From assembly GCF_001884135.1 (NCBI RefSeq), contig NZ_MAOC01000081.1, forward strand, positions 1-64,000: a stretch of DNA of 64,000 nt, in the 5' to 3' direction. Origin of the DNA: Bacillus nitratireducens. Its GTDB lineage: Bacteria; Bacillota; Bacilli; Bacillales; Bacillaceae_G. A program made the position numbers and the translations under genes. This document shows, one piece after another, positions 1 through 64,000 of the stretch. The notes under the pieces are model-generated. The model was not told the DNA's origin. It did not search any database and saw only the letters and a program-made list of their open reading frames with translations. Every line of letters starts with the position of its first letter. Positions within the stretch are counted from its first letter, which is position 1.

Positions 1-36
1 AAAAAAAGAGTCAGCAATATGCTGACTCTTTTTTAT
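1..36 (+). terminator. Rho-independent terminator of an upstream gene
   Basis: A perfect hairpin (AGAGTCAGC, loop AATAT, GCTGACTCT) is followed by a T-run. It presumably ends a gene lying left of the window. The A-run before the stem means it could also work on the minus strand. Confidence 0.85.
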
Positions 37-128
37 TTTGTAGAATCCTCCTTTATCAACTGATTTTCCTGAAATAAATAAAGGGATTTAGGAAAAGCTA
101 TGGTATGTATAAAAAGGAGGAGACAAAA

Positions 129-548
129 ATGACACGAGTGAGAGACTTTATGAGTACTCATGTTGTACATTGTACACCGTTAGACAATGTATATGAGGCT
201 GCTGTAAAAATGAAGGAAGAATCGGTTGGATTGATTCCTGTTGTTGAAAATGAACAAGTTGTTGGGCTTGTTACTGATCGAGACCTAGTTGTTCGTGGGA
301 TTGCTGAAAAACATCCTGGATCTAATAAAATTACAAATATAATGACAACAAACATTGTTTCAGTTTCTCCAGATGATTCGATTGAAAAAGCTACAGAATT
401 AATGGCACAGTATCAAATTAGACGCTTACCAGTAGTTGAGAGTGGGCAACTTGTGGGTATGCTAGCACTAGGTGATTTAGCTATAAGAGAATCGGCTGAT
501 GATCAAGCTGGCTTTGCTTTAAGTGAAATCTCGGAGCACATGGAATAA
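129..548 (+). CDS. CBS-domain pair protein (YhcV-like)
   Basis: A 139-residue soluble protein made almost only of two CBS modules, about residues 7-58 and 70-122. The ends GLVTDRDL and GMLALGDL are typical of CBS repeats that bind adenosine nucleotides. The layout, including the QIRRLPVV stretch in the second module, resembles Bacillus YhcV; function is not known for that family and a nucleotide-sensing role is inference. The start at 129 is chosen because AAAGGAGG lies eight bases upstream; the ORF could extend to an ATG at 105 that has no ribosome site. It stands alone, with no operon partner visible. Confidence 0.85.
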   Translation: MTRVRDFMSTHVVHCTPLDNVYEAAVKMKEESVGLIPVVENEQVVGLVTDRDLVVRGIAEKHPGSNKITNIMTTNIVSVSPDDSIEKATELMAQYQIRRLPVVESGQLVGMLALGDLAIRESADDQAGFALSEISEHME

Positions 549-819
549 AGTATGTATAAAGATCAGATACATTATTCTAGTATATATGGATTAAACTAAT
601 ATGTTAGCGTGATGTATCTGAGGCATTATATAATAAATATAGCGTTAATATTTCCGACAGTTTATTAAAAATTTGTTATTCCTAATTTTTAATAAGAGGA
701 AAAATGATATACTAATAGATATAAGTATTATGATAGATTTTGAATATAACAATATTCATTGTTAATGATGTAATAATGGATTAATATTTCCTATGTAGAC
801 AAAAGGAAAGGGGAATTAT

Positions 820-1971
820 ATGAGGGCTGTACAGGGCGATCCAAATTGGAATTTGGTTACAGATACATATATAGAACCAAACAATTTCGCTGAGTTATTT
901 TCTTTGCTTGTGCCTTGTCATCCAAAAGGTGAAGGGAAAGAGCGAACTATATTAGTATGGAAAGAAAAAGAGTTTTATAAAGAAGAAAATTTAGCGGCAT
1001 TTATCGTATATGGAATGAAAAAAGTAAAGGGTTTACCGCAGTTTCATAAAGATGAAATTCCAACTCTAGTACGTATTCTGCGTTTATGTCAAGAGATTGG
1101 TTGGTATGAAGAGGCAAATGCTTTTATGATAAGCCAGGGACTAGAAGAATTTGTCCAAACTTCATTGGAATATGAAACATGGGATCTTTTGACGCAAGCG
1201 GTTGCTTTAAACTATTTAATTATTAAATATCGTATTGGTGAATTAACAGATGGCGATGTAGAAATCTGGAATCGAGTTAAATTTAATGAGAAATGTATAA
1301 CAGATTGTAAACATCTATTATCGCATAAAGAAGTATTGGAATTTACATTCTTTTATATGTGTAAGCGAGCTAAGCTACTGTCAAAAGAGCAATTAAATAG
1401 TGATATGATGAATCTAGCAATGTATTGTAATACTTTTGTGTATGATTTGTATACACATGACTTATTACGAAAGTATCGTAAGTGTACAGATTTTCTATCA
1501 TATTATGGACCGAGTCAAGCAGTTTTAGCTTGTCAAAGAGCTGTACTTTCTCAAATTTCAGATCGATTAGATCCATTAAAGACAACGCATGTAGATGATT
1601 ATTTATATGTGATGAAAGAAATGATGGAGCATATGACGATAGGGGTAATGGATCGATATGGTCATTTTATTGGAAAGTTGCTATCATATGTACCATTTTT
1701 TGAAATGATTCAAGTTCCACAGCATGCATATTATTGTGAAGAATTACTTTATATTTGTAAGGGCATTGAATACAAAGAAGAAATACTACGCAATTATATA
1801 TTTATACAATTACATGATTGTTTACCATCCTTCTTTAAACTATTTCTTAAAAATAAGCGTTATGCAACGATTCATGATATTCTTTTCTATTGGTGCGATG
1901 ATGAACAAAGAATGAGTTTAGAGAAAAAATATAATCTTAGTTTTATTTATGAAAAATATGCTTGTGGTTAA
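820..1971 (+). CDS. Uncharacterised 383-residue protein
   Basis: I do not recognise this family. The protein is soluble, with no signal peptide or membrane segment, and is predicted mainly helical, with many aromatic and cysteine residues (for example YMCKRAK, CEELLYICKG). The alternating helix pattern could be a TPR or other solenoid, but no repeat is clear. It has an AAAGGAAAGGGG ribosome site and is followed by a strong terminator at 2005-2041, so it is monocistronic. Codon use and AT content look like the neighbours. Confidence 0.75.
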   Translation: MRAVQGDPNWNLVTDTYIEPNNFAELFSLLVPCHPKGEGKERTILVWKEKEFYKEENLAAFIVYGMKKVKGLPQFHKDEIPTLVRILRLCQEIGWYEEANAFMISQGLEEFVQTSLEYETWDLLTQAVALNYLIIKYRIGELTDGDVEIWNRVKFNEKCITDCKHLLSHKEVLEFTFFYMCKRAKLLSKEQLNSDMMNLAMYCNTFVYDLYTHDLLRKYRKCTDFLSYYGPSQAVLACQRAVLSQISDRLDPLKTTHVDDYLYVMKEMMEHMTIGVMDRYGHFIGKLLSYVPFFEMIQVPQHAYYCEELLYICKGIEYKEEILRNYIFIQLHDCLPSFFKLFLKNKRYATIHDILFYWCDDEQRMSLEKKYNLSFIYEKYACG

Positions 1972-2004
1972 ACCGTATTTTACATATTAAAAATTAATAT
2001 AAAT

Positions 2005-2041
2005 TAAAAAGGATCTCAAGTTTATGTGAGATCCTTTTTTG
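2005..2041. terminator. Bidirectional terminator between convergent genes
   Basis: The hairpin AAGGATCTCA / TGAGATCCTT is flanked by A-run and T-run, so it can serve the plus-strand 383-residue gene and the minus-strand small gene whose stop codon begins at 2044. Confidence 0.85.
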
Positions 2042-2197
2042 TTAGTAAAACAAGGAGAAAGTAACTAAGATAAGAAATAACATTCCATAAAGGAGAATTT
2101 GTGCAGTATAACTTCCTTGTATACCAAAAAAAGTATTCATTTTTTCATATAAATGCAGTATATATTTCGTTGGATTATCTTTGAAAGATTGGTACAC
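2042..2197 (-). CDS. Small membrane protein, 51 residues
   Basis: A GTG-started ORF of 51 codons read on the minus strand, preceded by AAGAGGAG with a five-base spacer. The product begins MYQSFKDNPTKYILHLYEKM, then has FFGIQGSYTAQILLYG and a single hydrophobic helix at the C-terminus (MLFLILVTFSLFY). It starts 15 bases after the stop of the 112-residue gene and ends exactly at a terminator, so it reads as the last gene of the M23 operon. The FFGI...YG pattern vaguely recalls short DUF3961-type proteins; that link is a weak guess. Confidence 0.6.
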   Translation of the reverse strand: MYQSFKDNPTKYILHLYEKMNTFFGIQGSYTAQILLYGMLFLILVTFSLFY

Positions 2198-2211
2198 AGT
2201 GTCTCCTCTTT

Positions 2212-2550
2212 CTAAGCTTCTTGTTCATGTTTTTGGTTATGAGGAACATTAATGTATCTAGCTATGAATAATAAAACACCTATAAAGAATACAGGAAGTA
2301 TGGTAGATAAATAAAAACCAGTACTAATTATATTTGTTATAAGAGCACTCAAAAGAAAAATTGCATTATAAATATGCGCTATTTTTTGTTTTAGCCGCAT
2401 TTGTAATGCTTCCATAATGATTTCTAAGGCAACAAAAGTAATAATAATAGATAAAAATACAGTGTTCGTATTATAAATGATTAAACAACAGATTAAGCCT
2501 AAAAAGGCTAAGTATTCAATTATGAGAGGTATATTGATATTGCGTGGCAT
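2212..2550 (-). CDS. Hypothetical integral membrane protein
   Basis: A 112-residue protein with four predicted membrane helices (around residues 7-27, 29-47, 57-75 and 79-99) and a charged tail HNQKHEQEA. No known domain recognised. It begins five bases after the stop of the SH3/M23 gene, so the two are probably cotranscribed. A role linked to the cell envelope is only suggested by that context. Confidence 0.7.
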   Translation of the reverse strand: MPRNINIPLIIEYLAFLGLICCLIIYNTNTVFLSIIITFVALEIIMEALQMRLKQKIAHIYNAIFLLSALITNIISTGFYLSTILPVFFIGVLLFIARYINVPHNQKHEQEA

Positions 2551-2555
2551 ACAAT

Positions 2556-3716
2556 TTACCTAACTAGATATGGCAGTGGGTTCACTGCATTTGTTTTTTC
2601 AAGATTCCATTCCCCATTATGTAATTCAAAATGGAGATGTTGCCCGTATGAATGACCTGTATTTCCCATATGACCGACTAATTGTCCAGCTTGCACTTGA
2701 TCCCCAACTTGTACAGCACGATCCTTCATATGAGCATAAACTGTTGTATATAATTTTCCATTTATTTGATGGGCAACGAACACAACATTGCCATAGCTAG
2801 CTGAATAATATGATCTCACCACTTTACCTGCAGCTGCCGCTTGGATAGAGACATTACCTTGTGCTGCAATATCTATACCATAATGCATTTGTTCCCAGCG
2901 CATATCAAAAGTTGAGCTAATTCTTCCTTGAGTAGGAAATTTGAAAACAGCTGGAATTGATGAAGGTTGAGCTGTTTTAGTTTGTGATTGATTTTGATGT
3001 TGCACTACATAGTGTTTTGCTACATATCCGTATCCTGTGCCAAAACGAATTTTATACCAAGTACCTAGCGTTTCTACTACTTGTACTTGTGTACCATTTT
3101 GTAACGAACCAAGTAGAGAGCTACTTGTACTAGCGTTGCTACGTACATTTAATTTTGGTGTTGCAACAGTATAAGAAGGTGAACCTTGTACAGCTACACC
3201 TTTTACCAGAGGTGTGGATCCATTAGATACAAAGTTTTTTTGTACGTATCCAATTTGACCGTTATGTAATATTTTGTACCAATCCCCTTGTTCACCTTGA
3301 ATGGTAATGAATTGACCATTCGGTAATATATCTAGAATAGAAGACTCTGTATTAGGTTCAGAGCGAACGTTTAATGCGTTTGCATTTACGATATATTGAT
3401 TCTTTGATTGAACATTTTTTTTGAATAGAATTGCATCTTTTTTTATGTAGCCTGTTTTGTTGTTAACAGATACTTTATACCAATCTTGAGTTGTCTCAAG
3501 AATAGTAACCGGGCTATTAAATCGAATGTTGTCAATTATTGCACTGTCTGCATGGTTATTTTGATGTAGTGCAACGTTGTCAATTTTTACATATCCAGTT
3601 TTTACTTTAGATGGTTGCTTAGCAGCAGCTGTTTGTATATTGGATTCTCCCATAGAAGGAAGTAAAGAAGCAATTGCGATAGTAGTGGCTGTTAAAGCCG
3701 TAGCTTTCATATTCAT
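2556..3716 (-). CDS. Secreted SH3-repeat M23 (LytM-type) peptidase
   Basis: A 386-residue exported protein. A weak signal peptide occupies residues 1-32 (ends TAAA). Three bacterial SH3 repeats follow at about 43-100, 107-165 and 182-240; repeats two and three carry the LNVRS core. A C-terminal M23 domain covers about 262-386. The zinc-site motifs HYGIDI and HLHFEL are both present, so the enzyme should be active as a peptidoglycan endopeptidase. GAGGAGG lies ten bases before the ATG; an in-frame ATG two codons in is an alternative. It is the first gene of a minus-strand operon with two small membrane proteins. Confidence 0.9.
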   Translation of the reverse strand: MNMKATALTATTIAIASLLPSMGESNIQTAAAKQPSKVKTGYVKIDNVALHQNNHADSAIIDNIRFNSPVTILETTQDWYKVSVNNKTGYIKKDAILFKKNVQSKNQYIVNANALNVRSEPNTESSILDILPNGQFITIQGEQGDWYKILHNGQIGYVQKNFVSNGSTPLVKGVAVQGSPSYTVATPKLNVRSNASTSSSLLGSLQNGTQVQVVETLGTWYKIRFGTGYGYVAKHYVVQHQNQSQTKTAQPSSIPAVFKFPTQGRISSTFDMRWEQMHYGIDIAAQGNVSIQAAAAGKVVRSYYSASYGNVVFVAHQINGKLYTTVYAHMKDRAVQVGDQVQAGQLVGHMGNTGHSYGQHLHFELHNGEWNLEKTNAVNPLPYLVR

Positions 3717-3931
3717 GTAATAAAGACCTCCTCTAGTTGTATAGTTGTAATTTTATTATAGTATAAAGATATAATATATTGGTCGTATTCACATAAATGT
3801 AATATGAAATCAATAAAAATAATGTTAGAAGAGAGGTTCGTAAATAAACATTGTATCTATCATTTGTGGGAGTGCATTTATATTTGTTAAACATATTAAT
3901 ATTTAATGGATAATTAAGAAAATTAAAACAG

Positions 3932-3960
3932 TTGATGATGTCTTATTACGGTGTTATACT
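3932..3960 (+). promoter_or_regulatory. Sigma-A promoter of the thiamin operon
   Basis: TTGATG and TATACT are separated by exactly 17 bases, ending 22 bases before the first TPP aptamer. This is the only good promoter seen before tenA, so both riboswitches should lie in one leader RNA. Confidence 0.7.
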
Positions 3961-3982
3961 GACAGTGATAATTTTATAGTTT

Positions 3983-4074
3983 GCTAGGAGAGCTGGTGTT
4001 GCCAGCTGAGAGTAGGCCGTAAGCCTTTGATCCTTTTCATTACCTGATCTAGATTATGCTAGCGTAGGGAAGCA
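3983..4074 (+). promoter_or_regulatory. TPP riboswitch 1 (THI element)
   Basis: The conserved THI-box features are present: CTGAGAGTA after an extended hairpin, CCTTTGATCC, ACCTGATCTAGATTATGCTAG and GCGTAGGGAAGC. It is followed by its own terminator. Known to bind thiamin pyrophosphate and to stop transcription when TPP is plentiful. Confidence 0.95.
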
Positions 4075-4091
4075 ATTCGGACACTAACAAT

Positions 4092-4131
4092 GAGTCCCCG
4101 TTTCTTTGCGTATAGAAACGGGGCTTTTTTA
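4092..4131 (+). terminator. Terminator of TPP riboswitch 1
   Basis: A 12-base-pair GC-rich hairpin (5' arm GCCCCGTTTCT-like, loop about 8) is followed by T6. It is the expression platform of the first aptamer. Confidence 0.9.
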
Positions 4132-4152
4132 TTTGAAAATTTCATATTGAAA

Positions 4153-4238
4153 CCACTAGGGGTGCTTGATGTGCTGAGAGAGGAATAATCCTTAACCCTT
4201 ACAGACCTGATCTAGGTAATACTAGCGAAGGGAAGTGG
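4153..4238 (+). promoter_or_regulatory. TPP riboswitch 2 (THI element)
   Basis: A second complete THI element follows 22 bases after the first terminator: GGGGTGCTTGATGTGCTGAG, AACCCTTACAGACCTGATCT and GCGAAGGGAAGTGG. Its P1 3' arm AAGTGG can pair with CCACTT of the next hairpin, which is the usual antiterminator logic. Confidence 0.95.
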
Positions 4239-4269
4239 ACAACGAATAAATGTATAATTTTATTTGCTG

Positions 4270-4302
4270 TAACCACTTCTTATATAGAAGTGGTTTTTTA
4301 TT
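4270..4302 (+). terminator. Terminator of TPP riboswitch 2
   Basis: Hairpin AACCACTTCT / AGAAGTGGTT with T-run directly before the tenA ribosome site. It is the second serial stop before the thiamin genes. Confidence 0.9.
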
Positions 4303-4332
4303 TAGATACATATATCGGAGGGGGAAATAGAA

Positions 4333-5028
4333 ATGAAATTTTGCGATAGATTATTAGAAACTGTACAACCAGTTTGGGAGATGAGTCATAATCATCCGTT
4401 TGTAGTAGGTATGGGGGATGGCACGTTAGAAAAAGATAAGTTTCAGTATTATATTATTCAAGATTATTTATATTTGTTAGATTATGCAAAGCTATATGCC
4501 ATCGGTGTTGTAAAGGCAACAAATCCACAAGTAATGGGGAAATTTGCTGAACAAATTGATGGAATATTAAATGGAGAAATGACGATCCATAAACAGTATG
4601 CAAAAAGACTTGGAATTTCTATAGAGGAGATAGAGTCAGCAAAACCATCTGCTAAAAATTTAGCTTATACAAATTACATGATGTCTGTATCTCAAAATGG
4701 CACACTTGCGGAATTAATAGCAGCACTTCTTCCGTGTATGTGGAGCTACTGGGAGATTGGAAAGCGTTTAAATGATATTCCTGGAGCAAGAGATCATGAG
4801 TTCTTTGGTGAGTGGATTCAAGGATATAGTTCTGAAGAATACGGTAACCTTTGTATTTGGTTAATAGATTTATTAAATGAAATGGCAGTTGGAAAGTCTG
4901 AAAAAGAGCTAGATCGATTAGAGGAGATTTTCCTATATTCCAGTCGATTTGAATATTTATTCTGGGATATGTCCTATCGTAAGGAGATGTGGGGATTTGA
5001 GGAGCAAGAACATACTACAGTTTCATAA
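4333..5028 (+). CDS. tenA: Aminopyrimidine aminohydrolase / thiaminase II TenA
   Basis: 231 residues, the normal TenA length. The enzyme hydrolyses aminomethyl-pyrimidine to HMP, the salvage route for degraded thiamin. The expected catalytic cysteine falls at residue 135 (ALLPCMW), the same number as in Bacillus subtilis TenA, and the conserved Asp44 (IIQD) is in place. GGAGGGGG lies nine bases before the ATG. First gene after the two TPP riboswitches; the next gene, the ABC ATPase, starts inside its 3' end. Confidence 0.95.
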   Translation: MKFCDRLLETVQPVWEMSHNHPFVVGMGDGTLEKDKFQYYIIQDYLYLLDYAKLYAIGVVKATNPQVMGKFAEQIDGILNGEMTIHKQYAKRLGISIEEIESAKPSAKNLAYTNYMMSVSQNGTLAELIAALLPCMWSYWEIGKRLNDIPGARDHEFFGEWIQGYSSEEYGNLCIWLIDLLNEMAVGKSEKELDRLEEIFLYSSRFEYLFWDMSYRKEMWGFEEQEHTTVS

Positions 5029-5746
5029 TGTTTCTTTTCATTATGATGAGAAACCAATCATCAATGAATTAAATGCTTCTATACAAGATAAAGAGTTTGT
5101 AAGTATTATCGGACCGAGTGGATGCGGGAAAAGTACTTTATTTCGCCTTATTACAGGTTTAGAAGAAGCAAGTACTGGACAGATAGAGCTGACAGAAACA
5201 AAGAGCCACCCTGTAGGGTATATGCCCCAAAAAGATATGCTCTTGCCGTGGAGGACGATTATTGAGAATGCTGCCCTGCCGCTAGAGTGCCAAGGTGTGC
5301 AGAAAAAAGAAGCGCACGTAAAAGCGAAAGAACTGTTACATAAATTTGGGTTACAAGGATACGAGGCGAAATATCCGAAAGATTTATCTGGTGGTATGAG
5401 ACAACGTGTATCTTTTATCCGAACTTTATTAACGGGCGGGGAGATATTATTGTTAGATGAACCGTTTAGCGCATTGGACGCTTTAACGAAGGCATCTTTG
5501 CAAGAATGGTTGTTTGAACAATGGAAAGAGTGGGAAAAAACAATTTTATTTATCACTCATGATGTTGAAGAAGCATTGTTTCTTTCTAATCGAATTTTCG
5601 TTGTAGAAAATCAACCGATAGCAACTTTAACTGAGCGAATTGTACCGCTTGATCGTAACCGAACAAGAAAGGATTTATATAGGCCTGAAGTATTGGTGCT
5701 TAAAGATGAGCTCCTTAGTATGTTACAAAGGCAGGTACTTGTATGA
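4997..5746 (+). CDS. thiZ: ABC transporter ATPase, thiamin-precursor uptake (ThiZ)
   Basis: 249 residues with a full ABC cassette: Walker A GPSGCGKST at 39-47, signature LSGGMRQR and Walker B ILLLDEP. It should drive uptake of a pyrimidine precursor (formylaminopyrimidine in the characterised Bacillus system) with the next two genes. I chose the TTG at 4997 because AAGGAG sits ten bases upstream and the protein then begins just before the family core; this overlaps tenA by 32 bases. An in-frame ATG at 4949 lies deep in tenA and is unlikely. Confidence 0.9.
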   Translation: MRSKNILQFHNVSFHYDEKPIINELNASIQDKEFVSIIGPSGCGKSTLFRLITGLEEASTGQIELTETKSHPVGYMPQKDMLLPWRTIIENAALPLECQGVQKKEAHVKAKELLHKFGLQGYEAKYPKDLSGGMRQRVSFIRTLLTGGEILLLDEPFSALDALTKASLQEWLFEQWKEWEKTILFITHDVEEALFLSNRIFVVENQPIATLTERIVPLDRNRTRKDLYRPEVLVLKDELLSMLQRQVLV

Positions 5747-6498
5747 TGAACCGTTTGAAAGAATTAGTTCCTGCTCTGACACTTTCTAGTATTTTACTCG
5801 TTATGTGGGAAGTAGGAGCAAGAATTGTAGATGAGATGTACATTTTGCCATCACCTTCTGCAATTGTAATGAAGATATGGAAACTAAAAGACATATTATT
5901 TACGGTTCATTTACCGGCAACGTTATACGTCGTTTTAATAGGTGTTGCTATTTCTATCGTATTAGGTGTGGGGCTAGCAATGTTAATGAATGCGAGTACG
6001 TGGATGGAAAGAGCATTTTACCCATTATTAATAGCTTCACAAACCATCCCGATTACAGCACTTGCGCCCCTATTTGTTTTATGGTTTGGATATACCATTT
6101 GGAGCAAGATTGTTGTCACAGTTTTAATTACGTTTTTCCCAATTGCGGTCAATACGTATGATGGACTGCGCAGTACGAAGAAAGAGTGGGAGGAGCTCTT
6201 AGTTACGTATGGGGCAACGAAGAAAGATGTTTTTCTTAAATTAAAGTTACCATCTGCTCTTCCTTACTTTTTCTCAGCTTTAAAAATTGCAGTTCCGCTT
6301 AGTGTGATAGGGGCAGCAATTGGAGAATGGCTCGGTGCACAAGCTGGGCTTGGATATTTCAGTAAAAGAATGATGACGCAGTTAGACGGAGCTGGTGTAT
6401 TTGCACCCATTGTATTGTTATCATTATTAGCTATATTCTTCGTCATACTTATTTCCATATTAGAAAAGAAATTTATTAGTTGGAGGAAACATTCATGA
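5743..6498 (+). CDS. thiX: ABC transporter permease, thiamin-precursor uptake (ThiX)
   Basis: 251 residues with about six membrane helices and the EAA-type loop typical of BPD_transp_1 permeases (EELLVTYGATKKDVFLKLKL, near residues 149-168). It partners ThiZ and ThiY. Start overlaps the ATPase stop by four bases (ATGA), a sign of translational coupling. A second ATG follows at once, so the exact initiator is uncertain by one codon. Confidence 0.9.
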   Translation: MMNRLKELVPALTLSSILLVMWEVGARIVDEMYILPSPSAIVMKIWKLKDILFTVHLPATLYVVLIGVAISIVLGVGLAMLMNASTWMERAFYPLLIASQTIPITALAPLFVLWFGYTIWSKIVVTVLITFFPIAVNTYDGLRSTKKEWEELLVTYGATKKDVFLKLKLPSALPYFFSALKIAVPLSVIGAAIGEWLGAQAGLGYFSKRMMTQLDGAGVFAPIVLLSLLAIFFVILISILEKKFISWRKHS

Positions 6499-7496
6499 AA
6501 TTATTAAAACGCATCTTTGTGTTTACATTATTAGTTGCAATGATTGCAGGATGTTCGAGTAATTCAGCATCAGATAAGAATAAAACAGAAAAAGAAATAA
6601 CAGTAATGCTTGATTGGTACCCAAATGCGGTACATAGCTTTATTTATACGGCAATTGAAAAAGGATATTTTAAAGAAGAAGGAGTAAAGGTGAATATTAA
6701 ATTCCCTTCTAATCCGACTGATCCATTAACGCTAGCGGCGGCAGGGAAAGTGACAGTTGGTTTGTATTATCAACCAGATGTTGTCATGGCAAAAGCAAAT
6801 GAACAGATTCCAGTGAAATCAATTGGAGCTGTCGTACGTTCGCCGTTAAATCATGTTGTATCACTGAAATCAGCAGGTATTAAGTCACCTAAAGACTTAG
6901 AAGGAAAGACAGTTGGATATTCTGGAACTCCTTTAAGTGAAGCATATTTAAAAACGATGGTAAAAGAAGATGGTGGTAATCCAGATACAGTAAAAGTAGT
7001 CGATGTTGGATTTGATTTAGTACCAGCGTTAATTACGAAAAAAGTAGATGCTGTAACAGGAGCATACATTAACCATGAAGTACCTGTTATGCGTCATGAG
7101 GGCCATGAACCAGCATACTTTAATCCAGCTGATTACGGAGTACCGAACTACCATGAGCTTGTGTTTGTAACGGGTGATAAAACATTGAAAAAAGATAAAG
7201 AAGCATTGCAAGCCTTTTTACGTGGGGCACAAAAAGGGTATGAATTTATGAAGAAAAAACCTGATGAAGCATTAAATATTTTATTAGATCATCAAGAAAA
7301 AGAAAACTTCCCGCTTGTACCAGAAGTTGAAAAAGAAAGTATGAAAATTTTATTAGAGAAGATGGAAACGAAAGATGAGCCATTCTTATCGGATTCAAAA
7401 GAGTCATGGGAGAAACAAAACAAATGGTTGAAAGACAAAGGAATGACGAAAGAAATTGTTCCAGCCGATGAATTATTTGAAAACATTTTAAAGTAG
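6495..7496 (+). CDS. thiY: Substrate-binding lipoprotein for thiamin precursor (ThiY, NMT1/THI5-like)
   Basis: 333 residues. The signal MKLLKRIFVFTLLVAMIAGC is a lipoprotein signal with the cysteine at residue 20, so the mature protein is membrane anchored outside. The body is an NMT1/THI5-like solute-binding fold (LDWYPNAVHSFIYTAIEKGYF region). In the known Bacillus system it binds formylaminopyrimidine. GGAGG is eight bases before the chosen ATG; the upstream ATG at 6480 lies within the permease and has no ribosome site. Confidence 0.92.
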   Translation: MKLLKRIFVFTLLVAMIAGCSSNSASDKNKTEKEITVMLDWYPNAVHSFIYTAIEKGYFKEEGVKVNIKFPSNPTDPLTLAAAGKVTVGLYYQPDVVMAKANEQIPVKSIGAVVRSPLNHVVSLKSAGIKSPKDLEGKTVGYSGTPLSEAYLKTMVKEDGGNPDTVKVVDVGFDLVPALITKKVDAVTGAYINHEVPVMRHEGHEPAYFNPADYGVPNYHELVFVTGDKTLKKDKEALQAFLRGAQKGYEFMKKKPDEALNILLDHQEKENFPLVPEVEKESMKILLEKMETKDEPFLSDSKESWEKQNKWLKDKGMTKEIVPADELFENILK

Positions 7497-7506
7497 GCGA
7501 GTGAAT

Positions 7507-8127
7507 ATGAAAAATGAGCTCCATGTAATCTCAAATGGCCATATGCCATTCGAAGAGTTAGTGAATGTAGCGATGCAAATTGAGAGTGAGATTGATTATT
7601 TGCATATTCGTGAGCGTGAGAAAAGTACGAAGGAATTGCATGAAGGTGTGGAAAGTCTTTTGAAGAAAGGCTTTCCGGCATCGAAGATAGTAATAAATGA
7701 TCGAATTGATATTGCTATTTTATTAAATATTCCGCGTGTTCAGCTAGGATATCGAAGTGCAGATGTAAGGTTAGTAAAAGAAAAGTTTTCTTATTTGCAT
7801 GTTGGTTATTCAGTACATTCTTTAGATGAAGCGATAGTGGCATTTAAAAATGGAGCGGATTCTCTCGTTTACGGTCATGTATTTCCAACGGCTTGTAAAA
7901 AAGATGTGCCAGCAAGAGGATTAGAAGAAATTGCTGATATGGCAAGGTGTTTATCCATACCAATAACTGCAATTGGTGGAATCACTCCTGAAAATACAGG
8001 TGATGTTCTTGCAAATGGTGTAAGTGGCATTGCTGTTATGTCCGGGATTATAAGCAGTAGTAATCCCTATAGCAAGGCGAAATCTTATAAGGAATCAATA
8101 AGAAAGTGGGCGGAAAAACATGTGTAA
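7507..8127 (+). CDS. tenI: Thiazole tautomerase TenI
   Basis: 206 residues of a ThiE-like TIM barrel. TenI converts the thiazole product of ThiG to the aromatic tautomer and is not a thiamin phosphate synthase. The phosphate loop AIGGITPEN and the GADSLVYGHVFPT region are typical. Position between thiY and thiO inside a thiazole gene block supports TenI over ThiE. A GTG at 7501 is an alternative start; the ATG at 7507 is better spaced from AGGCGAG. Overlaps thiO by eight bases. Confidence 0.9.
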   Translation: MKNELHVISNGHMPFEELVNVAMQIESEIDYLHIREREKSTKELHEGVESLLKKGFPASKIVINDRIDIAILLNIPRVQLGYRSADVRLVKEKFSYLHVGYSVHSLDEAIVAFKNGADSLVYGHVFPTACKKDVPARGLEEIADMARCLSIPITAIGGITPENTGDVLANGVSGIAVMSGIISSSNPYSKAKSYKESIRKWAEKHV

Positions 8128-9229
8128 GAAGTATGATGTAGCGATTATTGGCGGAGGTGTAATTGGTAGTTCGGTTGCACATTTTCTAGCAGAAAGAGGG
8201 CGTAAAGTAGCGATTATAGAGAAGCAAAGAATCGCATCTGAAGCTTCGAAAGCAGCTGCTGGTTTACTTGGGGTTCAGGCAGAGTGGGATGAATATGATC
8301 CGTTGTTTGAACTTGCTAGAGAAAGCCGTGCTATATTTCCACAACTTGCAGAAGTTTTACGTGAAAAGACAGGCATCGATATTGGGTATGAAGAAAAAGG
8401 CATTTATCGCATTGCTCAAAATGAAGATGAGAAGGAAAGAATTCTTCATATTATGGATTGGCAACAGAAAACAGGTGAAGATTCTTATTTTCTAACGGGT
8501 GATCGTTTGCGAGAAAAAGAGCCGTTTCTATCCGAATCAATTATAGGAGCAGTATATTATCCAAAAGATGGTCATGTTATTGCACCAGAGCTTACGAAAG
8601 CATTCGCACACTCCGCGGCATTTTCTGGAGCTGATATATATGAACAAACAGAAGTGTTAGATATTCGAATTGAAAATGATAAAGTGACTGGGATTGTTAC
8701 AAGTGAAGGTGTAATCATATGCGAAAAAGTCGTTATCGCTGGAGGGGCATGGAGTACGAAATTACTACAGTATTTCCATAGTGATTGGGGTACGTATCCT
8801 GTGAAGGGTGAAGTTGTTGCAGTAAGAAGCAAGAAACAGCTCTTGAAAGCTCCTATTTTCCAAGAACGTTTTTATATTACACCGAAGCGCGGTGGGCGTT
8901 ACGTAATTGGAGCAACGATGAAGCCTCGTACGTTTAATAAAACTGTGCAACCAGAAAGTATTACTTCTATATTAGAGCGTGCTTATACAATATTGCCGGC
9001 TTTAAAAGAAGCAGAATGGGAAAGTACGTGGGCTGGGTTAAGACCGCAGTCTAATCACGAAGCTCCTTATATGGGAGAGCATGAAGAAATAAAAGGTTTA
9101 TATGCTTGTACTGGACATTATCGAAATGGCATTTTATTAAGTCCTGTTTCTGGTCAGTATATGGCTGATTTAATAGAAGGAAAGCAGGAGAATCACTTGC
9201 TAGATTCATTGCTTTCTAAAACAGTTTAG
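8120..9229 (+). CDS. thiO: Glycine oxidase ThiO
   Basis: 369 residues, the usual ThiO length. The FAD site IIGGGVIGSS is at residues 9-18 and the C-terminal CTGHYRNGILL block of the DAO family is present. It oxidises glycine to dehydroglycine (imine), the nitrogen and carbon source for the thiazole ring. It overlaps tenI by eight bases and is followed after 15 bases by thiS. Confidence 0.95.
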   Translation: MCKKYDVAIIGGGVIGSSVAHFLAERGRKVAIIEKQRIASEASKAAAGLLGVQAEWDEYDPLFELARESRAIFPQLAEVLREKTGIDIGYEEKGIYRIAQNEDEKERILHIMDWQQKTGEDSYFLTGDRLREKEPFLSESIIGAVYYPKDGHVIAPELTKAFAHSAAFSGADIYEQTEVLDIRIENDKVTGIVTSEGVIICEKVVIAGGAWSTKLLQYFHSDWGTYPVKGEVVAVRSKKQLLKAPIFQERFYITPKRGGRYVIGATMKPRTFNKTVQPESITSILERAYTILPALKEAEWESTWAGLRPQSNHEAPYMGEHEEIKGLYACTGHYRNGILLSPVSGQYMADLIEGKQENHLLDSLLSKTV

Positions 9230-9244
9230 AAAGGGGATGGAAGT

Positions 9245-9448
9245 TTGAATTTAAAAATTAATGGTAACCAAATTGAAGTGCCAGAGAGTGTAAAAACAGT
9301 AGCTGGGTTACTTACACATTTAGAATTAGATAACAGAATTGTTGTAGTAGAACGTAATAAAGATATTTTACAAAAAGATGATCATAACGATACATCTGTT
9401 TTTGATGGAGACCAAATTGAGATTGTAACTTTCGTAGGAGGCGGTTGA
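9245..9448 (+). CDS. thiS: Sulfur carrier protein ThiS
   Basis: 67 residues with a ubiquitin-like fold and the C-terminal GGG whose last glycine is adenylated by ThiF and converted to thiocarboxylate. The start is TTG with GGGGATGGAAG upstream. The stop overlaps the region used as the thiG ribosome site. Confidence 0.95.
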
Positions 9449-9450
9449 TT

Positions 9451-10221
9451 ATGTTAAACATTGGACCATTTTCATTTCATTCTAGACTTTTATTAGGAAC
9501 AGGAAAATTCCCTGATTTTGATGTACAGCAAAAGGCAATTGATGTATCTGAGGCTGAGGTTTTAACGTTTGCAGTACGTCGTATGGATATATTCGATGCG
9601 AAGCAGCCGAATTTATTAGAGAAACTTGATGTAAAAAAATATAAGTTATTACCGAATACCGCAGGAGCAAAAAATGCTGAAGAAGCTGTTCGAATTGCGA
9701 AATTAGCAAAAGCTTCGGGGCTTTGCGATATGATCAAAGTAGAAGTTATTGGTGATGATAGAACGTTATTACCTGATCCAGTAGAAACGTTAAAGGCATC
9801 TGAAATGTTACTAGAAGAAGGATTTATCGTACTTCCGTATACATCTGATGATGTTGTATTAGCACGTAAATTACAAGAACTTGGTGTACACGCGATTATG
9901 CCAGGAGCATCACCGATTGGTTCAGGGCTTGGTATTGTAAATCCATTAAATTTAAGTTTCATTATTGAACAAGCGACAGTACCAGTTATTGTTGACGCTG
10001 GTATTGGTAGTCCAGCTGATGCAGCATTTGCAATGGAATTAGGAGCGGATGGTGTGTTATTAAATACAGCAGTATCTGGAGCAAACGATCCTATTAAAAT
10101 GGCATACGCAATGAAATTAGGTATTGAGGCAGGACGATTAGGGTTTGAAGCAGGTCGTATTGCACGTAAACGTTGTGCAACAGCAAGTAGTCCTTTAGAA
10201 GGAATGAGTGTAGTTGAATAA
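9451..10221 (+). CDS. thiG: Thiazole synthase ThiG
   Basis: 256 residues, TIM barrel. The Schiff-base lysine falls at residue 96 (DMIKVEVI), as in Bacillus subtilis ThiG. It joins deoxyxylulose phosphate, dehydroglycine and ThiS thiocarboxylate. AGGAGG lies in the end of thiS, nine bases before the ATG. A long antisense ORF (9477-10253) covers the gene but is only a shadow of its codon pattern. Confidence 0.95.
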
Positions 10222-11233
10222 TCGATATTCTCGCCAAGAATTATTTTCTCCAATTGGAGAAGAAGGGCAACGAAAGATAAGAGAAAAGCATGTACTCATT
10301 ATTGGTGCAGGCGCATTAGGTAGTGCAAACGCAGAGATGTTTGTAAGAGCAGGCGTTGGTCAAGTAACAATTGTTGACCGTGATTATGTCGATTGGAGTA
10401 ATTTACAAAGGCAGCAATTGTATGCAGAGAGTGATGTAGAGAATAATCTTCCGAAGGCTGTAGCGGCAAAGAAACGTCTAGAAGAGATTAATAGTGAAGT
10501 ACGAGTAGAAGCTCTCGTTCAGGATGTAACGGCTGAAGAGTTAGAAGAACTCGTTACAAATGTTGATGTAATCATCGATGCGACTGACAATTTCGAAACA
10601 CGTTTCATTGTGAATGATATATCGCAAAAATATTCTATTCCATGGGTTTACGGGGCATGTGTAGGGAGTTACGGCCTTTCTTACACGATTCTTCCAGACA
10701 AAACGCCATGTTTATCTTGTTTATTACAATCGATTCCGCTTGGCGGAGCGACATGTGATACAGCGGGTATTATATCACCTGCTGTATCTCTTGTCGTTTC
10801 TCATCAAGTAACGGAAGCTCTTAAACTGTTAGTGGAAGATTACGAATCACTTCGAGAGGGACTTGTATCATTTGATGTATGGAAAAATGAATATTCATGT
10901 ATGAATGTGCAAAAGCTTCGTAAACATAATTGTCTATCGTGTGGTGAACAGGCAATATATCCGTATTTAAATAAAGAAAACACTTCAAAAACAGCAGTGT
11001 TATGTGGGAGAAATACAGTTCAAATTAGACCACCTCATAAAGAGGAAATGGATTTTGAACAATATAAAAAATTGCTGAATGATCGCGTGAATGATTTGAA
11101 TGTAAATCCATATTTATTATCATTTTCGGTTGAAGAAAAGAGATTAGTGGCTTTTAAAGATGGCCGTGTACTTGTACATGGAACGAAAGATATAAGCGAA
11201 GCAAAAACAATTTATCATCGCTATTTTGGGTAG
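10214..11233 (+). CDS. thiF: ThiS adenylyltransferase ThiF
   Basis: 339 residues. An E1-like fold with the nucleotide loop GAGALGS at about 31-37, and two CxxC zinc pairs (PCLSC and NCLSC). It adenylates the ThiS C-terminus. A C-terminal extension of about 90 residues follows the second CxxC, as in Bacillus ThiF, and has no rhodanese motif. TTG start with AAGGA 11 bases upstream, overlapping thiG by eight bases. Confidence 0.93.
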
Positions 11234-11248
11234 AAAAGGATGAGTGGG

Positions 11249-12061
11249 ATGAAAGTGAATAAAGCTTTAACAATTGCAGGGTCTGATAGCGGAGGCGGCG
11301 CTGGCATTCAAGCAGATTTAAAAACTTTCCAAGAGCTTGGTGTGTATGGAATGACGGCTATTACAGCAATTACTGCTCAAAATACGCTTGGCGTTCAAGG
11401 GGTATATCCTGTTTCTTTAGAAGGAATTACGGAACAGCTGAATTCAATTGGTACGGATTTAACGCCAGATGCTGTAAAACTAGGAATGTTATTTAGTAGT
11501 GAAATTATTCAAATTGTTGCAGAACATATTAAAAGATTCGGCTGGAATAATATTGTACTAGATCCTGTTATGATTGCAAAAGGCGGAGCATCATTATTAC
11601 AACAAGAAGCAGTACAAGCATTAAAAGAATATTTATTGCCACTAGCAACTGTTGTAACACCGAATGTTCCTGAAGCAGAAGTGTTAACTGGGATGGAGAT
11701 TCATAATATAGACGATAGTAAAGAAGCTGCGAAAGTATTGCATGAATTAGGTGCTAAATATGTGCTTATGAAGGGCGGGCATGCAGAATATCAAGGTAAT
11801 GAAGTAATCGATTTCCTCTTTGATGGAGAAGAGTTTATTGAATTTAGAAGTGAACGAATTCCTTCGAAGCAAACGCACGGAAGTGGGTGTACATTTGCGT
11901 CTGCAGTTACAGCAGGACTTGCTAAAGGGTATTCAATTGAAGAGGCAGTTCAAGAGGCAAAACAATTTATTAGTATAGCGATTGAAGAGCCATTGAATAT
12001 TGGAAGTGGTCATGGGCCGACGAATCATTTTGCATATAAATTGAATAAAACACAAGCATAA
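11249..12061 (+). CDS. thiD: HMP / HMP-phosphate kinase ThiD
   Basis: 270 residues of the ribokinase-like ThiD family (LTIAGSDSGGGAGIQADLK near the start, HGSGCTFASA near residue 211). It phosphorylates HMP twice to HMP-PP. The ATG at 11249 is preferred to the one at 11240, which directly abuts AAAAGG. It is the last gene of the thiamin operon; thiE and thiC are not in the window. Confidence 0.94.
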   Translation: MKVNKALTIAGSDSGGGAGIQADLKTFQELGVYGMTAITAITAQNTLGVQGVYPVSLEGITEQLNSIGTDLTPDAVKLGMLFSSEIIQIVAEHIKRFGWNNIVLDPVMIAKGGASLLQQEAVQALKEYLLPLATVVTPNVPEAEVLTGMEIHNIDDSKEAAKVLHELGAKYVLMKGGHAEYQGNEVIDFLFDGEEFIEFRSERIPSKQTHGSGCTFASAVTAGLAKGYSIEEAVQEAKQFISIAIEEPLNIGSGHGPTNHFAYKLNKTQA

Positions 12062-12069
12062 GTGAAAAT

Positions 12070-12118
12070 TCAACCAGTGGGGCTATATCCTCACTGGTTA
12101 TTAACGTTAATGATTAAT
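12070..12118 (+). repeat. Small hairpin repeat after thiD
   Basis: AACCAGTG / CACTGGTT form a hairpin with an inner GGG/CCT, but no good T-run follows, so it is a poor terminator. The hairpin and the following TTATTAACGTTAATGATTAAT closely resemble 57572-57622, suggesting copies of one small dispersed element. Confidence 0.5.
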
Positions 12119-12175
12119 AGAAGTTTAATATATGGTAGTGAATTTGATTGGGGTATCTTGTTTAAATGCGTCCTT

Positions 12176-12430
12176 TTAGATAAATAAAGTGTATAAAAGG
12201 TGTGATGATATTAATATTAAAAATATAAGGTATGGAATCATGGCTTTCTTATTATTACTTAAGTATTTACTATAAATTAATAACAAACAAGAAATTAAAA
12301 AAATGATTTCTAGTGTAGTACGGAATTCAGTATAACTAGTAATAGTAACTAAAATCGCTAGAGTTAAAAGTAACGAATTACCTAGAATGTTTATTATTTT
12401 AATAAAATTATTCTTTTTACCCTCGTTCAT
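12176..12430 (-). CDS. Hypothetical small membrane protein
   Basis: 84 residues, three hydrophobic helices (about 14-31, 35-51 and 63-83) separated by short charged loops. No family recognised. The ATG at 12430 has GAGGATG upstream; a longer form starts at 12448. It is convergent with thiD and divergent from the first c-di-AMP riboswitch transcript. Confidence 0.55.
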   Translation of the reverse strand: MNEGKKNNFIKIINILGNSLLLTLAILVTITSYTEFRTTLEIIFLISCLLLIYSKYLSNNKKAMIPYLIFLILISSHLLYTLFI

Positions 12431-12572
12431 ATAGCATCCTCGTTTCACGTTTAATTTTTAATCATTTCTTTATTTAGTATTATTACAATACGACTCATGA
12501 AAATCCCTATTGAATATAAATATTTATAATGTCTAGCAACAATGCAAAATCCATCTTAAGGATTTTATATTG

Positions 12573-12601
12573 TTTACTTTTTCCAAATACAGGAGTAATA
12601 T
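12573..12601 (+). promoter_or_regulatory. Promoter for c-di-AMP riboswitch transcript 1
   Basis: TTTACT and TAATAT are 17 bases apart, ending 28 bases before the aptamer. AGGAG directly precedes the -10, as it does in the kdp promoter at 13689-13717. Confidence 0.6.
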
Positions 12602-12628
12602 ATCAGCCAGAATACATTTTTTGTAATA

Positions 12629-12764
12629 CGCTGAGTCCAAATGTATGGAGCGGAGGAACCAATTGGTGCGTCGTCACTAGGGGTGAATCTTTCAATTTTG
12701 AAAGTAGGGCTACTCTCAAAGCCCGAATCCGACAGCTAACTTCGTAAGCGTCTTGAGAGAGGGC
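12629..12764 (+). promoter_or_regulatory. c-di-AMP riboswitch 1 (ydaO/yuaA type)
   Basis: All landmarks of the ydaO element are present: CGCTGAG, GGAGCGGAGGAACCAATTG, GGGGTGAATC, the AAAGTAGGGC block and CCCGAATCCGACAGCTAAC ending in CGTAAGCGTC. It is nearly identical in core to the kdp copy 1.1 kb downstream. No clear intrinsic terminator follows it, unlike the kdp copy, so the way it controls the next genes is not obvious. Confidence 0.93.
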
Positions 12765-12859
12765 GGTGCCATGATGGATATATCACTTCGTCGGTCTGAT
12801 TAGTATAGGAGAATATCAATCTATGTTTGAGTTCTTTTATGCTAAGGAGGATGAGGTAC

Positions 12860-13246
12860 ATGGAATTAACGCTTATTTGCGTTGGAGAAGAAAATAAGGT
12901 AAAGAGTTTAAGAGAGCTAGCAGCATTTCAGCATGAGTTAATTATTTTTACAGCAAATGAAGAGATAGCTGCTGAAGTTAGGAATTGTGGGTTTGATTGG
13001 ACTTATAGCTGTAGTAAGGCGCAAGATTTTACTAGTATTTGTGAATGTATTAAGAAGGTGATTTTACTAGGGGATGAGCTTTCAATCGTTAGCTTCTTTA
13101 CAGAACACATTCGCTTTTCTTTTCAGGCACCTATTACTGTTGTTACAAGGAATAAACGATATCCAGCGAGGCTCTATGAAACAATGGGAGCTAAATTTGT
13201 TGTGTTTACGAATTGTGATAATATTTCTTTTTTATTTTTTGAATAG
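12860..13246 (+). CDS. Degenerate TrkA-N/RCK-like small protein under c-di-AMP control
   Basis: 128 residues. I see a single Rossmann-like domain: a first strand LTLICVG that has lost the GxGxxG loop, a middle segment VILLGDELSIVSFFTEHIRF, and a final segment ITVVTRNKRYPARLYETMGAKFVVF that matches the last part of TrkA-N domains of Ktr/Trk gating subunits. The RCK-C domain, which binds c-di-AMP in KtrA, is absent. AAGGAGG is ten bases before the chosen ATG. It lies behind a c-di-AMP riboswitch and just before kdp, so a role in potassium or osmotic control is inferred, not shown. The family assignment is from pattern only. Confidence 0.65.
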   Translation: MELTLICVGEENKVKSLRELAAFQHELIIFTANEEIAAEVRNCGFDWTYSCSKAQDFTSICECIKKVILLGDELSIVSFFTEHIRFSFQAPITVVTRNKRYPARLYETMGAKFVVFTNCDNISFLFFE

Positions 13247-13262
13247 GGCGGGGGAAAAGAAG

Positions 13263-13493
13263 ATGAAGGTGTTGTTACTAGGAGATATAGCGAATCGTTG
13301 GGCGGTATCGGTAGAGCGAGTACAAGAATTGGTGGTGCTTGATCCTATTTTTCCAAGGCCCTATATTATATTGCCATCGAAAGACGCTTTATATTTAAAA
13401 ACAGATGTTATCGAATATGAGCAGCTACATGCAGAATTGTCACAAGTTTATATTCGTGGGAGAAATTTGCGCGTGTTTTTGCGTGGAGAATAA
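13263..13493 (+). CDS. Small AlpA/excisionase-like HTH protein
   Basis: 76 residues. GDIANRWAVSVERVQELV followed by DPIFPRP and then ALYLKTDVIEYE is the layout of AlpA/HTH_17 winged-helix proteins that bind DNA. It starts 16 bases after the TrkA-N-like gene with GGGGG upstream, so the two are one operon under c-di-AMP riboswitch 1. It could regulate its own region or kdp. There is no integrase nearby, so an excisionase role is unlikely. Confidence 0.65.
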   Translation: MKVLLLGDIANRWAVSVERVQELVVLDPIFPRPYIILPSKDALYLKTDVIEYEQLHAELSQVYIRGRNLRVFLRGE

Positions 13494-13499
13494 ATAGTG

Positions 13500-13560
13500 A
13501 AAAAAAGAGCGAATGCTGAGTGCAACAAGCTATGCACTTCATGCCATTCGCTCTTTTTAT
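13500..13560 (+). terminator. Terminator of the small c-di-AMP-controlled operon
   Basis: A long hairpin with outer arms AAAGAGCGAATG / CATTCGCTCTTT and an inner GTGCA / TGCAC stem, ending in T5. It isolates the two small genes from kdp. Confidence 0.85.
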
Positions 13561-13638
13561 TTCGTATTTAAAAGATCATTTCTGTGAAAAAGAAAGAAAA
13601 GATGAGAAAACAGATGAAATAATATTAATAACACTCAA

Positions 13639-13652
13639 TGTAAGCGTTTAAA
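13639..13652 (+). promoter_or_regulatory. Possible CcpA cre site before the kdp promoter
   Basis: TGTAAGCGTTTAAA matches the cre consensus except for one position near the 3' end. It lies 37 bases upstream of the kdp -35. Carbon control of kdp is speculative. Confidence 0.35.
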
Positions 13653-13688
13653 TAGATGGATATTTTCTTATTTTCAGTAATTTAGCTC

Positions 13689-13717
13689 TTTACAAGTTAA
13701 AAATAGAGGAGTATATT
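13689..13717 (+). promoter_or_regulatory. Sigma-A promoter of the kdp operon
   Basis: TTTACA and TATATT are exactly 17 bases apart, about 45 bases before the second c-di-AMP aptamer. Confidence 0.7.
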
Positions 13718-13761
13718 TACTCTCATAAATCATTCATGAAATTTCCAAAAAAAACCTAAAA

Positions 13762-13897
13762 TCGCTGAGTTCCAGAAATGGAGCGGGGGAACCAATTTTG
13801 TGCATCGTCACTTGGGGTGAATCTTTCAATTTTGAAAGTAGGGCTACTCTTTAGGCCCGAATCCGACAGCTAACCTCGTAAGCGTTTAGAGAGGAGG
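13762..13897 (+). promoter_or_regulatory. c-di-AMP riboswitch 2 (kdp leader)
   Basis: A second ydaO element: CGCTGAGTTCC, GGAGCGGGGGAACCAA, GGGGTGAATC, AAAGTAGGGC, CCCGAATCCGACAGCTAACC and CGTAAGCG. It is followed directly by a terminator, giving a c-di-AMP off-switch for kdp. This arrangement is established for kdpFABC in Bacillus thuringiensis. Confidence 0.95.
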
Positions 13898-13918
13898 TTT
13901 ACTTTGTGTTGTTCATTT

Positions 13919-13951
13919 CGAACACTAAGTAGAGCTTAGTGTTCTTTTTTT
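13919..13951 (+). terminator. Terminator of kdp c-di-AMP riboswitch
   Basis: A perfect ten-base-pair hairpin (GAACACTAAG, loop TAGAG, CTTAGTGTTC) followed by T7, 42 bases before the first small ORF of the kdp operon. Confidence 0.92.
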
Positions 13952-13993
13952 GATAATAAGATGGTAAATTTTAACAAAAAGTGAGGGGTAGTT

Positions 13994-14098
13994 ATGTTAG
14001 ATGTTGTAATGATCGGGATTTTTGTTGTATTAGTTGCATCGATGGCAAGCCTGGCAAGTTGGTCAGATAAAGTTGTGAAAGAAGGGAAGCAATCATGA
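13994..14098 (+). CDS. 34-residue single-span membrane peptide upstream of kdpF
   Basis: An ATG-started ORF of 34 codons with GAGGGG upstream. The product is one hydrophobic helix (MIGIFVVLVASMASLASW) with a charged tail SDKVVKEGKQS. Its end overlaps the kdpF start, a coupling pattern used by real operon genes. It is not KdpF, which follows. It may be an extra small subunit or assembly peptide of the Kdp pump; that is inference. Confidence 0.65.
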   Translation: MLDVVMIGIFVVLVASMASLASWSDKVVKEGKQS

Positions 14099-14175
14099 TG
14101 ATTGCCTTATCGGTTATTGTTGCAGCGATTACGGTGTACTTAGTGTACGCATTATTAAATCCAGAAAAGTTTTAA
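14095..14175 (+). CDS. kdpF: Potassium ATPase small subunit KdpF
   Basis: 26 residues, one transmembrane helix, ending ALLNPEKF, the KdpF signature. KdpF stabilises the KdpABC complex in the membrane. Too short for most gene finders. The start may be at 14095 or the next codon; AGGG is eight bases before the first. It lies 19 bases before kdpA. Confidence 0.9.
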   Translation: MMIALSVIVAAITVYLVYALLNPEKF

Positions 14176-14194
14176 TTAGGGGGAATCATTCATT

Positions 14195-15862
14195 ATGATT
14201 TGGGTTGCAGTCGTTATTACAATGCTCTTGTTTATTTTAGTAGCAAAGCCAACGGGGATTTATTTAGAAAAAGCTTTTCAAGGTAGCAAAACGCTAGATA
14301 AAGTATTCGGGCCTTTTGAAAAACTTATTTTTAAAATTACGGGTGTAAAAGAATACAATCAAACGTGGAAACAGTACGCATTATCACTCGTTTTACTCAA
14401 CGGATTTATGATTGTTGTTGTATATTTCATTTTCAGATTACAAGGTGTGCTGCCGCTAAATCCAGCGCATATTGAGGGAATGGAGCCTACGCTCGCTTTT
14501 AATACAGCAATTAGTTTTATGGCTGATACAAATTTACAGCATTATAGCGGTGAAAATGGTTTGTCTTATTTATCACAATTAATTGGGATTACATTTTTAA
14601 TGTTCGCGGCACCAGCAACGACATTAGCACTTGTTATGGCGTTTATAAGAGGACTTGCTGGAAAAGAACTTGGTAACTTTTTCGTTGATTTTACGAGAGC
14701 ATTAACGAGAGTTTTTCTTCCTATCGCATTTATTGCGGCGCTAGTCTTTGTCGCACTTGGTGTACCACAAACGTTAGACGGGGCGGTTACAGCACAAACA
14801 ATTGATGGTGCGAAGCAAAGTATATTACGCGGGCCTGTTGCATCATTCGTTTCCATTAAGGAACTTGGAAATAACGGCGGAGGATTTTTCGGGGCAAACT
14901 CTACACATCCTTTCGAAAATCCAGGACAAATGAGTAATATTTTGCAAATGATGCTTATGATGTTATTACCAACAGCACTTCCATTTACGTACGGACGAAT
15001 GGTAGGAAATAAAAAACAAGGTCGCATCCTTTTCGTGTCACTATTCATGGTGTTTTTACTAGGATTTATAACGATTACGACATCTGAATTACATGGAAAT
15101 CCAGCGTTAAATGGAATGGGTATCGAACATGTACAAGGAAGTACAGAAGGAAAAGAAGTACGATTTGGAACAGTATTTTCTTCCCTTTATGCGACAGTAA
15201 CGACAGCTGCTGAAACAGGGGCTGTTAATACGATGCATGATACGTTAACACCAATTGGTGGTCTAGTTCCACTCGTAAATATGATGTTAAATACAGTATA
15301 CGGCGGTGTTGGAGCAGGTTTTGTGAACATTATTATGTATGCAATTATTGCAGTCTTTATATCTGGTTTAATGGTCGGACGGACACCGGAGTTTTTAGGT
15401 AAGAAAATTGAAGGTAAGGAAATGAAATTGATTGCGGTAACGATTTTATTTCATCCATTGCTTATTTTAGGGTTTTCAGCATTAGCTCTTTCAACAAGCT
15501 TAGGAACGGATGCAATTTCTCATTCAGGTTTCCACGGTTTAACGCAAGTTGTATATGAATACACATCGTCAGCTGCGAATAACGGATCCGGATTTGAAGG
15601 ATTAGCAGATAATACACCGTTTTGGAATATTACGACTGGTTTAGTTATGTTTTTAGGACGCTATTTCAGTTTAATTACGATGCTAGCTGTTGCAGCTTCA
15701 CTGAAAGAGAAGACGGTAGTACCAGAAACAGTCGGAACATTCCGTACGGATAATAGTTTATTTGGTGGTATTTTCATCGGAACGATTGTAATCGTCGGTG
15801 CGTTAACATTCTTCCCGATGTTAGTACTTGGCCCAATTGCAGAATTTCTTACATTGAAGTAA
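14195..15862 (+). CDS. kdpA: Potassium-transporting ATPase channel subunit KdpA
   Basis: 555 residues with ten or more membrane helices; full length for KdpA. The four pore-loop regions of the family are recognisable (for example NTAISFMADTNLQHY, ELGNNGGGFFGANSTHPFENP and NNGSGF). KdpA is the potassium-selective channel-like subunit of the high-affinity pump. AGGGGG lies 11 bases before the ATG. Followed after ten bases by kdpB. Confidence 0.97.
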   Translation: MIWVAVVITMLLFILVAKPTGIYLEKAFQGSKTLDKVFGPFEKLIFKITGVKEYNQTWKQYALSLVLLNGFMIVVVYFIFRLQGVLPLNPAHIEGMEPTLAFNTAISFMADTNLQHYSGENGLSYLSQLIGITFLMFAAPATTLALVMAFIRGLAGKELGNFFVDFTRALTRVFLPIAFIAALVFVALGVPQTLDGAVTAQTIDGAKQSILRGPVASFVSIKELGNNGGGFFGANSTHPFENPGQMSNILQMMLMMLLPTALPFTYGRMVGNKKQGRILFVSLFMVFLLGFITITTSELHGNPALNGMGIEHVQGSTEGKEVRFGTVFSSLYATVTTAAETGAVNTMHDTLTPIGGLVPLVNMMLNTVYGGVGAGFVNIIMYAIIAVFISGLMVGRTPEFLGKKIEGKEMKLIAVTILFHPLLILGFSALALSTSLGTDAISHSGFHGLTQVVYEYTSSAANNGSGFEGLADNTPFWNITTGLVMFLGRYFSLITMLAVAASLKEKTVVPETVGTFRTDNSLFGGIFIGTIVIVGALTFFPMLVLGPIAEFLTLK

Positions 15863-15872
15863 TGGAGGGTAA

Positions 15873-17966
15873 ATGATGAGACCGGTAGTAGTAAAAGAAA
15901 AAAGAGTAAATGAATCACAAATACATGTTGTAGAAGATGAGGTTAGACAAGCGAAAACGATGGATCGTGATATCGTGACACATGCGATGAAACAATCCTT
16001 TGCGAAATTGAATCCGAAAGTAATGATAAAGAATCCGATTATGTTCGTTGTGGAAATTGGATTTATCATTACGTTCATTTTATCGTTTCTTCCAAGTCGT
16101 TCTAGTAGTGTACCAGGATGGTTTAATATAACAGTTTCTCTCATTCTATTATTTACAGTTTTATTTGCTAACTTTGCAGAAGCGTTAGCTGAAGGTCGTG
16201 GTAAAGCGCAAGCCGATTCTTTAAAACAATCGAAGAAAGATGTGTTTGCAAATGTTGTAAAAGAAAATGGAGATATTGTTCAAGTTTCAGCAACTGATCT
16301 GAGAAAAGGTGACGTTGTTATTGTAAAACAAGGAGAAATGATTCCAAATGATGGTGAAGTAATTAAAGGTTTAGCGTCTGTCGATGAATCTGCAATTACA
16401 GGGGAATCAGCTCCTGTAATAAAAGAGGCGGGCGGCGATTTTTGTTCAGTAACAGGCGGTACGATGGTCGTAAGTGATGAGATTACGATTGTAATTACGA
16501 GTAACCCTGGTGAATCATTTATTGATAAAATGATTTCTTTAGTAGAAGGAGCTGCTCGTCAAAAGACGCCGAATGAGATTGCTTTAAATACAGTATTAAT
16601 GAGTTTGACGCTTATTTTCTTAATCGTTGTTGTGACGTTGCCGATATTTACAAATTATTTAGGATTTCAAATTGATACAGCTGTACTTGTAGCGTTGTTA
16701 GTTTGTTTAATTCCAACGACAATTGGTGGGCTATTATCAGCGATTGGTATTGCCGGGATGGACCGTGTGACAAAGTTTAATGTATTAGCGATGTCGGGTA
16801 AAGCAGTAGAAGCTGCGGGTGATATTAATACAATTATTTTAGATAAAACAGGTACGATTACTTTCGGGAACCGGATGGCACATACACTGCTCCCTGTAGG
16901 TAATGAAACGATTGAACAAGTAGGAAAGTGGGCAGCAATTAGTTCAGTTTTAGATGAAACACCAGAAGGTCGATCAGTTATAGAATATGTACAAACGAAA
17001 TCTATATCATATAATAGAGAACTTGCCGAACAAGGTGAATTTGTTCCGTTTAAAGCAGAAACGAGAATGAGTGGTGTTGATTTAAAAGACGGAACGAAAG
17101 TGAGAAAAGGTGCTGTAGGTAGCGTGATTGAATGGGTTCAATCACAAGGTGGAATGATCCCGAAAGATGTGAATCAAAAAGCAGATTTCATTTCAAAAGA
17201 GGGCGGGACCCCACTTGTAGTTGCAGTGGATAATCGTATTTACGGTTTAATCTATTTAAAAGATACAGTAAAACCCGGTATGCGTGAGCGTTTTGAACAA
17301 TTGCGCCAAATGGGGATTAAAACGGTTATGTGTACAGGGGATAACCCATTAACAGCAGCAACAATCGCAAAAGAAGCAGGGGTAGATGAATTCGTTGCTG
17401 AGTGTAAACCAGAAGATAAAATTGCAGTTATTAAAGCAGAGCAAGATAAAGGGAAACTTGTAGCGATGACCGGTGATGGTACAAATGATGCCCCGGCATT
17501 AGCGCAAGCTGATGTTGGATTAGCAATGAATAGTGGTACGACAGCTGCGAAAGAAGCAGCAAATATGATCGATTTAGATTCGAATCCAACGAAAATTATT
17601 GAGGTTGTAGGAATCGGTAAGCAATTGTTAATGACACGTGGTGCGTTAACGACGTTTAGTATTGCGAACGATATTGCAAAATATTTTGCAATCATTCCAG
17701 CAATGTTTACACTTGCGATTCCGCAAATGGAAGCATTAAACATTATGAAATTAACATCACCGCTTTCAGCAATCTTATCAGCATTAATATTTAATGCGGT
17801 TATTATTCCATTACTCATTCCGCTAGCGATGAAAGGTATCGCATATAAACCGATGAGTTCGAATGCACTACTTAGCCGAAACTTACTTATTTACGGGCTT
17901 GGTGGAGTTATCGTTCCGTTCATTGGAATTAAAGTAATTGATATGATCGTCGGTCTGTTCATATAA
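15873..17966 (+). CDS. kdpB: Potassium-transporting P-type ATPase subunit KdpB
   Basis: 697 residues. The phosphorylated aspartate is at 324 in [10 protein letters not shown]; the actuator motif TGES lies in ITGESAPV near residue 177 and the hinge motif [12 protein letters not shown] near residue 533. All catalytic features look intact. KdpB drives potassium uptake through KdpA. Overlapping antisense ORFs are shadows. Confidence 0.97.
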
Positions 17967-17983
17967 GGAAGAGGGGAAAAAAG

Positions 17984-18565
17984 ATGGCGAAAAAACAAAG
18001 TATATTTTCACCAATTATTCGTATTACTTTTACGTTCTTAGTCTTGTGTGGCATTGTATACCCGCTTATTGTAACCGGTATTGCGCAAGCGGTAATGAAG
18101 GATAATGCGGATGGAAGTCTTATATATAATGATGAGGATGAAGTAGTTGGTTCAAAATTAATCGGTCAAAATTTCACAGATCCACGTTATTTTCATGGGC
18201 GTGTCTCTAGTATAGAATATAAAGCAGAAGCGTCTGGTTCAAATAACTATGCACCGTCTAATCCAGATTTAGCAAAACGAGTTGAGAAAAGTATTGAAGA
18301 CTGGAAAAAACAAAATCCAACCATTCCAGTTACAGAAGTGCCGATAGATTTAGTGACGAATTCAGGTTCAGGGCTTGATCCTGATATTAGTCCGAAGGCG
18401 GCTTCCGTACAGGTGGATCGCATCTCGAAAATAACGAATATTCCGAAAGAAAAGCTAGATCAATTGATTAAGGATCAAACGGAAGGTGCTGCACTTGGTT
18501 TGTTTGGAGAAGATCGCGTGAACGTCTTAAAGTTAAATTTAGAATTACAGAAACTAATGAAATAG
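17984..18565 (+). CDS. kdpC: Potassium-transporting ATPase subunit KdpC
   Basis: 193 residues with one N-terminal membrane helix (about 12-34) and the family block [16 protein letters not shown]. KdpC is the extracytoplasmic-facing subunit that helps load the pump. It follows kdpB by 17 bases with GAAGAGGGG as ribosome site. Confidence 0.95.
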
Positions 18566-18567
18566 TA

Positions 18568-18608
18568 ACAGTGCTACCTCAATCTAAAGGATTGAGGTAG
18601 TGTTGTTT
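18568..18608 (+). terminator. Hairpin between kdpC and kdpD
   Basis: CTACCTCAATC / GATTGAGGTAG with loop TAAAG-like, followed by TGTTGTTT rather than a clean T-run. Probably a weak terminator or an RNA-stability hairpin that lowers kdpD expression. Confidence 0.55.
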
Positions 18609-18621
18609 CGAAAGAAAGGTT

Positions 18622-19776
18622 GTGAGTATTTTGTATGCGGATGACTATAAACCAACGTTTCAAAGGCGAACGCCAGAGGAATATTTAGAATATATTCGTC
18701 AGCAAAATCGGGGGAAGTTAAAGCTATATGTAGGAGCAGCTCCAGGAGTAGGGAAAAGTTATAAAATGCTCTTTGATGCAAGAGAGATGAAAAAAGATGG
18801 TATTGATATTGTCATTGGTTTAATTGAAACGCACGGCAGAATCGAGACGGAAGAAGCAATTGCTGATTTAGAAAAAGTCCCTTTAAAAGAAATAGATTAT
18901 AAAGGAAAGGGATTTTATGAGCTTGATGTGGAAGGAATTATAAAGCGTGCGCCGCAAGTAGTTGTAGTGGATGAACTCGCGCATAGTAATATTCCTGGAT
19001 CTAAAAATAAGAAGCGTTATATGGATGTTCAAGAATTGCTAGAGGCTGGTATATCAGTATTATCAGCATTTAATATTCAACATTTAGAAAGTGTTCATGA
19101 CATTGTAGCTCAAATTACGAATGTAAAAGTAAGAGAGCGTATTCCAGATTTTATTTTGCAAAAAGCAAATGAAATTCAACTTGTTGATGCAACACCTGAG
19201 GTACTCCGGAAGAGATTAGTTGATGGAAAGATATATAAGGAAGAAAAAATAAAGCAAAGCTTACAAAACTTCTTTACGCTTAATAATTTAGGGGCACTAA
19301 GGGAATTGTCGCTTCGTGAAGTTGCAGATGATATGGATGATAAAATTAGCCAAACAGTTATAGAACCGATTGGGGTGAAAGAAAAAATTCTCGTTTGTGT
19401 ACAATACAGTTCAACAGCAGAGAAATTAATACGGAGAGGTTGGCGCATGGCCGATCGGTTAAACGCTGAATTGTATGTGTTAAACGTAGAAAGGGAAAAT
19501 ATAGATTCCCTTTCAGCAGGGAAAAAGCAAACAATTGAAGAGTGGAAATCGCTAACGAATCAATTTGATGCGAGCTTTGTATTAGAAGAAGCAAAGGGAA
19601 GAAAGCCCGCTGATGTTATTATTGAAGTTGCAAAAAGACTACAGGTGACACAAGTTTTACTTGGGCAATCGGCGAGAACACGGTGGGAAGAAATACGAAA
19701 AGGTTCTATTGTAAATGAAATTATGAGACAAACGAAGTATATTGATATTCATATCGTTGCTGATCAAAGAGCTTAA
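18622..19776 (+). CDS. kdpD: Truncated KdpD: KdpD + USP domains, no membrane or kinase part
   Basis: 384 residues against roughly 900 for a full KdpD. The KdpD N-domain carries Walker A GAAPGVGKSY (38-47) and Walker B VVVVDELAHSN, followed by a universal-stress-protein-like domain from about 250 on (ILVCVQYSSTAEKLIRRG). The protein ends there with a normal stop and terminator: no four-helix membrane domain, no histidine kinase, and no kdpE follows. The USP domain of Staphylococcus aureus KdpD binds c-di-AMP, so this may be a c-di-AMP sensor acting on the pump directly; inference. The start is GTG at 18622 or, better spaced from AAAGG, TTG at 18631. Confidence 0.9.
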   Translation: MSILYADDYKPTFQRRTPEEYLEYIRQQNRGKLKLYVGAAPGVGKSYKMLFDAREMKKDGIDIVIGLIETHGRIETEEAIADLEKVPLKEIDYKGKGFYELDVEGIIKRAPQVVVVDELAHSNIPGSKNKKRYMDVQELLEAGISVLSAFNIQHLESVHDIVAQITNVKVRERIPDFILQKANEIQLVDATPEVLRKRLVDGKIYKEEKIKQSLQNFFTLNNLGALRELSLREVADDMDDKISQTVIEPIGVKEKILVCVQYSSTAEKLIRRGWRMADRLNAELYVLNVERENIDSLSAGKKQTIEEWKSLTNQFDASFVLEEAKGRKPADVIIEVAKRLQVTQVLLGQSARTRWEEIRKGSIVNEIMRQTKYIDIHIVADQRA

Positions 19777-19807
19777 GAGACCATCTATAGGTCTCTTAAG
19801 CTTTTTG
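19768..19807. terminator. Bidirectional terminator, kdpD and MFS gene
   Basis: AGCTTAAGAGACC / GGTCTCTTAAGCT with a six-base loop, then T5, between two convergent genes. Confidence 0.9.
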
Positions 19808-20974
19808 TGCAGCATGGGAATGTAGCATTTTCATTGCGTGTAAAACTATAAGTAGAAATATAATTGCCCCTAGGAAGAAAATCCAAAAGTAATTTTGATT
19901 AAATAAAAGAAACCCACCTACAATAGGCCCTGTACCCATACCAAGATAGCGAATGAAGTTGTACATACCGATGGCAGTTGCGCGTTCTTGTACGAATTCT
20001 TCCGTTAATAAAGTAGTGTGAGTCGGCATAGAAAGTCCCATACTAAAACCGTATAAAGAGGTAACGATAATTACGGATGGGATATTGATGCTATATGTGA
20101 AAGAGAATAAAGTGACACATATAATGTTGAAGAAACTAGTGATGAATAAAGCCTGCCTTGTTTTGAAATGTTTTTGCAAAAATTTGTAGCAATAGCTTCC
20201 TAACATAAGAGAAAGGGACATTGGTACAAACATAAGACCAATTTCGCTTGCGCTTAGATGAAATATATTTGTTAATATGCTAGGTAAAAAAACGAGGAAA
20301 CAGAAATATATACAAAATTGAATAAAGCCAATAAGTGTAATGGAAAATCCAGTTTTATTTTTTAAGATAAGCCAGTAATTCTTTTTTGCTTCAGGTTTCT
20401 CAATTACATTTGGTTTTGTTTCTGGAAGTAGTGAAATGTTTATAATTAATAAGATGATGCCAATTGTAGATAAAAAAAGAAATACAGATAAGTGGCCATT
20501 TATACTGCCGAGATAGCCACCTATGAGAGGACCGATTGCAGGTGCGAGAGCAAGTAACATTTGATAAAGGCTCATCGCTTCTCCGCGTTCTTTTCCTTCA
20601 AATAAATCACCGATAATCGTTGCTGCAACTACAGGTATAGCCGCTATTCCTATAGCTTGAACAGCTCTAAAAAATAGAAATAAGTAAATGTTTGGTGAGA
20701 AAGCACAACCAATTGAGCCGATTGTACTAATGATTAAACTAGGGATAAGGACAGATTTTCTTCCCTTTGTATCAATTAAAGGTCCGTATATGAGCTGCAT
20801 AACCGCAAGAACGAATGTGAAAAGTGAAACGGTTAAATTTACAAGATAAAGAGAAGTATGAAACGAATTTTGAATCATCGGCAAGATAGGTGTATAAATA
20901 TTTTGAGCGAAGGAACCGAGTAAGGCACTCATACAGACAACATATAAAATGAAATTCAGTTTGTTTTTTTCCAT
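19796..20974 (-). CDS. MFS drug transporter (Bcr/CflA-like)
   Basis: 392 residues, 12 predicted membrane helices. The loop GPLIDTKGRKSVL after helix 2 is the major-facilitator motif A, and helices 4-5 (IGPLIGGYLG) carry the antiporter motif C, so drug/proton antiport is likely. AAGGAGG precedes the ATG. It is divergent from a MarR regulator and both promoters hold the same palindrome, so the regulator almost certainly controls it. Confidence 0.85.
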   Translation of the reverse strand: MEKNKLNFILYVVCMSALLGSFAQNIYTPILPMIQNSFHTSLYLVNLTVSLFTFVLAVMQLIYGPLIDTKGRKSVLIPSLIISTIGSIGCAFSPNIYLFLFFRAVQAIGIAAIPVVAATIIGDLFEGKERGEAMSLYQMLLALAPAIGPLIGGYLGSINGHLSVFLFLSTIGIILLIINISLLPETKPNVIEKPEAKKNYWLILKNKTGFSITLIGFIQFCIYFCFLVFLPSILTNIFHLSASEIGLMFVPMSLSLMLGSYCYKFLQKHFKTRQALFITSFFNIICVTLFSFTYSINIPSVIIVTSLYGFSMGLSMPTHTTLLTEEFVQERATAIGMYNFIRYLGMGTGPIVGGFLLFNQNYFWIFFLGAIIFLLIVLHAMKMLHSHAAQKA

Positions 20975-20995
20975 AATGTTAACCTCCTTGTCATT

Positions 20996-21013
20996 TAGTT
21001 TCCTTGGAAACTA
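20996..21013. promoter_or_regulatory. Operator palindrome 1 (MarR) near the MFS start
   Basis: TAGTTTCCTTGGAAACTA is a perfect 18-base palindrome just downstream of a minus-strand TTTACA-16-TAAAAT promoter for the MFS gene. The same core recurs at 21083-21100. Confidence 0.75.
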
Positions 21014-21082
21014 AATTAATTTTAACATGATTTTCTCACTTGTAAAGATGAAAAAATGATTTTAAAATGGTATATAGTTAAA

Positions 21083-21100
21083 TTGTTTCTTTGGAAACTT
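21083..21100. promoter_or_regulatory. Operator palindrome 2 (MarR) near the marR-like start
   Basis: TTGTTTCTTTGGAAACTT shares the GTTTCnTTGGAAAC core with the perfect palindrome at 20996-21013 and ends right before the AGGAGG of the MarR gene, so binding should block its expression (autoregulation). Confidence 0.7.
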
Positions 21101-21114
21101 AGGAGGCGAATGGA

Positions 21115-21576
21115 TTGGAACGTACAGCGAAACAAATGGAAATACTTTCGGATATTCGTACACTTTTTCATAAAAAAGAAGAGCATTTGAAAGAAAATAA
21201 TGAGAAGTTTCTTCGTGAGACAGGTGTAAGTGGTATGTCTTTATCTGAGTTACATGTTATCGAGTGTATCGGAAAAAATGGTCTGATGAATGTAACTGCT
21301 ATTGCAACAGAAATGGGAATGACGAAAGGCGCAATCTCTAAAATTTGTACAAAGTTGTTTCAAAAGCAATTCGTTGAGAAAATGCAAATGTTAGATAATC
21401 AAAAAGAAATTTTCTTCCGCTTAACGGAAAGAGGAAATGAAATATATAAAGCTCATGAAAAATTGCATAAACAAGCTGAAGAAAAGTGGCTGTTACTTTT
21501 AGATGGATATACGAAAGAAGAGCAAGATTTTATTCAAAGGTTTATAAAGGATGTCTCTGGTCATTTGGAAATATAA
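21115..21576 (+). CDS. MarR-family transcriptional regulator
   Basis: 153 residues. The winged helix-turn-helix lies at about 42-105 (LHVIECIGKNGLMNVTAIATEMGMTKGAISKI, wing MLDNQKEIFFRLTERG). TTG start with AGGAGG ten bases upstream. Two matching palindromes in the shared promoter region point to repression of itself and of the divergent MFS transporter. The inducing ligand is unknown. Confidence 0.88.
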   Translation: MERTAKQMEILSDIRTLFHKKEEHLKENNEKFLRETGVSGMSLSELHVIECIGKNGLMNVTAIATEMGMTKGAISKICTKLFQKQFVEKMQMLDNQKEIFFRLTERGNEIYKAHEKLHKQAEEKWLLLLDGYTKEEQDFIQRFIKDVSGHLEI

Positions 21577-21706
21577 TTGGAAGAAAAAACCCCTCCATTT
21601 CAAGCCTTTTCAATATAATTTCTGAAAGAACTCATATATAATAGAAAAAGATACTTAACATAGTGAATAATTAAAGAGTCAATATATATAAAGAGGAGAG
21701 AATAAC

Positions 21707-22561
21707 ATGCTTGAAAATACGGGGTTAGTATTAGAAGGCGGCGGTATGCGTGGTGTATATACGGGCGGGATACTAGAATACTTTATGGAACAAGGCTTAT
21801 ATTTTCCATATGTAGTCGGTGTATCAGCTGGTGCTTGTCATGCAGCGTCGTATCTTTCCAGACAAAGAAATAGAAATAAAACGGTCAATATTGATTATGT
21901 ATCACATCCGAAGTATTTATCATATAAAAACTTATGGAGAAAACGTCAGTTATTTGATATGGATTTCATTTTTCATGAAATACCAGAAAAGCATGTGCCG
22001 TTTGATTTTGAAACATACTTTAATAGTCCCGAACGCTTCCTTGTAGGAACAACGGATTGTGAAACAGGGCAGTCTGTTTATTTTGAAAAAGAGGGAACGA
22101 ATGATGATGCGCTCAATTTATTACAAGCGTCTAGTTCATTACCTTTCATTGCACCAGTAGTAAATTACCGTGGTAAGCAATTGTTAGATGGCGGGATTTC
22201 TGATCCGATTCCAGTCCGTAAAGCACAGGAGGATGGATTTAGAAAATCAGTCGTTATTTTGACGAGAAATTATGGTTACGCAAAGAAAAAATCAAAATTT
22301 GGCTGGGTTGCAGCGAAAGCTTATAAAAAATATCCGAACCTTGTTAATACGATGCTAACTCGTTATGAAGTGTATAATGAAACACTTCACTACATTGAAA
22401 AAGAAGAGCAAGCGGGTAATTTATTTGTTATTCGCCCAGAAGTGCCGCTTCAAGTAGATCGTATGGAAAAAGATGCGACAAAACTACAAAGTTTATATGA
22501 GCAAGGCTATGAGGATGCAAAGAGACAATTTGCAGATTTACAGGCGTTTTTGCAAAAATAA
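21707..22561 (+). CDS. Patatin-like phospholipase (YjjU-like)
   Basis: 284 residues. The oxyanion-hole loop GGGMRG is at 11-16, the nucleophile Ser40 in GVSAG, and the catalytic aspartate D161 in DGG. The dyad is complete, so acyl-hydrolase activity is expected; the substrate is unknown. The C-terminal third matches the extension of YjjU-type bacterial patatins. No signal peptide. GAGGAG precedes the ATG, and a terminator follows. Confidence 0.88.
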   Translation: MLENTGLVLEGGGMRGVYTGGILEYFMEQGLYFPYVVGVSAGACHAASYLSRQRNRNKTVNIDYVSHPKYLSYKNLWRKRQLFDMDFIFHEIPEKHVPFDFETYFNSPERFLVGTTDCETGQSVYFEKEGTNDDALNLLQASSSLPFIAPVVNYRGKQLLDGGISDPIPVRKAQEDGFRKSVVILTRNYGYAKKKSKFGWVAAKAYKKYPNLVNTMLTRYEVYNETLHYIEKEEQAGNLFVIRPEVPLQVDRMEKDATKLQSLYEQGYEDAKRQFADLQAFLQK

Positions 22562-22565
22562 GTAT

Positions 22566-22605
22566 TAGGCTGTGGAGATGGAGTTCTCTGCAGCCTTTTT
22601 TATTA
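22566..22605 (+). terminator. Terminator after patatin gene
   Basis: AGGCTGTGGAGA pairs with TCTCTGCAGCCT, using two G-U pairs, followed by T6. Confidence 0.8.
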
Positions 22606-22688
22606 TTGGTTTCAATACCGAATGTTGGTTATATACATTTTTAGGTCATGGTATAATATGGATAAAAGTATGTAGAGAGGTGATACAT

Positions 22689-22892
22689 ATGGAAAATGTA
22701 TATAAAGGGCTTAGACATACTGGATTTACTATGTTGCTTATTTTTGGTGGCGTATTTCTACTGCGCTGGTTCATTCATGATGAAATGTTATTAGATCAGC
22801 TTATTGGTTTTAGTATAGGAATGGTAATGGTTATTTCATCAGTGTTCATTCAAAAGTATAGTAAAGAATTGCAGGTAAATGAGAAATATTAA
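22689..22892 (+). CDS. Hypothetical small membrane protein
   Basis: 67 residues with two hydrophobic helices (about 13-28 and 37-54) and a charged tail. GAGAGGTG lies seven bases before the ATG at 22689; a longer frame starting at 22572 would run through the terminator and is rejected. No family recognised. Confidence 0.65.
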   Translation: MENVYKGLRHTGFTMLLIFGGVFLLRWFIHDEMLLDQLIGFSIGMVMVISSVFIQKYSKELQVNEKY

Positions 22893-22940
22893 AGGTTTCT
22901 AACCTCTTTTAAGTAGTTTGGTCGTAGAGGAGGCTTTCAT

Positions 22941-23213
22941 ATGATTTTTTTATTTGCGGTATATTTTGTTTTTATTATGACATTGTTAATTACATTTCTT
23001 CTTACTAAAAGATCATTTGAGAAGCCTTTTATTAAATATATACCAGCGTTCATATTGTTTATTTTGGCTTTCATTTCTTCTATTATTTTTGTATTTAATA
23101 ACGGAATGAGAGAGCTTATGATAGCAATATTCTTAGGTGTTACAGCAATAGCGAACGGTCTTTTGCTTTTTGCGTTGAAAGTAGTTCGTGTGATTGTTGC
23201 AAAAGGAAAGTAG
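22941..23213 (+). CDS. Hypothetical small membrane protein
   Basis: 90 residues with three hydrophobic helices (about 2-20, 30-50 and 56-84). GAGGAGG precedes the ATG. No family recognised. It lies 48 bases after another small membrane protein gene and ends in a terminator. Confidence 0.7.
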   Translation: MIFLFAVYFVFIMTLLITFLLTKRSFEKPFIKYIPAFILFILAFISSIIFVFNNGMRELMIAIFLGVTAIANGLLLFALKVVRVIVAKGK

Positions 23214-23243
23214 CGCATCGGAATTCGATGCGCTACTTTTTTA
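23210..23243. terminator. Bidirectional terminator between convergent genes
   Basis: TAGCGCATCG / CGATGCGCTA, loop GAATT, then a T-run. On the minus strand it follows the ABC permease. Confidence 0.9.
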
Positions 23244-24236
23244 TTTACGCTTCTTTTTAATAAATGAAAAGGCTAAAGCTGCAATTAAAATACTGCCTTT
23301 AATGATATCTTGTGCATAATAAGGAACGTTCATCATTGTAAGGCCGTTTAATATGATTCCAATTAATACGGAACCAAGAAATGTTCCGATGACATTTGGT
23401 TTCTTAGCACCGAACATTGCATAACCGATATAGGCAGCTGCAACTGCATCCATTAATAATGGGGCGCCAGCTGAAACTTGTCCTGTTCCAACGCGGCTAC
23501 ATAGAATAATACCGCCAATAGAGGCAAGTAAACCGCTAATCATATAAGCATATACACGGTAACGATCAGTAGGAATACCAGCTAGTCTAGCAGCTTCCCG
23601 ATTCCCACCTGTCATATAAAAGAAACGACCGTACGTTGTTTTTTCTAAAAATACATATGCAATTAAAACGACGATAAGCATGATAATGACAGGGACTGGA
23701 ATTCCTAACACAGAACCTTGGCCGATAAATAAAAAGGATGGAATAAAATGTCCTTTGGCACCAGACATTCCTTCATAAATAGAAGATCCTTTTGAAAATG
23801 TTAAGTGTAGTCCATTCACGATATACATGATACTTAATGTAGCTAGTAAATCTGGTAGTTTAATTCGGATAACGAGTAGTGCATTTAATAATCCAACTAA
23901 TAGCCCACAAAGAATAGGAACAAGGAGTGTGACTAATAGTTCTTGTCGATATAAAACGAGACAGGAAGCAGCGGCAATGGTTGCTAAACTAGCGGTAGAG
24001 CCGACTGATAAATCAAATCCATCTACAATTAATGTAAAGGTAACACCAATTGCAAGTAACGTTACGATAGAAATGGAACGTAAAATATCACTAATATTGT
24101 TGTATGTTAAAAAAGAATCGTTGACGATAGAGAAGAAAATTGTAACACCTATAATGATAGCAATCGTACTAAATTGATAAAAAAGATGAGTAGGTAAATA
24201 TAGTTTCTTAGTTTTGGTTTTATGAACGAGATTCAA
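23241..24236 (-). CDS. ABC sugar-type permease (RbsC-like)
   Basis: 331 residues, eight to ten membrane helices, with the BPD_transp_2 signature GFDLSVGS and the AARLAGIPTDRYRV coupling region. It is the membrane part of the SAM-riboswitch-controlled transporter with the next two genes. I chose the TTG at 24236 because AAGGGAG lies nine bases upstream and it overlaps the ATPase end by 17 bases; a longer ATG form from 24302 has no ribosome site. Comparative-genomics work has proposed transporters of this type under S-box control as methylthioribose importers. Confidence 0.85.
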   Translation of the reverse strand: MNLVHKTKTKKLYLPTHLFYQFSTIAIIIGVTIFFSIVNDSFLTYNNISDILRSISIVTLLAIGVTFTLIVDGFDLSVGSTASLATIAAASCLVLYRQELLVTLLVPILCGLLVGLLNALLVIRIKLPDLLATLSIMYIVNGLHLTFSKGSSIYEGMSGAKGHFIPSFLFIGQGSVLGIPVPVIIMLIVVLIAYVFLEKTTYGRFFYMTGGNREAARLAGIPTDRYRVYAYMISGLLASIGGIILCSRVGTGQVSAGAPLLMDAVAAAYIGYAMFGAKKPNVIGTFLGSVLIGIILNGLTMMNVPYYAQDIIKGSILIAALAFSFIKKKRK

Positions 24237-25707
24237 TGGAATAACTCCCTTCAGATAAATGTAAAAGCTGTTCAGGAGATAGTTCGTCTGGTAAGTATTC
24301 ACCTACAAATTCTCCGTTTGCCATTATAAGAATGCGATCAGCGATATGTAGTGCTTCATCTTGTTCTCCTGTGAAGTAAATTACGGAACTTCCGTTTTCT
24401 GTAATGTTACGAATGAATTGAAAAATGTCTTGTTTTGCAGCTATGTCTACACCTTTAGTTGGCTCGTCCAAAAGAAATAGATTTGGTTTGAATCCATGCC
24501 ACTTTGCAATGGAGACTTTTTGCTGGTTTCCACCGCTAAGTGAATGAATAAATGCTTTTGGGTCATTGGGTGAAATGCTGAAAGAAGAAATTGCTGTAGT
24601 AGCATTATTTACTTCGGTTTGCTTTCGTCTCCAACCTGATTGGTGTAAATTAGTGTGGCTTATAATATCTTCCGAAAGAAATACGCCTTGTTTTCTTCTT
24701 TCCTCTGGTACAAGTGCGATCTTTGCTTTAATCGCATCTCGCGGTGTTTTAATTGTTATTGTTTGACCATCTATTTCTGCGTGATAAGTATGACGAGTAC
24801 CAAATAACGTTTCAGCAAGTGTTGTTTTGCCACTGCCAATTAATCCGTATATCACAACAGTTTCACCTTTCCGTACGGTGAGAGAAAGGGGAGAATGGTC
24901 TTTGTGTAATGGAAGTTCTTGTACTTTAAATAATTCTTCGTTCCCTCGTTTTGGTGCTGTATTAATAGGAAGTGTAAGTTGTTTTCCAGTCATCGCTTCC
25001 ACAATTTGTTGATCTGTAACCTTTGTAATCGCTTCAGAAAGTGCAACTTTACCGTTATGTAATACGGTTACATCATCCGCGAAATTTCGAATCTCTGATA
25101 AACGATGAGAAATTAAGATGATGCCAATTCCTTTCAATGTTAAATCTTTTAATAGTTGCCCGAAGGTTTCAACTTCTTTCGGTCCAAGAGAAGAAGTAGG
25201 CTCATCTAATAAAAGATAATTTGTATTGTTGGATAAAGCTCTTGCGATAAGAAGTAATTGTTTTTCATGTAATGAGCAGTTTGAAACATCTTCCGAAACA
25301 TTTAAATCAGCCTGTACAATTTGCAAATGTTGTTTAGCGAGTGAGACTAACTTTGACTTTGAAAATAGTACTTTATTTTGCATTGCTAAATGATCGATTA
25401 GTACATTTTCTAATACAGATAATCCAGGAATAAGTCCGTGATCCACTTCTTGTGTCACGAAAGAAATACCATGCTTTTTTGCATCGCGTGGTGAAGTAAA
25501 GGAAATAGACTGATTATCAATTTTTATATTCCCAGAAATTGGTTGAATTTCACCAGTTGCTATTTTTATTAAAGTACTTTTTCCTGCACCATTCATTCCT
25601 AGTAAAGCGTGAACTTTTCCTTTTTGTATGTTAATAGAAACATTTTCTAGTACAGGGGTAGAGATGTGATAAGAATGTGTAATGTTTTGAAGAGAGAATG
25701 TCATCAT
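24220..25707 (-). CDS. ABC sugar-type ATPase, two cassettes (RbsA-like)
   Basis: 495 residues with two ABC cassettes. Cassette 1 has Walker A GMNGAGKST and Walker B YLLLDEP; its signature segment is degenerate (CSLHEKQ). Cassette 2 has an altered Walker A GLIGSGKTT, an intact signature LSGGNQQK and LFLLDEPTKGVD. This asymmetry is normal in RbsA/MglA proteins. The ATG overlaps the binding-protein stop (ATGA). GAAGGAG precedes it. Confidence 0.9.
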   Translation of the reverse strand: MMTFSLQNITHSYHISTPVLENVSINIQKGKVHALLGMNGAGKSTLIKIATGEIQPISGNIKIDNQSISFTSPRDAKKHGISFVTQEVDHGLIPGLSVLENVLIDHLAMQNKVLFSKSKLVSLAKQHLQIVQADLNVSEDVSNCSLHEKQLLLIARALSNNTNYLLLDEPTSSLGPKEVETFGQLLKDLTLKGIGIILISHRLSEIRNFADDVTVLHNGKVALSEAITKVTDQQIVEAMTGKQLTLPINTAPKRGNEELFKVQELPLHKDHSPLSLTVRKGETVVIYGLIGSGKTTLAETLFGTRHTYHAEIDGQTITIKTPRDAIKAKIALVPEERRKQGVFLSEDIISHTNLHQSGWRRKQTEVNNATTAISSFSISPNDPKAFIHSLSGGNQQKVSIAKWHGFKPNLFLLDEPTKGVDIAAKQDIFQFIRNITENGSSVIYFTGEQDEALHIADRILIMANGEFVGEYLPDELSPEQLLHLSEGSYSIESRS

Positions 25708-26816
25708 TTTTTCTCCTTCTCTAATTTTTTCATCCAAGGTGAATATGCATCTTTCGAGTCTCCCCAACCGTTTATATGTTTTGATAATTGATCCATCTTT
25801 ATATTTTCTTGTGGCAAACTATTTTTCTTTACTAAATAAGGTTCTAGTGAATAAATATCTGGCGTTTGTTCACCAGCGATTTTCTTGTATAAGAAACGCA
25901 CTTGAACTTTACCGACTTCAGCTGGATCGGTTGCAGCCGTAGCAGTCCAAGGTGAATTTTCTTTTTGCATGAGTTGTAAATCTTCATTACTTAAGTCAAT
26001 GCTGTATACTTTTATATCTGTACGACCAGCTTGTTCGAGTGCTTTGACGGCCCCCTTAGCAAACTCATCCCACGAAGCGAAAATAGCTTGTAAATCACCT
26101 TTTTTCGGATATTTTTTTAGTAAAGCTTCTACTTGTGTTTGCGTATCAAGTGGTGTGTTATTACTAGCGGTACCAAAGCGTGCAACTTCTTTTATATTTG
26201 GATAACGTTTATAAAAAGCATCAATGATAATATTGCGACGTTCCATTGGGGCAAATCCGCCAACCCATACGACGGCGATATTCCCTTGTCCATTCAGATC
26301 TTCCGCTAACGTTTTTAATGATTTCCATGCAAGACTATAATCATCTTGATCAATAATCGTTACACCCGGTAAGCGTAGATCGTTATCAAACGCAACTACA
26401 GGAATATTCGTTTGTAATGCTTTTTCTACTCCGGGTTTTAGTGCTTCAGAGCGACCGTGATCAATTAAAATACCATCAACTTTTGAATTAATAGCAGTAT
26501 CTAGATTTGCTGCCATTTTTGCTAAATCATTATCAGAATTGTAGACTTGCACACTGCCGCCGAATAGCTCGACTTGTTTTTTGACACCCTCAATATATTG
26601 AGAGGAAAAAGTTCCGATGGACATTTGCATAATTAATGCGATTTTTAATGGCTTTTTTACTTGGCTTGGAATTTCTGTTTGTAAATGATTTGCTGCTGTA
26701 GTAGTTTCTTTCTTCACCGTTTGTTGCTTTTGTGAAGAGATAGCATCTTGTTCATTTGTGCAAGCTGTTAATGCGAGTAAGAGAATAATGAGTACGGTGG
26801 AACATAATTTTTTCAT
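25704..26816 (-). CDS. Sugar-type solute-binding lipoprotein (RbsB-like)
   Basis: 370 residues. The lipoprotein signal ends LLALTAC with the cysteine at residue 19. The remaining chain is a periplasmic-binding-protein-like type 1 fold (two Rossmann lobes; KIALIMQMSIGTFSSQYIEGVKKQ, then GILIDHGRSEALKPGVEKA). First gene of the operon controlled by the SAM riboswitch upstream. SAM control with a pentose-like binding protein fits a sulfur-containing sugar such as methylthioribose; the ligand is inferred. Confidence 0.88.
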   Translation of the reverse strand: MKKLCSTVLIILLLALTACTNEQDAISSQKQQTVKKETTTAANHLQTEIPSQVKKPLKIALIMQMSIGTFSSQYIEGVKKQVELFGGSVQVYNSDNDLAKMAANLDTAINSKVDGILIDHGRSEALKPGVEKALQTNIPVVAFDNDLRLPGVTIIDQDDYSLAWKSLKTLAEDLNGQGNIAVVWVGGFAPMERRNIIIDAFYKRYPNIKEVARFGTASNNTPLDTQTQVEALLKKYPKKGDLQAIFASWDEFAKGAVKALEQAGRTDIKVYSIDLSNEDLQLMQKENSPWTATAATDPAEVGKVQVRFLYKKIAGEQTPDIYSLEPYLVKKNSLPQENIKMDQLSKHINGWGDSKDAYSPWMKKLEKEKK

Positions 26817-26861
26817 AAAAAAATCCCTCCTAAATTAAGAAAAGAGAGGAGGGAGTGAAAA

Positions 26862-26893
26862 TAAAAACGTCTTTTCATATAGAAAAGACGTCT
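26862..26893 (-). terminator. Terminator of the SAM riboswitch
   Basis: ACGTCTTTT / AAAAGACGT hairpin with T-run on the minus strand, between the aptamer and the binding-protein gene. Confidence 0.9.
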
Positions 26894-26903
26894 TATCATA
26901 TTA

Positions 26904-27007
26904 CTCTTATCTTTCAACACAATGTGTTGTAAGAATTAGCACCGTGCCCATAAATGGGTCGGTTGCCGGGCTTCGTAGGGCTCATCCCTCCACCTGCTCT
27001 TGATAAG
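26904..27007 (-). promoter_or_regulatory. SAM-I riboswitch (S-box)
   Basis: Read on the minus strand: CTTATCAAGAG, GGTGGAGGGA, TGAGCCC, GAAGCCCGGCAACCG, CACGGTGCTAATTC and GAAAGATAAGAG. These are the invariant S-box blocks in order, with P1 closed by CTTATC / GATAAG. Binding SAM should cause termination at the following hairpin. Confidence 0.95.
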
Positions 27008-27031
27008 ACATCGAATATTTAACTATTTCGA

Positions 27032-27060
27032 ATTATTCCATAAGTGTATGCTGTTGTCAA
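27032..27060 (-). promoter_or_regulatory. Promoter of the SAM-riboswitch operon
   Basis: On the minus strand TTGACA and AATAAT are exactly 17 bases apart, about 25 bases before the S-box. Confidence 0.7.
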
Positions 27061-27076
27061 ATGTTTTTTTGTAAAT

Positions 27077-27106
27077 AAAAAATCCCTCTTTATGAGGGAT
27101 TTTAAT
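27077..27106 (-). terminator. Terminator of the purine permease gene
   Basis: AAAATCCCTC / GAGGGATTTT hairpin with T-run on the minus strand. The gene's stop codon lies inside the stem. Confidence 0.85.
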
Positions 27107-28403
27107 GTGGTAAGAAAACTAATTGATAAGCGAACAAGATTCCGAATAAATACACAAGTGGGTGAACAGCACGGAATTGTCCTTTTGCCATTTTCATAAG
27201 TGGGTATGAAATAAATCCAAGTGCAATACCTGTTGAAATACTTGATGTAAGTGGCATGCTTAAGATTACTAAAAATGCTGGGAATGCTTCATCGAACGTA
27301 TCCCAATCGATGTGGCGAACTGAACCCATCATAAGACTACCAACGATAATTAATGATGGTGCTGTAATAGCTGAAACGCCAGAAACAGCGCTCACTAACG
27401 GTCCGAAGAATGCTGCTAATGCAAACAGAACAGCTACTGTAACAGTTGTTAAACCAGTACGGCCACCAGCTGCAACACCAGCAGAAGATTCAATGTAAGC
27501 TGTTGATGGTGTTGTTCCGAACATAGCTCCAATTGTTGCTGAGAATGAGTCAGATAGAAGAGCTCGTCCTGCTTTTGGAAGCTTTCCGTCTTTTATAAAT
27601 CCACCTTGTTGTGCTACACCAAGTAATGTTCCTGTTGTATCAAATAATGTAACAAGGAAGAATGAGAACACAACGCCGTATAATCCGTAGTTAATTACAT
27701 CAGATACAGCAGTAATTGGGTTTGAAACGATAATGCCTTCTGGTAATCCAGGCATTGACGTAACGCCATTTGAGAACGTTAATTGCCCTGTGAAATAAGC
27801 GATAATACCAGTTAGTAACATTCCGATAAATAGTGCCCCGTTTATATTTAAAGACATAAGGATAATTGTAATTCCAAGGCCAGCTAATGCTAGTAGAACT
27901 GGAGCAGAGTGAAGATCGCCAAGTCCAACTAAGTTTGCATCATTTTTAGTAACAATGCCTGTTAATCGCAAACCGATAAAAGCAATAAAAAGACCAATAC
28001 CAGCAGTAAGTGCATGTTTTAAGTTTTCAGGAATTACTTCCATTAATTTCGTACGGAAAGATGTGAATGATAACAAAATTAAAATCATACCTGCTACGAA
28101 TACAGCAGAGAATGCAATCGCGAAAGTCATGCCTTCATGAGCTTTTACAACAGAGTAAGAGAAGTAAGCATTTAATCCCATACCTGGTGCAATTGCGATT
28201 GGTAAGTTTGTAAAGATTGCCATAAATAATGTTCCGACAACAGCGGCGATAATAGTAGCTGTAAATGCTTGTTCAAATGGAACGCCTGCATCCCCAAGGA
28301 TGACAGGGTTTACGACAATGATATATGCCATTGTTAAAAAGGTAATAATACCTGCCATAATTTCAGTTTTAATAGAAGTTTTATGTTTTGAAAGGTTAAA
28401 CAT
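27102..28403 (-). CDS. NCS2 guanine/hypoxanthine permease (PbuG-like)
   Basis: 433 residues, about 12-14 membrane helices, of the AzgA branch of NCS2 transporters (MAYIIVVNPVILGDAGVPFE near the N-terminus and GTTPSTAYIESSAG). It imports guanine, hypoxanthine or adenine. I looked for a purine riboswitch in the 150-base leader and saw none. AAAGGATG precedes the ATG. Confidence 0.88.
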   Translation of the reverse strand: MFNLSKHKTSIKTEIMAGIITFLTMAYIIVVNPVILGDAGVPFEQAFTATIIAAVVGTLFMAIFTNLPIAIAPGMGLNAYFSYSVVKAHEGMTFAIAFSAVFVAGMILILLSFTSFRTKLMEVIPENLKHALTAGIGLFIAFIGLRLTGIVTKNDANLVGLGDLHSAPVLLALAGLGITIILMSLNINGALFIGMLLTGIIAYFTGQLTFSNGVTSMPGLPEGIIVSNPITAVSDVINYGLYGVVFSFFLVTLFDTTGTLLGVAQQGGFIKDGKLPKAGRALLSDSFSATIGAMFGTTPSTAYIESSAGVAAGGRTGLTTVTVAVLFALAAFFGPLVSAVSGVSAITAPSLIIVGSLMMGSVRHIDWDTFDEAFPAFLVILSMPLTSSISTGIALGFISYPLMKMAKGQFRAVHPLVYLFGILFAYQLVFLPH

Positions 28404-28423
28404 ATAAACATCCTTTCTTTTTA

Positions 28424-28477
28424 CGAATAATTTTCACAACAGTTATATATAATATTCGTTTTTTAACTATTTTGCAA
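28424..28477 (-). promoter_or_regulatory. Promoter and PurR-like inverted CGAAT arms of the purine permease
   Basis: Minus strand: TTGCAA and TATTAT, 17 bases apart (28449-28477). Two inverted arms, ACGAATATT and AATTATTCGT, flank the start region, with CGAA cores 27 bases apart. This recalls the PurBox, but the spacing is two to three bases longer than the Bacillus subtilis form. Confidence 0.4.
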
Positions 28478-28627
28478 TAGTTTTGCATAAAAACTTTAGA
28501 ACAATCCATATTTTATGTCTTAAATTTGAATATTAGCCGTAAAAACGAGTGGGAATTGTGGTTTTTTCATGTGTAAGTAGTTTTTAATATTGTGCACATG
28601 ATAAGGGGAAAGGAGTTGAAGAAAGTT

Positions 28628-29494
28628 ATGCCGCAGCAAAAAAACTTTTTAACAATGCCAGCACAACATCAAAATAAACAGCCTGGTATTGAATCGTTAA
28701 TGAGTCCTCTTCCAAAGTTTGAAGATCCAAATTATAAAGGAAGCGAAAAGTTAAAAGGAAAGAATATATTAATTACAGGGGGAGATAGCGGGATTGGACG
28801 AGCTGTGTCCATCGCCTTTGCAAAAGAGGGAGCAAATATTGCGATTGCTTATTTAGATGAGGATGAAGATGCAAATGAGACGAAAAAACTTGTTGAAAAA
28901 GAAGGCGTGAATTGTGTATTACTGCCAGGGGATTTGAGTTGTGAACAACATTGTAAAGATATTGTGGAAGAGACCGTCCGGCAGTTGGGCAGTTTAAATG
29001 TTCTTGTGAATAACGTCGCACAGCAATATCCGCAGCAAGGACTAGAGTATATTACAGCGGAACAGCTAGAAACGACATTCCGTATTAATATTTTCTCTTA
29101 TTTTCATGTTGCAAAAGCAGCGCTATCCCATTTAAAGCAGGGGGATGTAATTATAAATACAGCATCTATCGTTGCGTATGAAGGAAATGAAACGTTGATT
29201 GATTATTCTGCAACGAAAGGAGCAATTGTCGCGTTTACAAGGTCGCTATCTCAATCATTAGTACAAAAAGGGATTCGTGTAAATGGTGTTGCACCAGGTC
29301 CAATTTGGACACCGCTTATTCCATCAAGTTTTGATGAGAAAAAAGTATCACAGTTCGGGAGCAATGTTCCTATGCAAAGACCTGGTCAGCCGTATGAATT
29401 AGCGCCTGCGTATGTATATTTGGCGTCTAATGATTCGGCATATGTAACAGGGCAGATGATACATGTAAATGGGGGCGTTATTGTAAATGGATAG
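28628..29494 (+). CDS. SDR-family oxidoreductase (YhdF-like)
   Basis: 288 residues. The glycine motif TGGDSGIGRA binds NAD(P), and the catalytic YSATK with upstream serine (TASIVAYEG) is complete. The N-terminal QPGIESLMSPLPKF tail and C-terminal GQMIHVNGG match Bacillus YhdF/YhxC-type general stress SDRs. Substrate unknown. ATG at 28628 matches the family start; AAAGGAG is somewhat far upstream (about 13 bases), so a TTG four codons earlier cannot be ruled out. Confidence 0.88.
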   Translation: MPQQKNFLTMPAQHQNKQPGIESLMSPLPKFEDPNYKGSEKLKGKNILITGGDSGIGRAVSIAFAKEGANIAIAYLDEDEDANETKKLVEKEGVNCVLLPGDLSCEQHCKDIVEETVRQLGSLNVLVNNVAQQYPQQGLEYITAEQLETTFRINIFSYFHVAKAALSHLKQGDVIINTASIVAYEGNETLIDYSATKGAIVAFTRSLSQSLVQKGIRVNGVAPGPIWTPLIPSSFDEKKVSQFGSNVPMQRPGQPYELAPAYVYLASNDSAYVTGQMIHVNGGVIVNG

Positions 29495-29562
29495 TTTTCA
29501 TTTATAAGAGCAAAGTAAAGCTAATTGCATTTATTATGATACTAGTGCTAGGGAGGATTTAG

Positions 29563-30324
29563 ATGAAGAAAGTATTGTTTATCGTAATCCTATTTTTCTG
29601 CCTACCAGCTAGCGCTTTTGCTAATACAGATCATTTAATTTTAGTGAACCTTACGACGAATCAGTTGTCTTTCTTTGAAGAAGGAAACTATACGAAAACG
29701 TTTCCGATAACAACTGGAAGAGATCGTACACCTACGCCTGAAGGTAATTTTTGTATTATTACTAAATATAAAAATAAAGAATACCATCGAAAAAAAATAC
29801 CTGGGGGTGCACCGAATAATCCTCTCGGCACGAGGTGGCTTGGGCTAGATAAAAATGAATATGCGATTCATGGGACTAATCGGGAATGGACGATTGGAAG
29901 TAGAGAATCAAATGGTTGTATTCGCATGCATGATAGGGATATACAGTGGTTATATGACCGAGTCCAATTACAAACAAAAGTAATCATTTCTCGTTTTTAT
30001 ACGAGCCCTGAATATGAAGCGAATAGGCTTGGTTATCGTGTTGTGAGTTGGAATGGTCGTAAAGTAGAAGAAGAACAAATTGGAACACTTACGCTAGTAG
30101 ACCGTGTAAATATATATTGGCAAGAACCAAATGGACAATTGACGAAAGTAAAAACGGTATTGCCAAATGAAAAATATGCAGTGTACTCCAAACGAAAAGA
30201 TGGAATATATTATATAGGAAGAAATTTGTATATTGTTGATGAAACGGGAGAAAAAATTCGTTATGAGCAATTACCTTATTCAATCTTAAGTAATATATAT
30301 AAAAGAAAATATGATGTTCCGTAA
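29563..30324 (+). CDS. Secreted L,D-transpeptidase (YkuD domain)
   Basis: 253 residues. Signal peptide to about residue 20 (ASAFA). The YkuD domain spans about 23-148; the catalytic His103 (IHGT) and Cys119 (SNGCIRM) are present, so peptidoglycan cross-linking or anchoring activity is expected. The last 100 residues form a separate region of unknown type. GGGAGG precedes the ATG. Probably monocistronic. Confidence 0.9.
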   Translation: MKKVLFIVILFFCLPASAFANTDHLILVNLTTNQLSFFEEGNYTKTFPITTGRDRTPTPEGNFCIITKYKNKEYHRKKIPGGAPNNPLGTRWLGLDKNEYAIHGTNREWTIGSRESNGCIRMHDRDIQWLYDRVQLQTKVIISRFYTSPEYEANRLGYRVVSWNGRKVEEEQIGTLTLVDRVNIYWQEPNGQLTKVKTVLPNEKYAVYSKRKDGIYYIGRNLYIVDETGEKIRYEQLPYSILSNIYKRKYDVP

Positions 30325-30325
30325 T

Positions 30326-30352
30326 AGCTACCGTGTATAGGCGGTAGCTTAT
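30326..30352 (+). terminator. Hairpin after the L,D-transpeptidase gene
   Basis: AGCTACCG / CGGTAGCT, short T-run (TTATTT). A modest terminator. Confidence 0.6.
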
Positions 30353-30511
30353 TTGTGATGAAGTGAAACTTAATGGGGGAATTGCTCTTCTTTGCTGATT
30401 ATAAACTTATACTAATTGGGATTCATGTAAATAGCGGGATAAAAAAATTGAAACAGCAACTATTATGTTTTGCTGAATATAATACAGTACAGATTGGGGG
30501 GCGGTCACATT

Positions 30512-30763
30512 ATGAAAAGTGAATTTGCATTTAAAATTTTCTTAATCACGACTTGTTTATTTATCGTGTATTTATATGCGTTACTCGTCTTCTCCTTTTA
30601 TGTTCCATATATTGATTTAATATTGTTCGTCGGATTTATTTGGGCGTTTGTTAAAGCGAGGGAAGGGGAGAAGAGTGTATATCGACGCATCACTTTATGC
30701 GGGACGGTCCTTCTCGTTATTTTGTACTTTTTTATGATGCATGATTTTTGGAGAGGAATGTAA
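30512..30763 (+). CDS. Hypothetical membrane protein
   Basis: 83 residues with three hydrophobic helices (about 7-25, 30-46 and 57-76). GGGGGGCGG lies about nine bases before the ATG. No family recognised. Convergent with the DUF1540 gene. Confidence 0.65.
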   Translation: MKSEFAFKIFLITTCLFIVYLYALLVFSFYVPYIDLILFVGFIWAFVKAREGEKSVYRRITLCGTVLLVILYFFMMHDFWRGM

Positions 30764-30794
30764 AAAAGCATACGACTAATCGTATGCTTTTACG
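30763..30794. terminator. Bidirectional terminator
   Basis: AAAAGCATACG / CGTATGCTTTT, six-base loop, shared by two convergent genes. Confidence 0.88.
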
Positions 30795-30795
30795 T

Positions 30796-31011
30796 TTAAT
30801 ATTTTGGTTTAAATGTATGGCAACAAGTTTCTACACTCGTTGTTACAGAACTTTCAAGCGTCTCGTTTGTTAAAGTAGCGCTTGTATACGAATCATTTGT
30901 ATTCTGACCAGCCTCTTGTGCATCCGGTTGAACAACGATTGCACTTGCTTGACAAAAGTTACCTTGTCCCCAAAATGAGCAATTGGAAACAGAGCATTTT
31001 ACTTCAGGCAT
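30796..31011 (-). CDS. DUF1540 small cysteine-rich protein
   Basis: 71 residues. The N-terminal VKCSVSNCSFWGQGNFCQASAI is the DUF1540 cysteine pattern; the C-terminus has a second cluster (TCCHTF). Metal binding is often assumed for this family but not shown. AAGGAGGGGG precedes the ATG. Common in spore formers; some DUF1540 proteins are spore associated. Confidence 0.85.
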   Translation of the reverse strand: MPEVKCSVSNCSFWGQGNFCQASAIVVQPDAQEAGQNTNDSYTSATLTNETLESSVTTSVETCCHTFKPKY

Positions 31012-31083
31012 AAAACCCCCTCCTTATACATTAGTGTGGGATTTTACGTCCATTTCATGTATAGAAGGAGTTTCCTTTTCTCG

Positions 31084-31536
31084 TTATTTTTTCGTTTGCT
31101 CAAGCCATTCTTTTAATTTGTCTTCCGGTTGTTCACCACTAATACGGCTTACTTCTTTGCCATCTTTAAAGTGAATGATTGTTGGAGTTCCTTTAATTTT
31201 ATATTCATCCCAAGGAGCATCTAGTTTTTCAATGTCCATAACTTTCATATCAACGTTCAAGTCTTTAGCCATTGGTACTACGATAGGAGATAGCTTTTGA
31301 CAATGAACGCAAGATGTTTGATAAAAGTATACTGTTTCTTCTTTTTTCTCTTTTAAATTCTTTTGGAGATCTGAAAGAGAGATTTTATTTGTATAGTAGT
31401 CAGGGCCATTTGTCTTACTATCAGTAGCATTATCAATTTTTTGGCTAGTAGCGCTTTTTTCTTCCATTTGTGTTACAGCGAAAATGGCTGCGAACAAGGC
31501 GATAATAATACCACCAAATATAAGCATTTTTTTCAT
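31084..31536 (-). CDS. Membrane-anchored thioredoxin-like protein (BdbA-like)
   Basis: 150 residues. One N-terminal membrane anchor (residues 4-22) and an extracytoplasmic thioredoxin fold with the redox motif CVHC (Cys76, Cys79) and cis-proline TPT near residue 117. It starts 12 bases after the stop of the DsbB-like gene, so it is likely the thiol partner of that protein, in the place where BdbD stands in Bacillus subtilis. Confidence 0.85.
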   Translation of the reverse strand: MKKMLIFGGIIIALFAAIFAVTQMEEKSATSQKIDNATDSKTNGPDYYTNKISLSDLQKNLKEKKEETVYFYQTSCVHCQKLSPIVVPMAKDLNVDMKVMDIEKLDAPWDEYKIKGTPTIIHFKDGKEVSRISGEQPEDKLKEWLEQTKK

Positions 31537-31548
31537 TTTTTCATCTCC

Positions 31549-31968
31549 TTATTTGTTTCTTATTACAATAAAACTACAAACAGCGATTGTAATAAAGCCG
31601 ATAAGTGCTAAAAACGGGATTGTAATAAAACCAAACCAGTTTATGAATTCTCCGGTGCAGGGCACACGGCCGCAAGCTGCCCCAGCAGCTGAAAATGCTG
31701 CGACTTTTTGAATTGCATAGTGATATAAAGAAATACAAGCACCAATACTTGCAATTGGTAAGGAATAACTTGCAATGCGATAATCTTTTTTTACTACAGC
31801 AATGCCGAGCCATAAAACGAATGGATACATAAAGATACGTTGATACCAACAAAGTACACAAGGCTCAAATTTCATGATTTCGGAAAAGTATAGGCTACCA
31901 AGTGTCGCAATAAAAGAAGCTCCCCATGCAGCAAATAAAGCATACTCTTGCTTTTTTTCTCGTCCCAT
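31549..31968 (-). CDS. bdbC: Disulfide bond formation protein (DsbB/BdbC-like)
   Basis: 139 residues, four membrane helices. Both redox pairs are present: Cys37/Cys40 (CVLC) and Cys99/Cys104 (CGRVPC). It passes electrons from the extracytoplasmic thiol oxidase to quinone. AGGTATAAAAT precedes the ATG, a weak ribosome site. Paired with a CVHC thioredoxin-like gene downstream. Confidence 0.9.
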   Translation of the reverse strand: MGREKKQEYALFAAWGASFIATLGSLYFSEIMKFEPCVLCWYQRIFMYPFVLWLGIAVVKKDYRIASYSLPIASIGACISLYHYAIQKVAAFSAAGAACGRVPCTGEFINWFGFITIPFLALIGFITIAVCSFIVIRNK

Positions 31969-32041
31969 ATTTTATACCTCACTTATAATAGTTACATACT
32001 AAATTATAGTATGAAGTGGTAGGGAAAAGAAAGAAAAAATA

Positions 32042-32091
32042 TGTTTATCAATAAAAGTTTTATAAGGAGAAACTTTTATTGATATAAACAT
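32042..32091. repeat. Long AT-rich inverted repeat upstream of bdbC
   Basis: ATCAATAAAAGTTT and AAACTTTTATTGAT are perfect inverse arms around a nine-base centre, extended outwards by TGTTTA / TAAACA with a two-base offset. It lies about 50 bases upstream of the likely bdbC -10 (TATAAT). Operator or hairpin; partner unknown. Confidence 0.6.
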
Positions 32092-32093
32092 TT

Positions 32094-32130
32094 TAAAAAA
32101 GCGCTATTCTCATAAAGAGAATAGCGCTAT
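32094..32130 (-). terminator. Terminator of the YhdB-like gene
   Basis: AGCGCTATTCTC / GAGAATAGCGCT, loop ATAAA, followed on the minus strand by a T-run. Confidence 0.88.
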
Positions 32131-32133
32131 ATT

Positions 32134-32382
32134 TTACATTTGAATTTGCTCTACTTCTTCTACATGTGACTTTTGGGATGCATGGTCAATGTATTGAAAT
32201 AGGAGCTGCAATTGTTTATCAACTTCTGGTAGTTCTTTACTGTATTGATAAGCGTGTAAAAAATGTTCAATACGCTTAGAAAATAATTGATCGTTTGTTT
32301 GAACCATAAGAACGAGTAATTTATCCCAATTACAGCAATACGTGTAATAGAGAGCTTTATCGTAGTCGTTATATGTTTGCAC
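32134..32382 (-). CDS. YhdB-like small protein
   Basis: 82 residues, soluble, helical. The start MQTYNDYDKALYYTYCCNWDKLLVLM resembles Bacillus subtilis YhdB, a small protein of unknown function. AAGGAGGG lies before the ATG. It sits alone between bdbC and the PCYCGC gene. Confidence 0.75.
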   Translation of the reverse strand: MQTYNDYDKALYYTYCCNWDKLLVLMVQTNDQLFSKRIEHFLHAYQYSKELPEVDKQLQLLFQYIDHASQKSHVEEVEQIQM

Positions 32383-32476
32383 TGTGTACCCTCCTTACCG
32401 AGGAGTTATATATAGTGTGTGACAAGCGAGGAGAAATACACTTGAAAGAATTTGTTAAGAAAAAAAGTGAATGAAA

Positions 32477-32506
32477 AGAAAAAAACGAGGGATTTCCTCG
32501 TTTTTA
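32477..32506 (-). terminator. Terminator of the PCYCGC gene
   Basis: AAAAACGAGG / CCTCGTTTTT with T-run on the minus strand; the arm overlaps the gene's last codons. Confidence 0.8.
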
Positions 32507-33013
32507 TGCTTTTGGCATTGGCGTAGGTGTTGGCTTGCCATAGCCTTCTTTGTATTTATCGTCAATATAGTTACGAATTTCAAGAGTTGATTTTCCTTTT
32601 TGTTTCATCGCAGCAGATTCAACTGCGATTTCTAGGCAATTGACGCAAGTTGTTGCGTGGGAATCCCAAACAACTTCACCATTCTTTTTAATTTCGCGAA
32701 TAAAGCAGTTTTTATTATTTTTATGTCCTACACTCTCACCGCAACCGCAGTAACATGGAATCCAATCTAATAGCTCTGCATTTTGTCCAGCGACAGTGTA
32801 GATATCTTTCATTTGTGGATCAAGCTTGTCTAGGAAGGTAGGGAGTGTGTCGACTCCTTTTGTTTTTTCCTGAATGTCAGCTTGCTGAGTGTGCGTGGCA
32901 TGATCATGTTCTTCTTTTGATTCAGATGATTTTTTTTCATTTGTACCAGTACTCCCGCATCCAGCAAGAATTAAACTCAGTACTGCAAGTAAAGAAAATA
33001 CGTACTTTTTCAT
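32504..33013 (-). CDS. PCYCGC-motif lipoprotein
   Basis: 169 residues. Lipoprotein signal with the lipobox LAGC (Cys19). The name-giving motif PCYCGCG lies near residue 86, followed by more cysteines (NCFIRE, TTCVNC), a likely metal or redox site. A low-complexity spacer (EHDHATHTQQ) links the anchor to the domain. Function unknown; found widely in Bacillus. Confidence 0.9.
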   Translation of the reverse strand: MKKYVFSLLAVLSLILAGCGSTGTNEKKSSESKEEHDHATHTQQADIQEKTKGVDTLPTFLDKLDPQMKDIYTVAGQNAELLDWIPCYCGCGESVGHKNNKNCFIREIKKNGEVVWDSHATTCVNCLEIAVESAAMKQKGKSTLEIRNYIDDKYKEGYGKPTPTPMPKA

Positions 33014-33058
33014 TCGCTTGTCCCCTTTACAAATGTATTAACCAAATTGTATCAAATA

Positions 33059-34168
33059 TCATGGTGTGTCGGGTGAAGATTTTTTCGACTGATTTTTGAA
33101 GCGCCATCGTAGTGAATGGAATAGAAATAAAATTGGGATATAAGCGTATACAATATATAAACCAGCTTGAGACAGTACTGTATTTAATGTATTGATACTT
33201 TCACGGTTTGTGAAAAATAAGGATGAAATAAATATAGCTGCGATAAAAAATGGTAGTGTAATTTTAAATGGTACGTGAAAAGACCTTTTACTAATGCAAC
33301 AAGCAGACCAAATCGTTAAACAAAGATTAGGTAAAATAATAAGATACCATAGGAAAATAATGATGTACTCAAACCTTTGGATAAAAGGAACCTTAATTAT
33401 TTTTAGCATCGTTAATGTTGGCCAAATTGTATGATGTAGTTGTCCTTGACTATAGTACATAAGGGAAACGATGGCTAGTATTACGTATAGAATTGTTGTA
33501 AAAGCAATACCACCGTGCGCCCATTTATTTAATGATTTTTCTTTTTTGATAAATGGATAAAAAACAAGAATTGCTTCAAATCCAAGAAATTCTAATGCAG
33601 ATGATTTCGCTGCAGTTAGAATTTCTAAAGGTGAATGAGTTAGAATTGGGAAAATGTTACGGACATGCGCATATTTCATTGGGAAAACTAAGAAAAATAG
33701 GACGAAAATCGGTATTATGACGCCCCAAAAACACATTCCTGTTACAGAGCGAAAACCACCTTTAATTACGTAGTAAGTCACAAGTAAAAATAATAAAGTT
33801 AATTTCCACGGTTTAATTGTAGGGAAGACCCAAACTTGAATGACTTCAATATATGTACGAAGGACAGTAAGGCAAAATAATAAAAGGTATGCAGCAAAGC
33901 ATACGGACAAAAATGTTCCAATCAACTTTCCGAAACATGTCGTATGAATATTCATTAAATCATTATCTTTTTCTAACATTTTTAGCATGCAAAATAATAC
34001 GATATGAGTTACAATGCCAGCAACAATAAGAGAAATCCAAGAATCATAACCGGCAAATTGCGCGATAATTCTTTGGTATCCTAATACACCTACTCCAATT
34101 TGAAGGGAGTGTACTAGAAGGAATGTGAAATAAGGGGAAACAGTATGTGTTTTATCTTGTCCAGCCAT
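33059..34168 (-). CDS. Spore germinant receptor subunit B (GerAB family)
   Basis: 369 residues, ten membrane helices, of the endospore/amino-acid permease family that forms the ligand-binding B subunit of GerA-type receptors in the spore inner membrane. It is the third gene of the minus-strand A-C-B operon and starts 12 bases after the C-subunit stop. Gene neighbourhood suggests this is the B. cereus receptor called GerR or a relative, but I cannot confirm the name. Confidence 0.88.
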   Translation of the reverse strand: MAGQDKTHTVSPYFTFLLVHSLQIGVGVLGYQRIIAQFAGYDSWISLIVAGIVTHIVLFCMLKMLEKDNDLMNIHTTCFGKLIGTFLSVCFAAYLLLFCLTVLRTYIEVIQVWVFPTIKPWKLTLLFLLVTYYVIKGGFRSVTGMCFWGVIIPIFVLFFLVFPMKYAHVRNIFPILTHSPLEILTAAKSSALEFLGFEAILVFYPFIKKEKSLNKWAHGGIAFTTILYVILAIVSLMYYSQGQLHHTIWPTLTMLKIIKVPFIQRFEYIIIFLWYLIILPNLCLTIWSACCISKRSFHVPFKITLPFFIAAIFISSLFFTNRESINTLNTVLSQAGLYIVYAYIPILFLFHSLRWRFKNQSKKSSPDTP

Positions 34169-34180
34169 TACAGCACCTCA

Positions 34181-35263
34181 CTATTCTCCGATACCAGATT
34201 GTACAACATTAATTTTTACATTAACTGCAACGTCTACGCTAGGATACATTTCTTGAATTTGTTTCATGCTCCATTTTCTTGAGTGGCTACGAATTTCTTC
34301 ACGTATACCGATCGGATCGATTTCTTTTTCTTGGAATTGTTTTATTAATTCGTTTAAATGTTTTTCGAGTGTTTTTTCTACATGTTTTTTTACGTAAGTT
34401 ACATTTTCGCTCTTCGATAAATCAAGCCAGCCAGGGGCATTTTTTATAAGTCCATTTAATTTCAGTCGAATGTGAACTTTCGGAATGTCACCGGCGTCGG
34501 AAAGGGAACAAACACTATTTCCAGATAAGTTTTGGGTTGATATTAAGCCTTTATGTTTACCTTGACGTATCGGAACTTCGTAACGTCCATTTTTAGTTGG
34601 ATTAATGAGTAATTTAAATAAAAAAGATCCTGCTTTATCTGTATACATAGCTACTTTATCCTTTTTTAAAAAAGCGAGTCCTTTAATGGAAGCAGACTTG
34701 TCTTCTGCAACTTGAATATAAGGAAGAAATGGATCGCAGCCAGATGAATAAAAATCATATAGAAAAATATTTAAAGCCATCCGAGGGATTGTCTCCGTTT
34801 CTATATTTTGCTCCAATAAATCAGATAGATATAGCGATCCATTTGTTTTGACATGTTTAAGTAATTCTTCTGTTGAACCGTCTACAAGCGCTAGCTGCAC
34901 ATCTCGGCCAATGTTAGGGTCACGTTGTAAGTTGTTAATAACATCTCCGATTCCACGTTCACCAAATGATTTTCCAAATAGGACAACGCGCATTTGACCT
35001 ACAGCAATCGTATGTGGTGATTTTGCATTTAGAAGTGAAGAGATTGTTTCAATCGTGCCGGCAGTAGTTGACTGAGTTTCTGGTTTTGACTGAACCCCTT
35101 TTGTGTAATCGGGATAAAGGATCGTCCCGCGAAATTTTTTATCTTTCGTTATGTCAAAGCCGCCCACATGAATAATTCGTTGTGTGTCTACTATATTCGG
35201 CTGTGTACAGCCGGATAGAAAAACTAAGATGATAATGGATAAGCACAGTAAAATATTTTTCAT
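34181..35263 (-). CDS. Spore germinant receptor lipoprotein (GerAC family)
   Basis: 360 residues. Lipoprotein signal with lipobox LSGC (Cys19) and the Ger(x)C family layout (IIHVGGFDITKD, then a C-terminal domain with EEIRSHSRKWSMKQIQEMYP). It forms the C subunit of the receptor, anchored by lipid. Its start overlaps the A-subunit stop by four bases. Confidence 0.9.
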   Translation of the reverse strand: MKNILLCLSIIILVFLSGCTQPNIVDTQRIIHVGGFDITKDKKFRGTILYPDYTKGVQSKPETQSTTAGTIETISSLLNAKSPHTIAVGQMRVVLFGKSFGERGIGDVINNLQRDPNIGRDVQLALVDGSTEELLKHVKTNGSLYLSDLLEQNIETETIPRMALNIFLYDFYSSGCDPFLPYIQVAEDKSASIKGLAFLKKDKVAMYTDKAGSFLFKLLINPTKNGRYEVPIRQGKHKGLISTQNLSGNSVCSLSDAGDIPKVHIRLKLNGLIKNAPGWLDLSKSENVTYVKKHVEKTLEKHLNELIKQFQEKEIDPIGIREEIRSHSRKWSMKQIQEMYPSVDVAVNVKINVVQSGIGE

Positions 35264-36765
35264 TTTTCCCCACCGTCATGCTTTTCTTTCGCTTTGTTTG
35301 GATCATAGCGCCATTTCCTTTTCGGTCTTAGAAAAGATGCACGTCCTGCAGTTTGACTAAATGGAAGACGAAAGAGTCCTTCAGCTGTACCTAACCCACG
35401 AAATGGATATAAAGGTAATAAATAAGGTGATCCAAGTGATTTTAAGCGAATTAAATGAGCTAATATGAATACAAATCCGACGATTAGCCCTACACCTCCA
35501 AATGCTCCAGCTAAAATGATGAGAGGGAATCGTAATATCCGGATAGTAGAAGACATTTTTACTGTTGGTGTTGTAAAAGAAGCAAGCGCAGATAACGCAA
35601 CTGCAATTAATAAAATAGTACTCGTTAAAGCAGCCTCAACAGATGCTTGTCCAATTACGATTCCTCCAACAATACCAATCGTTTGGCCGACTTTAGTCGG
35701 TAAACGAGCTCCAGCCTCGCGCAGCAATTCAATTGTAATTTCTAAAAAAAGTGCTTCTAAAACAGGTGGAAAGGGTACGTTAGCTCTAGAATAAATAATA
35801 GGACCGAGTAAATCTGCAGGAATCATTTGATAGTGATACGTTAATACAGCTGTATAAATAGCTGATGAAAATAAAGAGAATGCTGCTCCGAAAAAACGAA
35901 CCATTCTAAGAAATGAGCCTGCTATCCATGGTAAATAATAATCTTCTGGAGATACAAAGAAATCGAGTAATGTCGCCGGTCCAGCTAATGCATATGGTGA
36001 ACCATCTGTTAAAATGACAACACCGCCATTAATGAGTGCATAAACAGAACGATCTAAGCGCTCTGTAGGTAGTAAAACAGGGAAAGGAGAGTTACTATTA
36101 TCGCTAATAAATTGTTCGATCATAGTCGCATCGAAAGGAACATCAAAGTCAATGCCTTGTAGGCGCTGCATTGCAGTAGTGACGTGCTGATCATTTGTAA
36201 TGCCTTCGATGTAAGCAACTATGACCTTTGTTTTTGATATAGAGCCAACTACAACTTCTTTGAAAACTAATTGCTCCGTTACAATACTTCGGCGAAGTAA
36301 GTGTGTATTTGTATCAATATTTTCAACGAATCCGACTTTGGGACCGATTACACTATATTCATTTTCTGTATCGTTATATAATCGTGTACCTAAAACTGAA
36401 CTTTCAGCACGAATAAGTGCATATTCTGCTGCTTGAGAATCATTTTTTAGCTGTATGAGCACATACCCACCTAATAATTTTTCACGAATATCGTCAATAG
36501 AAGGGCCTGTGATAATCTCCTCAAGTGTGACGATATTTGCTATATCACTTATATTTTCAATGTGACCTAATTCTCTTTTTATAGGTGTTAAAATAAATCG
36601 ATTAATGAGGAGTGATTCAGCTGTAGATTTGTAATAAAACAAACATAATGTCCCATCGTCTACTACGTTATAAGAAACGAAATCACTAGATTCTTTCATC
36701 GTATGGATAAACTCGGGAATGGAACAGATTGTTTTTTTATTCTTTTTAGATGTTGAACGCAACAT
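35260..36765 (-). CDS. Spore germinant receptor subunit A (GerAA family)
   Basis: 501 residues. A soluble N-terminal region of about 250 residues, then five to six membrane helices, as in GerAA/SpoVAF proteins. Family blocks SRANVPFPPVLEALFLEI and VGIVGGIVIGQA are present. ATG at 36765 is chosen since GGTGAGAAA lies just upstream; 36789 is the longer alternative. First gene of the operon; expression in the forespore under sigma-G is expected for the family, but I could not identify the promoter with confidence. Confidence 0.9.
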   Translation of the reverse strand: MLRSTSKKNKKTICSIPEFIHTMKESSDFVSYNVVDDGTLCLFYYKSTAESLLINRFILTPIKRELGHIENISDIANIVTLEEIITGPSIDDIREKLLGGYVLIQLKNDSQAAEYALIRAESSVLGTRLYNDTENEYSVIGPKVGFVENIDTNTHLLRRSIVTEQLVFKEVVVGSISKTKVIVAYIEGITNDQHVTTAMQRLQGIDFDVPFDATMIEQFISDNSNSPFPVLLPTERLDRSVYALINGGVVILTDGSPYALAGPATLLDFFVSPEDYYLPWIAGSFLRMVRFFGAAFSLFSSAIYTAVLTYHYQMIPADLLGPIIYSRANVPFPPVLEALFLEITIELLREAGARLPTKVGQTIGIVGGIVIGQASVEAALTSTILLIAVALSALASFTTPTVKMSSTIRILRFPLIILAGAFGGVGLIVGFVFILAHLIRLKSLGSPYLLPLYPFRGLGTAEGLFRLPFSQTAGRASFLRPKRKWRYDPNKAKEKHDGGEK

Positions 36766-36846
36766 TTTCTCACCCCTGACATGCATCATTTACTTATGTT
36801 AGTTTTTGGGAAAGACGGGAATTTATACTTGAAAATTGAAAGTTCA

Positions 36847-36886
36847 TAAAGAAAAGGAAGAGTAATGAATATCTCTTCCTTTTTGG
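36847..36886 (-). terminator. Terminator of the secreted two-repeat protein gene
   Basis: AAAGGAAGAG / CTCTTCCTTT hairpin with a T-rich tail on the minus strand. Confidence 0.75.
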
Positions 36887-36890
36887 CATA

Positions 36891-37487
36891 TTAATTTGTT
36901 TTCTTTTCTTTAATAGATTTCACTAATTTAATCATTTCAGCTCGTATATCTTCTTTTTTAACATTTAATTTTTCTGCAATTTGTTTAATTTCCATTCCAT
37001 CTTTTTTCATTTTTAGTACATCATCGAGAGGGGTATTACTTTTTTGAGCGATGATTGTTAACACCGCGAACTGACGTAAGCCGATGTTATACTCTTTCAT
37101 TTTTTGTTTTAGCTTATCAGGTGTAGATTTGTGCATGTTTGCTAATTCTTGCAGTAGTGCTTTTTTCGTTTCTTTATTCATATGATGTTTTTTCAATTTA
37201 CTTGGATCTACACCGAAATGCTCGGCTGTTTTTTCCCAAGATTTATTTTGCTTATAGTAAGCTAAAACGTCCTTAATTTCTTTTTTGCTTATTCTTGCAA
37301 TGTGTGAAGCTTTCCAAATTTCATGTTTGTTATAGCCGAGTTTTTCGAGCGACTGCATTTCTTCTTTTGAAATAGGCTTATGATGGTGCATTGTTACTTC
37401 TTTTGGCGTGGCAGCGGAAGCAGGAAAGACAGATATCCCGCACAATAATGCTGCCATAGTCATACTTACTACGATTTTCTTGTACAT
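36891..37487 (-). CDS. Secreted helical protein with two internal repeats
   Basis: 198 residues. Signal peptide ending PASAA (about 25). The mature chain has two similar units near 49-100 and 129-180; both read YN...A..IA..S.....DVL...K.......AE...V, so they arose by duplication. Each unit ends in an HTH-like stretch (TAEHFGVDPSKLK and IAEKLNVKKEDIR). A His-rich MHHHKP lies near the mature N-terminus. Family not recognised; function unknown. Confidence 0.75.
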   Translation of the reverse strand: MYKKIVVSMTMAALLCGISVFPASAATPKEVTMHHHKPISKEEMQSLEKLGYNKHEIWKASHIARISKKEIKDVLAYYKQNKSWEKTAEHFGVDPSKLKKHHMNKETKKALLQELANMHKSTPDKLKQKMKEYNIGLRQFAVLTIIAQKSNTPLDDVLKMKKDGMEIKQIAEKLNVKKEDIRAEMIKLVKSIKEKKTN

Positions 37488-37623
37488 ATAAATTCCTCCT
37501 AGATGGATAATGTGGAAAACTTTACACTTATCATTTCCATAAAATGTGAAATACTTGTGAACAAGTTAAGTTTTTTTCTTCACAGTATGAAATGACGTTT
37601 TGGAAGTTTTCCAACATAAAACA

Positions 37624-37653
37624 TTGATTAATAGTAAAAAACTAGGGTATAAT
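37624..37653 (+). promoter_or_regulatory. Promoter of the nitroreductase gene
   Basis: TTGATT and a perfect TATAAT are 18 bases apart, 66 bases before the ATG. Confidence 0.6.
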
Positions 37654-37718
37654 CGAAATTGAAAATCAATATCAATAACAAACATATACATATAGATGAA
37701 AATAAGGGAGAGAAAAAT

Positions 37719-38279
37719 ATGACTACATATACTTCCATCGCAAATGTGATTAAAGAAAGACGTTCTGTTCGCACATTTACAGATAAAGCAGTAGAAAAAG
37801 AATTATTAATTGAACTATTAAACGATGCAACATGGGCGCCAAATCATAAAAACCGTGAACCATGGAATTGTAAATTATATATTGGAGAAGGCCGTCAGAA
37901 ATTAGTAGACGCAGTATTAAACTCTTTCACAGAAGAAGAAAGAGCGAAGCGCGGTAAAATTTTATCTGATCGTTTCTTAAGCACACCTGCACAAATCGTC
38001 GTATATATAAATGAAGACCCACGTCAAATTCAACGTGACGAAGATTACGCTGCAACATGTGCATTTATGCAAAACTTCCAACTGCTTGCTTGGGAACGTG
38101 GATTAGGTTCTGTTTGGAAATCAGGCGGATTAAACTACAACCCATTATTTATAGAAGGACTTGGTTTAACAAGAGGTCAACGCATCGTTGGAATTCTTCA
38201 CCTTGGCTATTTCGATAAAGCACCAGAAGGAAAAGCTCGTACACCGATTACGGAGAAGATGGAGATTATTGAGGGTTAA
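37719..38279 (+). CDS. Nitroreductase-family protein
   Basis: 186 residues, FMN-binding nitroreductase fold: RRSVRTF near the N-terminus, APNHKNREPW, and GLGSVWKSG in the middle. Reduces nitro compounds or quinones with NAD(P)H; the natural substrate is unknown. AGGGAG precedes the ATG at 37719. Monocistronic with a terminator after it. Confidence 0.88.
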   Translation: MTTYTSIANVIKERRSVRTFTDKAVEKELLIELLNDATWAPNHKNREPWNCKLYIGEGRQKLVDAVLNSFTEEERAKRGKILSDRFLSTPAQIVVYINEDPRQIQRDEDYAATCAFMQNFQLLAWERGLGSVWKSGGLNYNPLFIEGLGLTRGQRIVGILHLGYFDKAPEGKARTPITEKMEIIEG

Positions 38280-38282
38280 TAG

Positions 38283-38319
38283 ATGAGACATTCTCGTTTT
38301 TGCGAGAGTGTCTTTTTAT
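38283..38319 (+). terminator. Terminator after the nitroreductase gene
   Basis: GACATTCTCG / CGAGAGTGTC hairpin with one wobble, then T5. Confidence 0.85.
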
Positions 38320-38354
38320 TATGCAATCAATCCTCATGAAAGCTTGTTCCTCAT

Positions 38355-38362
38355 CATACACT
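38355..38362 (+). promoter_or_regulatory. Possible sigma-E -10 element of spoVR
   Basis: CATACACT resembles the sigma-E -10 box (CATACA-T), 31 bases before the ATG; a weak TCATGAA stands in the -35 place. In Bacillus subtilis spoVR is a mother-cell sigma-E gene, which makes this plausible. Confidence 0.45.
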
Positions 38363-38393
38363 TTCTTAAGGGAAAGTGTAAGGAGGGAAAATA

Positions 38394-39809
38394 ATGAGAG
38401 CAAGTGACGATAAAGCACTACAATATGCGATTGCTGAAATTACGGAAATTGCGACTGGATTTGGTCTTGATTTTTATCCGATGCGCTATGAAGTATGTCC
38501 AGCGGAAATTATTTATACATTTGGTGCATATGGGATGCCGACGAGGTTTTCGCATTGGAGTTTTGGAAAGCAATTTTTCAGAATGAAATTACAATACGAT
38601 TTGGGACTTAGTAAAATTTATGAACTCGTTATTAACTCTGATCCATGTTACGCCTTTTTATTAGATACGAATTCTTTAATTCAAAATAAATTAATCGTGG
38701 CGCACGTTTTAGCACATTGTGATTTCTTCAAAAATAATATTCGTTTCTCTAATACGAAACGCGATATGGTGGAGAGTATGGCAGCGACCGCAGATCGTGT
38801 GAAGGCGTATGAACATAAGTATGGAAGAGGAGAGGTAGAAACATTTTTAGATGCCGTACTTGCCATTCAAGAACATATTGATCCATCGCTTATGCGTCCG
38901 AAACTTGCTTGGAGTATTGGAGATTTAGAAGAGGATGTAGAAAAGAAAAAGATATCACAGTACGATGATTTATGGAATTTAGATGATCGAAACAAAAAGA
39001 GGGAACGACCTAATATGCATAAAAAGAAGAAAATCCCACCGCAGCCAGAAAAAGATTTACTCCTCTTTATTGAAGAATATAGCCGTGAGCTAGAAGAGTG
39101 GCAGCGCGACATATTAACGATGATGCGCGAGGAAATGTTATATTTCTGGCCACAGCTTGAAACGAAGATTATGAATGAAGGCTGGGCTTCCTTCTGGCAT
39201 CAACGTATACTTCGTGAAATGGACTTAACATCTTCTGAAGCGATCGAATTCGCGAAGCTTAACGCAGGTGTCGTACAGCCATCAAAAACAAGTATTAATC
39301 CATACTACCTCGGTATTAAAATGTTCGAAGATATTGAAGAGCGCTATAATAACCCGACAGAAGAAATGAAGCGACGCGGTGTGAAGCCTGGTTCTGGTCG
39401 TGACAAAATCTTTGAAGTAAGGGAAATTGAATGGGATGTATCGTTCCTAAGAAACTATTTAAATAAAAAACTTGTAATGAGAGAAGATATGTACTTATTC
39501 CAGCGCCAAGGAAAAGAATATAAAGTAATTGATAAAGAATGGGAGCATGTGCGTGATCAACTTGTAAATATGCGTACTAATGGAGGTTTCCCGTACTTAG
39601 TAGTAGAAGATGGAGACTACTTAAAGAATGGGGAATTGTACATTAAACATAGCTATGAAGGAATTGAACTAGATTTAAAATACTTAGAAAAAGTATTACC
39701 GTACCTTCATCAGTTATGGGGAAGAACGGTGCATATGGAGTCGATTGTGGAGAGTAAGGGCGTTGTGTTTTCTTATGATGGGAAGATGGTGCATCGGAAG
39801 TATGTGTGA
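38394..39809 (+). CDS. spoVR: Stage V sporulation protein R (SpoVR)
   Basis: 471 residues, full length for SpoVR/YcgB. Family blocks [15 protein letters not shown] and [14 protein letters not shown] are intact. It is needed for proper spore cortex formation in Bacillus subtilis; the biochemical role is unknown. AAGGAGG lies eight bases before the ATG. A 33-base piece of its sequence (39276-39308) recurs as a relic at 43266-43298. Confidence 0.94.
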
Positions 39810-39810
39810 G

Positions 39811-39851
39811 GAAAAGAACGGACATAGAAATGCTATGTCCGTTCTTTTTTA
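39811..39851 (+). terminator. Terminator after spoVR
   Basis: AAAGAACGGACATAG / CTATGTCCGTTCTTT, loop AAATG, followed by T6. Confidence 0.92.
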
Positions 39852-39918
39852 TTTGGAACAAAGTTAAATATGCTATTCTTGAAGAAAGGGAGTTATATAT
39901 AGAAATGGAGCAATTCAA

Positions 39919-41181
39919 ATGAGCAAAATAGGGGTATGCAAGGTGGATATTACGCCGCCTTTAGGTATTGATTTTATCGGATATCATAGAGAAACAGGGA
40001 TTAATAATATTGAAGAGCGTATCTATGGGACGATCTTTGTGTTTGAAAAAGATGAAATGAAGACTGTGTTTATAAGTATTGATAATATTGGGATGTTAGT
40101 AGAAGATACGAATATTATTCGTGAGCGAGTAGCGAGTAGGCTTCATGTACCATTTGAGCGAATAACAGTTGTTTATACACATACACACTCTGGTCCGGAA
40201 ACAGTTGGTGATCAACCTTTACTAAAGTCGTATAAAACGATTTTACTAAATAATGTAGTGCAAGGTGCTATTACTGCGAATAATAATATGCGGTTATGTG
40301 AAGTTGGCTGGGGTGTTACGACAGGTGATATTGGAGTAAACCGAAGAGAGAGAACACCTGATGGAAAAGCAAAGATGGGCACAAATATAGAAGGTATTGT
40401 AGATAAAAGAATTGGTGTTTTAGCAATGAGAAATGCTGAATCAAAGGAGTTAGTAGGGATCGTTGTATTTTGCACTGCGCATCCGAATGTTTTAAAAGGT
40501 GATAGTGATGTATTATCAGCGGATTATCCAGGAATGACGAGAGAGATTCTTGAGAAGATAGTAAACTGTCCTGTTATTATCGTTCAAGGTGCTGCTGGAA
40601 ATGTGAATGCGAAATATCGCGGTTCAAGGGAAGCATTAAAACAAATGGCTTACACACTTAGTGGACATGTATTAACGATGTTGCCAATAGTTACATATAG
40701 CCCAATTATAAATTTAAGAACAATTTCGAGTACGATGCAAATGAAGTTGAAGGATATTCCCGAAATTGATGAGATACGAAGCATGGCTCAATTAGCGGAG
40801 AAGCAGTGGGGCGTGAATACGGATGAATGGCTTACTATCGTTTTAGAGAAATATAAGCAAGGTATTCGGCAGTTAAGTGTTGATTTAGAAGTTCAACTGT
40901 TTCAAATTAATGATGGTATGTTCTCTGGGATACCGATGGAACCTTTTTCAGAAACTGCGTTAGAAGTGAGAGAGAGTCTTCAAAATGAACTAGCTTTCTT
41001 TGGTGGGTATACGAATGGATATATTGGTTACTTACCGACAAAAGAGGAGTATGCATATGGTGGGTATGAAGTGGAATTAAATCCTGTTGTGTATGGGCCG
41101 GTTACAAACTTGTTGATGCCGCCAGAGGAGAATACGGCGGAGTTGATTGTACAGAGAGTTATAAAATTACATAATGCGTAA
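39919..41181 (+). CDS. Neutral/alkaline ceramidase-like protein
   Basis: 420 residues matching the N-terminal catalytic region of the neutral/alkaline non-lysosomal ceramidase family (VDITPPLG, VVYTHTHSGPE, FCTAHPNVL and GAAGNVN). True neutral ceramidases are longer, with a C-terminal domain and signal peptide; both are missing here, so a cytoplasmic hydrolase of another amide is as likely. GGAG lies nine bases before the ATG. The first codons (39948-39973) recur in the relic at 43293-43318. Confidence 0.8.
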   Translation: MSKIGVCKVDITPPLGIDFIGYHRETGINNIEERIYGTIFVFEKDEMKTVFISIDNIGMLVEDTNIIRERVASRLHVPFERITVVYTHTHSGPETVGDQPLLKSYKTILLNNVVQGAITANNNMRLCEVGWGVTTGDIGVNRRERTPDGKAKMGTNIEGIVDKRIGVLAMRNAESKELVGIVVFCTAHPNVLKGDSDVLSADYPGMTREILEKIVNCPVIIVQGAAGNVNAKYRGSREALKQMAYTLSGHVLTMLPIVTYSPIINLRTISSTMQMKLKDIPEIDEIRSMAQLAEKQWGVNTDEWLTIVLEKYKQGIRQLSVDLEVQLFQINDGMFSGIPMEPFSETALEVRESLQNELAFFGGYTNGYIGYLPTKEEYAYGGYEVELNPVVYGPVTNLLMPPEENTAELIVQRVIKLHNA

Positions 41182-41245
41182 AATATAGACTCTCATATAT
41201 TTAATATGAAATTTAAAGGAAACAATAATTATTAGTAAGAATGTA

Positions 41246-41297
41246 GAAAACGAATCCGTTTTGAAAAAGAATAATCAAAGTGGATTCGTTTTTTATA
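41246..41297 (+). terminator. Terminator between convergent genes
   Basis: AAAACGAATCC / GGATTCGTTTT with a longer inner loop, followed by T6 on the plus strand and A-run on the other side. Confidence 0.75.
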
Positions 41298-41309
41298 TGG
41301 AGTTTTTGT

Positions 41310-41783
41310 TTACCAAACAGGTCGTATGCTCGATGATAATTTTCCTGTATTTTCTTTAGTAACGAATGTTGTTAAATCCTCTTTAAGCATTTGCATTCGT
41401 TCTGCACCTATGTTTGCAATCCATCGTTGTTCTATTTCAGCTACTATTTCTTCTTTTGCTTTCATTACTGCTAAACCACGCTCGGTTAAAACAATGATTT
41501 TACCTCTTTTATCAGTAGGATGCGTTTGGCGTGTGACATAACCACTGTTCTCCAGAGAATCTACCATTTTACTTATGGCCTGTTTTGAAACCCCTAAATA
41601 TTCAGCTAGTTCTATACCGGTTGCTCCATTAGGAAGGATGCGTTTGAACATAAAACCGTGTGCTGGCCTAATATCTTCAAATCCCAATTCACTTAATCTA
41701 TCATGTAGTTCAGTAATTAATGTACTGAAAGATAATGATAAAAGTGAAGTAAGGTCTAGTTCGTTAAATGTTTGATGATCCAT
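41310..41783 (-). CDS. MarR-family transcriptional regulator
   Basis: 157 residues. The winged HTH is at about 54-110 (GATGIELAEYLGVSKQAISKMVDSLENSGYV, wing THPTDKRGKIIVLTERG). GGAGG precedes the ATG at 41783; the frame opens at 41810. Two near-identical 19-base palindromes lie in the divergent promoter region, so it should repress itself and perhaps the DUF3238 gene. Confidence 0.88.
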   Translation of the reverse strand: MDHQTFNELDLTSLLSLSFSTLITELHDRLSELGFEDIRPAHGFMFKRILPNGATGIELAEYLGVSKQAISKMVDSLENSGYVTRQTHPTDKRGKIIVLTERGLAVMKAKEEIVAEIEQRWIANIGAERMQMLKEDLTTFVTKENTGKLSSSIRPVW

Positions 41784-41803
41784 ATATATAACCTCCGCGA
41801 TTG

Positions 41804-41822
41804 TAGTCAATTAAGTTGACTA
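41804..41822. promoter_or_regulatory. MarR operator palindrome A
   Basis: TAGTCAATTAAGTTGACTA is an inverted repeat (TAGTCAA / TTGACTA). A second copy is centred 49 bases away. Confidence 0.75.
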
Positions 41823-41852
41823 TAGGTGAAACCTATTGTACTATACAGGATA

Positions 41853-41871
41853 TAGTCAATCAAATTGACTA
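41853..41871. promoter_or_regulatory. MarR operator palindrome B
   Basis: TAGTCAATCAAATTGACTA has the same arms as palindrome A, differing only in the centre. TTGACTATAT could serve as a -35 for the downstream DUF3238 gene. Confidence 0.75.
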
Positions 41872-41928
41872 TATGTTAGTGATAGAGCAAATAATGATTT
41901 ATCTAAATAGAAGCAATGGAGGTTTCAC

Positions 41929-42513
41929 ATGGTTAATATCGTTAAAATCAGAGGGAGTGTATTTGCACCATATGCATCGCTGGAACCTATTAAGGATCCT
42001 GCAACAGGAAGAGCGTTTGAATATGCTGGAGATGCACGTGAATTTGCACCATACGCTGTGAACACAAAGCGCTCAAGATTAGAACAAGAAGTGATTGTTG
42101 ATTTTTATAAAAGAGAAATTTTCACATATGCAGATGCTTGTATCGTCACTGTGAAGATTACAAATCCAGATGGCTCAATTGAGTATCAAAAGGGAGAAAC
42201 AAGTACAGATAACATTGCATGTACAAACATTGTATGGAGTAAAGATGAAGTTTCATTTGAAATGAGAGCAAGTGCAAGTAATCCTTTAAACGCGGCAGCA
42301 CCTGCAGCTGATTATTTTTTGACTATACGAGTTAATGAAAGTGGTACTGTGCATGTTGAAGGTGTACATGATGGTTTCCCTTGCTATGAATTTTATAAAC
42401 AATTAGACTTTGGTTCATTTGAATTAATATACACGCATGATTTCAGAGAAACGGATGATACCCCAGCAGCACTAGCGGGAGAAATGGAATATAGTTTTAA
42501 AACGACAATCTAA
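41929..42513 (+). CDS. DUF3238 protein, copy 1
   Basis: 194 residues of the DUF3238 family, typical of the Bacillus cereus group: VNIVKIRGSVFAPYASLEP, VNTKRSRLEQEVIVDFYKRE, SASNPLNAAAPAADY and HDGFPCYEFYKQLDFGSFE. No signal peptide or membrane segment; beta-rich. Function unknown. Divergent from the MarR regulator. GGAGG precedes the ATG. It is about 60% identical by eye to copy 2 downstream. Confidence 0.82.
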   Translation: MVNIVKIRGSVFAPYASLEPIKDPATGRAFEYAGDAREFAPYAVNTKRSRLEQEVIVDFYKREIFTYADACIVTVKITNPDGSIEYQKGETSTDNIACTNIVWSKDEVSFEMRASASNPLNAAAPAADYFLTIRVNESGTVHVEGVHDGFPCYEFYKQLDFGSFELIYTHDFRETDDTPAALAGEMEYSFKTTI

Positions 42514-42607
42514 TAAATATAGCGCTATTTTTCAGAAGGAAGTAGCAAATGTAAAAGAGAAGGCTATTGATTATGGGAACGAAATTGTGGTCTGTTTTAC
42601 TCCATAG
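42512..42607 (+). pseudogene. Possible 3' remnant of a lost gene between the DUF3238 copies
   Basis: The frame ending at 42607 reads NKYSAIFQKEVANVKEKAI, then DYGNEIVVCFTP and a stop. It has no start codon or ribosome site, yet the composition is protein-like. It may be the tail of a gene removed when the DUF3238 genes were duplicated. Weak evidence; could be chance. Confidence 0.25.
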
Positions 42608-42645
42608 TATGCAGTATCTAAAATAAAATTATAGAGGTGTTTCTT

Positions 42646-43230
42646 ATGGCCAATATCGTTAAAATTAGAGCCAACGTATTTATTCCAATGTCTTGGACAG
42701 AACCGAAGAAGGATGTACAAACAGGGAAAGTAATCCAATTCGAAGGTGATTCACGTGAATTTACACCACATGCGGTAAATACTATGCGCTCTAGAGTTGA
42801 GCAAGAGGTAGTAGTGGACTTTTATAAAGAAGAAGTGTTTTCATATGCAAACACGGGTATTACGACAGAGAAGGTCACAAATCCAGATGGTTCTGCGAAT
42901 AAAAGAACAGGAAAAGCGAGTACTGAAAATATTGTGTGTACGGATATTTCATGGAATTCTGACGGTGTGCAATTCAAAATGAGTGCAAGCGCTAGTAATC
43001 CGTTAAATATGTATGCCCCTCCTGTGGACTATTTATTAACTGTATGTGTGAAAAAGGATGGTAGTATCGATATTCAAGGAGAACATGATGGATTCCCTTG
43101 TTTCGAATTTTATAAGCAAGTAGATTTCGGTTCATTTGAACAAATTTATACACATGATTTTAGAGAAACTGGTGATACACCTGAAGCGTTAGGTGGAGAA
43201 ATGGATTATAGTTTTACAAAGAGTTTATAG
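42646..43230 (+). CDS. DUF3238 protein, copy 2
   Basis: 194 residues, same length and layout as copy 1 (ANIVKIRANVFIPMSWTEP, HDGFPCFEFYKQVDFGSFE). AGAGGTG precedes the ATG at 42646; the frame opens three codons earlier. The tandem pair looks like a local duplication followed by divergence. Function unknown. Confidence 0.82.
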   Translation: MANIVKIRANVFIPMSWTEPKKDVQTGKVIQFEGDSREFTPHAVNTMRSRVEQEVVVDFYKEEVFSYANTGITTEKVTNPDGSANKRTGKASTENIVCTDISWNSDGVQFKMSASASNPLNMYAPPVDYLLTVCVKKDGSIDIQGEHDGFPCFEFYKQVDFGSFEQIYTHDFRETGDTPEALGGEMDYSFTKSL

Positions 43231-43265
43231 GAAGTATGACAAATTACTTCATTCGTAAATGAATT

Positions 43266-43318
43266 CAGCCGTCAAAAATAAGTATTACTCCATACTACGC
43301 CGCCTTTAGGCATGGATT
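43266..43318 (+). other. Chimeric relic: spoVR piece joined to ceramidase-gene piece
   Basis: 43266-43298 matches spoVR 39276-39308 at 30 of 33 bases, and 43293-43318 matches the start of the ceramidase-like gene (39948-39973) at 23 of 26. The two pieces overlap at TACTAC and are in different reading frames, so nothing is encoded. It looks like the scar of a duplicated spoVR-ceramidase segment that later lost its middle. Confidence 0.6.
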
Positions 43319-43330
43319 CAATCATACAGA

Positions 43331-43364
43331 AAAGAACTTGGAGCTATCTAAGTTCTTTTTTGTT
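43331..43364 (+). terminator. Terminator before the sulfur cluster
   Basis: AAGAACTT / AAGTTCTT hairpin with a ten-base loop, then T6. It may end the DUF3238 transcript. Confidence 0.7.
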
Positions 43365-43392
43365 TCGAATTTGTGAACAAAAGATATATATA

Positions 43393-43437
43393 TTGAAAAT
43401 GATTTTTGTATATTTTATTATATACCCATACGGGTAT
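43393..43437 (+). promoter_or_regulatory. Promoter and CstR-like operator 1
   Basis: TTGAAA-17-TATTAT (43393-43421), directly followed by the palindrome ATACCCATACGGGTAT (43422-43437) over the start site. The palindrome type recurs four more times in the cluster. Confidence 0.75.
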
Positions 43438-43496
43438 GAGTTTTTGTTTGTAATACATGAAGAAATTAAATAATAAACAACATGGAGGTTTGAAAT

Positions 43497-45161
43497 ATGT
43501 CTAGAAAAATTGTTGTAGTAGGTGGAGTTGCGGGCGGGGCATCGGTAGCTGCAAGGCTTCGTCGATTAAGTGAAGAAGATGAAATTATTATGGTTGAACG
43601 CGGTGAATATATTTCATTTGCAAACTGTGGATTACCATACTATATTGGCGGTGTAATTACAGAAAGACAAAAACTATTAGTGCAGACAGTTGAAAAGATG
43701 TCAAAGCGCTTTAATTTAGATATACGTGTATTGAGTGAAGTAGTAAAAATTAATAAAGAAGAGAAAACAATTACTATAAAGAATGTAACTACAAATGAAA
43801 CATATAACGAGGAATATGATGTTTTAATTCTTTCACCAGGGGCGAAACCAATTGTTCCACCTATTCCGGGTATTGAGGAAGCGAAGGCGTTGTTTACGTT
43901 ACGAAATGTACCTGATACAGATCGTATTAAAGCGTACATTGATGAGAAGAAACCACATCATGCGACGGTTATTGGTGGTGGATTTATTGGAGTGGAAATG
44001 GTTGAAAACTTAAGAGGACGAGGACTTGATGTTACTCTCGTAGAGATGGCCAATCAAGTGATGCCACCGATTGATTATGAAATGGCGGCATATGTACACG
44101 AGCATATGAAAAAGCACAATGTTGAGCTTGTTTTTGAAGACGGTGTAGATGCATTAGAGGAGAAGGGGAGTATTGTACGTCTAAAGAGTGGGTCAATTAT
44201 AAAGACAGATATGATTATTTTAGCAATTGGTGTACAACCAGAGCGTAGTTTAGCGAAGGATGCAGGATTAGCACTAGGAGTTAGAGGAACGATAAAAGTA
44301 AATGAAAAATTTCAAACGTCGGATTCTCATATATATGCAATCGGTGATGCGATTGAAGTGAAAGATTTTGTTACAGAAACAGAAACGATGATTCCTTTAG
44401 CGTGGCCAGCTAATCGTCAAGGTCGCATGTTAGCAGATATTATTCATGGACATACGGATTCTTTATATAAAGGTACGATGGGAACTTCTATAGCTAAAGT
44501 TTTTGATTTAACAGTTGCTTCGACTGGAGTAAATGAGAAAATATTAAAACGATTAAATATACCCTATGAGGTAGTACACGTACAAGCAAATTCCCATGCT
44601 GGATACTATCCGAATGCTACGCCAGTACTAATAAAATTAATTTTTAATAAAGAGAGTGGAAAAATTTATGGAGCACAGGCTTTAGGACGTGACGGGGTAG
44701 ATAAGCGTATCGATGTTATTGCAACAGCGATGAAGGCGAATTTAACTGTAATTGATTTACCGGATTTAGAATTATCATATGCACCACCGTATTCTTCTGC
44801 AAAAGATCCAGTAAACATGGTAGGGTATGCGGCAAGCAACATAGTAGATGGTTTTGTTGATACAGTACAATGGCATGAAATTGATCGTATTGTTGAAAAT
44901 GATGGATATCTAATTGATGTTCGAGAGCCTAATGAATTAAAGCAAGGAATGATTAAAGGTTCTATTAATATTCCATTAGATGAATTACGTGATCGCTTGG
45001 ATGAAGTGCCATTAGATAAAGAAATATATATTACTTGTCAGCTTGGTATGAGGGGATATGTTGCAGCACGTATGTTAATGGAAAAAGGATATAAGGTAAA
45101 GAATGTAGATGGTGGCTTTAAATTATACGGAACAGTATTACCAGACCGGATTGTATATTGA
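43497..45161 (+). CDS. CoA-disulfide / persulfide reductase with rhodanese domain (CoADR-RHD)
   Basis: 554 residues. A pyridine-nucleotide disulfide reductase domain with FAD loop GGVAGGASVAAR and single active Cys44 (FANCGLPYY), then a C-terminal rhodanese domain with Cys514 (TCQLGMRGY). The same domain order is known from the Bacillus anthracis CoADR-RHD structure. It reduces CoA disulfide or CoA persulfide with NAD(P)H. First gene of the CstR regulon, 60 bases after operator 1, with GGAGG before the ATG. Confidence 0.93.
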   Translation: MSRKIVVVGGVAGGASVAARLRRLSEEDEIIMVERGEYISFANCGLPYYIGGVITERQKLLVQTVEKMSKRFNLDIRVLSEVVKINKEEKTITIKNVTTNETYNEEYDVLILSPGAKPIVPPIPGIEEAKALFTLRNVPDTDRIKAYIDEKKPHHATVIGGGFIGVEMVENLRGRGLDVTLVEMANQVMPPIDYEMAAYVHEHMKKHNVELVFEDGVDALEEKGSIVRLKSGSIIKTDMIILAIGVQPERSLAKDAGLALGVRGTIKVNEKFQTSDSHIYAIGDAIEVKDFVTETETMIPLAWPANRQGRMLADIIHGHTDSLYKGTMGTSIAKVFDLTVASTGVNEKILKRLNIPYEVVHVQANSHAGYYPNATPVLIKLIFNKESGKIYGAQALGRDGVDKRIDVIATAMKANLTVIDLPDLELSYAPPYSSAKDPVNMVGYAASNIVDGFVDTVQWHEIDRIVENDGYLIDVREPNELKQGMIKGSINIPLDELRDRLDEVPLDKEIYITCQLGMRGYVAARMLMEKGYKVKNVDGGFKLYGTVLPDRIVY

Positions 45162-45266
45162 TATTTGTTCATCTTTCAATTCAAAATTTGGTGGAGGATG
45201 AACCCCATGGATTAAGGTTTCACTTTTTGTTTTGCGAACATGTAGGATGAAAAATAAAAATAGGGG

Positions 45267-45295
45267 TTTACAAAATACCCTGTAGGGTATAATAT
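45267..45295 (+). promoter_or_regulatory. Promoter with embedded CstR-like operator 2
   Basis: TTTACA-17-TAATAT, with ATACCCTGTAGGGTAT (45275-45290) filling the spacer. Binding would block RNA polymerase, giving autoregulation of cstR. Confidence 0.8.
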
Positions 45296-45345
45296 ATTGT
45301 CATAAGTTATAAATGGTGACATAATGGTAATGAGGTGATTGTAGA

Positions 45346-45609
45346 ATGGAATATAATCAAGATATGAAAAATAGATTGAAACGTATTGAAGGTCAAGTTC
45401 GTGGTGTGCTTCGCATGATGGAAGAGGGAAAAGATTGCCGAGATGTTATTACACAGTTAACTGCATCCCGTTCTGCACTTGATCGTACAATTGGACTCGT
45501 TGTGGGAACAAATTTAGAGCAATGTTTACGTGAGCAGTTTGAGACAGGTAATGGCTCAAATGAAGAGTTAATTAAAGAAGCGGTTCAATTACTTGTAAAA
45601 AGCAGATAA
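45346..45609 (+). CDS. cstR: Persulfide-sensing repressor CstR (CsoR family)
   Basis: 87 residues, CsoR/RcnR fold (RLKRIEGQVRGVLRMMEEGKDC). Cysteines fall at 31 and 60, the same numbers as in Staphylococcus aureus CstR, and the copper-ligand histidine of CsoR is Asn56 here. This makes a thiol-persulfide sensor much more likely than a copper sensor. The genes around it (rhodaneses, TusA, persulfide dioxygenase) agree. Operators with ATACCC / GGGTAT are at five places in the cluster. Confidence 0.9.
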   Translation: MEYNQDMKNRLKRIEGQVRGVLRMMEEGKDCRDVITQLTASRSALDRTIGLVVGTNLEQCLREQFETGNGSNEELIKEAVQLLVKSR

Positions 45610-45626
45610 TCTGTCAAACGTATGTG

Positions 45627-45669
45627 TTGACAGATTTTCAAAAACATTTCATTATACCCCTACAGGTAT
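45627..45669 (+). promoter_or_regulatory. Promoter and CstR-like operator 3
   Basis: TTGACA-17-CATTAT (45627-45655), with ATACCCCTACAGGTAT (45654-45669) just downstream, before the TusA-rhodanese operon. Confidence 0.7.
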
Positions 45670-45697
45670 ATGTATAATAATTAGGGAGGAAATGATT

Positions 45698-46258
45698 ATG
45701 AGTATAAAAGTTGATACGAGTTTAGACTGTAAAGGCTTGGCTTGCCCGATGCCAATTGTGAAGACAAAAAAGGCGATGGAAGGGTTGGCATCAGGGCAAG
45801 TTATTGAAATAGAGGCGACAGATAAGGGTTCTACGCTAGATATTCAAAGTTGGTCAAATAAAGTAGGGCATCAATATATTGGAACGAAACAAGAGGGAGA
45901 TATATTAAAGCATTATGTAAGAAAAGCACACGAACATGAAGTAAATGAAGTTGTGAAGTATCCTCATACGATTACGAATGCGGAATTGCAAGATCTATTA
46001 TTAAGTGGTGAAGAGTGTACTGTATTAGATGTTCGTGAAACGGCGGAATTTGCCTTTGGCCATATTCCATCTGCCATTTCTGTTCCATTAGGTGAAATAG
46101 ATAGTGCTAGGTTAGACCATGTGAAGCCAATTTATGTTGTTTGCCGAACTGGTAACCGTAGTGATGCAGCTTGTCAAATGTTGAAAGAGGAAGGTTATTC
46201 AAATGTGAAGAATGTCATTCCAGGTATGTTAGAGTGGCAAGGGAATGTGGAAAAATAA
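45698..46258 (+). CDS. TusA-rhodanese fusion sulfurtransferase
   Basis: 186 residues. TusA domain at 1-72 with Cys16 in CKGLACPMP; rhodanese at about 85-186 with Cys149 in VCRTGNRS. It can both accept sulfane sulfur and pass it on a carrier, like CstA of Staphylococcus aureus, which has similar parts plus a DsrE domain that is a separate gene here. GGGAGG is nine bases before the ATG at 45698, which I prefer to the ATG at 45692. Confidence 0.9.
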
Positions 46259-46276
46259 AATTTTTTAAATCGAAAT

Positions 46277-46292
46277 ATACCTATGGGGGTAA
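46277..46292 (+). promoter_or_regulatory. CstR-like operator 4 overlapping a ribosome site
   Basis: ATACCTATGGGGGTAA is an imperfect copy of the operator; its GGGGG is also the only ribosome site for the next gene. The double use is unusual. Confidence 0.5.
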
Positions 46293-46296
46293 TAAG

Positions 46297-47433
46297 ATGA
46301 GTGTTAAACCGTTACATGCAAAAGATGTTGCAGAGAAAGTTTTATTCGGAGAGTTGTTTATTTTAGATGTTCGGAATGAGACGGATTATGAAGATTGGAA
46401 AATTGAAGGGAAACAAATTTCTTCTATAAATAAACCGTATTTTGATTTATTAGATGGTGTAGATCATATTGTAGAGGAATTGCCTAAGGAGAAAGAAATT
46501 TTAGTCGTATGTGCGAAAGAAGGTTCTTCACAGTTTGTTGCTGAGCAATTGTTAGATGCTGGTTTCAATAATGTTTATTATTTAGCTGGCGGTATGAAAG
46601 CTTGGAGTGAATATGTGAAGCCATTAAAAGTAGGAGATGTACAGGGCGAGGGAAGTATATATCAATTTAATCGCCTTGGAAAAGGGTGTTTATCTTATAT
46701 GGTCATTTCAAACGGTGAAGCAGCAGTCATTGATGCGGTGAGAACAATTGAAGCATACGAAGATTTTGCAAAAGAGCACGGAGCTACTATTACTAACGTA
46801 ATGGATACACATCTACATGCAGATCATATTTCTGGTGGGCGTAAGTTAGCTGAAAAAGTAGGCGGTACGTATTGGTTACCTCCAAAGGATGCGGAGGAAG
46901 TCGTTTTCTCATATAAACCGCTTGTTGAAGGAGCTGTCATTACGGTGGGGGGTACCAAAATTGAAATTGACGCATTATACTCACCGGGGCATACGATTGG
47001 AAGTACATCATTTATTGTAGATGATTCCTATTTATTATCAGGCGATATTTTATTTGTAGATTCAATCGGGCGTCCAGATCTTGCTGGGAAGGCGGAAGAC
47101 TGGGTAGGGGATTTACGAAATACTTTATATAAACGTTATAAGGAATTATCTCAAGATTTAATTGTTTTACCGGCTCATTATTCAAAAATAAGTGAAATGG
47201 ACGACAGAGGTATTGTGAGTGCGCGTTTACAAGATTTATTTAAGGAGAATGTAGGATTAAATATTGTCGATGAGGTAGAGTTTCGTAAAACGGTGACAGA
47301 GAACTTACCGCCTCAGCCGAATGCTTATGAAGAAATTCGTCAAACGAATATGGGTAAGATTTATCCGAGTGTGGAAGAAGAGCGTGAAATGGAGATTGGT
47401 CCAAATCGTTGTGCAGTTCATGATTCATTATAA
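46297..47433 (+). CDS. Rhodanese-persulfide dioxygenase fusion (MBL fold, CstB-like)
   Basis: 378 residues. An N-terminal rhodanese domain (about 5-110, Cys72 in VCAKEGSS) and a metallo-beta-lactamase-fold persulfide dioxygenase (about 115-360) with THLHADH at 171-177, SPGHTIGS and [16 protein letters not shown]. Iron-dependent oxidation of persulfide to sulfite is expected. Staphylococcus CstB has related domains in another order and is longer. The start at 46297 is preferred; the frame opens at 46171 within the previous gene. Confidence 0.9.
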
Positions 47434-47454
47434 AATAACAAACTGGAGGAATAG

Positions 47455-47685
47455 ATGATGAATGTAAAACAAGTATTAGATGCGAAAGGTTTGGCATGTC
47501 CAATGCCGATTGTAAGAACGAAAAGAGCGATGGATACTTTACAAACTGGAGAAGTGTTAGAAGTACATGTAACGGATAAAGGGTCGGTAAAGGATATTCC
47601 AGCGTGGGCAAATAAAGGTGGTCATGACATCGTAAAGCGTGTAGAAGAAGCTGATGTGCTGAAATTTTGGATTAAGAAGGCGTAG
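47455..47685 (+). CDS. TusA-family sulfur carrier
   Basis: 76 residues, a stand-alone TusA domain with Cys in GLACPMPIV near residue 16. It carries sulfane sulfur between the rhodaneses of the cluster. GGAGG precedes two consecutive ATG codons; either may be used. It lies 21 bases after the dioxygenase gene. Confidence 0.9.
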   Translation: MMNVKQVLDAKGLACPMPIVRTKRAMDTLQTGEVLEVHVTDKGSVKDIPAWANKGGHDIVKRVEEADVLKFWIKKA

Positions 47686-47715
47686 TAGTTTTATAAATGT
47701 AGAGAGGTTGGTTAT

Positions 47716-48078
47716 ATGAATACAATATTAAGTACGCTTTTCATTGTACTTGCTGCAGGGTTTGTTATTTCACGTTTTTTACCGGTGAAAGGTGTTCAAA
47801 ATATAAGTGGGAAAGAATTAAAGAGTATAGCAGGAAAAAAGGGGAAACAATTTATCGATGTTCGTACAGTAGGTGAATATAGAGGAAATCATATGAAAGG
47901 ATTTCAGAATATCCCGCTAAATGAGTTAGCGAGTAAGGCAAATCAGTTAGATAAAAATAAGGAAGTAATCGTTATTTGTCAGAGCGGGATGAGAAGTAAG
48001 CAAGCAGCAAAAGTATTAAAGAAATTAGGATTTCAGCACGTTATCAATGTTTCAGGTGGTATGAATGCTTGTAATTAA
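47716..48078 (+). CDS. Membrane-anchored rhodanese
   Basis: 120 residues. One N-terminal membrane helix (3-20), then a rhodanese domain with the active cysteine in ICQSGMRS. Anchoring suggests transfer near the membrane, for example to the exporter at the end of the cluster. GAGAGG precedes the ATG. Confidence 0.88.
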   Translation: MNTILSTLFIVLAAGFVISRFLPVKGVQNISGKELKSIAGKKGKQFIDVRTVGEYRGNHMKGFQNIPLNELASKANQLDKNKEVIVICQSGMRSKQAAKVLKKLGFQHVINVSGGMNACN

Positions 48079-48093
48079 GAAGGAGATAGAAAA

Positions 48094-48390
48094 ATGAAAG
48101 AAATGACTGCAAAAGAGTTAGAAGAAAAATTGTTACGTAAAGAAGCAGTAAATATTGTAGATGTACGTGAAGTAGAAGAAGTAGCTGAAGGGAAAATTTC
48201 AGAAGCATGTAATATTCCACTAGGCCTATTAGAATTTCGTATGCATGAGTTAAATAAAAATCAGGAATATATTATTGTTTGTCGCTCTGGTGGAAGAAGT
48301 GCAAGAGCAGTTCAGTTTTTAGAGAGCTACGGTTTTCGAGCAATCAATATGGTAGGTGGTATGTTAGCTTGGGAAGGTAAAGTCATATAG
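48094..48390 (+). CDS. Rhodanese sulfurtransferase
   Basis: 98 residues, a single cytoplasmic rhodanese domain with active cysteine in VCRSGGRS. Starts 15 bases after the previous gene, with AAGGAG. One of five rhodanese domains in this cluster. Confidence 0.9.
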   Translation: MKEMTAKELEEKLLRKEAVNIVDVREVEEVAEGKISEACNIPLGLLEFRMHELNKNQEYIIVCRSGGRSARAVQFLESYGFRAINMVGGMLAWEGKVI

Positions 48391-48416
48391 GACTGAGGTA
48401 AATGATTTCAGCCTTT

Positions 48417-48446
48417 GTACAAACAAATAAATACCCCTATAGGTAA
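48417..48446 (+). promoter_or_regulatory. Internal promoter-like site and CstR-like operator 5
   Basis: TTGTAC-17-TATAGG overlaps ATACCCCTATAGGTAA (48431-48446), 17 bases before the next start. It may give the last two genes their own CstR-controlled transcript. Confidence 0.55.
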
Positions 48447-48462
48447 TCGGAGGGAAAACAAC

Positions 48463-48942
48463 ATGGAACAACAGAAGAAAACAACAATCGTTTTATTTAG
48501 TGGAGATTATGATAAAGCGATGGCTGCTTATATTATTGCAAATGGCGCAGCGGCGTACGATCATGAAGTGACTATTTTTCATACTTTCTGGGGTTTAAAT
48601 GCTCTTAGGAAAGATGAGCATGTGAACGTAAAGAAAACATTTATAGAGAAAGTGTTTGGAAAAATGATGCCGCGCGGTGTAAATAAGATGGGATTATCAA
48701 AAATGAATTTTGCTGGTATGGGGCCAAAGATGATTAAAGGTATTATGAAGAAGCACAATGCGGTGCCTTTGCCGGATTTAATTGATTTGGCGAAAGAACA
48801 GGGAGTTAAGCTTGTAGCTTGTCAAATGACAGTAGATTTATTAGGGTTAAAAGAGGAAGAGATTATGGAAGGGGTAGAATTTGCTGGGGTAGGAGCATAT
48901 TTAGCAGATGCTTCGGATGGAAATGTAAATTTATTTGTTTAG
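48463..48942 (+). CDS. DsrE/DsrF-like sulfur transfer protein
   Basis: 159 residues of the DsrE-like family (TTIVLFSGDYDKAMAAYIIANGAAAYDHEVTIF). The conserved cysteine lies in KLVACQMTVDL near residue 125. Such proteins pass persulfide sulfur in relays. CGGAGGG precedes the ATG at 48463; the frame opens at 48415 across operator 5. Confidence 0.85.
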   Translation: MEQQKKTTIVLFSGDYDKAMAAYIIANGAAAYDHEVTIFHTFWGLNALRKDEHVNVKKTFIEKVFGKMMPRGVNKMGLSKMNFAGMGPKMIKGIMKKHNAVPLPDLIDLAKEQGVKLVACQMTVDLLGLKEEEIMEGVEFAGVGAYLADASDGNVNLFV

Positions 48943-48975
48943 ATTACCTTCTTTTTAGAAGGCGAGGGGTACAAT

Positions 48976-49734
48976 ATGAGTTTAACAGTACTACTATTTA
49001 TTATTGGGTTTATAGGGTCATTCATATCAGGGATGGTTGGAATTGGCGGTGCAATCATTAATTATCCGATGATCTTATACATTCCAGTATTGCTAGGATT
49101 TACTGGCTATACATCACATGAAGTGAGTGGTATTACAGCGATTCAAGTGTTCTTTGCAACTTTTGCAGGCGCGTGGGCGTACAGGAAAAGTAACGATATG
49201 GATAAAACTTTAGTTGTGTATATGGGAGCTAGTATATTAATAGGAAGCTTTGTAGGTAGCTTTAGCGCGAATTCATTAAATGAGCATGCTGTAAACATTG
49301 TTTACACATTACTAGCTACTATTGCGGCCATTATGATGTTTGTACCGAAGAAAAATAATAGCAGAGCAGTTAATTATAATAAATGGTTAGCAAGTATGTT
49401 AGCGTTTATTGTAGGAAGTGTTTCCGGCATTATTGGGGCAGGTGGTGCATTTCTTTTAGTCCCGATTATGCTAGTTGTTTTAAAACTACCAATACGTACG
49501 ACAATAGCAACATCTATCGCTATTACGTTTATTTCCTCGGTAGGGATTACGACGGGGAAAGTGATTACTGGACAATTAGTTGTTATGCCAGCTCTTATCG
49601 TTGCGATAGCAAGTTTATTTGCCGCTCCTCTTGGGGTGAGAGTAGGGAAGAGAGTGAATCAAAAGGTTTTACAATATGTATTGTCTATTTTAATTGTAGG
49701 CACCGCTATAAAGATGTGGATCGATATGATATGA
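48976..49734 (+). CDS. TauE/SafE-family exporter (sulfite export)
   Basis: 252 residues, about eight membrane helices, with the paired glycine-rich repeats of TauE/SafE (GMVGIGGAIINYP and GSVSGIIGAGGAFLLVP). In a persulfide-dioxygenase cluster the obvious cargo is sulfite or thiosulfate made by the pathway. Last gene, followed by a strong terminator. Confidence 0.9.
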   Translation: MSLTVLLFIIGFIGSFISGMVGIGGAIINYPMILYIPVLLGFTGYTSHEVSGITAIQVFFATFAGAWAYRKSNDMDKTLVVYMGASILIGSFVGSFSANSLNEHAVNIVYTLLATIAAIMMFVPKKNNSRAVNYNKWLASMLAFIVGSVSGIIGAGGAFLLVPIMLVVLKLPIRTTIATSIAITFISSVGITTGKVITGQLVVMPALIVAIASLFAAPLGVRVGKRVNQKVLQYVLSILIVGTAIKMWIDMI

Positions 49735-49736
49735 AT

Positions 49737-49773
49737 AAAAAAGGATGGTGCTGCTTGCAGCCCATCCTTTTAC
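49737..49773. terminator. Bidirectional terminator ending the sulfur cluster
   Basis: AAAAGGATGG / CCATCCTTTT enclosing an inner GCTG / CAGC stem; flanked by A- and T-runs. Shared with the convergent YbjN-like gene. Confidence 0.88.
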
Positions 49774-50208
49774 TTATGCCCAAATAACTTTCATTAAGTT
49801 TTTATACTCGTCATTTGCTAATTTATATAGCATTCTCGTATGTTCAAAGACAAGTGCTGGATTAAAGTTTGGTTCTGAGAATGCAAGAGATGTTGAAATA
49901 TCAATTGCATTTTGCTTATTTAGCGTGAATTTTGCAAATCGGTAAGATGTGTTTAATTCATTGATGACGTGTAAAATGTCATTTGTCGAATCAGGTACGT
50001 GAGCAACATTGAAGCAGTATATATCCACAGTAGGATTTTCGCTGTCGAAAGCAGCGATAAGTTGAATTTTTGCGCCAGCTTCTGTTTCTAGTCCTACTGA
50101 GAAATGTACAGAACCATCATTTTCATCTATATTTTCTTCCATATATATATCGTTTGATTTTAAGTACTCTTTAAAATCTGAAATGTTATGTTTTACTGCA
50201 GCTTTCAT
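49774..50208 (-). CDS. YbjN-like protein of unknown function
   Basis: 144 residues, soluble alpha/beta protein. The order (N-terminal helix, beta strands VHFSVGLETEAG and IQLIAAFDSENPTVDIYC, then helix VINELNTSYRFAKFTLN) resembles the YbjN/type-III-chaperone-like fold. The assignment is from shape only. GGGGGCTC lies before the ATG. Monocistronic. Confidence 0.6.
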   Translation of the reverse strand: MKAAVKHNISDFKEYLKSNDIYMEENIDENDGSVHFSVGLETEAGAKIQLIAAFDSENPTVDIYCFNVAHVPDSTNDILHVINELNTSYRFAKFTLNKQNAIDISTSLAFSEPNFNPALVFEHTRMLYKLANDEYKNLMKVIWA

Positions 50209-50313
50209 ATGTGTGAGCCCCCTGATAATTGGAATAGATTACTATTATTTATTATAATTTAAAAATATTAAAAAAGATAGTTGGAAAGTTCTGATTTTTT
50301 GTTTTGAAAGCAT

Positions 50314-50354
50314 TAAAAAGAAGCAGTGCTCTATGGAGATAGAGCACTGCTTCA
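50314..50354 (-). terminator. Terminator of the LCP gene
   Basis: AAGCAGTGCTCTAT / ATAGAGCACTGCTT, loop GGAG, then T-run on the minus strand. Confidence 0.92.
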
Positions 50355-50356
50355 CT

Positions 50357-51559
50357 TTATTCATTGTCATTAGTCGATGTTTCTGTATCTTCACTGTTAT
50401 TCTTATTTTGAGTCTCATGGTTACTTGATTCGCGTTCACTCGTATTTTCAGACGTAGATTCTTTTGTTTTCTCTGAGCTTGTTTTTTTTGAATCAGAATC
50501 AGATTTTGTATAGGCAGGTAGTCCAAGGTGACTACGAAGTTCGTTTGTAACATTAGCTAATTCTTTTTTATCTGGATTGTAATAGTAAGTTCGGCCACCA
50601 CCAGCTGACTTACTACATGTATCATCACCTTTTGCCATGTAACAATCTTCACCTTCAATTTGTAATTTCTCAATTGAAGAATCTGCTCCATATTTATAGA
50701 ATGAAAGCATATCGTCGAATGTTAAGTTTGTAACGAATTGTCCGTTAATATCATCAATGATATTACCAACTTTTGTTACAGATCCAACACTTGTTAGTTT
50801 CTTTAAAATAGCTTCAATAACAAGTTGCTGACGTTGTCCACGCATTGCATCACTATCAATGTGCCTTGTTCTAGCAAGAGCAAGTGCTTCTTCGCCATTT
50901 AACTTTTGAACACCTTTTTGCAGGTGAATTGCCTCAGCATTATCGTTGCTATCTTGCTCAGTAAATTCAACGGGTACATCAACTTCAATACCGCCTAAGT
51001 CATCGACGATTTTTATAAATGATTTAAAGTTGAATTTTACAAAGTAATCGACAGGAACATTCATTAATTTTTCAACTGCATCAATGCTTGCTTGTGGTCC
51101 ACCATCTTTTCCGTTTTTAGCAGAACCGAATGCATGAGCGTGTGTAATTTTATCTTTTTTCTTTTCTACTGGAATATAAGTATATGTGTCACGTGGAATA
51201 CTTAATAGTTTAACAGTTTTGCTATCTTTATTAAAAGTTGCAAGTAATAGTGCATCCGTTCTTATAGCTTCACCGTATTCTTTCCCACGGACATCGCTTT
51301 CATCAACACCCATGATTAAGACAGATACATTGTTTGTAATAGGTTTTACAGCCTTATCACGTAAATCAGATTTATCACCGCGCGCTAAATCGTGTGCGGC
51401 ATTTCGAATAGCAGAAGATGCTTTATTTGCTAAAAACCAAGTATAACCGCCGCCTACTATTAAAAAGAATAGAATAGCGCTTATAATAATTTTTATTTTT
51501 TTCTTACTTTTTTTCGGTTTATTGCGTGTATTTTCTTGCAAAGATGGGTTTTGCTCCAT
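50357..51559 (-). CDS. LytR-CpsA-Psr (LCP) family glycopolymer transferase
   Basis: 400 residues. One N-terminal membrane helix (about 23-45), then the LCP domain with VLIMGVDES, RTDALLLATFN and KLLSIPRDTYTYIP, the polyprenyl-phosphate-binding core. It attaches wall teichoic acid or other polymers to peptidoglycan. A Ser/Glu/Asn-rich low-complexity tail fills the last 50 residues. GAAGGAG precedes the ATG at 51559; 51595 is the longer alternative. Confidence 0.9.
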   Translation of the reverse strand: MEQNPSLQENTRNKPKKSKKKIKIIISAILFFLIVGGGYTWFLANKASSAIRNAAHDLARGDKSDLRDKAVKPITNNVSVLIMGVDESDVRGKEYGEAIRTDALLLATFNKDSKTVKLLSIPRDTYTYIPVEKKKDKITHAHAFGSAKNGKDGGPQASIDAVEKLMNVPVDYFVKFNFKSFIKIVDDLGGIEVDVPVEFTEQDSNDNAEAIHLQKGVQKLNGEEALALARTRHIDSDAMRGQRQQLVIEAILKKLTSVGSVTKVGNIIDDINGQFVTNLTFDDMLSFYKYGADSSIEKLQIEGEDCYMAKGDDTCSKSAGGGRTYYYNPDKKELANVTNELRSHLGLPAYTKSDSDSKKTSSEKTKESTSENTSERESSNHETQNKNNSEDTETSTNDNE

Positions 51560-51873
51560 TTCCTGTACTCCTTCATTTGGATTGAAATACGACACTCATA
51601 TCCACTTATTATAATGAAATTTAGCGAAAAAAAACATTACAAATCATTTACATTTCGTAAAAATTCAATTTATTTATAAAAAGTCAGATTTTATATATTT
51701 TATTTTTGAGATGTAGAATAAGTATAAGTTGTTTTAGTAGAAATGAAAATATGCAATGTGAGAAAGTGATAGAGAAGTAAGATTTGTTGAAATATAGCCA
51801 AGAAGATGTGATGAGCTGTATATGTACTTCTTATATAATAAAGAAAGATTTTACGGATGAAGGAGAGAGCATA
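51560..51873. other. Divergent promoter region, no gene
   Basis: AT-rich spacer between the divergent LCP and YhfP-like genes. A plus-strand TATAAT (51834-51839) precedes the YhfP-like gene but without a good -35. Several short TA-rich runs; no hairpin, riboswitch or convincing small ORF was seen. Confidence 0.5.
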
Positions 51874-52872
51874 ATGAATAATACATCATTCCGAGCAATT
51901 GTCGTGAACGAAAAAGAAAATAATCAATTTGAAAGAAAGCTTGTTGAGAGAGAAATTAATAGTTTACCTGAAGGAGATGTGCTAATACGGGTTCATTACT
52001 CTTCATTAAATTATAAAGATGCCCTTTCAGCTACGGGTAACAAAGGTGTAACGAGAACATACCCTCATACACCAGGCATTGATGCAGCGGGAGAGGTAGT
52101 TAGTAGTGAAAATAACGCCTTTCAGGAAGGCGATCAAGTTATTGTAACTGGATATGATTTAGGTATGAATACTTCTGGTGGTTTCGGAGAATATATTCGC
52201 GTGCCATCATCTTGGGTTGTTCCTTTACCAAAAGAAATGTCTTTGAAGGAAAGTATGATGTACGGGACAGCCGGTTTTACAGCTGCCTTATCGGTATATA
52301 AGCTCATTAGAGCGGGAATTACGCCTAGTAGGGGAGATGTTTTAGTAACGGGTGCTACGGGCGGAGTAGGCAGTGTAGCAGTTAGTATTTTAGGGAAGTT
52401 AGGATATAACGTAGTAGGGGCAACGGGAAAAAGAGAAGAGAAAGAGATGTTGCTACGTTTAGGTGCAAAACAGATGATTCACCGCGCGGAGTTGAGTGAT
52501 GAATCAGGAAGACCGATGCTTAAAGGAATATACGCTGGGGTTGTCGATACTGTAGGCGGAAGGATGTTAGAAACAGCTTTAAAATCACTACAGTATGACG
52601 GTTGTGTCACGACGTGTGGTAATGTAGCGGGGCAGGAGTTAAATACAACGGTATACCCATTCATATTACGAGGTATTAGCCTTTTAGGAATAGATTCAGT
52701 GCAATGTCCAGTAGACATGAGAAGAGAAGTGTGGGCATTGTTAGCGACCGATTGGAAAAACTTAGAGCTATTATCTTATACAGAAGAATGTACATTAGAA
52801 GAATTAGATGAGAAGTTTGCGCTTATACTGCAAGGAAAGTTAAAAGGAAGAACGGTTGTAAAGATGAAATGA
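51874..52872 (+). CDS. Zinc-free MDR oxidoreductase (YhdH/YhfP family)
   Basis: 332 residues. Medium-chain dehydrogenase fold with the NADPH loop TGATGGVGSVAVSIL near residue 155 and YSSLNYKDALSATG at the N-terminus, as in acrylyl-CoA reductase-type quinone oxidoreductases (Bacillus YhfP). The zinc ligands of alcohol dehydrogenases are missing, as expected. GAAGGAG precedes the ATG at 51874; the frame opens at 51784 without a ribosome site. Confidence 0.9.
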   Translation: MNNTSFRAIVVNEKENNQFERKLVEREINSLPEGDVLIRVHYSSLNYKDALSATGNKGVTRTYPHTPGIDAAGEVVSSENNAFQEGDQVIVTGYDLGMNTSGGFGEYIRVPSSWVVPLPKEMSLKESMMYGTAGFTAALSVYKLIRAGITPSRGDVLVTGATGGVGSVAVSILGKLGYNVVGATGKREEKEMLLRLGAKQMIHRAELSDESGRPMLKGIYAGVVDTVGGRMLETALKSLQYDGCVTTCGNVAGQELNTTVYPFILRGISLLGIDSVQCPVDMRREVWALLATDWKNLELLSYTEECTLEELDEKFALILQGKLKGRTVVKMK

Positions 52873-52905
52873 AAAAAGAGACGCTCATTTGAGCGTCTCT
52901 TTTCC
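52871..52905. terminator. Bidirectional terminator
   Basis: AAAAGAGACGCTC / GAGCGTCTCTTTT, loop ATTT, between convergent genes. Confidence 0.9.
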
Positions 52906-52907
52906 CA

Positions 52908-54563
52908 TTATAATGATTGTTTTAAATTGATTTTTCCTTGTTCACCTAAAACACCATCAGCGATATTTACAGCGTGATCACCGATACGCTCTAAGTTACT
53001 TACCATATCAACGTAGATGATACTTGCATCACCTGAACAGCTACGTTCGTTTAGACGTAATACGTGACGTTTACGAAGAACACGTTCCATTTGGTCAATT
53101 TTACGTTCTTTTGCAATAACCGTTTGAGCTAGTTCAGTATCGAAGTTTGTTAAAGCATTGATTGCATCTTGTAATGTTGAAATTGTTAACTCAAGCATTT
53201 CATTTAATTCAGCTAGTGCTTCGTTTGATAGTGAAACACGGTTTGAAATTTGGAAATCTACAAGTTCTACAAGGTTTTCTACGTGATCACCGACACGTTC
53301 AATATCTCCAACGACACCTGCTAGAACTGAATGCTTTTCAGAGTCTGTTGGTGAAAGTGGTTTTTCTGATAGTAAAACTAAATACTCGATAATTTTTTTA
53401 TCTAAATTGTTAATAGCTCCTTCTAATTGAGTAGCCATGTCAGCATGTTTTTTATCTTGTGTATTTAAAAATTGGTTTGCTTCTTTTAATCCATGTAATG
53501 AAAACTCAGCCATACGGATGATTTCTTTTTGAGCTTCTGTTAAAGCAATAGCTGGAGATTGCTCAATAAAGATTGGATTTAAATGTTGCGGTTTGAAATC
53601 AATAGCAGAATCTTCGCCGCGAATAAGTTTTGTTACAATCCATGCTAATACAGCGATGAATGGGAATTGAATAATGGCATTTGTTACGTTAAATGTTCCA
53701 TGTGCAAATGCGATTGTCATTTCTGGATTTAAGTTTAATGATGTTTGGAAATATTGAATTAAATTTGTAAATGGTACTAATAAAATCGTAAAGATGATTG
53801 TACCGACGATATTAAAGATAACGTGAACTAATGCTGCACGTCTTGCTGCAATAGAAGTACCGATTGCTGCTAATATTGCTGTAATTGTTGTACCGATGTT
53901 ATCACCGAATAATACAGGAAGAGCAGCTTGTAAATCGATTGCACCCTGGCCGAATAGTTCTTGCAAAATACCGATTGTTGCACTTGAACTTTGTACAACT
54001 AAAGTGAAGACTGTACCAACAATGACTCCTAAAATTGGGTTATCACTCATGCTAACCGTTAATTCTTGGAATGATTCTAAAGAGCGAAGAGGCTTCATAC
54101 CTGCACTCATCAATTCTAAACCGAAGAATAACATACCAAAACCGAATATTACTTGACCTAAAGAATGTACTTTTTTATTTTTAAAGAAGAATAGTAAGAT
54201 TGCTCCAACTGCCATAATTGGAAGAGCGTATTCTCCGATTTTAATCCCGATAATAAATGCAGTAACTGTCGTTCCAATGTTTGCACCCATAATAACACCG
54301 ATTGCTTGTCTTAATGTCATAAATCCGGCACTTACAAGTCCGACTGTTAAAGCGGTTGTTCCTGAACTTGATTGAATTAATACTGTAACTAACATACCTG
54401 CTAGTACACCCATAAGAGGGTTTGTTGTAAAACGATCTAGAATATCGCGAAGACGATCTCCAGCAGCTTGTTGCAGTCCATCGCCCATGTATTTAATCCC
54501 GAATAAGAAAATACCTAATCCACCAATGAACTGGAAGATCATATCTTGAATATTGTATTCCAC
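52908..54563 (-). CDS. Na/Pi cotransporter with PhoU-like domain
   Basis: 551 residues. Two Na/Pi cotransporter repeats (each with a QSSSGTTAL or QSSSAT motif) in the first 320 residues, then a PhoU-like helical domain from about 340 on. Phosphate export or import is possible; YjbB of E. coli exports. The GTG at 54563 is preferred, as AAGGAG sits eight bases upstream; the in-frame GTG at 54572 abuts the ribosome site. Confidence 0.9.
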   Translation of the reverse strand: MEYNIQDMIFQFIGGLGIFLFGIKYMGDGLQQAAGDRLRDILDRFTTNPLMGVLAGMLVTVLIQSSSGTTALTVGLVSAGFMTLRQAIGVIMGANIGTTVTAFIIGIKIGEYALPIMAVGAILLFFFKNKKVHSLGQVIFGFGMLFFGLELMSAGMKPLRSLESFQELTVSMSDNPILGVIVGTVFTLVVQSSSATIGILQELFGQGAIDLQAALPVLFGDNIGTTITAILAAIGTSIAARRAALVHVIFNIVGTIIFTILLVPFTNLIQYFQTSLNLNPEMTIAFAHGTFNVTNAIIQFPFIAVLAWIVTKLIRGEDSAIDFKPQHLNPIFIEQSPAIALTEAQKEIIRMAEFSLHGLKEANQFLNTQDKKHADMATQLEGAINNLDKKIIEYLVLLSEKPLSPTDSEKHSVLAGVVGDIERVGDHVENLVELVDFQISNRVSLSNEALAELNEMLELTISTLQDAINALTNFDTELAQTVIAKERKIDQMERVLRKRHVLRLNERSCSGDASIIYVDMVSNLERIGDHAVNIADGVLGEQGKINLKQSL

Positions 54564-54936
54564 GCATTCCACTCCTTAAATTTCATGTACGATGTAATTA
54601 TTAACTAAACCTTGAGGCACTGTAAACGGTTTATCAGTAAAATTTACACTAAATTTACAAAGGGATAAAAAGTTTACAAATCTTTAAAGAAACACCTGGA
54701 TTTAATTGGTTTTTAACTTTTGTAAATTGTATTTTTGTAAAGAAGTCACACTTTTTAGAATAATATTTTTTGATTACATATGAAAAAAAGCGTCTGCGAT
54801 TTCATCGTATATTTTTTGATGAAAGTTAAAAAAATATGTAGGGAAATGCCTGTAGTTTTATACCATCGAAAAATGGGGAATGTTTAACGTGTATTGATTA
54901 GTATGAGGTTATTGTGGGATGAAAAAAGCCACTGAA
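54564..54936. promoter_or_regulatory. Intergenic region with TTTACA repeats (possible PhoP boxes)
   Basis: No gene was found here. TTTACA occurs at 54643, 54654 and 54673, with TTATCA at 54631; the 11-base step between the first two is that of PhoP boxes. Inverse TGTAAA copies lie at 54621 and in 54720-54745. Upstream of a phosphate transporter this is suggestive. The rest is AT-rich spacer. Confidence 0.4.
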
Positions 54937-56139
54937 TTATCCAGCAGCTTTTTCTTTATTTTTATCTCCATGCTTTTGTTTTCTTATACTTGTAATATAA
55001 ATGAACAAGAAAGCAATAAGTAATAAAGAGGAATAACGATATACAGTTGCATAGTTTGTAAAATGAGCAATGAACCCAAAAATAATCGCTCCAGCACCAA
55101 TTCCAAGATCAAATGCTGAGAAGAATGTTGCTGTTGCTACTCCTCTTCGGTGTGGTGCTACTCGGTCAATCATCCACGCTTGTAGTGCTGGTTGAATTGC
55201 TCCGAAACCACTTCCGTAACACGCTGCGGCAATAATTAAGCTCGGAATTGTAGTTGTATACGACAATAAAATAATACCTGTAAACGTAATAATAACTCCT
55301 GGAATGATGACGAATGTATGGCCTTTCGTATCATATAATTTTCCAGAGAACGGGCGGGTTACAGCGATTGCAAGTGCATTAAATAAAAAGAAGAGGCTAA
55401 TATCAGCAATCCCGACTTCCGTAGCAAATAATGTGATAAAGCTCCCAATTCCCCCGTACATTAATGTAATACATAATATTAATAATGAAGGAAGTAAAGC
55501 TTTACGCTCAATAAATCCATCGAGAAAGGTACCAGATGTTTGCTGTGGTGGTTGCGGCGATTTTTTGATTTGAAGTAGTTTCGTTAATATTAATGAAACT
55601 ATTGTGCATGAAAGTGCACATAAAAAAAGAATCGTGAAGTTATATGCTTGCATAAGCCAAAGTCCGATAAGGGGACCGAGCGCCATGGCAATAGTTCCAG
55701 AAAGACCGAAATACCCCATGCCTTCACCGCGGCGAGCTTGCGGAATTAAGTCTGAAACGACAGTTCCATATGTAGTCGTTGTAATACCAAAACCAGCCCC
55801 GTGTAAAATTCGAACGGCAAGTAATAGGAAAACGGTTGAAGCGAAAAGATAACTGCCCATGGCGAGTAAACAAATAGCGGTACCGATCATTAAAATGATT
55901 TTTTTGTTGAATTTTTGCAAGGCATTTCCAGTTAGTGGCCTAATAAAAAGTGCTGCAACGGTAAACATACCGACAACGAATCCGATATTTGAACTTGTGC
56001 CCCCAATTTCTTTCACATAAACAGGTAAAGTTGGAATTAACATTTGAAATCCTAAAAACATGCATAAGTTTGCTAGAATTAGCGCAATAAACTCTTTCGT
56101 CCATAACGGTTCTCGTTTTACGAGTACTGCCTCTCCCAT
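54937..56139 (-). CDS. MFS transporter
   Basis: 400 residues, 12 predicted membrane helices, with a clear middle loop near 190-215 and the duplicated RPLTG / RPFSGKLYDTKGH motif-A segments. Drug or sugar efflux type; substrate not predictable. GGGGATGAAT precedes the ATG at 56139; the frame opens at 56235. A weak hairpin overlaps its stop (54925-54956). Confidence 0.82.
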   Translation of the reverse strand: MGEAVLVKREPLWTKEFIALILANLCMFLGFQMLIPTLPVYVKEIGGTSSNIGFVVGMFTVAALFIRPLTGNALQKFNKKIILMIGTAICLLAMGSYLFASTVFLLLAVRILHGAGFGITTTTYGTVVSDLIPQARRGEGMGYFGLSGTIAMALGPLIGLWLMQAYNFTILFLCALSCTIVSLILTKLLQIKKSPQPPQQTSGTFLDGFIERKALLPSLLILCITLMYGGIGSFITLFATEVGIADISLFFLFNALAIAVTRPFSGKLYDTKGHTFVIIPGVIITFTGIILLSYTTTIPSLIIAAACYGSGFGAIQPALQAWMIDRVAPHRRGVATATFFSAFDLGIGAGAIIFGFIAHFTNYATVYRYSSLLLIAFLFIYITSIRKQKHGDKNKEKAAG

Positions 56140-56458
56140 ATATTCATCCCCTATATAAAAGTTTTCTCTGTTCTTTCGAGTATATGTATTGGTCAACATA
56201 ACAGTCAAGGAAGGTGTCTTGAAAGCGGATAACAATTTTTCAGGTGAAAAACTGACAAATTTGTGTAAAGGCTACACAACTATGAAAAAAAGATGTAAAG
56301 TATAGATGTATAGACTAGTAGTTGTTATGAATGATAGAAATTGTTTTTTCTTTAAAGAAAGCGGATTCAAATTGTGGTGGATGAGAAGGGGATATATACT
56401 TTTTCGCTACATATATTTGAAAAGGTTTACAAAACAATGAAGAAAGAGGCGTGTACAT
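56140..56458. promoter_or_regulatory. Divergent promoter region with a cre-like site
   Basis: No gene. TGAAAAGGTTTACA (56418-56431) differs from the CcpA cre consensus by one base and lies 28 bases before the mupG-like ATG. Otherwise AT-rich spacer; GAAGAAAGAGG is the ribosome site for the downstream gene. Confidence 0.4.
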
Positions 56459-57547
56459 ATGAGACGATTAGGTATTTCTATTTATCCGGAACATTCAACG
56501 GTAGAGAAAGATAAGGAATATTTAACATTGGCAAGTAAATACGGATTTACACGTGTGTTCACATGTTTACTATCTGTAGATGGAGAAAAAGAGAAAATTA
56601 TCGAAGAATTTAAAGAAACGATCTCTCATGCGAATACATTAGGGTTCCAAGTATTAGTTGATATTAGTCCAACTGTGTTTGAACAACTAGGTATTTCGTA
56701 TAACGATTTATCGTTCTTCCATGAACTAGGTGCTTATGGTATTCGTTTAGATGTTGGGTTCTCAGGTTTAGAAGAATCAATTATGACGTACAATCCATAT
56801 GGCTTAAAAATTGAGATTAATATGAGTAACGGTACGAAGTATGTAGATAACATTATGAGTCATAGACCAAATCGTGAAAATTTAATTGGTTGTCATAATT
56901 TCTATCCACACCGTTATTCAGGATTATCATACGATCATTTCATTAAATGCTCGAAACAATTTAAAGATTACGGTATGAGAACCGCTGCTTTTATTTCATC
57001 ATTCGATGCAACATACGGACCTTGGCCAGTAACAGAAGGCTTATGTACGTTAGAGCAGCATCGTGAATTACCGATGACAACACAAGCGAAGCATTTATTT
57101 GCGACAGAATTAATTGATGATGTCATTATTGCAAACGCTTATGCATCAGAAGAAGAATTACAAGCACTAGGTGCATTAAATAAAGAGAAACAAACATTTG
57201 ATATAGGATTATATGATACAACAACAGAACTAGAAAAAATTATCGTATTAGACGAACCACATTTTTATCGCGGAGATGTATCTGAATATATGATTCGCTC
57301 TACACAAAGTCGTGTGAAATATAAAAAAGAAGAGTTCAAACCGCATAATACGCGCGAAATTAAGCGTGGTGATCTTTTAATTGATAATGAACAGTATGGT
57401 CAATATAAAGGTGAATTGCAAATTGCTTTAAAAGATATGGTGAATACAGGAAAAACAAATGTAGTTGGCCGAATTGTAGAGGAAGAAATTTTCTTATTAG
57501 ATTATTTACAAGCTTGGGATAAATTTGGATTTACACTAAAGAAATAA
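56459..57547 (+). CDS. mupG: MupG-family 6-phospho-N-acetylmuramidase, copy 1
   Basis: 362 residues of the MupG (old DUF871) family: RRLGISIYPEHST, RVFTCLLSV, GIRLDVGF, GCHNFYPHRYSGLSYDHF. A TIM barrel followed by a small cyclophilin-like C-terminal domain. In Staphylococcus aureus MupG splits phosphorylated MurNAc-GlcNAc in cell-wall recycling. It precedes a PTS regulator and is about 60% identical by eye to copy 2 at 62005. A specific substrate here is inferred. Confidence 0.85.
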   Translation: MRRLGISIYPEHSTVEKDKEYLTLASKYGFTRVFTCLLSVDGEKEKIIEEFKETISHANTLGFQVLVDISPTVFEQLGISYNDLSFFHELGAYGIRLDVGFSGLEESIMTYNPYGLKIEINMSNGTKYVDNIMSHRPNRENLIGCHNFYPHRYSGLSYDHFIKCSKQFKDYGMRTAAFISSFDATYGPWPVTEGLCTLEQHRELPMTTQAKHLFATELIDDVIIANAYASEEELQALGALNKEKQTFDIGLYDTTTELEKIIVLDEPHFYRGDVSEYMIRSTQSRVKYKKEEFKPHNTREIKRGDLLIDNEQYGQYKGELQIALKDMVNTGKTNVVGRIVEEEIFLLDYLQAWDKFGFTLKK

Positions 57548-57571
57548 TGAGAGCGAGATAAAGTGAAGCTT

Positions 57572-57622
57572 TAATCAGTGGGAATGTAGTTCATCCTCAC
57601 TGATTATTAACCTTCACTAATC
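57572..57622 (+). repeat. Small hairpin repeat, copy 2
   Basis: AATCAGTG / CACTGATT hairpin followed by ATTAACCTTCACTAATCGGG. It matches the element after thiD (12070-12118) in structure and in the ATCCTCACTG-TTATTAAC block. Confidence 0.5.
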
Positions 57623-57626
57623 GGGA

Positions 57627-57671
57627 TAAAAGGGAAAAAACTACTGATTTCAGTGGCTTTTTCCCTTTTAT
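57627..57671 (+). terminator. Terminator after mupG copy 1
   Basis: AAAGGGAAAAA...CTACTG pairs with CAGTGG...TTTTTCCCTTT with a small loop; strong and symmetrical. It separates the first mupG from the regulator. Confidence 0.88.
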
Positions 57672-57693
57672 ATAAAGAGCGAGAGGAAGAGCT

Positions 57694-59634
57694 ATGACAA
57701 AAGTGCATCAGCGATTAATTTCTATTTTAGAGGAGTTTTTAGAAGAGAAATCGATGTTAAATCGAGCTTTTTTAGCGAGCCGTTTACATGTATCAACGAA
57801 GACGATTCAAAAAGATATAAAACTATTAAATGATATATTGGAAGAACACGGAGCGAAAATTGAATCGCAAAGAGGGACTGGATACGCACTAGAAATTATA
57901 CAAACGAAGAAGTTTGAAGAGTTTTGCGTGAGTCTATTTCAAAAACAGACGGAAAAGATCCCAACTTCTTATGAAGAAAGGATAGCGTACATCCTGCAAC
58001 GTATTTTAACGACAGAGGGATATGTGAAGCTTTCACAGTTAGCAGAGGAGATTTATGTGAGTAAATCGACTGTAAATTTAATCATGAAAGATGTTACAGA
58101 TATATGTGGTCGCTATAAACTGCAAATTGAAAAGAGACCGTATTATGGTATACGTATTGTGGGAGAGGAGTTTAATATTCGTTCTTGTTTATCACAATAT
58201 GGTTTACCGCGTTATGACCATACTCCGTTTCATGAGCAATTTGAGAAGAGTGATACATATTTATCGTTACCTCATATATCGCTTATCCGTTCGGTTATAT
58301 TAAAGTATATTGAGGGAGGAACGATATATTTATCAGATATAGAAATTGATAATTTAGTCATTCATATTGCAATTGCATTAAGGCGTTGTGAAGATCAGCA
58401 TTATATGAAAGGACTGAATGCGAAGCAAGCCGAACTTATAATAAAGAAAGAATATACGATTGCGAAACAGATTGTAGGAGATTTAGAGAAAGAGTTGAAT
58501 CTTTCATTTCCAGAAGAAGAAGTTTTATATGTGACGATGCATTTATTAAGTACTGCTGTTACAGCGAAAGATCGTTATGAAAATGTGGAAGAATTATTAG
58601 GAAAAGATCTATATGCATTCATGCAACATATTCTTTTTAAAGTGGCGGAAGAACGGAATCTTACTTTTTATTATGATGAGGAATTATTATTTGGGTTTGG
58701 TGTTCATTTAAAAACATTATTAAACCGTTTGAAATATAAATTAAATACGAGAAATCCTCTTTTGGCAGAAGTGAAAAAGAATTATCCATATGCCTTTGAA
58801 ATTGCGGTTCTTGTTGGAGACATAATTGGTGAATATACGGGTGAGTCGATTCCGGAAAGTGAAATTGGTTATATTGCTATTCACTTCGGCGGAGCGATGA
58901 GTCGTTTGCAAGAAAAGAATCAAAAGAAAAGATGCTTATTAGTTTGTGCGACTGGCCAAGGGAGTGCACAGCTATTGAAATATAAAATTCTATCACAGTT
59001 CCGAGATAAATTAGAGATTGTAGGGATTACAGGCTATTATCAATTGAAGGTAGAAGAACTTTACAAAGATAAAATAGATTGTATTATCAGTACGATTCAT
59101 ATACCGAGTGGTTTGCCTGTGCCAGTTATAAAAGTGAATTCAATATTTGATGATAAAGAGATTAAATCGATTGGTCAGCAGTTATTTACTCATGTGAATA
59201 CTAGTGTGCAGCAATATATTAAGGAAGATTTGATCTTCTTAAATCATATTGCCTCTACAAAAGAAGAGGTTATTCAGTTTTTATGTGAGAAAGCTGCTTT
59301 GAAAGGTTATGTACCTGCAAACTTTTATGATTCTGTTATGGAAAGAGAGAATACATCTCCGACATCGGTTGGAAATTTAGTTGCGATTCCGCATCCGATG
59401 CAGTTATTAAGTGAGAAAACATTTTTGATGTTTTGTACACTTGATAAAGCAGTTGACTGGGGAGATAAGAAAGTACAAGTTATTATTTTATTTAGTGTAA
59501 AGCGCAATAATAATGAAGATTTACAAAAGCTTTATGATTTTTTATACGATATTATGTCTAGTCAAAATACGATAGAGAAATTAATTCAGGCTGAAGTAAT
59601 TGCAGATTTCCAAGAGATATTATTATCTTTATAA
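57694..59634 (+). CDS. PRD-containing PTS-regulated transcription activator (BglG/MtlR/LicR type)
   Basis: 646 residues. N-terminal HTH domains (about 5-60 and 90-145, LSQLAEEIYVSKSTVNLIM), two PRD modules (about 190-400), an EIIB-like domain with Cys418 (CATGQGSAQ), and a C-terminal EIIA-like domain (LVAIPHPMQL near 565). Such proteins are switched by PTS phosphorylation and activate the adjoining PTS operon. GAGAGGAAGAG lies before the ATG. Confidence 0.92.
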   Translation: MTKVHQRLISILEEFLEEKSMLNRAFLASRLHVSTKTIQKDIKLLNDILEEHGAKIESQRGTGYALEIIQTKKFEEFCVSLFQKQTEKIPTSYEERIAYILQRILTTEGYVKLSQLAEEIYVSKSTVNLIMKDVTDICGRYKLQIEKRPYYGIRIVGEEFNIRSCLSQYGLPRYDHTPFHEQFEKSDTYLSLPHISLIRSVILKYIEGGTIYLSDIEIDNLVIHIAIALRRCEDQHYMKGLNAKQAELIIKKEYTIAKQIVGDLEKELNLSFPEEEVLYVTMHLLSTAVTAKDRYENVEELLGKDLYAFMQHILFKVAEERNLTFYYDEELLFGFGVHLKTLLNRLKYKLNTRNPLLAEVKKNYPYAFEIAVLVGDIIGEYTGESIPESEIGYIAIHFGGAMSRLQEKNQKKRCLLVCATGQGSAQLLKYKILSQFRDKLEIVGITGYYQLKVEELYKDKIDCIISTIHIPSGLPVPVIKVNSIFDDKEIKSIGQQLFTHVNTSVQQYIKEDLIFLNHIASTKEEVIQFLCEKAALKGYVPANFYDSVMERENTSPTSVGNLVAIPHPMQLLSEKTFLMFCTLDKAVDWGDKKVQVIILFSVKRNNNEDLQKLYDFLYDIMSSQNTIEKLIQAEVIADFQEILLSL

Positions 59635-59644
59635 GAAAAGTATA

Positions 59645-59678
59645 TAAAAACTTCCGTTACACAACGGAAGTTTTTTAT
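59645..59678 (+). terminator. Terminator after the PRD regulator gene
   Basis: AACTTCCGTT / AACGGAAGTT, loop ACAC, T6. Confidence 0.92.
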
Positions 59679-59685
59679 GTTTAAT

Positions 59686-59699
59686 TGTATGCGTTTTCA
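59686..59699 (+). promoter_or_regulatory. CcpA cre site of the PTS operon
   Basis: TGTATGCGTTTTCA matches the cre consensus at all but one position, and overlaps the probable -35 (TTGTAT, 17 bases before TAAAAA). Catabolite repression is expected. Confidence 0.65.
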
Positions 59700-59745
59700 T
59701 AATAAGATAAAAATATAGAAAAAACATAGCTTGGGGGAATTTAAA

Positions 59746-60066
59746 ATGACTGATATGCAAACTCCATTTGCGTTAATTTTACATGGTGGCAACGCGAGAA
59801 GCGCGGCACTTGAAGCAATCGCTTTTGCAAGACAAGGAGATTTTGAGAATGCGAGTGAAAAGATGACACTTGCTAGTGAAGAAATATCATCCGCTCATCG
59901 CATTCAAACAGACTTAATTCAAGAAGAAGCAAGAGGAAATCATGCAGAAATCAGTTTACTGTTAGTGCATGCACAAGATCATTTAATGAATGCCATTACA
60001 GTGAAAGAACTCGCTGAAGAATTTATTACTCTTCATAAACGAGTGGAAGAGAAAGTGACAATATAA
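59746..60066 (+). CDS. PTS EIIA, lactose/cellobiose family
   Basis: 106 residues, three-helix Lac-type EIIA. The phosphorylated histidine is His75 in LLVHAQDHLM, and Asp78 follows. It passes phosphate from HPr to the EIIB in the next gene. GGGGGAAT precedes the ATG at 59746. First gene of the EIIA-EIIB-EIIC operon. Confidence 0.93.
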   Translation: MTDMQTPFALILHGGNARSAALEAIAFARQGDFENASEKMTLASEEISSAHRIQTDLIQEEARGNHAEISLLLVHAQDHLMNAITVKELAEEFITLHKRVEEKVTI

Positions 60067-60067
60067 G

Positions 60068-60373
60068 ATGTACATTTTATTATGTTGCGCGGCAGGTATG
60101 TCAACGAGTATGGTTGTAAGAAAAATGCAAGAAGAGGCAAAGAAACAAGGGAAGGATTATAAAATTAAAGCAGTCGATTCAGAACTTGTGAAACTGGAAA
60201 TAAAAAATGCTGATGTTGTTTTAATTGGACCACAGGTGAAGTATTTGTTTCCAGCAGTAGAGTTTCTTGCGAAATCTTACGATATACCAGTTGCAATAAT
60301 AGAACAACGAGATTATGGCATGTGTGATGGTTTGAAAGTACTTAAGCAAGCAGAACAATTAATTTTAGCGTAA
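60068..60373 (+). CDS. PTS EIIB, lactose/cellobiose family
   Basis: 101 residues. The phosphocysteine is Cys7 in CCAAGMSTSM, typical of CelA/ChbB. It starts one base after the EIIA stop, so the two are coupled. Confidence 0.93.
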   Translation: MYILLCCAAGMSTSMVVRKMQEEAKKQGKDYKIKAVDSELVKLEIKNADVVLIGPQVKYLFPAVEFLAKSYDIPVAIIEQRDYGMCDGLKVLKQAEQLILA

Positions 60374-60450
60374 TTATATTTTTTTAAACATAAACATTAT
60401 AATGTTATAACTTTTTAATTTCACCACATTGAACATAGGGAGGGTTATCG

Positions 60451-61761
60451 ATGAATGGTTTTATGAGTTTTATGGAACAGAAGATTATGCCGACAACGCA
60501 AAAGATTGCGGGGCAACGACATTTATTAGCAATTCGAAACGGAGTTATTTCTACGTTACCGTTAACGATTGTCGGATCATTTTTCGTTATCTTTTTAAAT
60601 TTACCAATTGATGCATATATGGAGTGGATTGCACCGTTTCGCCATATTTTAGATATTCCATTCCGATTTACAGTAGGATTAATGGCATTATACGCAGCGT
60701 TTGGGGTAGGGGCTTCACTCGCGAACTTTTATCAGCTCAATCAATTAAGTGCAGGATTATTATCTGTACTCGCCTTTTTACTAGCATCAGTTGAACCAAT
60801 TCAAATAACAAAAGCTGTACCAGGTGTTATTGATGCAGGTAGATATATTTCAGTAGGAACATTAAGTGCAACTTCTTTATTCGGAGCAATTGTTACAGCA
60901 TTAATTGCAGTAGAAATTTATCACTTTATGATTAAGCATAATATCTCGATTAAATTACCAGACAGTGTACCACCAGCAGTTGCAAACTCGTTTGCAGCAT
61001 TAATTCCAACTTTAGTCGTTATTCTTTTATTCTGGGGTATTCGTTACGGTTTGAAATTTGATGTGAATACAACAATCACATATTTAATCGCACCACTAAA
61101 ATCAGTATTAGTAGGAAATAATTTATTCGGTGGTTTATTAACAGTATTCCTAATCGTATTCTTCTGGTCGTTCGGTATACATGGCCCAGCGATTTTAGGA
61201 CCAATCATTCGTCCGATGTGGGATTCAGCAATTCTTGAAAATATGGAAGTATTCACGGCTACAGGAAATGCACATCAGTTACCAAACTTATTTACAGAGC
61301 AATTTATTCAATGGTTCGTATGGATTGGTGGATCAGGCTCAACATTAGCTTTAGTTATTATGTTTATGTTCTCTAAATCTAAGTTCCTAAAAGAGTTAGG
61401 TAGATTATCATTCGTACCAGGTTTATTCAATATTAACGAACCGATTATTTTCGGGGCGCCGATTGTAATGAACCCAATCTTAATTATTCCATTCGTTATA
61501 ACGCCGTTAGTTACAACGACAGTATCATATTTCGCAGTTGTTTCAGGTATGATTCCGCTCATGATGGCGAAACTGCCATTTACGATGTTAGCACCAATTG
61601 CAGCGATTATTAGTACGGACTGGACCATTATGGCTGGTGTACTTGTACTTATTAACTTTGTTATCTCATTCGTTATTTACTACCCATTCTTCAAAATGTA
61701 TGAGAAACAACAAGTAGCAGGAGAGGAGAAAACAGAATGCTCGGAGCAATTATCATCTTAA
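60451..61761 (+). CDS. PTS EIIC, lactose/cellobiose family
   Basis: 436 residues, about ten membrane helices, with the FNINEPIIFGAPIVMNP motif of Lac-family EIIC (near 333). It moves the sugar across the membrane with phosphorylation. With mupG genes on both sides, the sugar may be a cell-wall disaccharide (MurNAc-GlcNAc) rather than cellobiose; inference. GGGAGGG precedes the ATG. Confidence 0.92.
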   Translation: MNGFMSFMEQKIMPTTQKIAGQRHLLAIRNGVISTLPLTIVGSFFVIFLNLPIDAYMEWIAPFRHILDIPFRFTVGLMALYAAFGVGASLANFYQLNQLSAGLLSVLAFLLASVEPIQITKAVPGVIDAGRYISVGTLSATSLFGAIVTALIAVEIYHFMIKHNISIKLPDSVPPAVANSFAALIPTLVVILLFWGIRYGLKFDVNTTITYLIAPLKSVLVGNNLFGGLLTVFLIVFFWSFGIHGPAILGPIIRPMWDSAILENMEVFTATGNAHQLPNLFTEQFIQWFVWIGGSGSTLALVIMFMFSKSKFLKELGRLSFVPGLFNINEPIIFGAPIVMNPILIIPFVITPLVTTTVSYFAVVSGMIPLMMAKLPFTMLAPIAAIISTDWTIMAGVLVLINFVISFVIYYPFFKMYEKQQVAGEEKTECSEQLSS

Positions 61762-62015
61762 TTACATTCGTAGCGGGGCAGTGTATTGCACATTATTCAA
61801 AATGGGTACAAAGTAAATCTTTATTAGTGTTACTACTCGTATCAATTGTATTTATCGGTAGTTCAATGGGTGCCTATGTAATGTTAGGGTTACAATCACC
61901 GTACGTAATCATTGTACCAACGATTTTATGTGCAACATGTTTATCTGCAAAATATAGATTTACGAGCATGGCATTAATACAACGTGTGAAGGAGATGCAA
62001 AAGCATGGAGCGTAA
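61737..62015 (+). CDS. Small membrane protein in the PTS-mupG operon
   Basis: 92 residues with three hydrophobic helices (about 2-18, 28-48 and 54-70) and a basic tail. It overlaps EIIC by 25 bases and mupG copy 2 by 11, so it is firmly part of the operon. No family recognised. AGGAGAGGAG lies just before the ATG. Confidence 0.8.
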   Translation: MLGAIIILITFVAGQCIAHYSKWVQSKSLLVLLLVSIVFIGSSMGAYVMLGLQSPYVIIVPTILCATCLSAKYRFTSMALIQRVKEMQKHGA

Positions 62016-63090
62016 ATTAGGAATTTCACTTTATCCAGAGCATTCAACGAAAGAAAAAGATATGGCATACATTTCGGCAGCGGCACGCCACGGTTTTTCA
62101 AGAATATTTACTTGTTTGTTGTCTGTGAATCGCCCGAAAGAAGAAATTGTAGCTGAATTTAAAGAAATTATTAATCATGCAAAAGAGTACAATATGGAAG
62201 TTATTTTAGATGTAGCTCCGGCAGTATTCGATCAACTTGGTATTAGCTATAGTGATCTATCATTCTTCGCAGAGTTAGGTGCAGACGGTATTCGATTAGA
62301 TGTAGGATTTGACGGATTAACAGAAGCAAAAATGACGAACAACCCGTACGGTTTAAAAATTGAGCTAAACGTAAGTAATGATATTGCCTATTTAGAAAAT
62401 ATTCTTTCGCATCAAGCGAATAAAGCAGCTTTAATTGGTTGCCATAATTTTTATCCGCAAAAATTCACTGGTCTTCCGTATGATTATTTCATTCGCTGTA
62501 GTGAACGCTTTAAAAAACACGGTATTCGCACGGCAGCCTTTATTACGTCACATGCAGCTGAAATCGGTCCATGGGATATTAATGACGGATTATGTACGTT
62601 AGAACAACATCGTAACTTACCGATTGAAGTACAAGCGAAACATTTATGGGCAACAGGGCTTATTGATGATGTTATTATCGGAAATGCTTATGCGAGTGAA
62701 GAAGAGTTAGAGAAACTAGGAAACTTAAATCGTTACATGTTACAGCTAAAGGTACACTTTGTAGACGAAGCGACTGAAGTAGAGAAAAAAGCGACACTGC
62801 AAGAATTACACGTAAGACGCGGCGACATAACAGAATATATGGTACGTTCTACAGAAGTACGCAAAAAGTACAAAGACTATGACTTCCCAGTGCGCGAAAG
62901 TGTACGACAGGAAAGAGGGCAAGTTGTAATTGGTAACAACTCATTTGGTAAGTATAAAGGTGAACTACAAATCATCTTGATAGAAATGCCGATAGATGAA
63001 CGGAAAAATATTGTCGGTACAATTGCTGAAGAGGAGTTATTCTTATTAGATTATGTAGGAGCCTGGACACAGTTTACTTGTGTGGAATAG
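62005..63090 (+). CDS. MupG-family 6-phospho-N-acetylmuramidase, copy 2
   Basis: 361 residues, same family and length as copy 1 (RKLGISLYPEHST, GIRLDVGF, GCHNFYPQKFTGLPYDYF, GLCTLEQH). It is the last gene of the PTS operon, while copy 1 lies before the regulator. Two paralogues may act on different linkages or one may be a stress copy; unknown. AAGGAG lies in the previous gene, about 12 bases before the ATG. Confidence 0.85.
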   Translation: MERKLGISLYPEHSTKEKDMAYISAAARHGFSRIFTCLLSVNRPKEEIVAEFKEIINHAKEYNMEVILDVAPAVFDQLGISYSDLSFFAELGADGIRLDVGFDGLTEAKMTNNPYGLKIELNVSNDIAYLENILSHQANKAALIGCHNFYPQKFTGLPYDYFIRCSERFKKHGIRTAAFITSHAAEIGPWDINDGLCTLEQHRNLPIEVQAKHLWATGLIDDVIIGNAYASEEELEKLGNLNRYMLQLKVHFVDEATEVEKKATLQELHVRRGDITEYMVRSTEVRKKYKDYDFPVRESVRQERGQVVIGNNSFGKYKGELQIILIEMPIDERKNIVGTIAEEELFLLDYVGAWTQFTCVE

Positions 63091-63099
63091 GGAAGGGCA

Positions 63100-63129
63100 G
63101 GAGAGGATGCTATGGCATCCTCTTTTTTC
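63100..63129 (+). terminator. Terminator of the PTS-mupG operon
   Basis: GAGAGGATGC / GCATCCTCTT, loop TATG, then T6. Confidence 0.9.
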
Positions 63130-63198
63130 TGTTGAAATAGTAGTCTATCGTATATAGAATGCAAAGAGATATATTTAACTTGGACGGGGGAGAAGGAG

Positions 63199-64000
63199 AT
63201 GGAAGAGTATATAGATGATTTATTAAGGCGAATGGCCGATGAAGAGACAGATATATGGCATCGTGCATATGATGAAGCAAAAGAGCTAAATGACCTATTA
63301 ACTTTTCCTTATTTACAGGAGAAGTTAATAAAAGCAAAAAAGGTATCTATGAAGAAAGATATTTATTATTTAATGACGAAACTCGCTGTAAATACGAAAG
63401 AAATCTGTATTGCTGATTACCTTATAGATCGTTTGGAATATGAAGAGAGCCCGACTCTGTTAAGTGAATTACTTAGTAATATTTATCCGTTGCCAGAAGT
63501 AAGTAGTACAAATAAAATTATTCCTTATATTTATCATAAAAACGATAGTGTTCGTTTTTGGGCAGTTTCTTCCTTAAAGTTATATAAATCGTTAGAAGCG
63601 GAACGTGCGTTGCTAAAGTTGCTGGATACTGAAGAAAATAAAGATGAGATTACAAATATTTGTTATACGTTGCTTGAGATTGGAACAAATCAATCGATTC
63701 TTCCATTAACAAAGCTTTTATATAGGGATAGTGCTTATGTTCGTTCAACCGTTATTGAAGTGTTAGCAAAAATAGGGGGATCGGACTTACAAATAGTCTA
63801 TATTGAAGCTTTAAAGGATAGAAATGTTATGGTGAAATACGAAGCTGTTCGAGCTATTTATGCATATGGAGATGAAATGGCGACTAAGCCAATTTGCGAA
63901 CGTGTAACTAAAGTTGTTTCTAGAAGACGCAAAAATGAAGTAGAGCCTACTGATGAATCAGAGATCGTCATCGCTCTCCGTTTCTTACATAAGTTTGCCG
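63199..64000 (+). CDS. HEAT-repeat-like protein, cut by the window end
   Basis: An open frame of 267 codons with no stop before the right edge. The start MEEYIDDLLRRMADEETDIW has GGGGGAG six bases upstream. From about residue 110 it shows helical pairs typical of HEAT repeats (SVRFWAVSSLKLY, AYVRSTVIEVLAKIG, NVMVKYEAVRAIYAYGD). No catalytic motif is visible in the part seen. A protein-binding scaffold is the usual role of such repeats. Confidence 0.8.
   Translation, partial: MEEYIDDLLRRMADEETDIWHRAYDEAKELNDLLTFPYLQEKLIKAKKVSMKKDIYYLMTKLAVNTKEICIADYLIDRLEYEESPTLLSELLSNIYPLPEVSSTNKIIPYIYHKNDSVRFWAVSSLKLYKSLEAERALLKLLDTEENKDEITNICYTLLEIGTNQSILPLTKLLYRDSAYVRSTVIEVLAKIGGSDLQIVYIEALKDRNVMVKYEAVRAIYAYGDEMATKPICERVTKVVSRRRKNEVEPTDESEIVIALRFLHKFA

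What the first reader, a model, noticed from the sequence alone, without database searches (positions are those of the whole stretch)
12573..13560. A c-di-AMP riboswitch operon of two unnamed small genes next to kdp
A full ydaO riboswitch precedes a 128-residue protein that looks like a TrkA-N (RCK-N) domain without its GxGxxG loop and without RCK-C, and a 76-residue AlpA-like DNA-binding protein. The next operon is kdp, with its own c-di-AMP riboswitch. This may be a c-di-AMP-linked regulator pair for potassium or osmotic response. The riboswitch is seen directly; the fold calls and the role are inferred.
Basis: partly seen in the sequence, partly recalled or inferred. Interest (0 to 1): 0.75.

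Follow-up and report, generated by a model that had tools for sequence, protein, structure and literature searches.

The report
Second c-di-AMP switch beside kdp
Next to a bacterial potassium-pump operon lies a second small operon with its own sensor RNA for the messenger c-di-AMP, possibly acting on protein synthesis rather than on transcription, and it encodes a small DNA-binding protein and a partner of unknown role.

Summary
A complete c-di-AMP (ydaO) aptamer at 12619-12766 (109.4 bits, cut-off 38) precedes two intact genes (128 and 76 aa) closed by a strong terminator-like hairpin; the kdp leader with its own aptamer follows. The protein calls hold in part. The 76-aa protein joins small phage DNA-binding proteins and, through them, HTH_17 (AlpA/excisionase-type) domains. 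The 128-aa protein has no family; its RCK-N resemblance is at background: 2 of 100 shuffles and 9 of 90 window segments score as well.

New here: the 7 leaders compared (kdp, six from plasmids) each have an intrinsic terminator close behind the aptamer; this one has none. It has a long hairpin burying the Shine-Dalgarno sequence (-28.4 kcal/mol, z -4.7), the most stable of 31 gene starts, though buried SDs as such are common here. Translational control is the likeliest reading. The two aptamers are 87% identical, closer than to the six others, suggesting duplication. Direction (OFF) is inferred from the class; folding did not show the switch. Conservation could not be tested, and structure prediction was off.

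The parts
12573..12601 (+). putative promoter: TTTACT, 17 nt, TAATAT
   Evidence: seen in sequence; same 17-nt spacing and 20 of 29 identities with the kdp promoter at 13689-13717, the best of all places on both strands of the window, but five others reach 19 of 29; not in the consensus scan
12619..12766 (+). c-di-AMP (ydaO) riboswitch aptamer
   Evidence: RF00379 109.4 bits, full model 1-134; 25 of 26 model pairs are standard
12760..12797 (+). candidate anti-sequestor hairpin
   Evidence: -9.0 kcal/mol; first structure to form after the aptamer in folds of growing transcripts; role inferred
12785..12857 (+). Shine-Dalgarno-sequestering hairpin (candidate expression platform)
   Evidence: -28.4 kcal/mol, z -4.74, 0 of 200 shuffles as good; lowest energy of 31 SD-bearing starts; SD accessibility 0.17 is second lowest (tied), with seven other starts at 0.26 or less
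12844..12850 (+). Shine-Dalgarno AAGGAGG of the first gene
   Evidence: sequence
12860..13246 (+). P0001, 128-aa protein without a known family, alternating beta/alpha pattern by eye; RCK-N resemblance not significant
13263..13493 (+). P0002, 76-aa HTH_17/AlpA-like DNA-binding protein
   Evidence: phrog_4996 E 1.5e-4; 35% over 52 aa to phage TP-84 gp39; hhalign 95% to the phage family, family 96.8% to HTH_17
13499..13563 (.). terminator-like hairpin closing the operon, on both strands
   Evidence: 14-nt perfect arms; -28.8 and -29.7 kcal/mol on the two strands
13753..13898 (+). kdp c-di-AMP aptamer (neighbouring operon, comparator)
   Evidence: RF00379 115.2 bits; 87% identical to the first aptamer in the core
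13920..13944 (+). intrinsic terminator of the kdp riboswitch (comparator)
   Evidence: geometry agrees with PMC6488665 (passages)

Best explanation
This is a two-gene operon under its own c-di-AMP riboswitch. Its leader is a sister of the kdp leader that has no transcription terminator and most likely acts on translation. When c-di-AMP is high (potassium plentiful), the long hairpin at 12785-12857 holds the Shine-Dalgarno sequence of the first gene and little protein is made. When c-di-AMP falls (potassium limitation), a competing hairpin at 12760-12797 keeps the upstream arm busy and the ribosome site opens. The products are a small HTH_17-type DNA-binding protein (P0002) and a co-made alpha/beta partner (P0001). 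Most likely they form a local regulator for the low-potassium state, in a lineage whose kdp locus has only a truncated KdpD. Shown: aptamer, open frames, terminator-like hairpins, HTH relationship, absence of a leader terminator, stability of the SD hairpin. Inferred: ligand response, its direction, the translational level, the partnership and the regulatory targets.
For: Aptamer far above cut-off. The 7 comparison leaders (kdp and six from Bacillaceae plasmids, before APC permease or TrkA-TrkH genes) each have a terminator of -12.8 to -20.5 kcal/mol close behind the aptamer; here the best candidate is -3.7. SD hairpin -28.4 kcal/mol, z -4.74, 0 of 200 shuffles; most stable of 31 gene starts. 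The competing hairpin forms first in folds of growing transcripts. A c-di-AMP OFF switch without terminator, thought to act on translation, is reported in C. glutamicum (PMC9960051, passages); the kdp switch is OFF (PMC6488665, passages). P0002. Only the annotated frames look coding.
Against: Equilibrium folding buries the SD whether or not the aptamer is held folded, and the SD hairpin is favoured over the competing one by about 7 kcal/mol, so no ligand-dependent change was computed. A poorly accessible SD is not special in this window: one start is lower, one is equal, and five more are at 0.19-0.26 among 31. An ON switch is not excluded: in the unconstrained fold, strands of the aptamer pair with the competing-hairpin region. 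No relatives were reachable, so neither hairpin could be tested by covariation. No target of P0002 is known. P0002's detected relatives are phage proteins, which may mean a captured phage gene with an unrelated role.
Confidence: 0.42

Rival explanations
1. The riboswitch acts on transcription after all (an unrecognised terminator, pausing or Rho), as in kdp, and the SD hairpin only sets a low translation rate.
For: The B. subtilis prototype and the kdp switch end transcription (PMC9960051 and PMC6488665, passages). A Streptomyces one without canonical terminator seems, from cut passages of PMC9960051, still to affect transcription. An RNA-seq survey whose data sets include one from B. anthracis reports termination at loci of five families, ydaO-yuaA among them; I did not see which loci (PMC12121620, passages). 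Folding shows no ligand-dependent change of the SD.
Against: No terminator better than -3.7 kcal/mol between aptamer and gene, against -12.8 to -20.5 in 7 of 7 comparators.
Confidence: 0.28
2. P0001 is a worn-down RCK-N (KtrA-like) subunit left behind from a riboswitch-ktrA arrangement, either a relic or a non-ligand-binding regulator of a potassium channel.
For: On a Cytobacillus plasmid a ydaO aptamer directly precedes TrkA-TrkH genes. The hhalign match to RCK-N is weak but colinear over 98 columns; the best motif match to KtrA, at residues 90-118, is reached by 5 of 2000 shuffles.
Against: 9 of 90 window segments match RCK-N as well, 2 of them over 90 or more columns; 4 of 92 frames of the window score higher on that motif; no GxGxxG loop, no room for RCK-C; no Pfam, PDB or plasmid relative.
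Confidence: 0.25
3. The two genes are a captured phage-type module (small DNA-binding protein plus accessory) that happened to land behind a duplicated kdp leader and has no role in potassium response.
For: P0002's detected relatives are phage proteins of Geobacillus, Bacillus and Coprococcus phages.
Against: The neighbours look like thi and kdp genes by eye; they were not searched for phage families. A sister leader still 87% identical to the kdp one, with the aptamer intact, argues that the control is in use. The phage bias may reflect the collections searched.
Confidence: 0.2
4. The operon is a decaying relic: frames still open but no longer of use.
For: Coding score below that of each of the ten training genes (0.10 and 0.12 against 0.22-0.55 left-one-out); no relatives of P0001 found.
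Against: Two intact frames, strong SD, intact aptamer and terminator-like end; the absence of relatives probably reflects collections without this bacterial group (a ThiD query from the same window also found none).
Confidence: 0.08

Closest known systems
c-di-AMP riboswitch of the kdpFABC operon, Bacillus thuringiensis BMB171 (PMC6488665)
   Same: same aptamer class; the window's second leader has the published geometry (start site 370 nt before kdpF; riboswitch 147-346 nt before it); the first aptamer is 87% identical to the second
   Different: the kdp leader ends transcription at a terminator; the first leader has none and carries an SD-sequestering hairpin; it controls two uncharacterised genes
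presumed translational c-di-AMP riboswitch of nlpC, Corynebacterium glutamicum (PMC9960051)
   Same: no canonical terminator; proposed action on translation
   Different: other phylum, other target gene; there supported by reporters, here predicted from the sequence
tandem c-di-AMP riboswitch doublets (77 reported in PMC9481103, passages)
   Same: two c-di-AMP aptamers near each other
   Different: here 986 nt, two genes and a terminator-like hairpin lie between them; each aptamer heads its own operon
HTH_17 / AlpA / excisionase-type DNA-binding proteins; small phage proteins such as Geobacillus phage TP-84 gp39 (phrog_4745, phrog_4996)
   Same: one HTH domain followed by a wing with the DPxFPxP and LYL-D-I-Y pattern
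   Different: in a chromosomal riboswitch operon, not a phage gene cluster; 24 residues follow the shared part, 14 in gp39
RCK-N / TrkA-N domain (KtrA, KtrC, TrkA)
   Same: alternating beta/alpha pattern judged by eye; weak colinear match
   Different: no GxGxxG, no RCK-C, profile match at background level

Membership tests
c-di-AMP riboswitch (RF00379) | sequence and structure match above the curated score | tested here: met
   109.4 bits against 38, full model; 25 of 26 pairs standard
c-di-AMP riboswitch (RF00379) | binds c-di-AMP and changes gene expression | not testable with these tools
   needs in-line probing and reporters
transcription-terminating c-di-AMP riboswitch | intrinsic terminator after the aptamer | tested here: not met
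   best candidate -3.7 kcal/mol; 7 of 7 comparators -12.8 to -20.5; none in the scan of this leader
translational riboswitch | structure that can bury the Shine-Dalgarno sequence | tested here: met
   most stable of 31 starts, though low SD accessibility is common here
translational riboswitch | burial depends on the ligand state | tested here: inconclusive
   buried in both modelled states; competing hairpin found but about 7 kcal/mol weaker
HTH_17 / AlpA-like DNA-binding protein (P0002) | profile similarity to the family | tested here: met
   alone 40.9% with score 23.0, best of 100 shuffles 14.6; with five phage relatives 96.8%. Pfam itself gives no hit for P0002
HTH_17 / AlpA-like DNA-binding protein (P0002) | binds DNA | not testable with these tools
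   no experiment
RCK-N / TrkA-N (P0001) | profile match above background | tested here: not met
   1.4%; 2 of 100 shuffles and 9 of 90 segments as good
RCK-N / TrkA-N (P0001) | GxGxxG nucleotide-binding loop after strand 1 | tested here: not met
   the corresponding stretch reads CVGEENKV
RCK-N / TrkA-N (P0001) | Rossmann-type fold | not tested
   structure prediction switched off

The most novel reading that the evidence does not exclude
A duplicated kdp leader has become a translational c-di-AMP switch that makes a small DNA-binding regulator, with an alpha/beta partner, when c-di-AMP is low. The regulator then acts on kdp or other potassium genes and takes the place of the missing KdpE: an RNA-to-protein cascade in which one messenger uses two different RNA mechanisms side by side.
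Probability: 0.16. Interest if true: 0.65.

Novelty: new variant of a known kind. Interest (0 to 1): 0.45.

Why it matters
If right, c-di-AMP controls not only potassium transporters in this group but also a transcription factor. Two sister aptamers a kilobase apart would work through different mechanisms, a natural experiment on how expression platforms change after duplication. It would also offer a candidate DNA-binding regulator in bacteria whose kdp operon is reported to lack a working KdpDE pair (PMC6488665, passages). The claim is cheap to test with reporters.

Tried and rejected
Relatives: P0001 in genome contigs, viral contigs, plasmids, phages and 13 plasmid records: none. P0002 in viral contigs, plasmids and phages: only the phage family; P0002 was not searched in genome contigs. 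A ThiD query from the same window also found nothing in genome contigs, which suggests that this bacterial group is not held there; these scans need exact short peptide matches, so the absence does not show that the genes are rare.

RCK-N membership of P0001: rejected on the present evidence. The HPr-kinase N-domain hit (E 0.11) and the designed-protein hit 7kbq (E 0.11; the same chain also hits the Cytobacillus TrkA protein at E 0.002) are taken as generic alpha/beta matches. The S19 hits of TP-84 gp39 (best E 0.0018) are taken as chance.

Ligand-dependent refolding: looked for and not found at equilibrium. The forced-pair energies used wrong coordinates and are replaced.

Literature: nine searches; none of the listings and passages that I saw names this operon. 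The locus tags searched were guesses, supplements could not be read, and Nelson et al. 2013 (PMC3830699) is not held.

Full report
What is there. The window reads thi genes, this small operon, kdp (thi genes and kdpA-C named by me from their sequences; kdpF and KdpD). The stretch 12573-13563 holds a promoter-like site, a complete ydaO/c-di-AMP aptamer at 12619-12766 (109.4 bits, cut-off 38), 93 nt, P0001 (12860-13246, 128 aa), P0002 (13263-13493, 76 aa) and a terminator-like hairpin with 14-nt perfect arms and T-runs on both strands. The kdp leader follows with its own aptamer (13753-13898, 115.2 bits) and terminator (13920-13944). Codon statistics trained on ten genes of the window make the annotated frame the only positive one of six for both genes, though both score below each training gene, also when that gene is left out of training.

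The organism. No whole genome is held. The kdp leader matches the published geometry: start site 370 nt before kdpF (PMC6488665, passages) and riboswitch 147-346 nt before it (PMC11302148, passages). The kdp locus has a 384-aa KdpD in which Pfam finds the KdpD sensor and Usp domains and no kinase domain. This fits the B. cereus group, where PMC6488665 reports riboswitch-controlled kdp with truncated KdpD (section 11 read). The species is not known to me. PMC4568413 states that BMB171 has four annotated ydaO riboswitches (passages); the passages do not say where.

The leader. Seven comparison leaders were examined: kdp, and six chosen from the 26 plasmid records (five before APC-family permease genes, one before TrkA-TrkH; four are from Priestia and 85-98% alike, so the seven are not independent). 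Each has an intrinsic terminator of -12.8 to -20.5 kcal/mol close behind the aptamer; the first leader of the window has nothing better than -3.7. Instead, 12785-12857 folds into a hairpin of -28.4 kcal/mol (z -4.74; 0 of 200 shuffles) that pairs six of the seven bases of AAGGAGG. Of 31 gene starts with a Shine-Dalgarno sequence in the window this one has the lowest energy; among the next four are starts downstream of the SAM and the TPP riboswitches. SD burial as such does not set it apart: its mean accessibility of 0.17 is second lowest (tied), and seven other starts lie at 0.26 or below. A second, weaker hairpin at 12760-12797 uses the upstream arm of the first and forms earlier in a growing transcript. 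This looks like a translational expression platform. Against it: at equilibrium the SD stays buried with the aptamer held folded or free, and the SD hairpin wins by about 7 kcal/mol. The direction is inferred from the class, whose members are considered OFF switches (PMC9960051, passages; kdp in PMC6488665). PMC9960051 says that action on translation had not been shown for this class before its nlpC riboswitch.

Origin of the leader. In the core (12629-12759) the two aptamers of the window are 87% identical; the first is at most 77% and the second at most 79% identical to the six plasmid ones. The promoters share TTTAC, a 17-nt spacer and AGGAGTA; 20 of 29 positions agree, the best place in the window, but five other places reach 19, so this alone is weak. 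A duplication of the kdp leader followed by a change of the expression platform is the simplest account; other riboswitches of the same genome could not be compared.

P0002. PHROGs gives phrog_4996 at E 1.5e-4. TP-84 gp39 aligns at 35% over 52 residues (pairwise E 8e-10; in the phage collection E 0.04-0.07). Four relatives of gp39 from Geobacillus, Bacillus and Coprococcus phages were scanned: three match phrog_4996 (1.5e-5, 1.8e-5, 0.012), all four match phrog_66, excisionase and transcriptional regulator (best 8.7e-6). In Pfam two of the four match HTH_17 weakly (0.0078 and 0.077, below the cut-off), one passes the Phage_CI_repr HTH model barely (22.1 bits against 22), and one has no HTH match. 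gp39 itself has no Pfam match. By hhalign P0002 matches the five-member phage family at 95% (score 44; best of 60 shuffles 14.8) and a set of 11 HTH_17 domains at 41% alone (score 23.0; best of 100 shuffles 14.6) or 96.8% with its family. A small HTH_17-type DNA-binding protein is well supported; its binding and targets are not known.

P0001. No significant family in Pfam, NCBIfam, PHROGs or the PDB (best Pfam hit E 0.11, below its cut-off). The RCK-N match is colinear over 98 columns but scores 17.0 with 1.4% probability. 2 of 100 shuffles and 9 of 90 segments from stop-to-stop frames of 180 aa or more, coding or not, do as well, 2 of the 90 also over at least 90 columns; four real members held out in turn score 97.9-99.9%. 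The motif near its C-terminus that resembles KtrA is reached by 5 of 2000 shuffles, but four of 92 frames of the window score higher on it. So an alternating beta/alpha protein is likely by eye, RCK-N is possible but unproven, and the missing GxGxxG and RCK-C would make it at best a changed one.

Mechanism and limits. The best reading is a c-di-AMP-controlled pair made when c-di-AMP is low, with P0002 as a DNA-binding regulator. My judgement of the parts: aptamer about 0.97, HTH in P0002 about 0.85, OFF direction about 0.7, translational level about 0.55 (lowered from 0.6), a role in potassium gene control about 0.35, RCK-N about 0.25. Not testable here: conservation, covariation of the platform, structure, and any target.

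Noticed in passing
window 13994-14098 (+): A 34-residue hydrophobic open frame with its own Shine-Dalgarno-like GAGGGG lies between the kdp terminator and kdpF and overlaps the kdpF start (ATGA). No Pfam family; NCBIfam gives a SipW-type signal-peptide domain just over its cut-off (20.1 bits against 19). It may be an extra small membrane protein of the kdp operon.
   Followed up: partly
window 12823-12897 (+): A 24-codon frame starts in the loop of the SD hairpin behind an AGGAG and overlaps the start of P0001; if translated it could open the hairpin. Too short to judge.
   Followed up: no
window 3976-4250 (+): Two TPP riboswitch aptamers in tandem (69.2 and 74.0 bits).
   Followed up: no
window 26904-27009 (-): SAM (S box) riboswitch (85.5 bits).
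   Followed up: no
window 18622-19776 (+): KdpD in which Pfam finds the sensor and Usp domains but no kinase domain, as reported for this group in PMC6488665.
   Followed up: partly
window 13920-13944 and L001 8142-8177: The terminator stem of the kdp riboswitch is nearly the same sequence as that of riboswitches before APC permease genes on Priestia plasmids, so the whole switch, platform included, is shared between different target genes.
   Followed up: partly
L002 8001-8930: On a Cytobacillus solani plasmid a c-di-AMP riboswitch stands directly before TrkA-TrkH potassium uptake genes.
   Followed up: no
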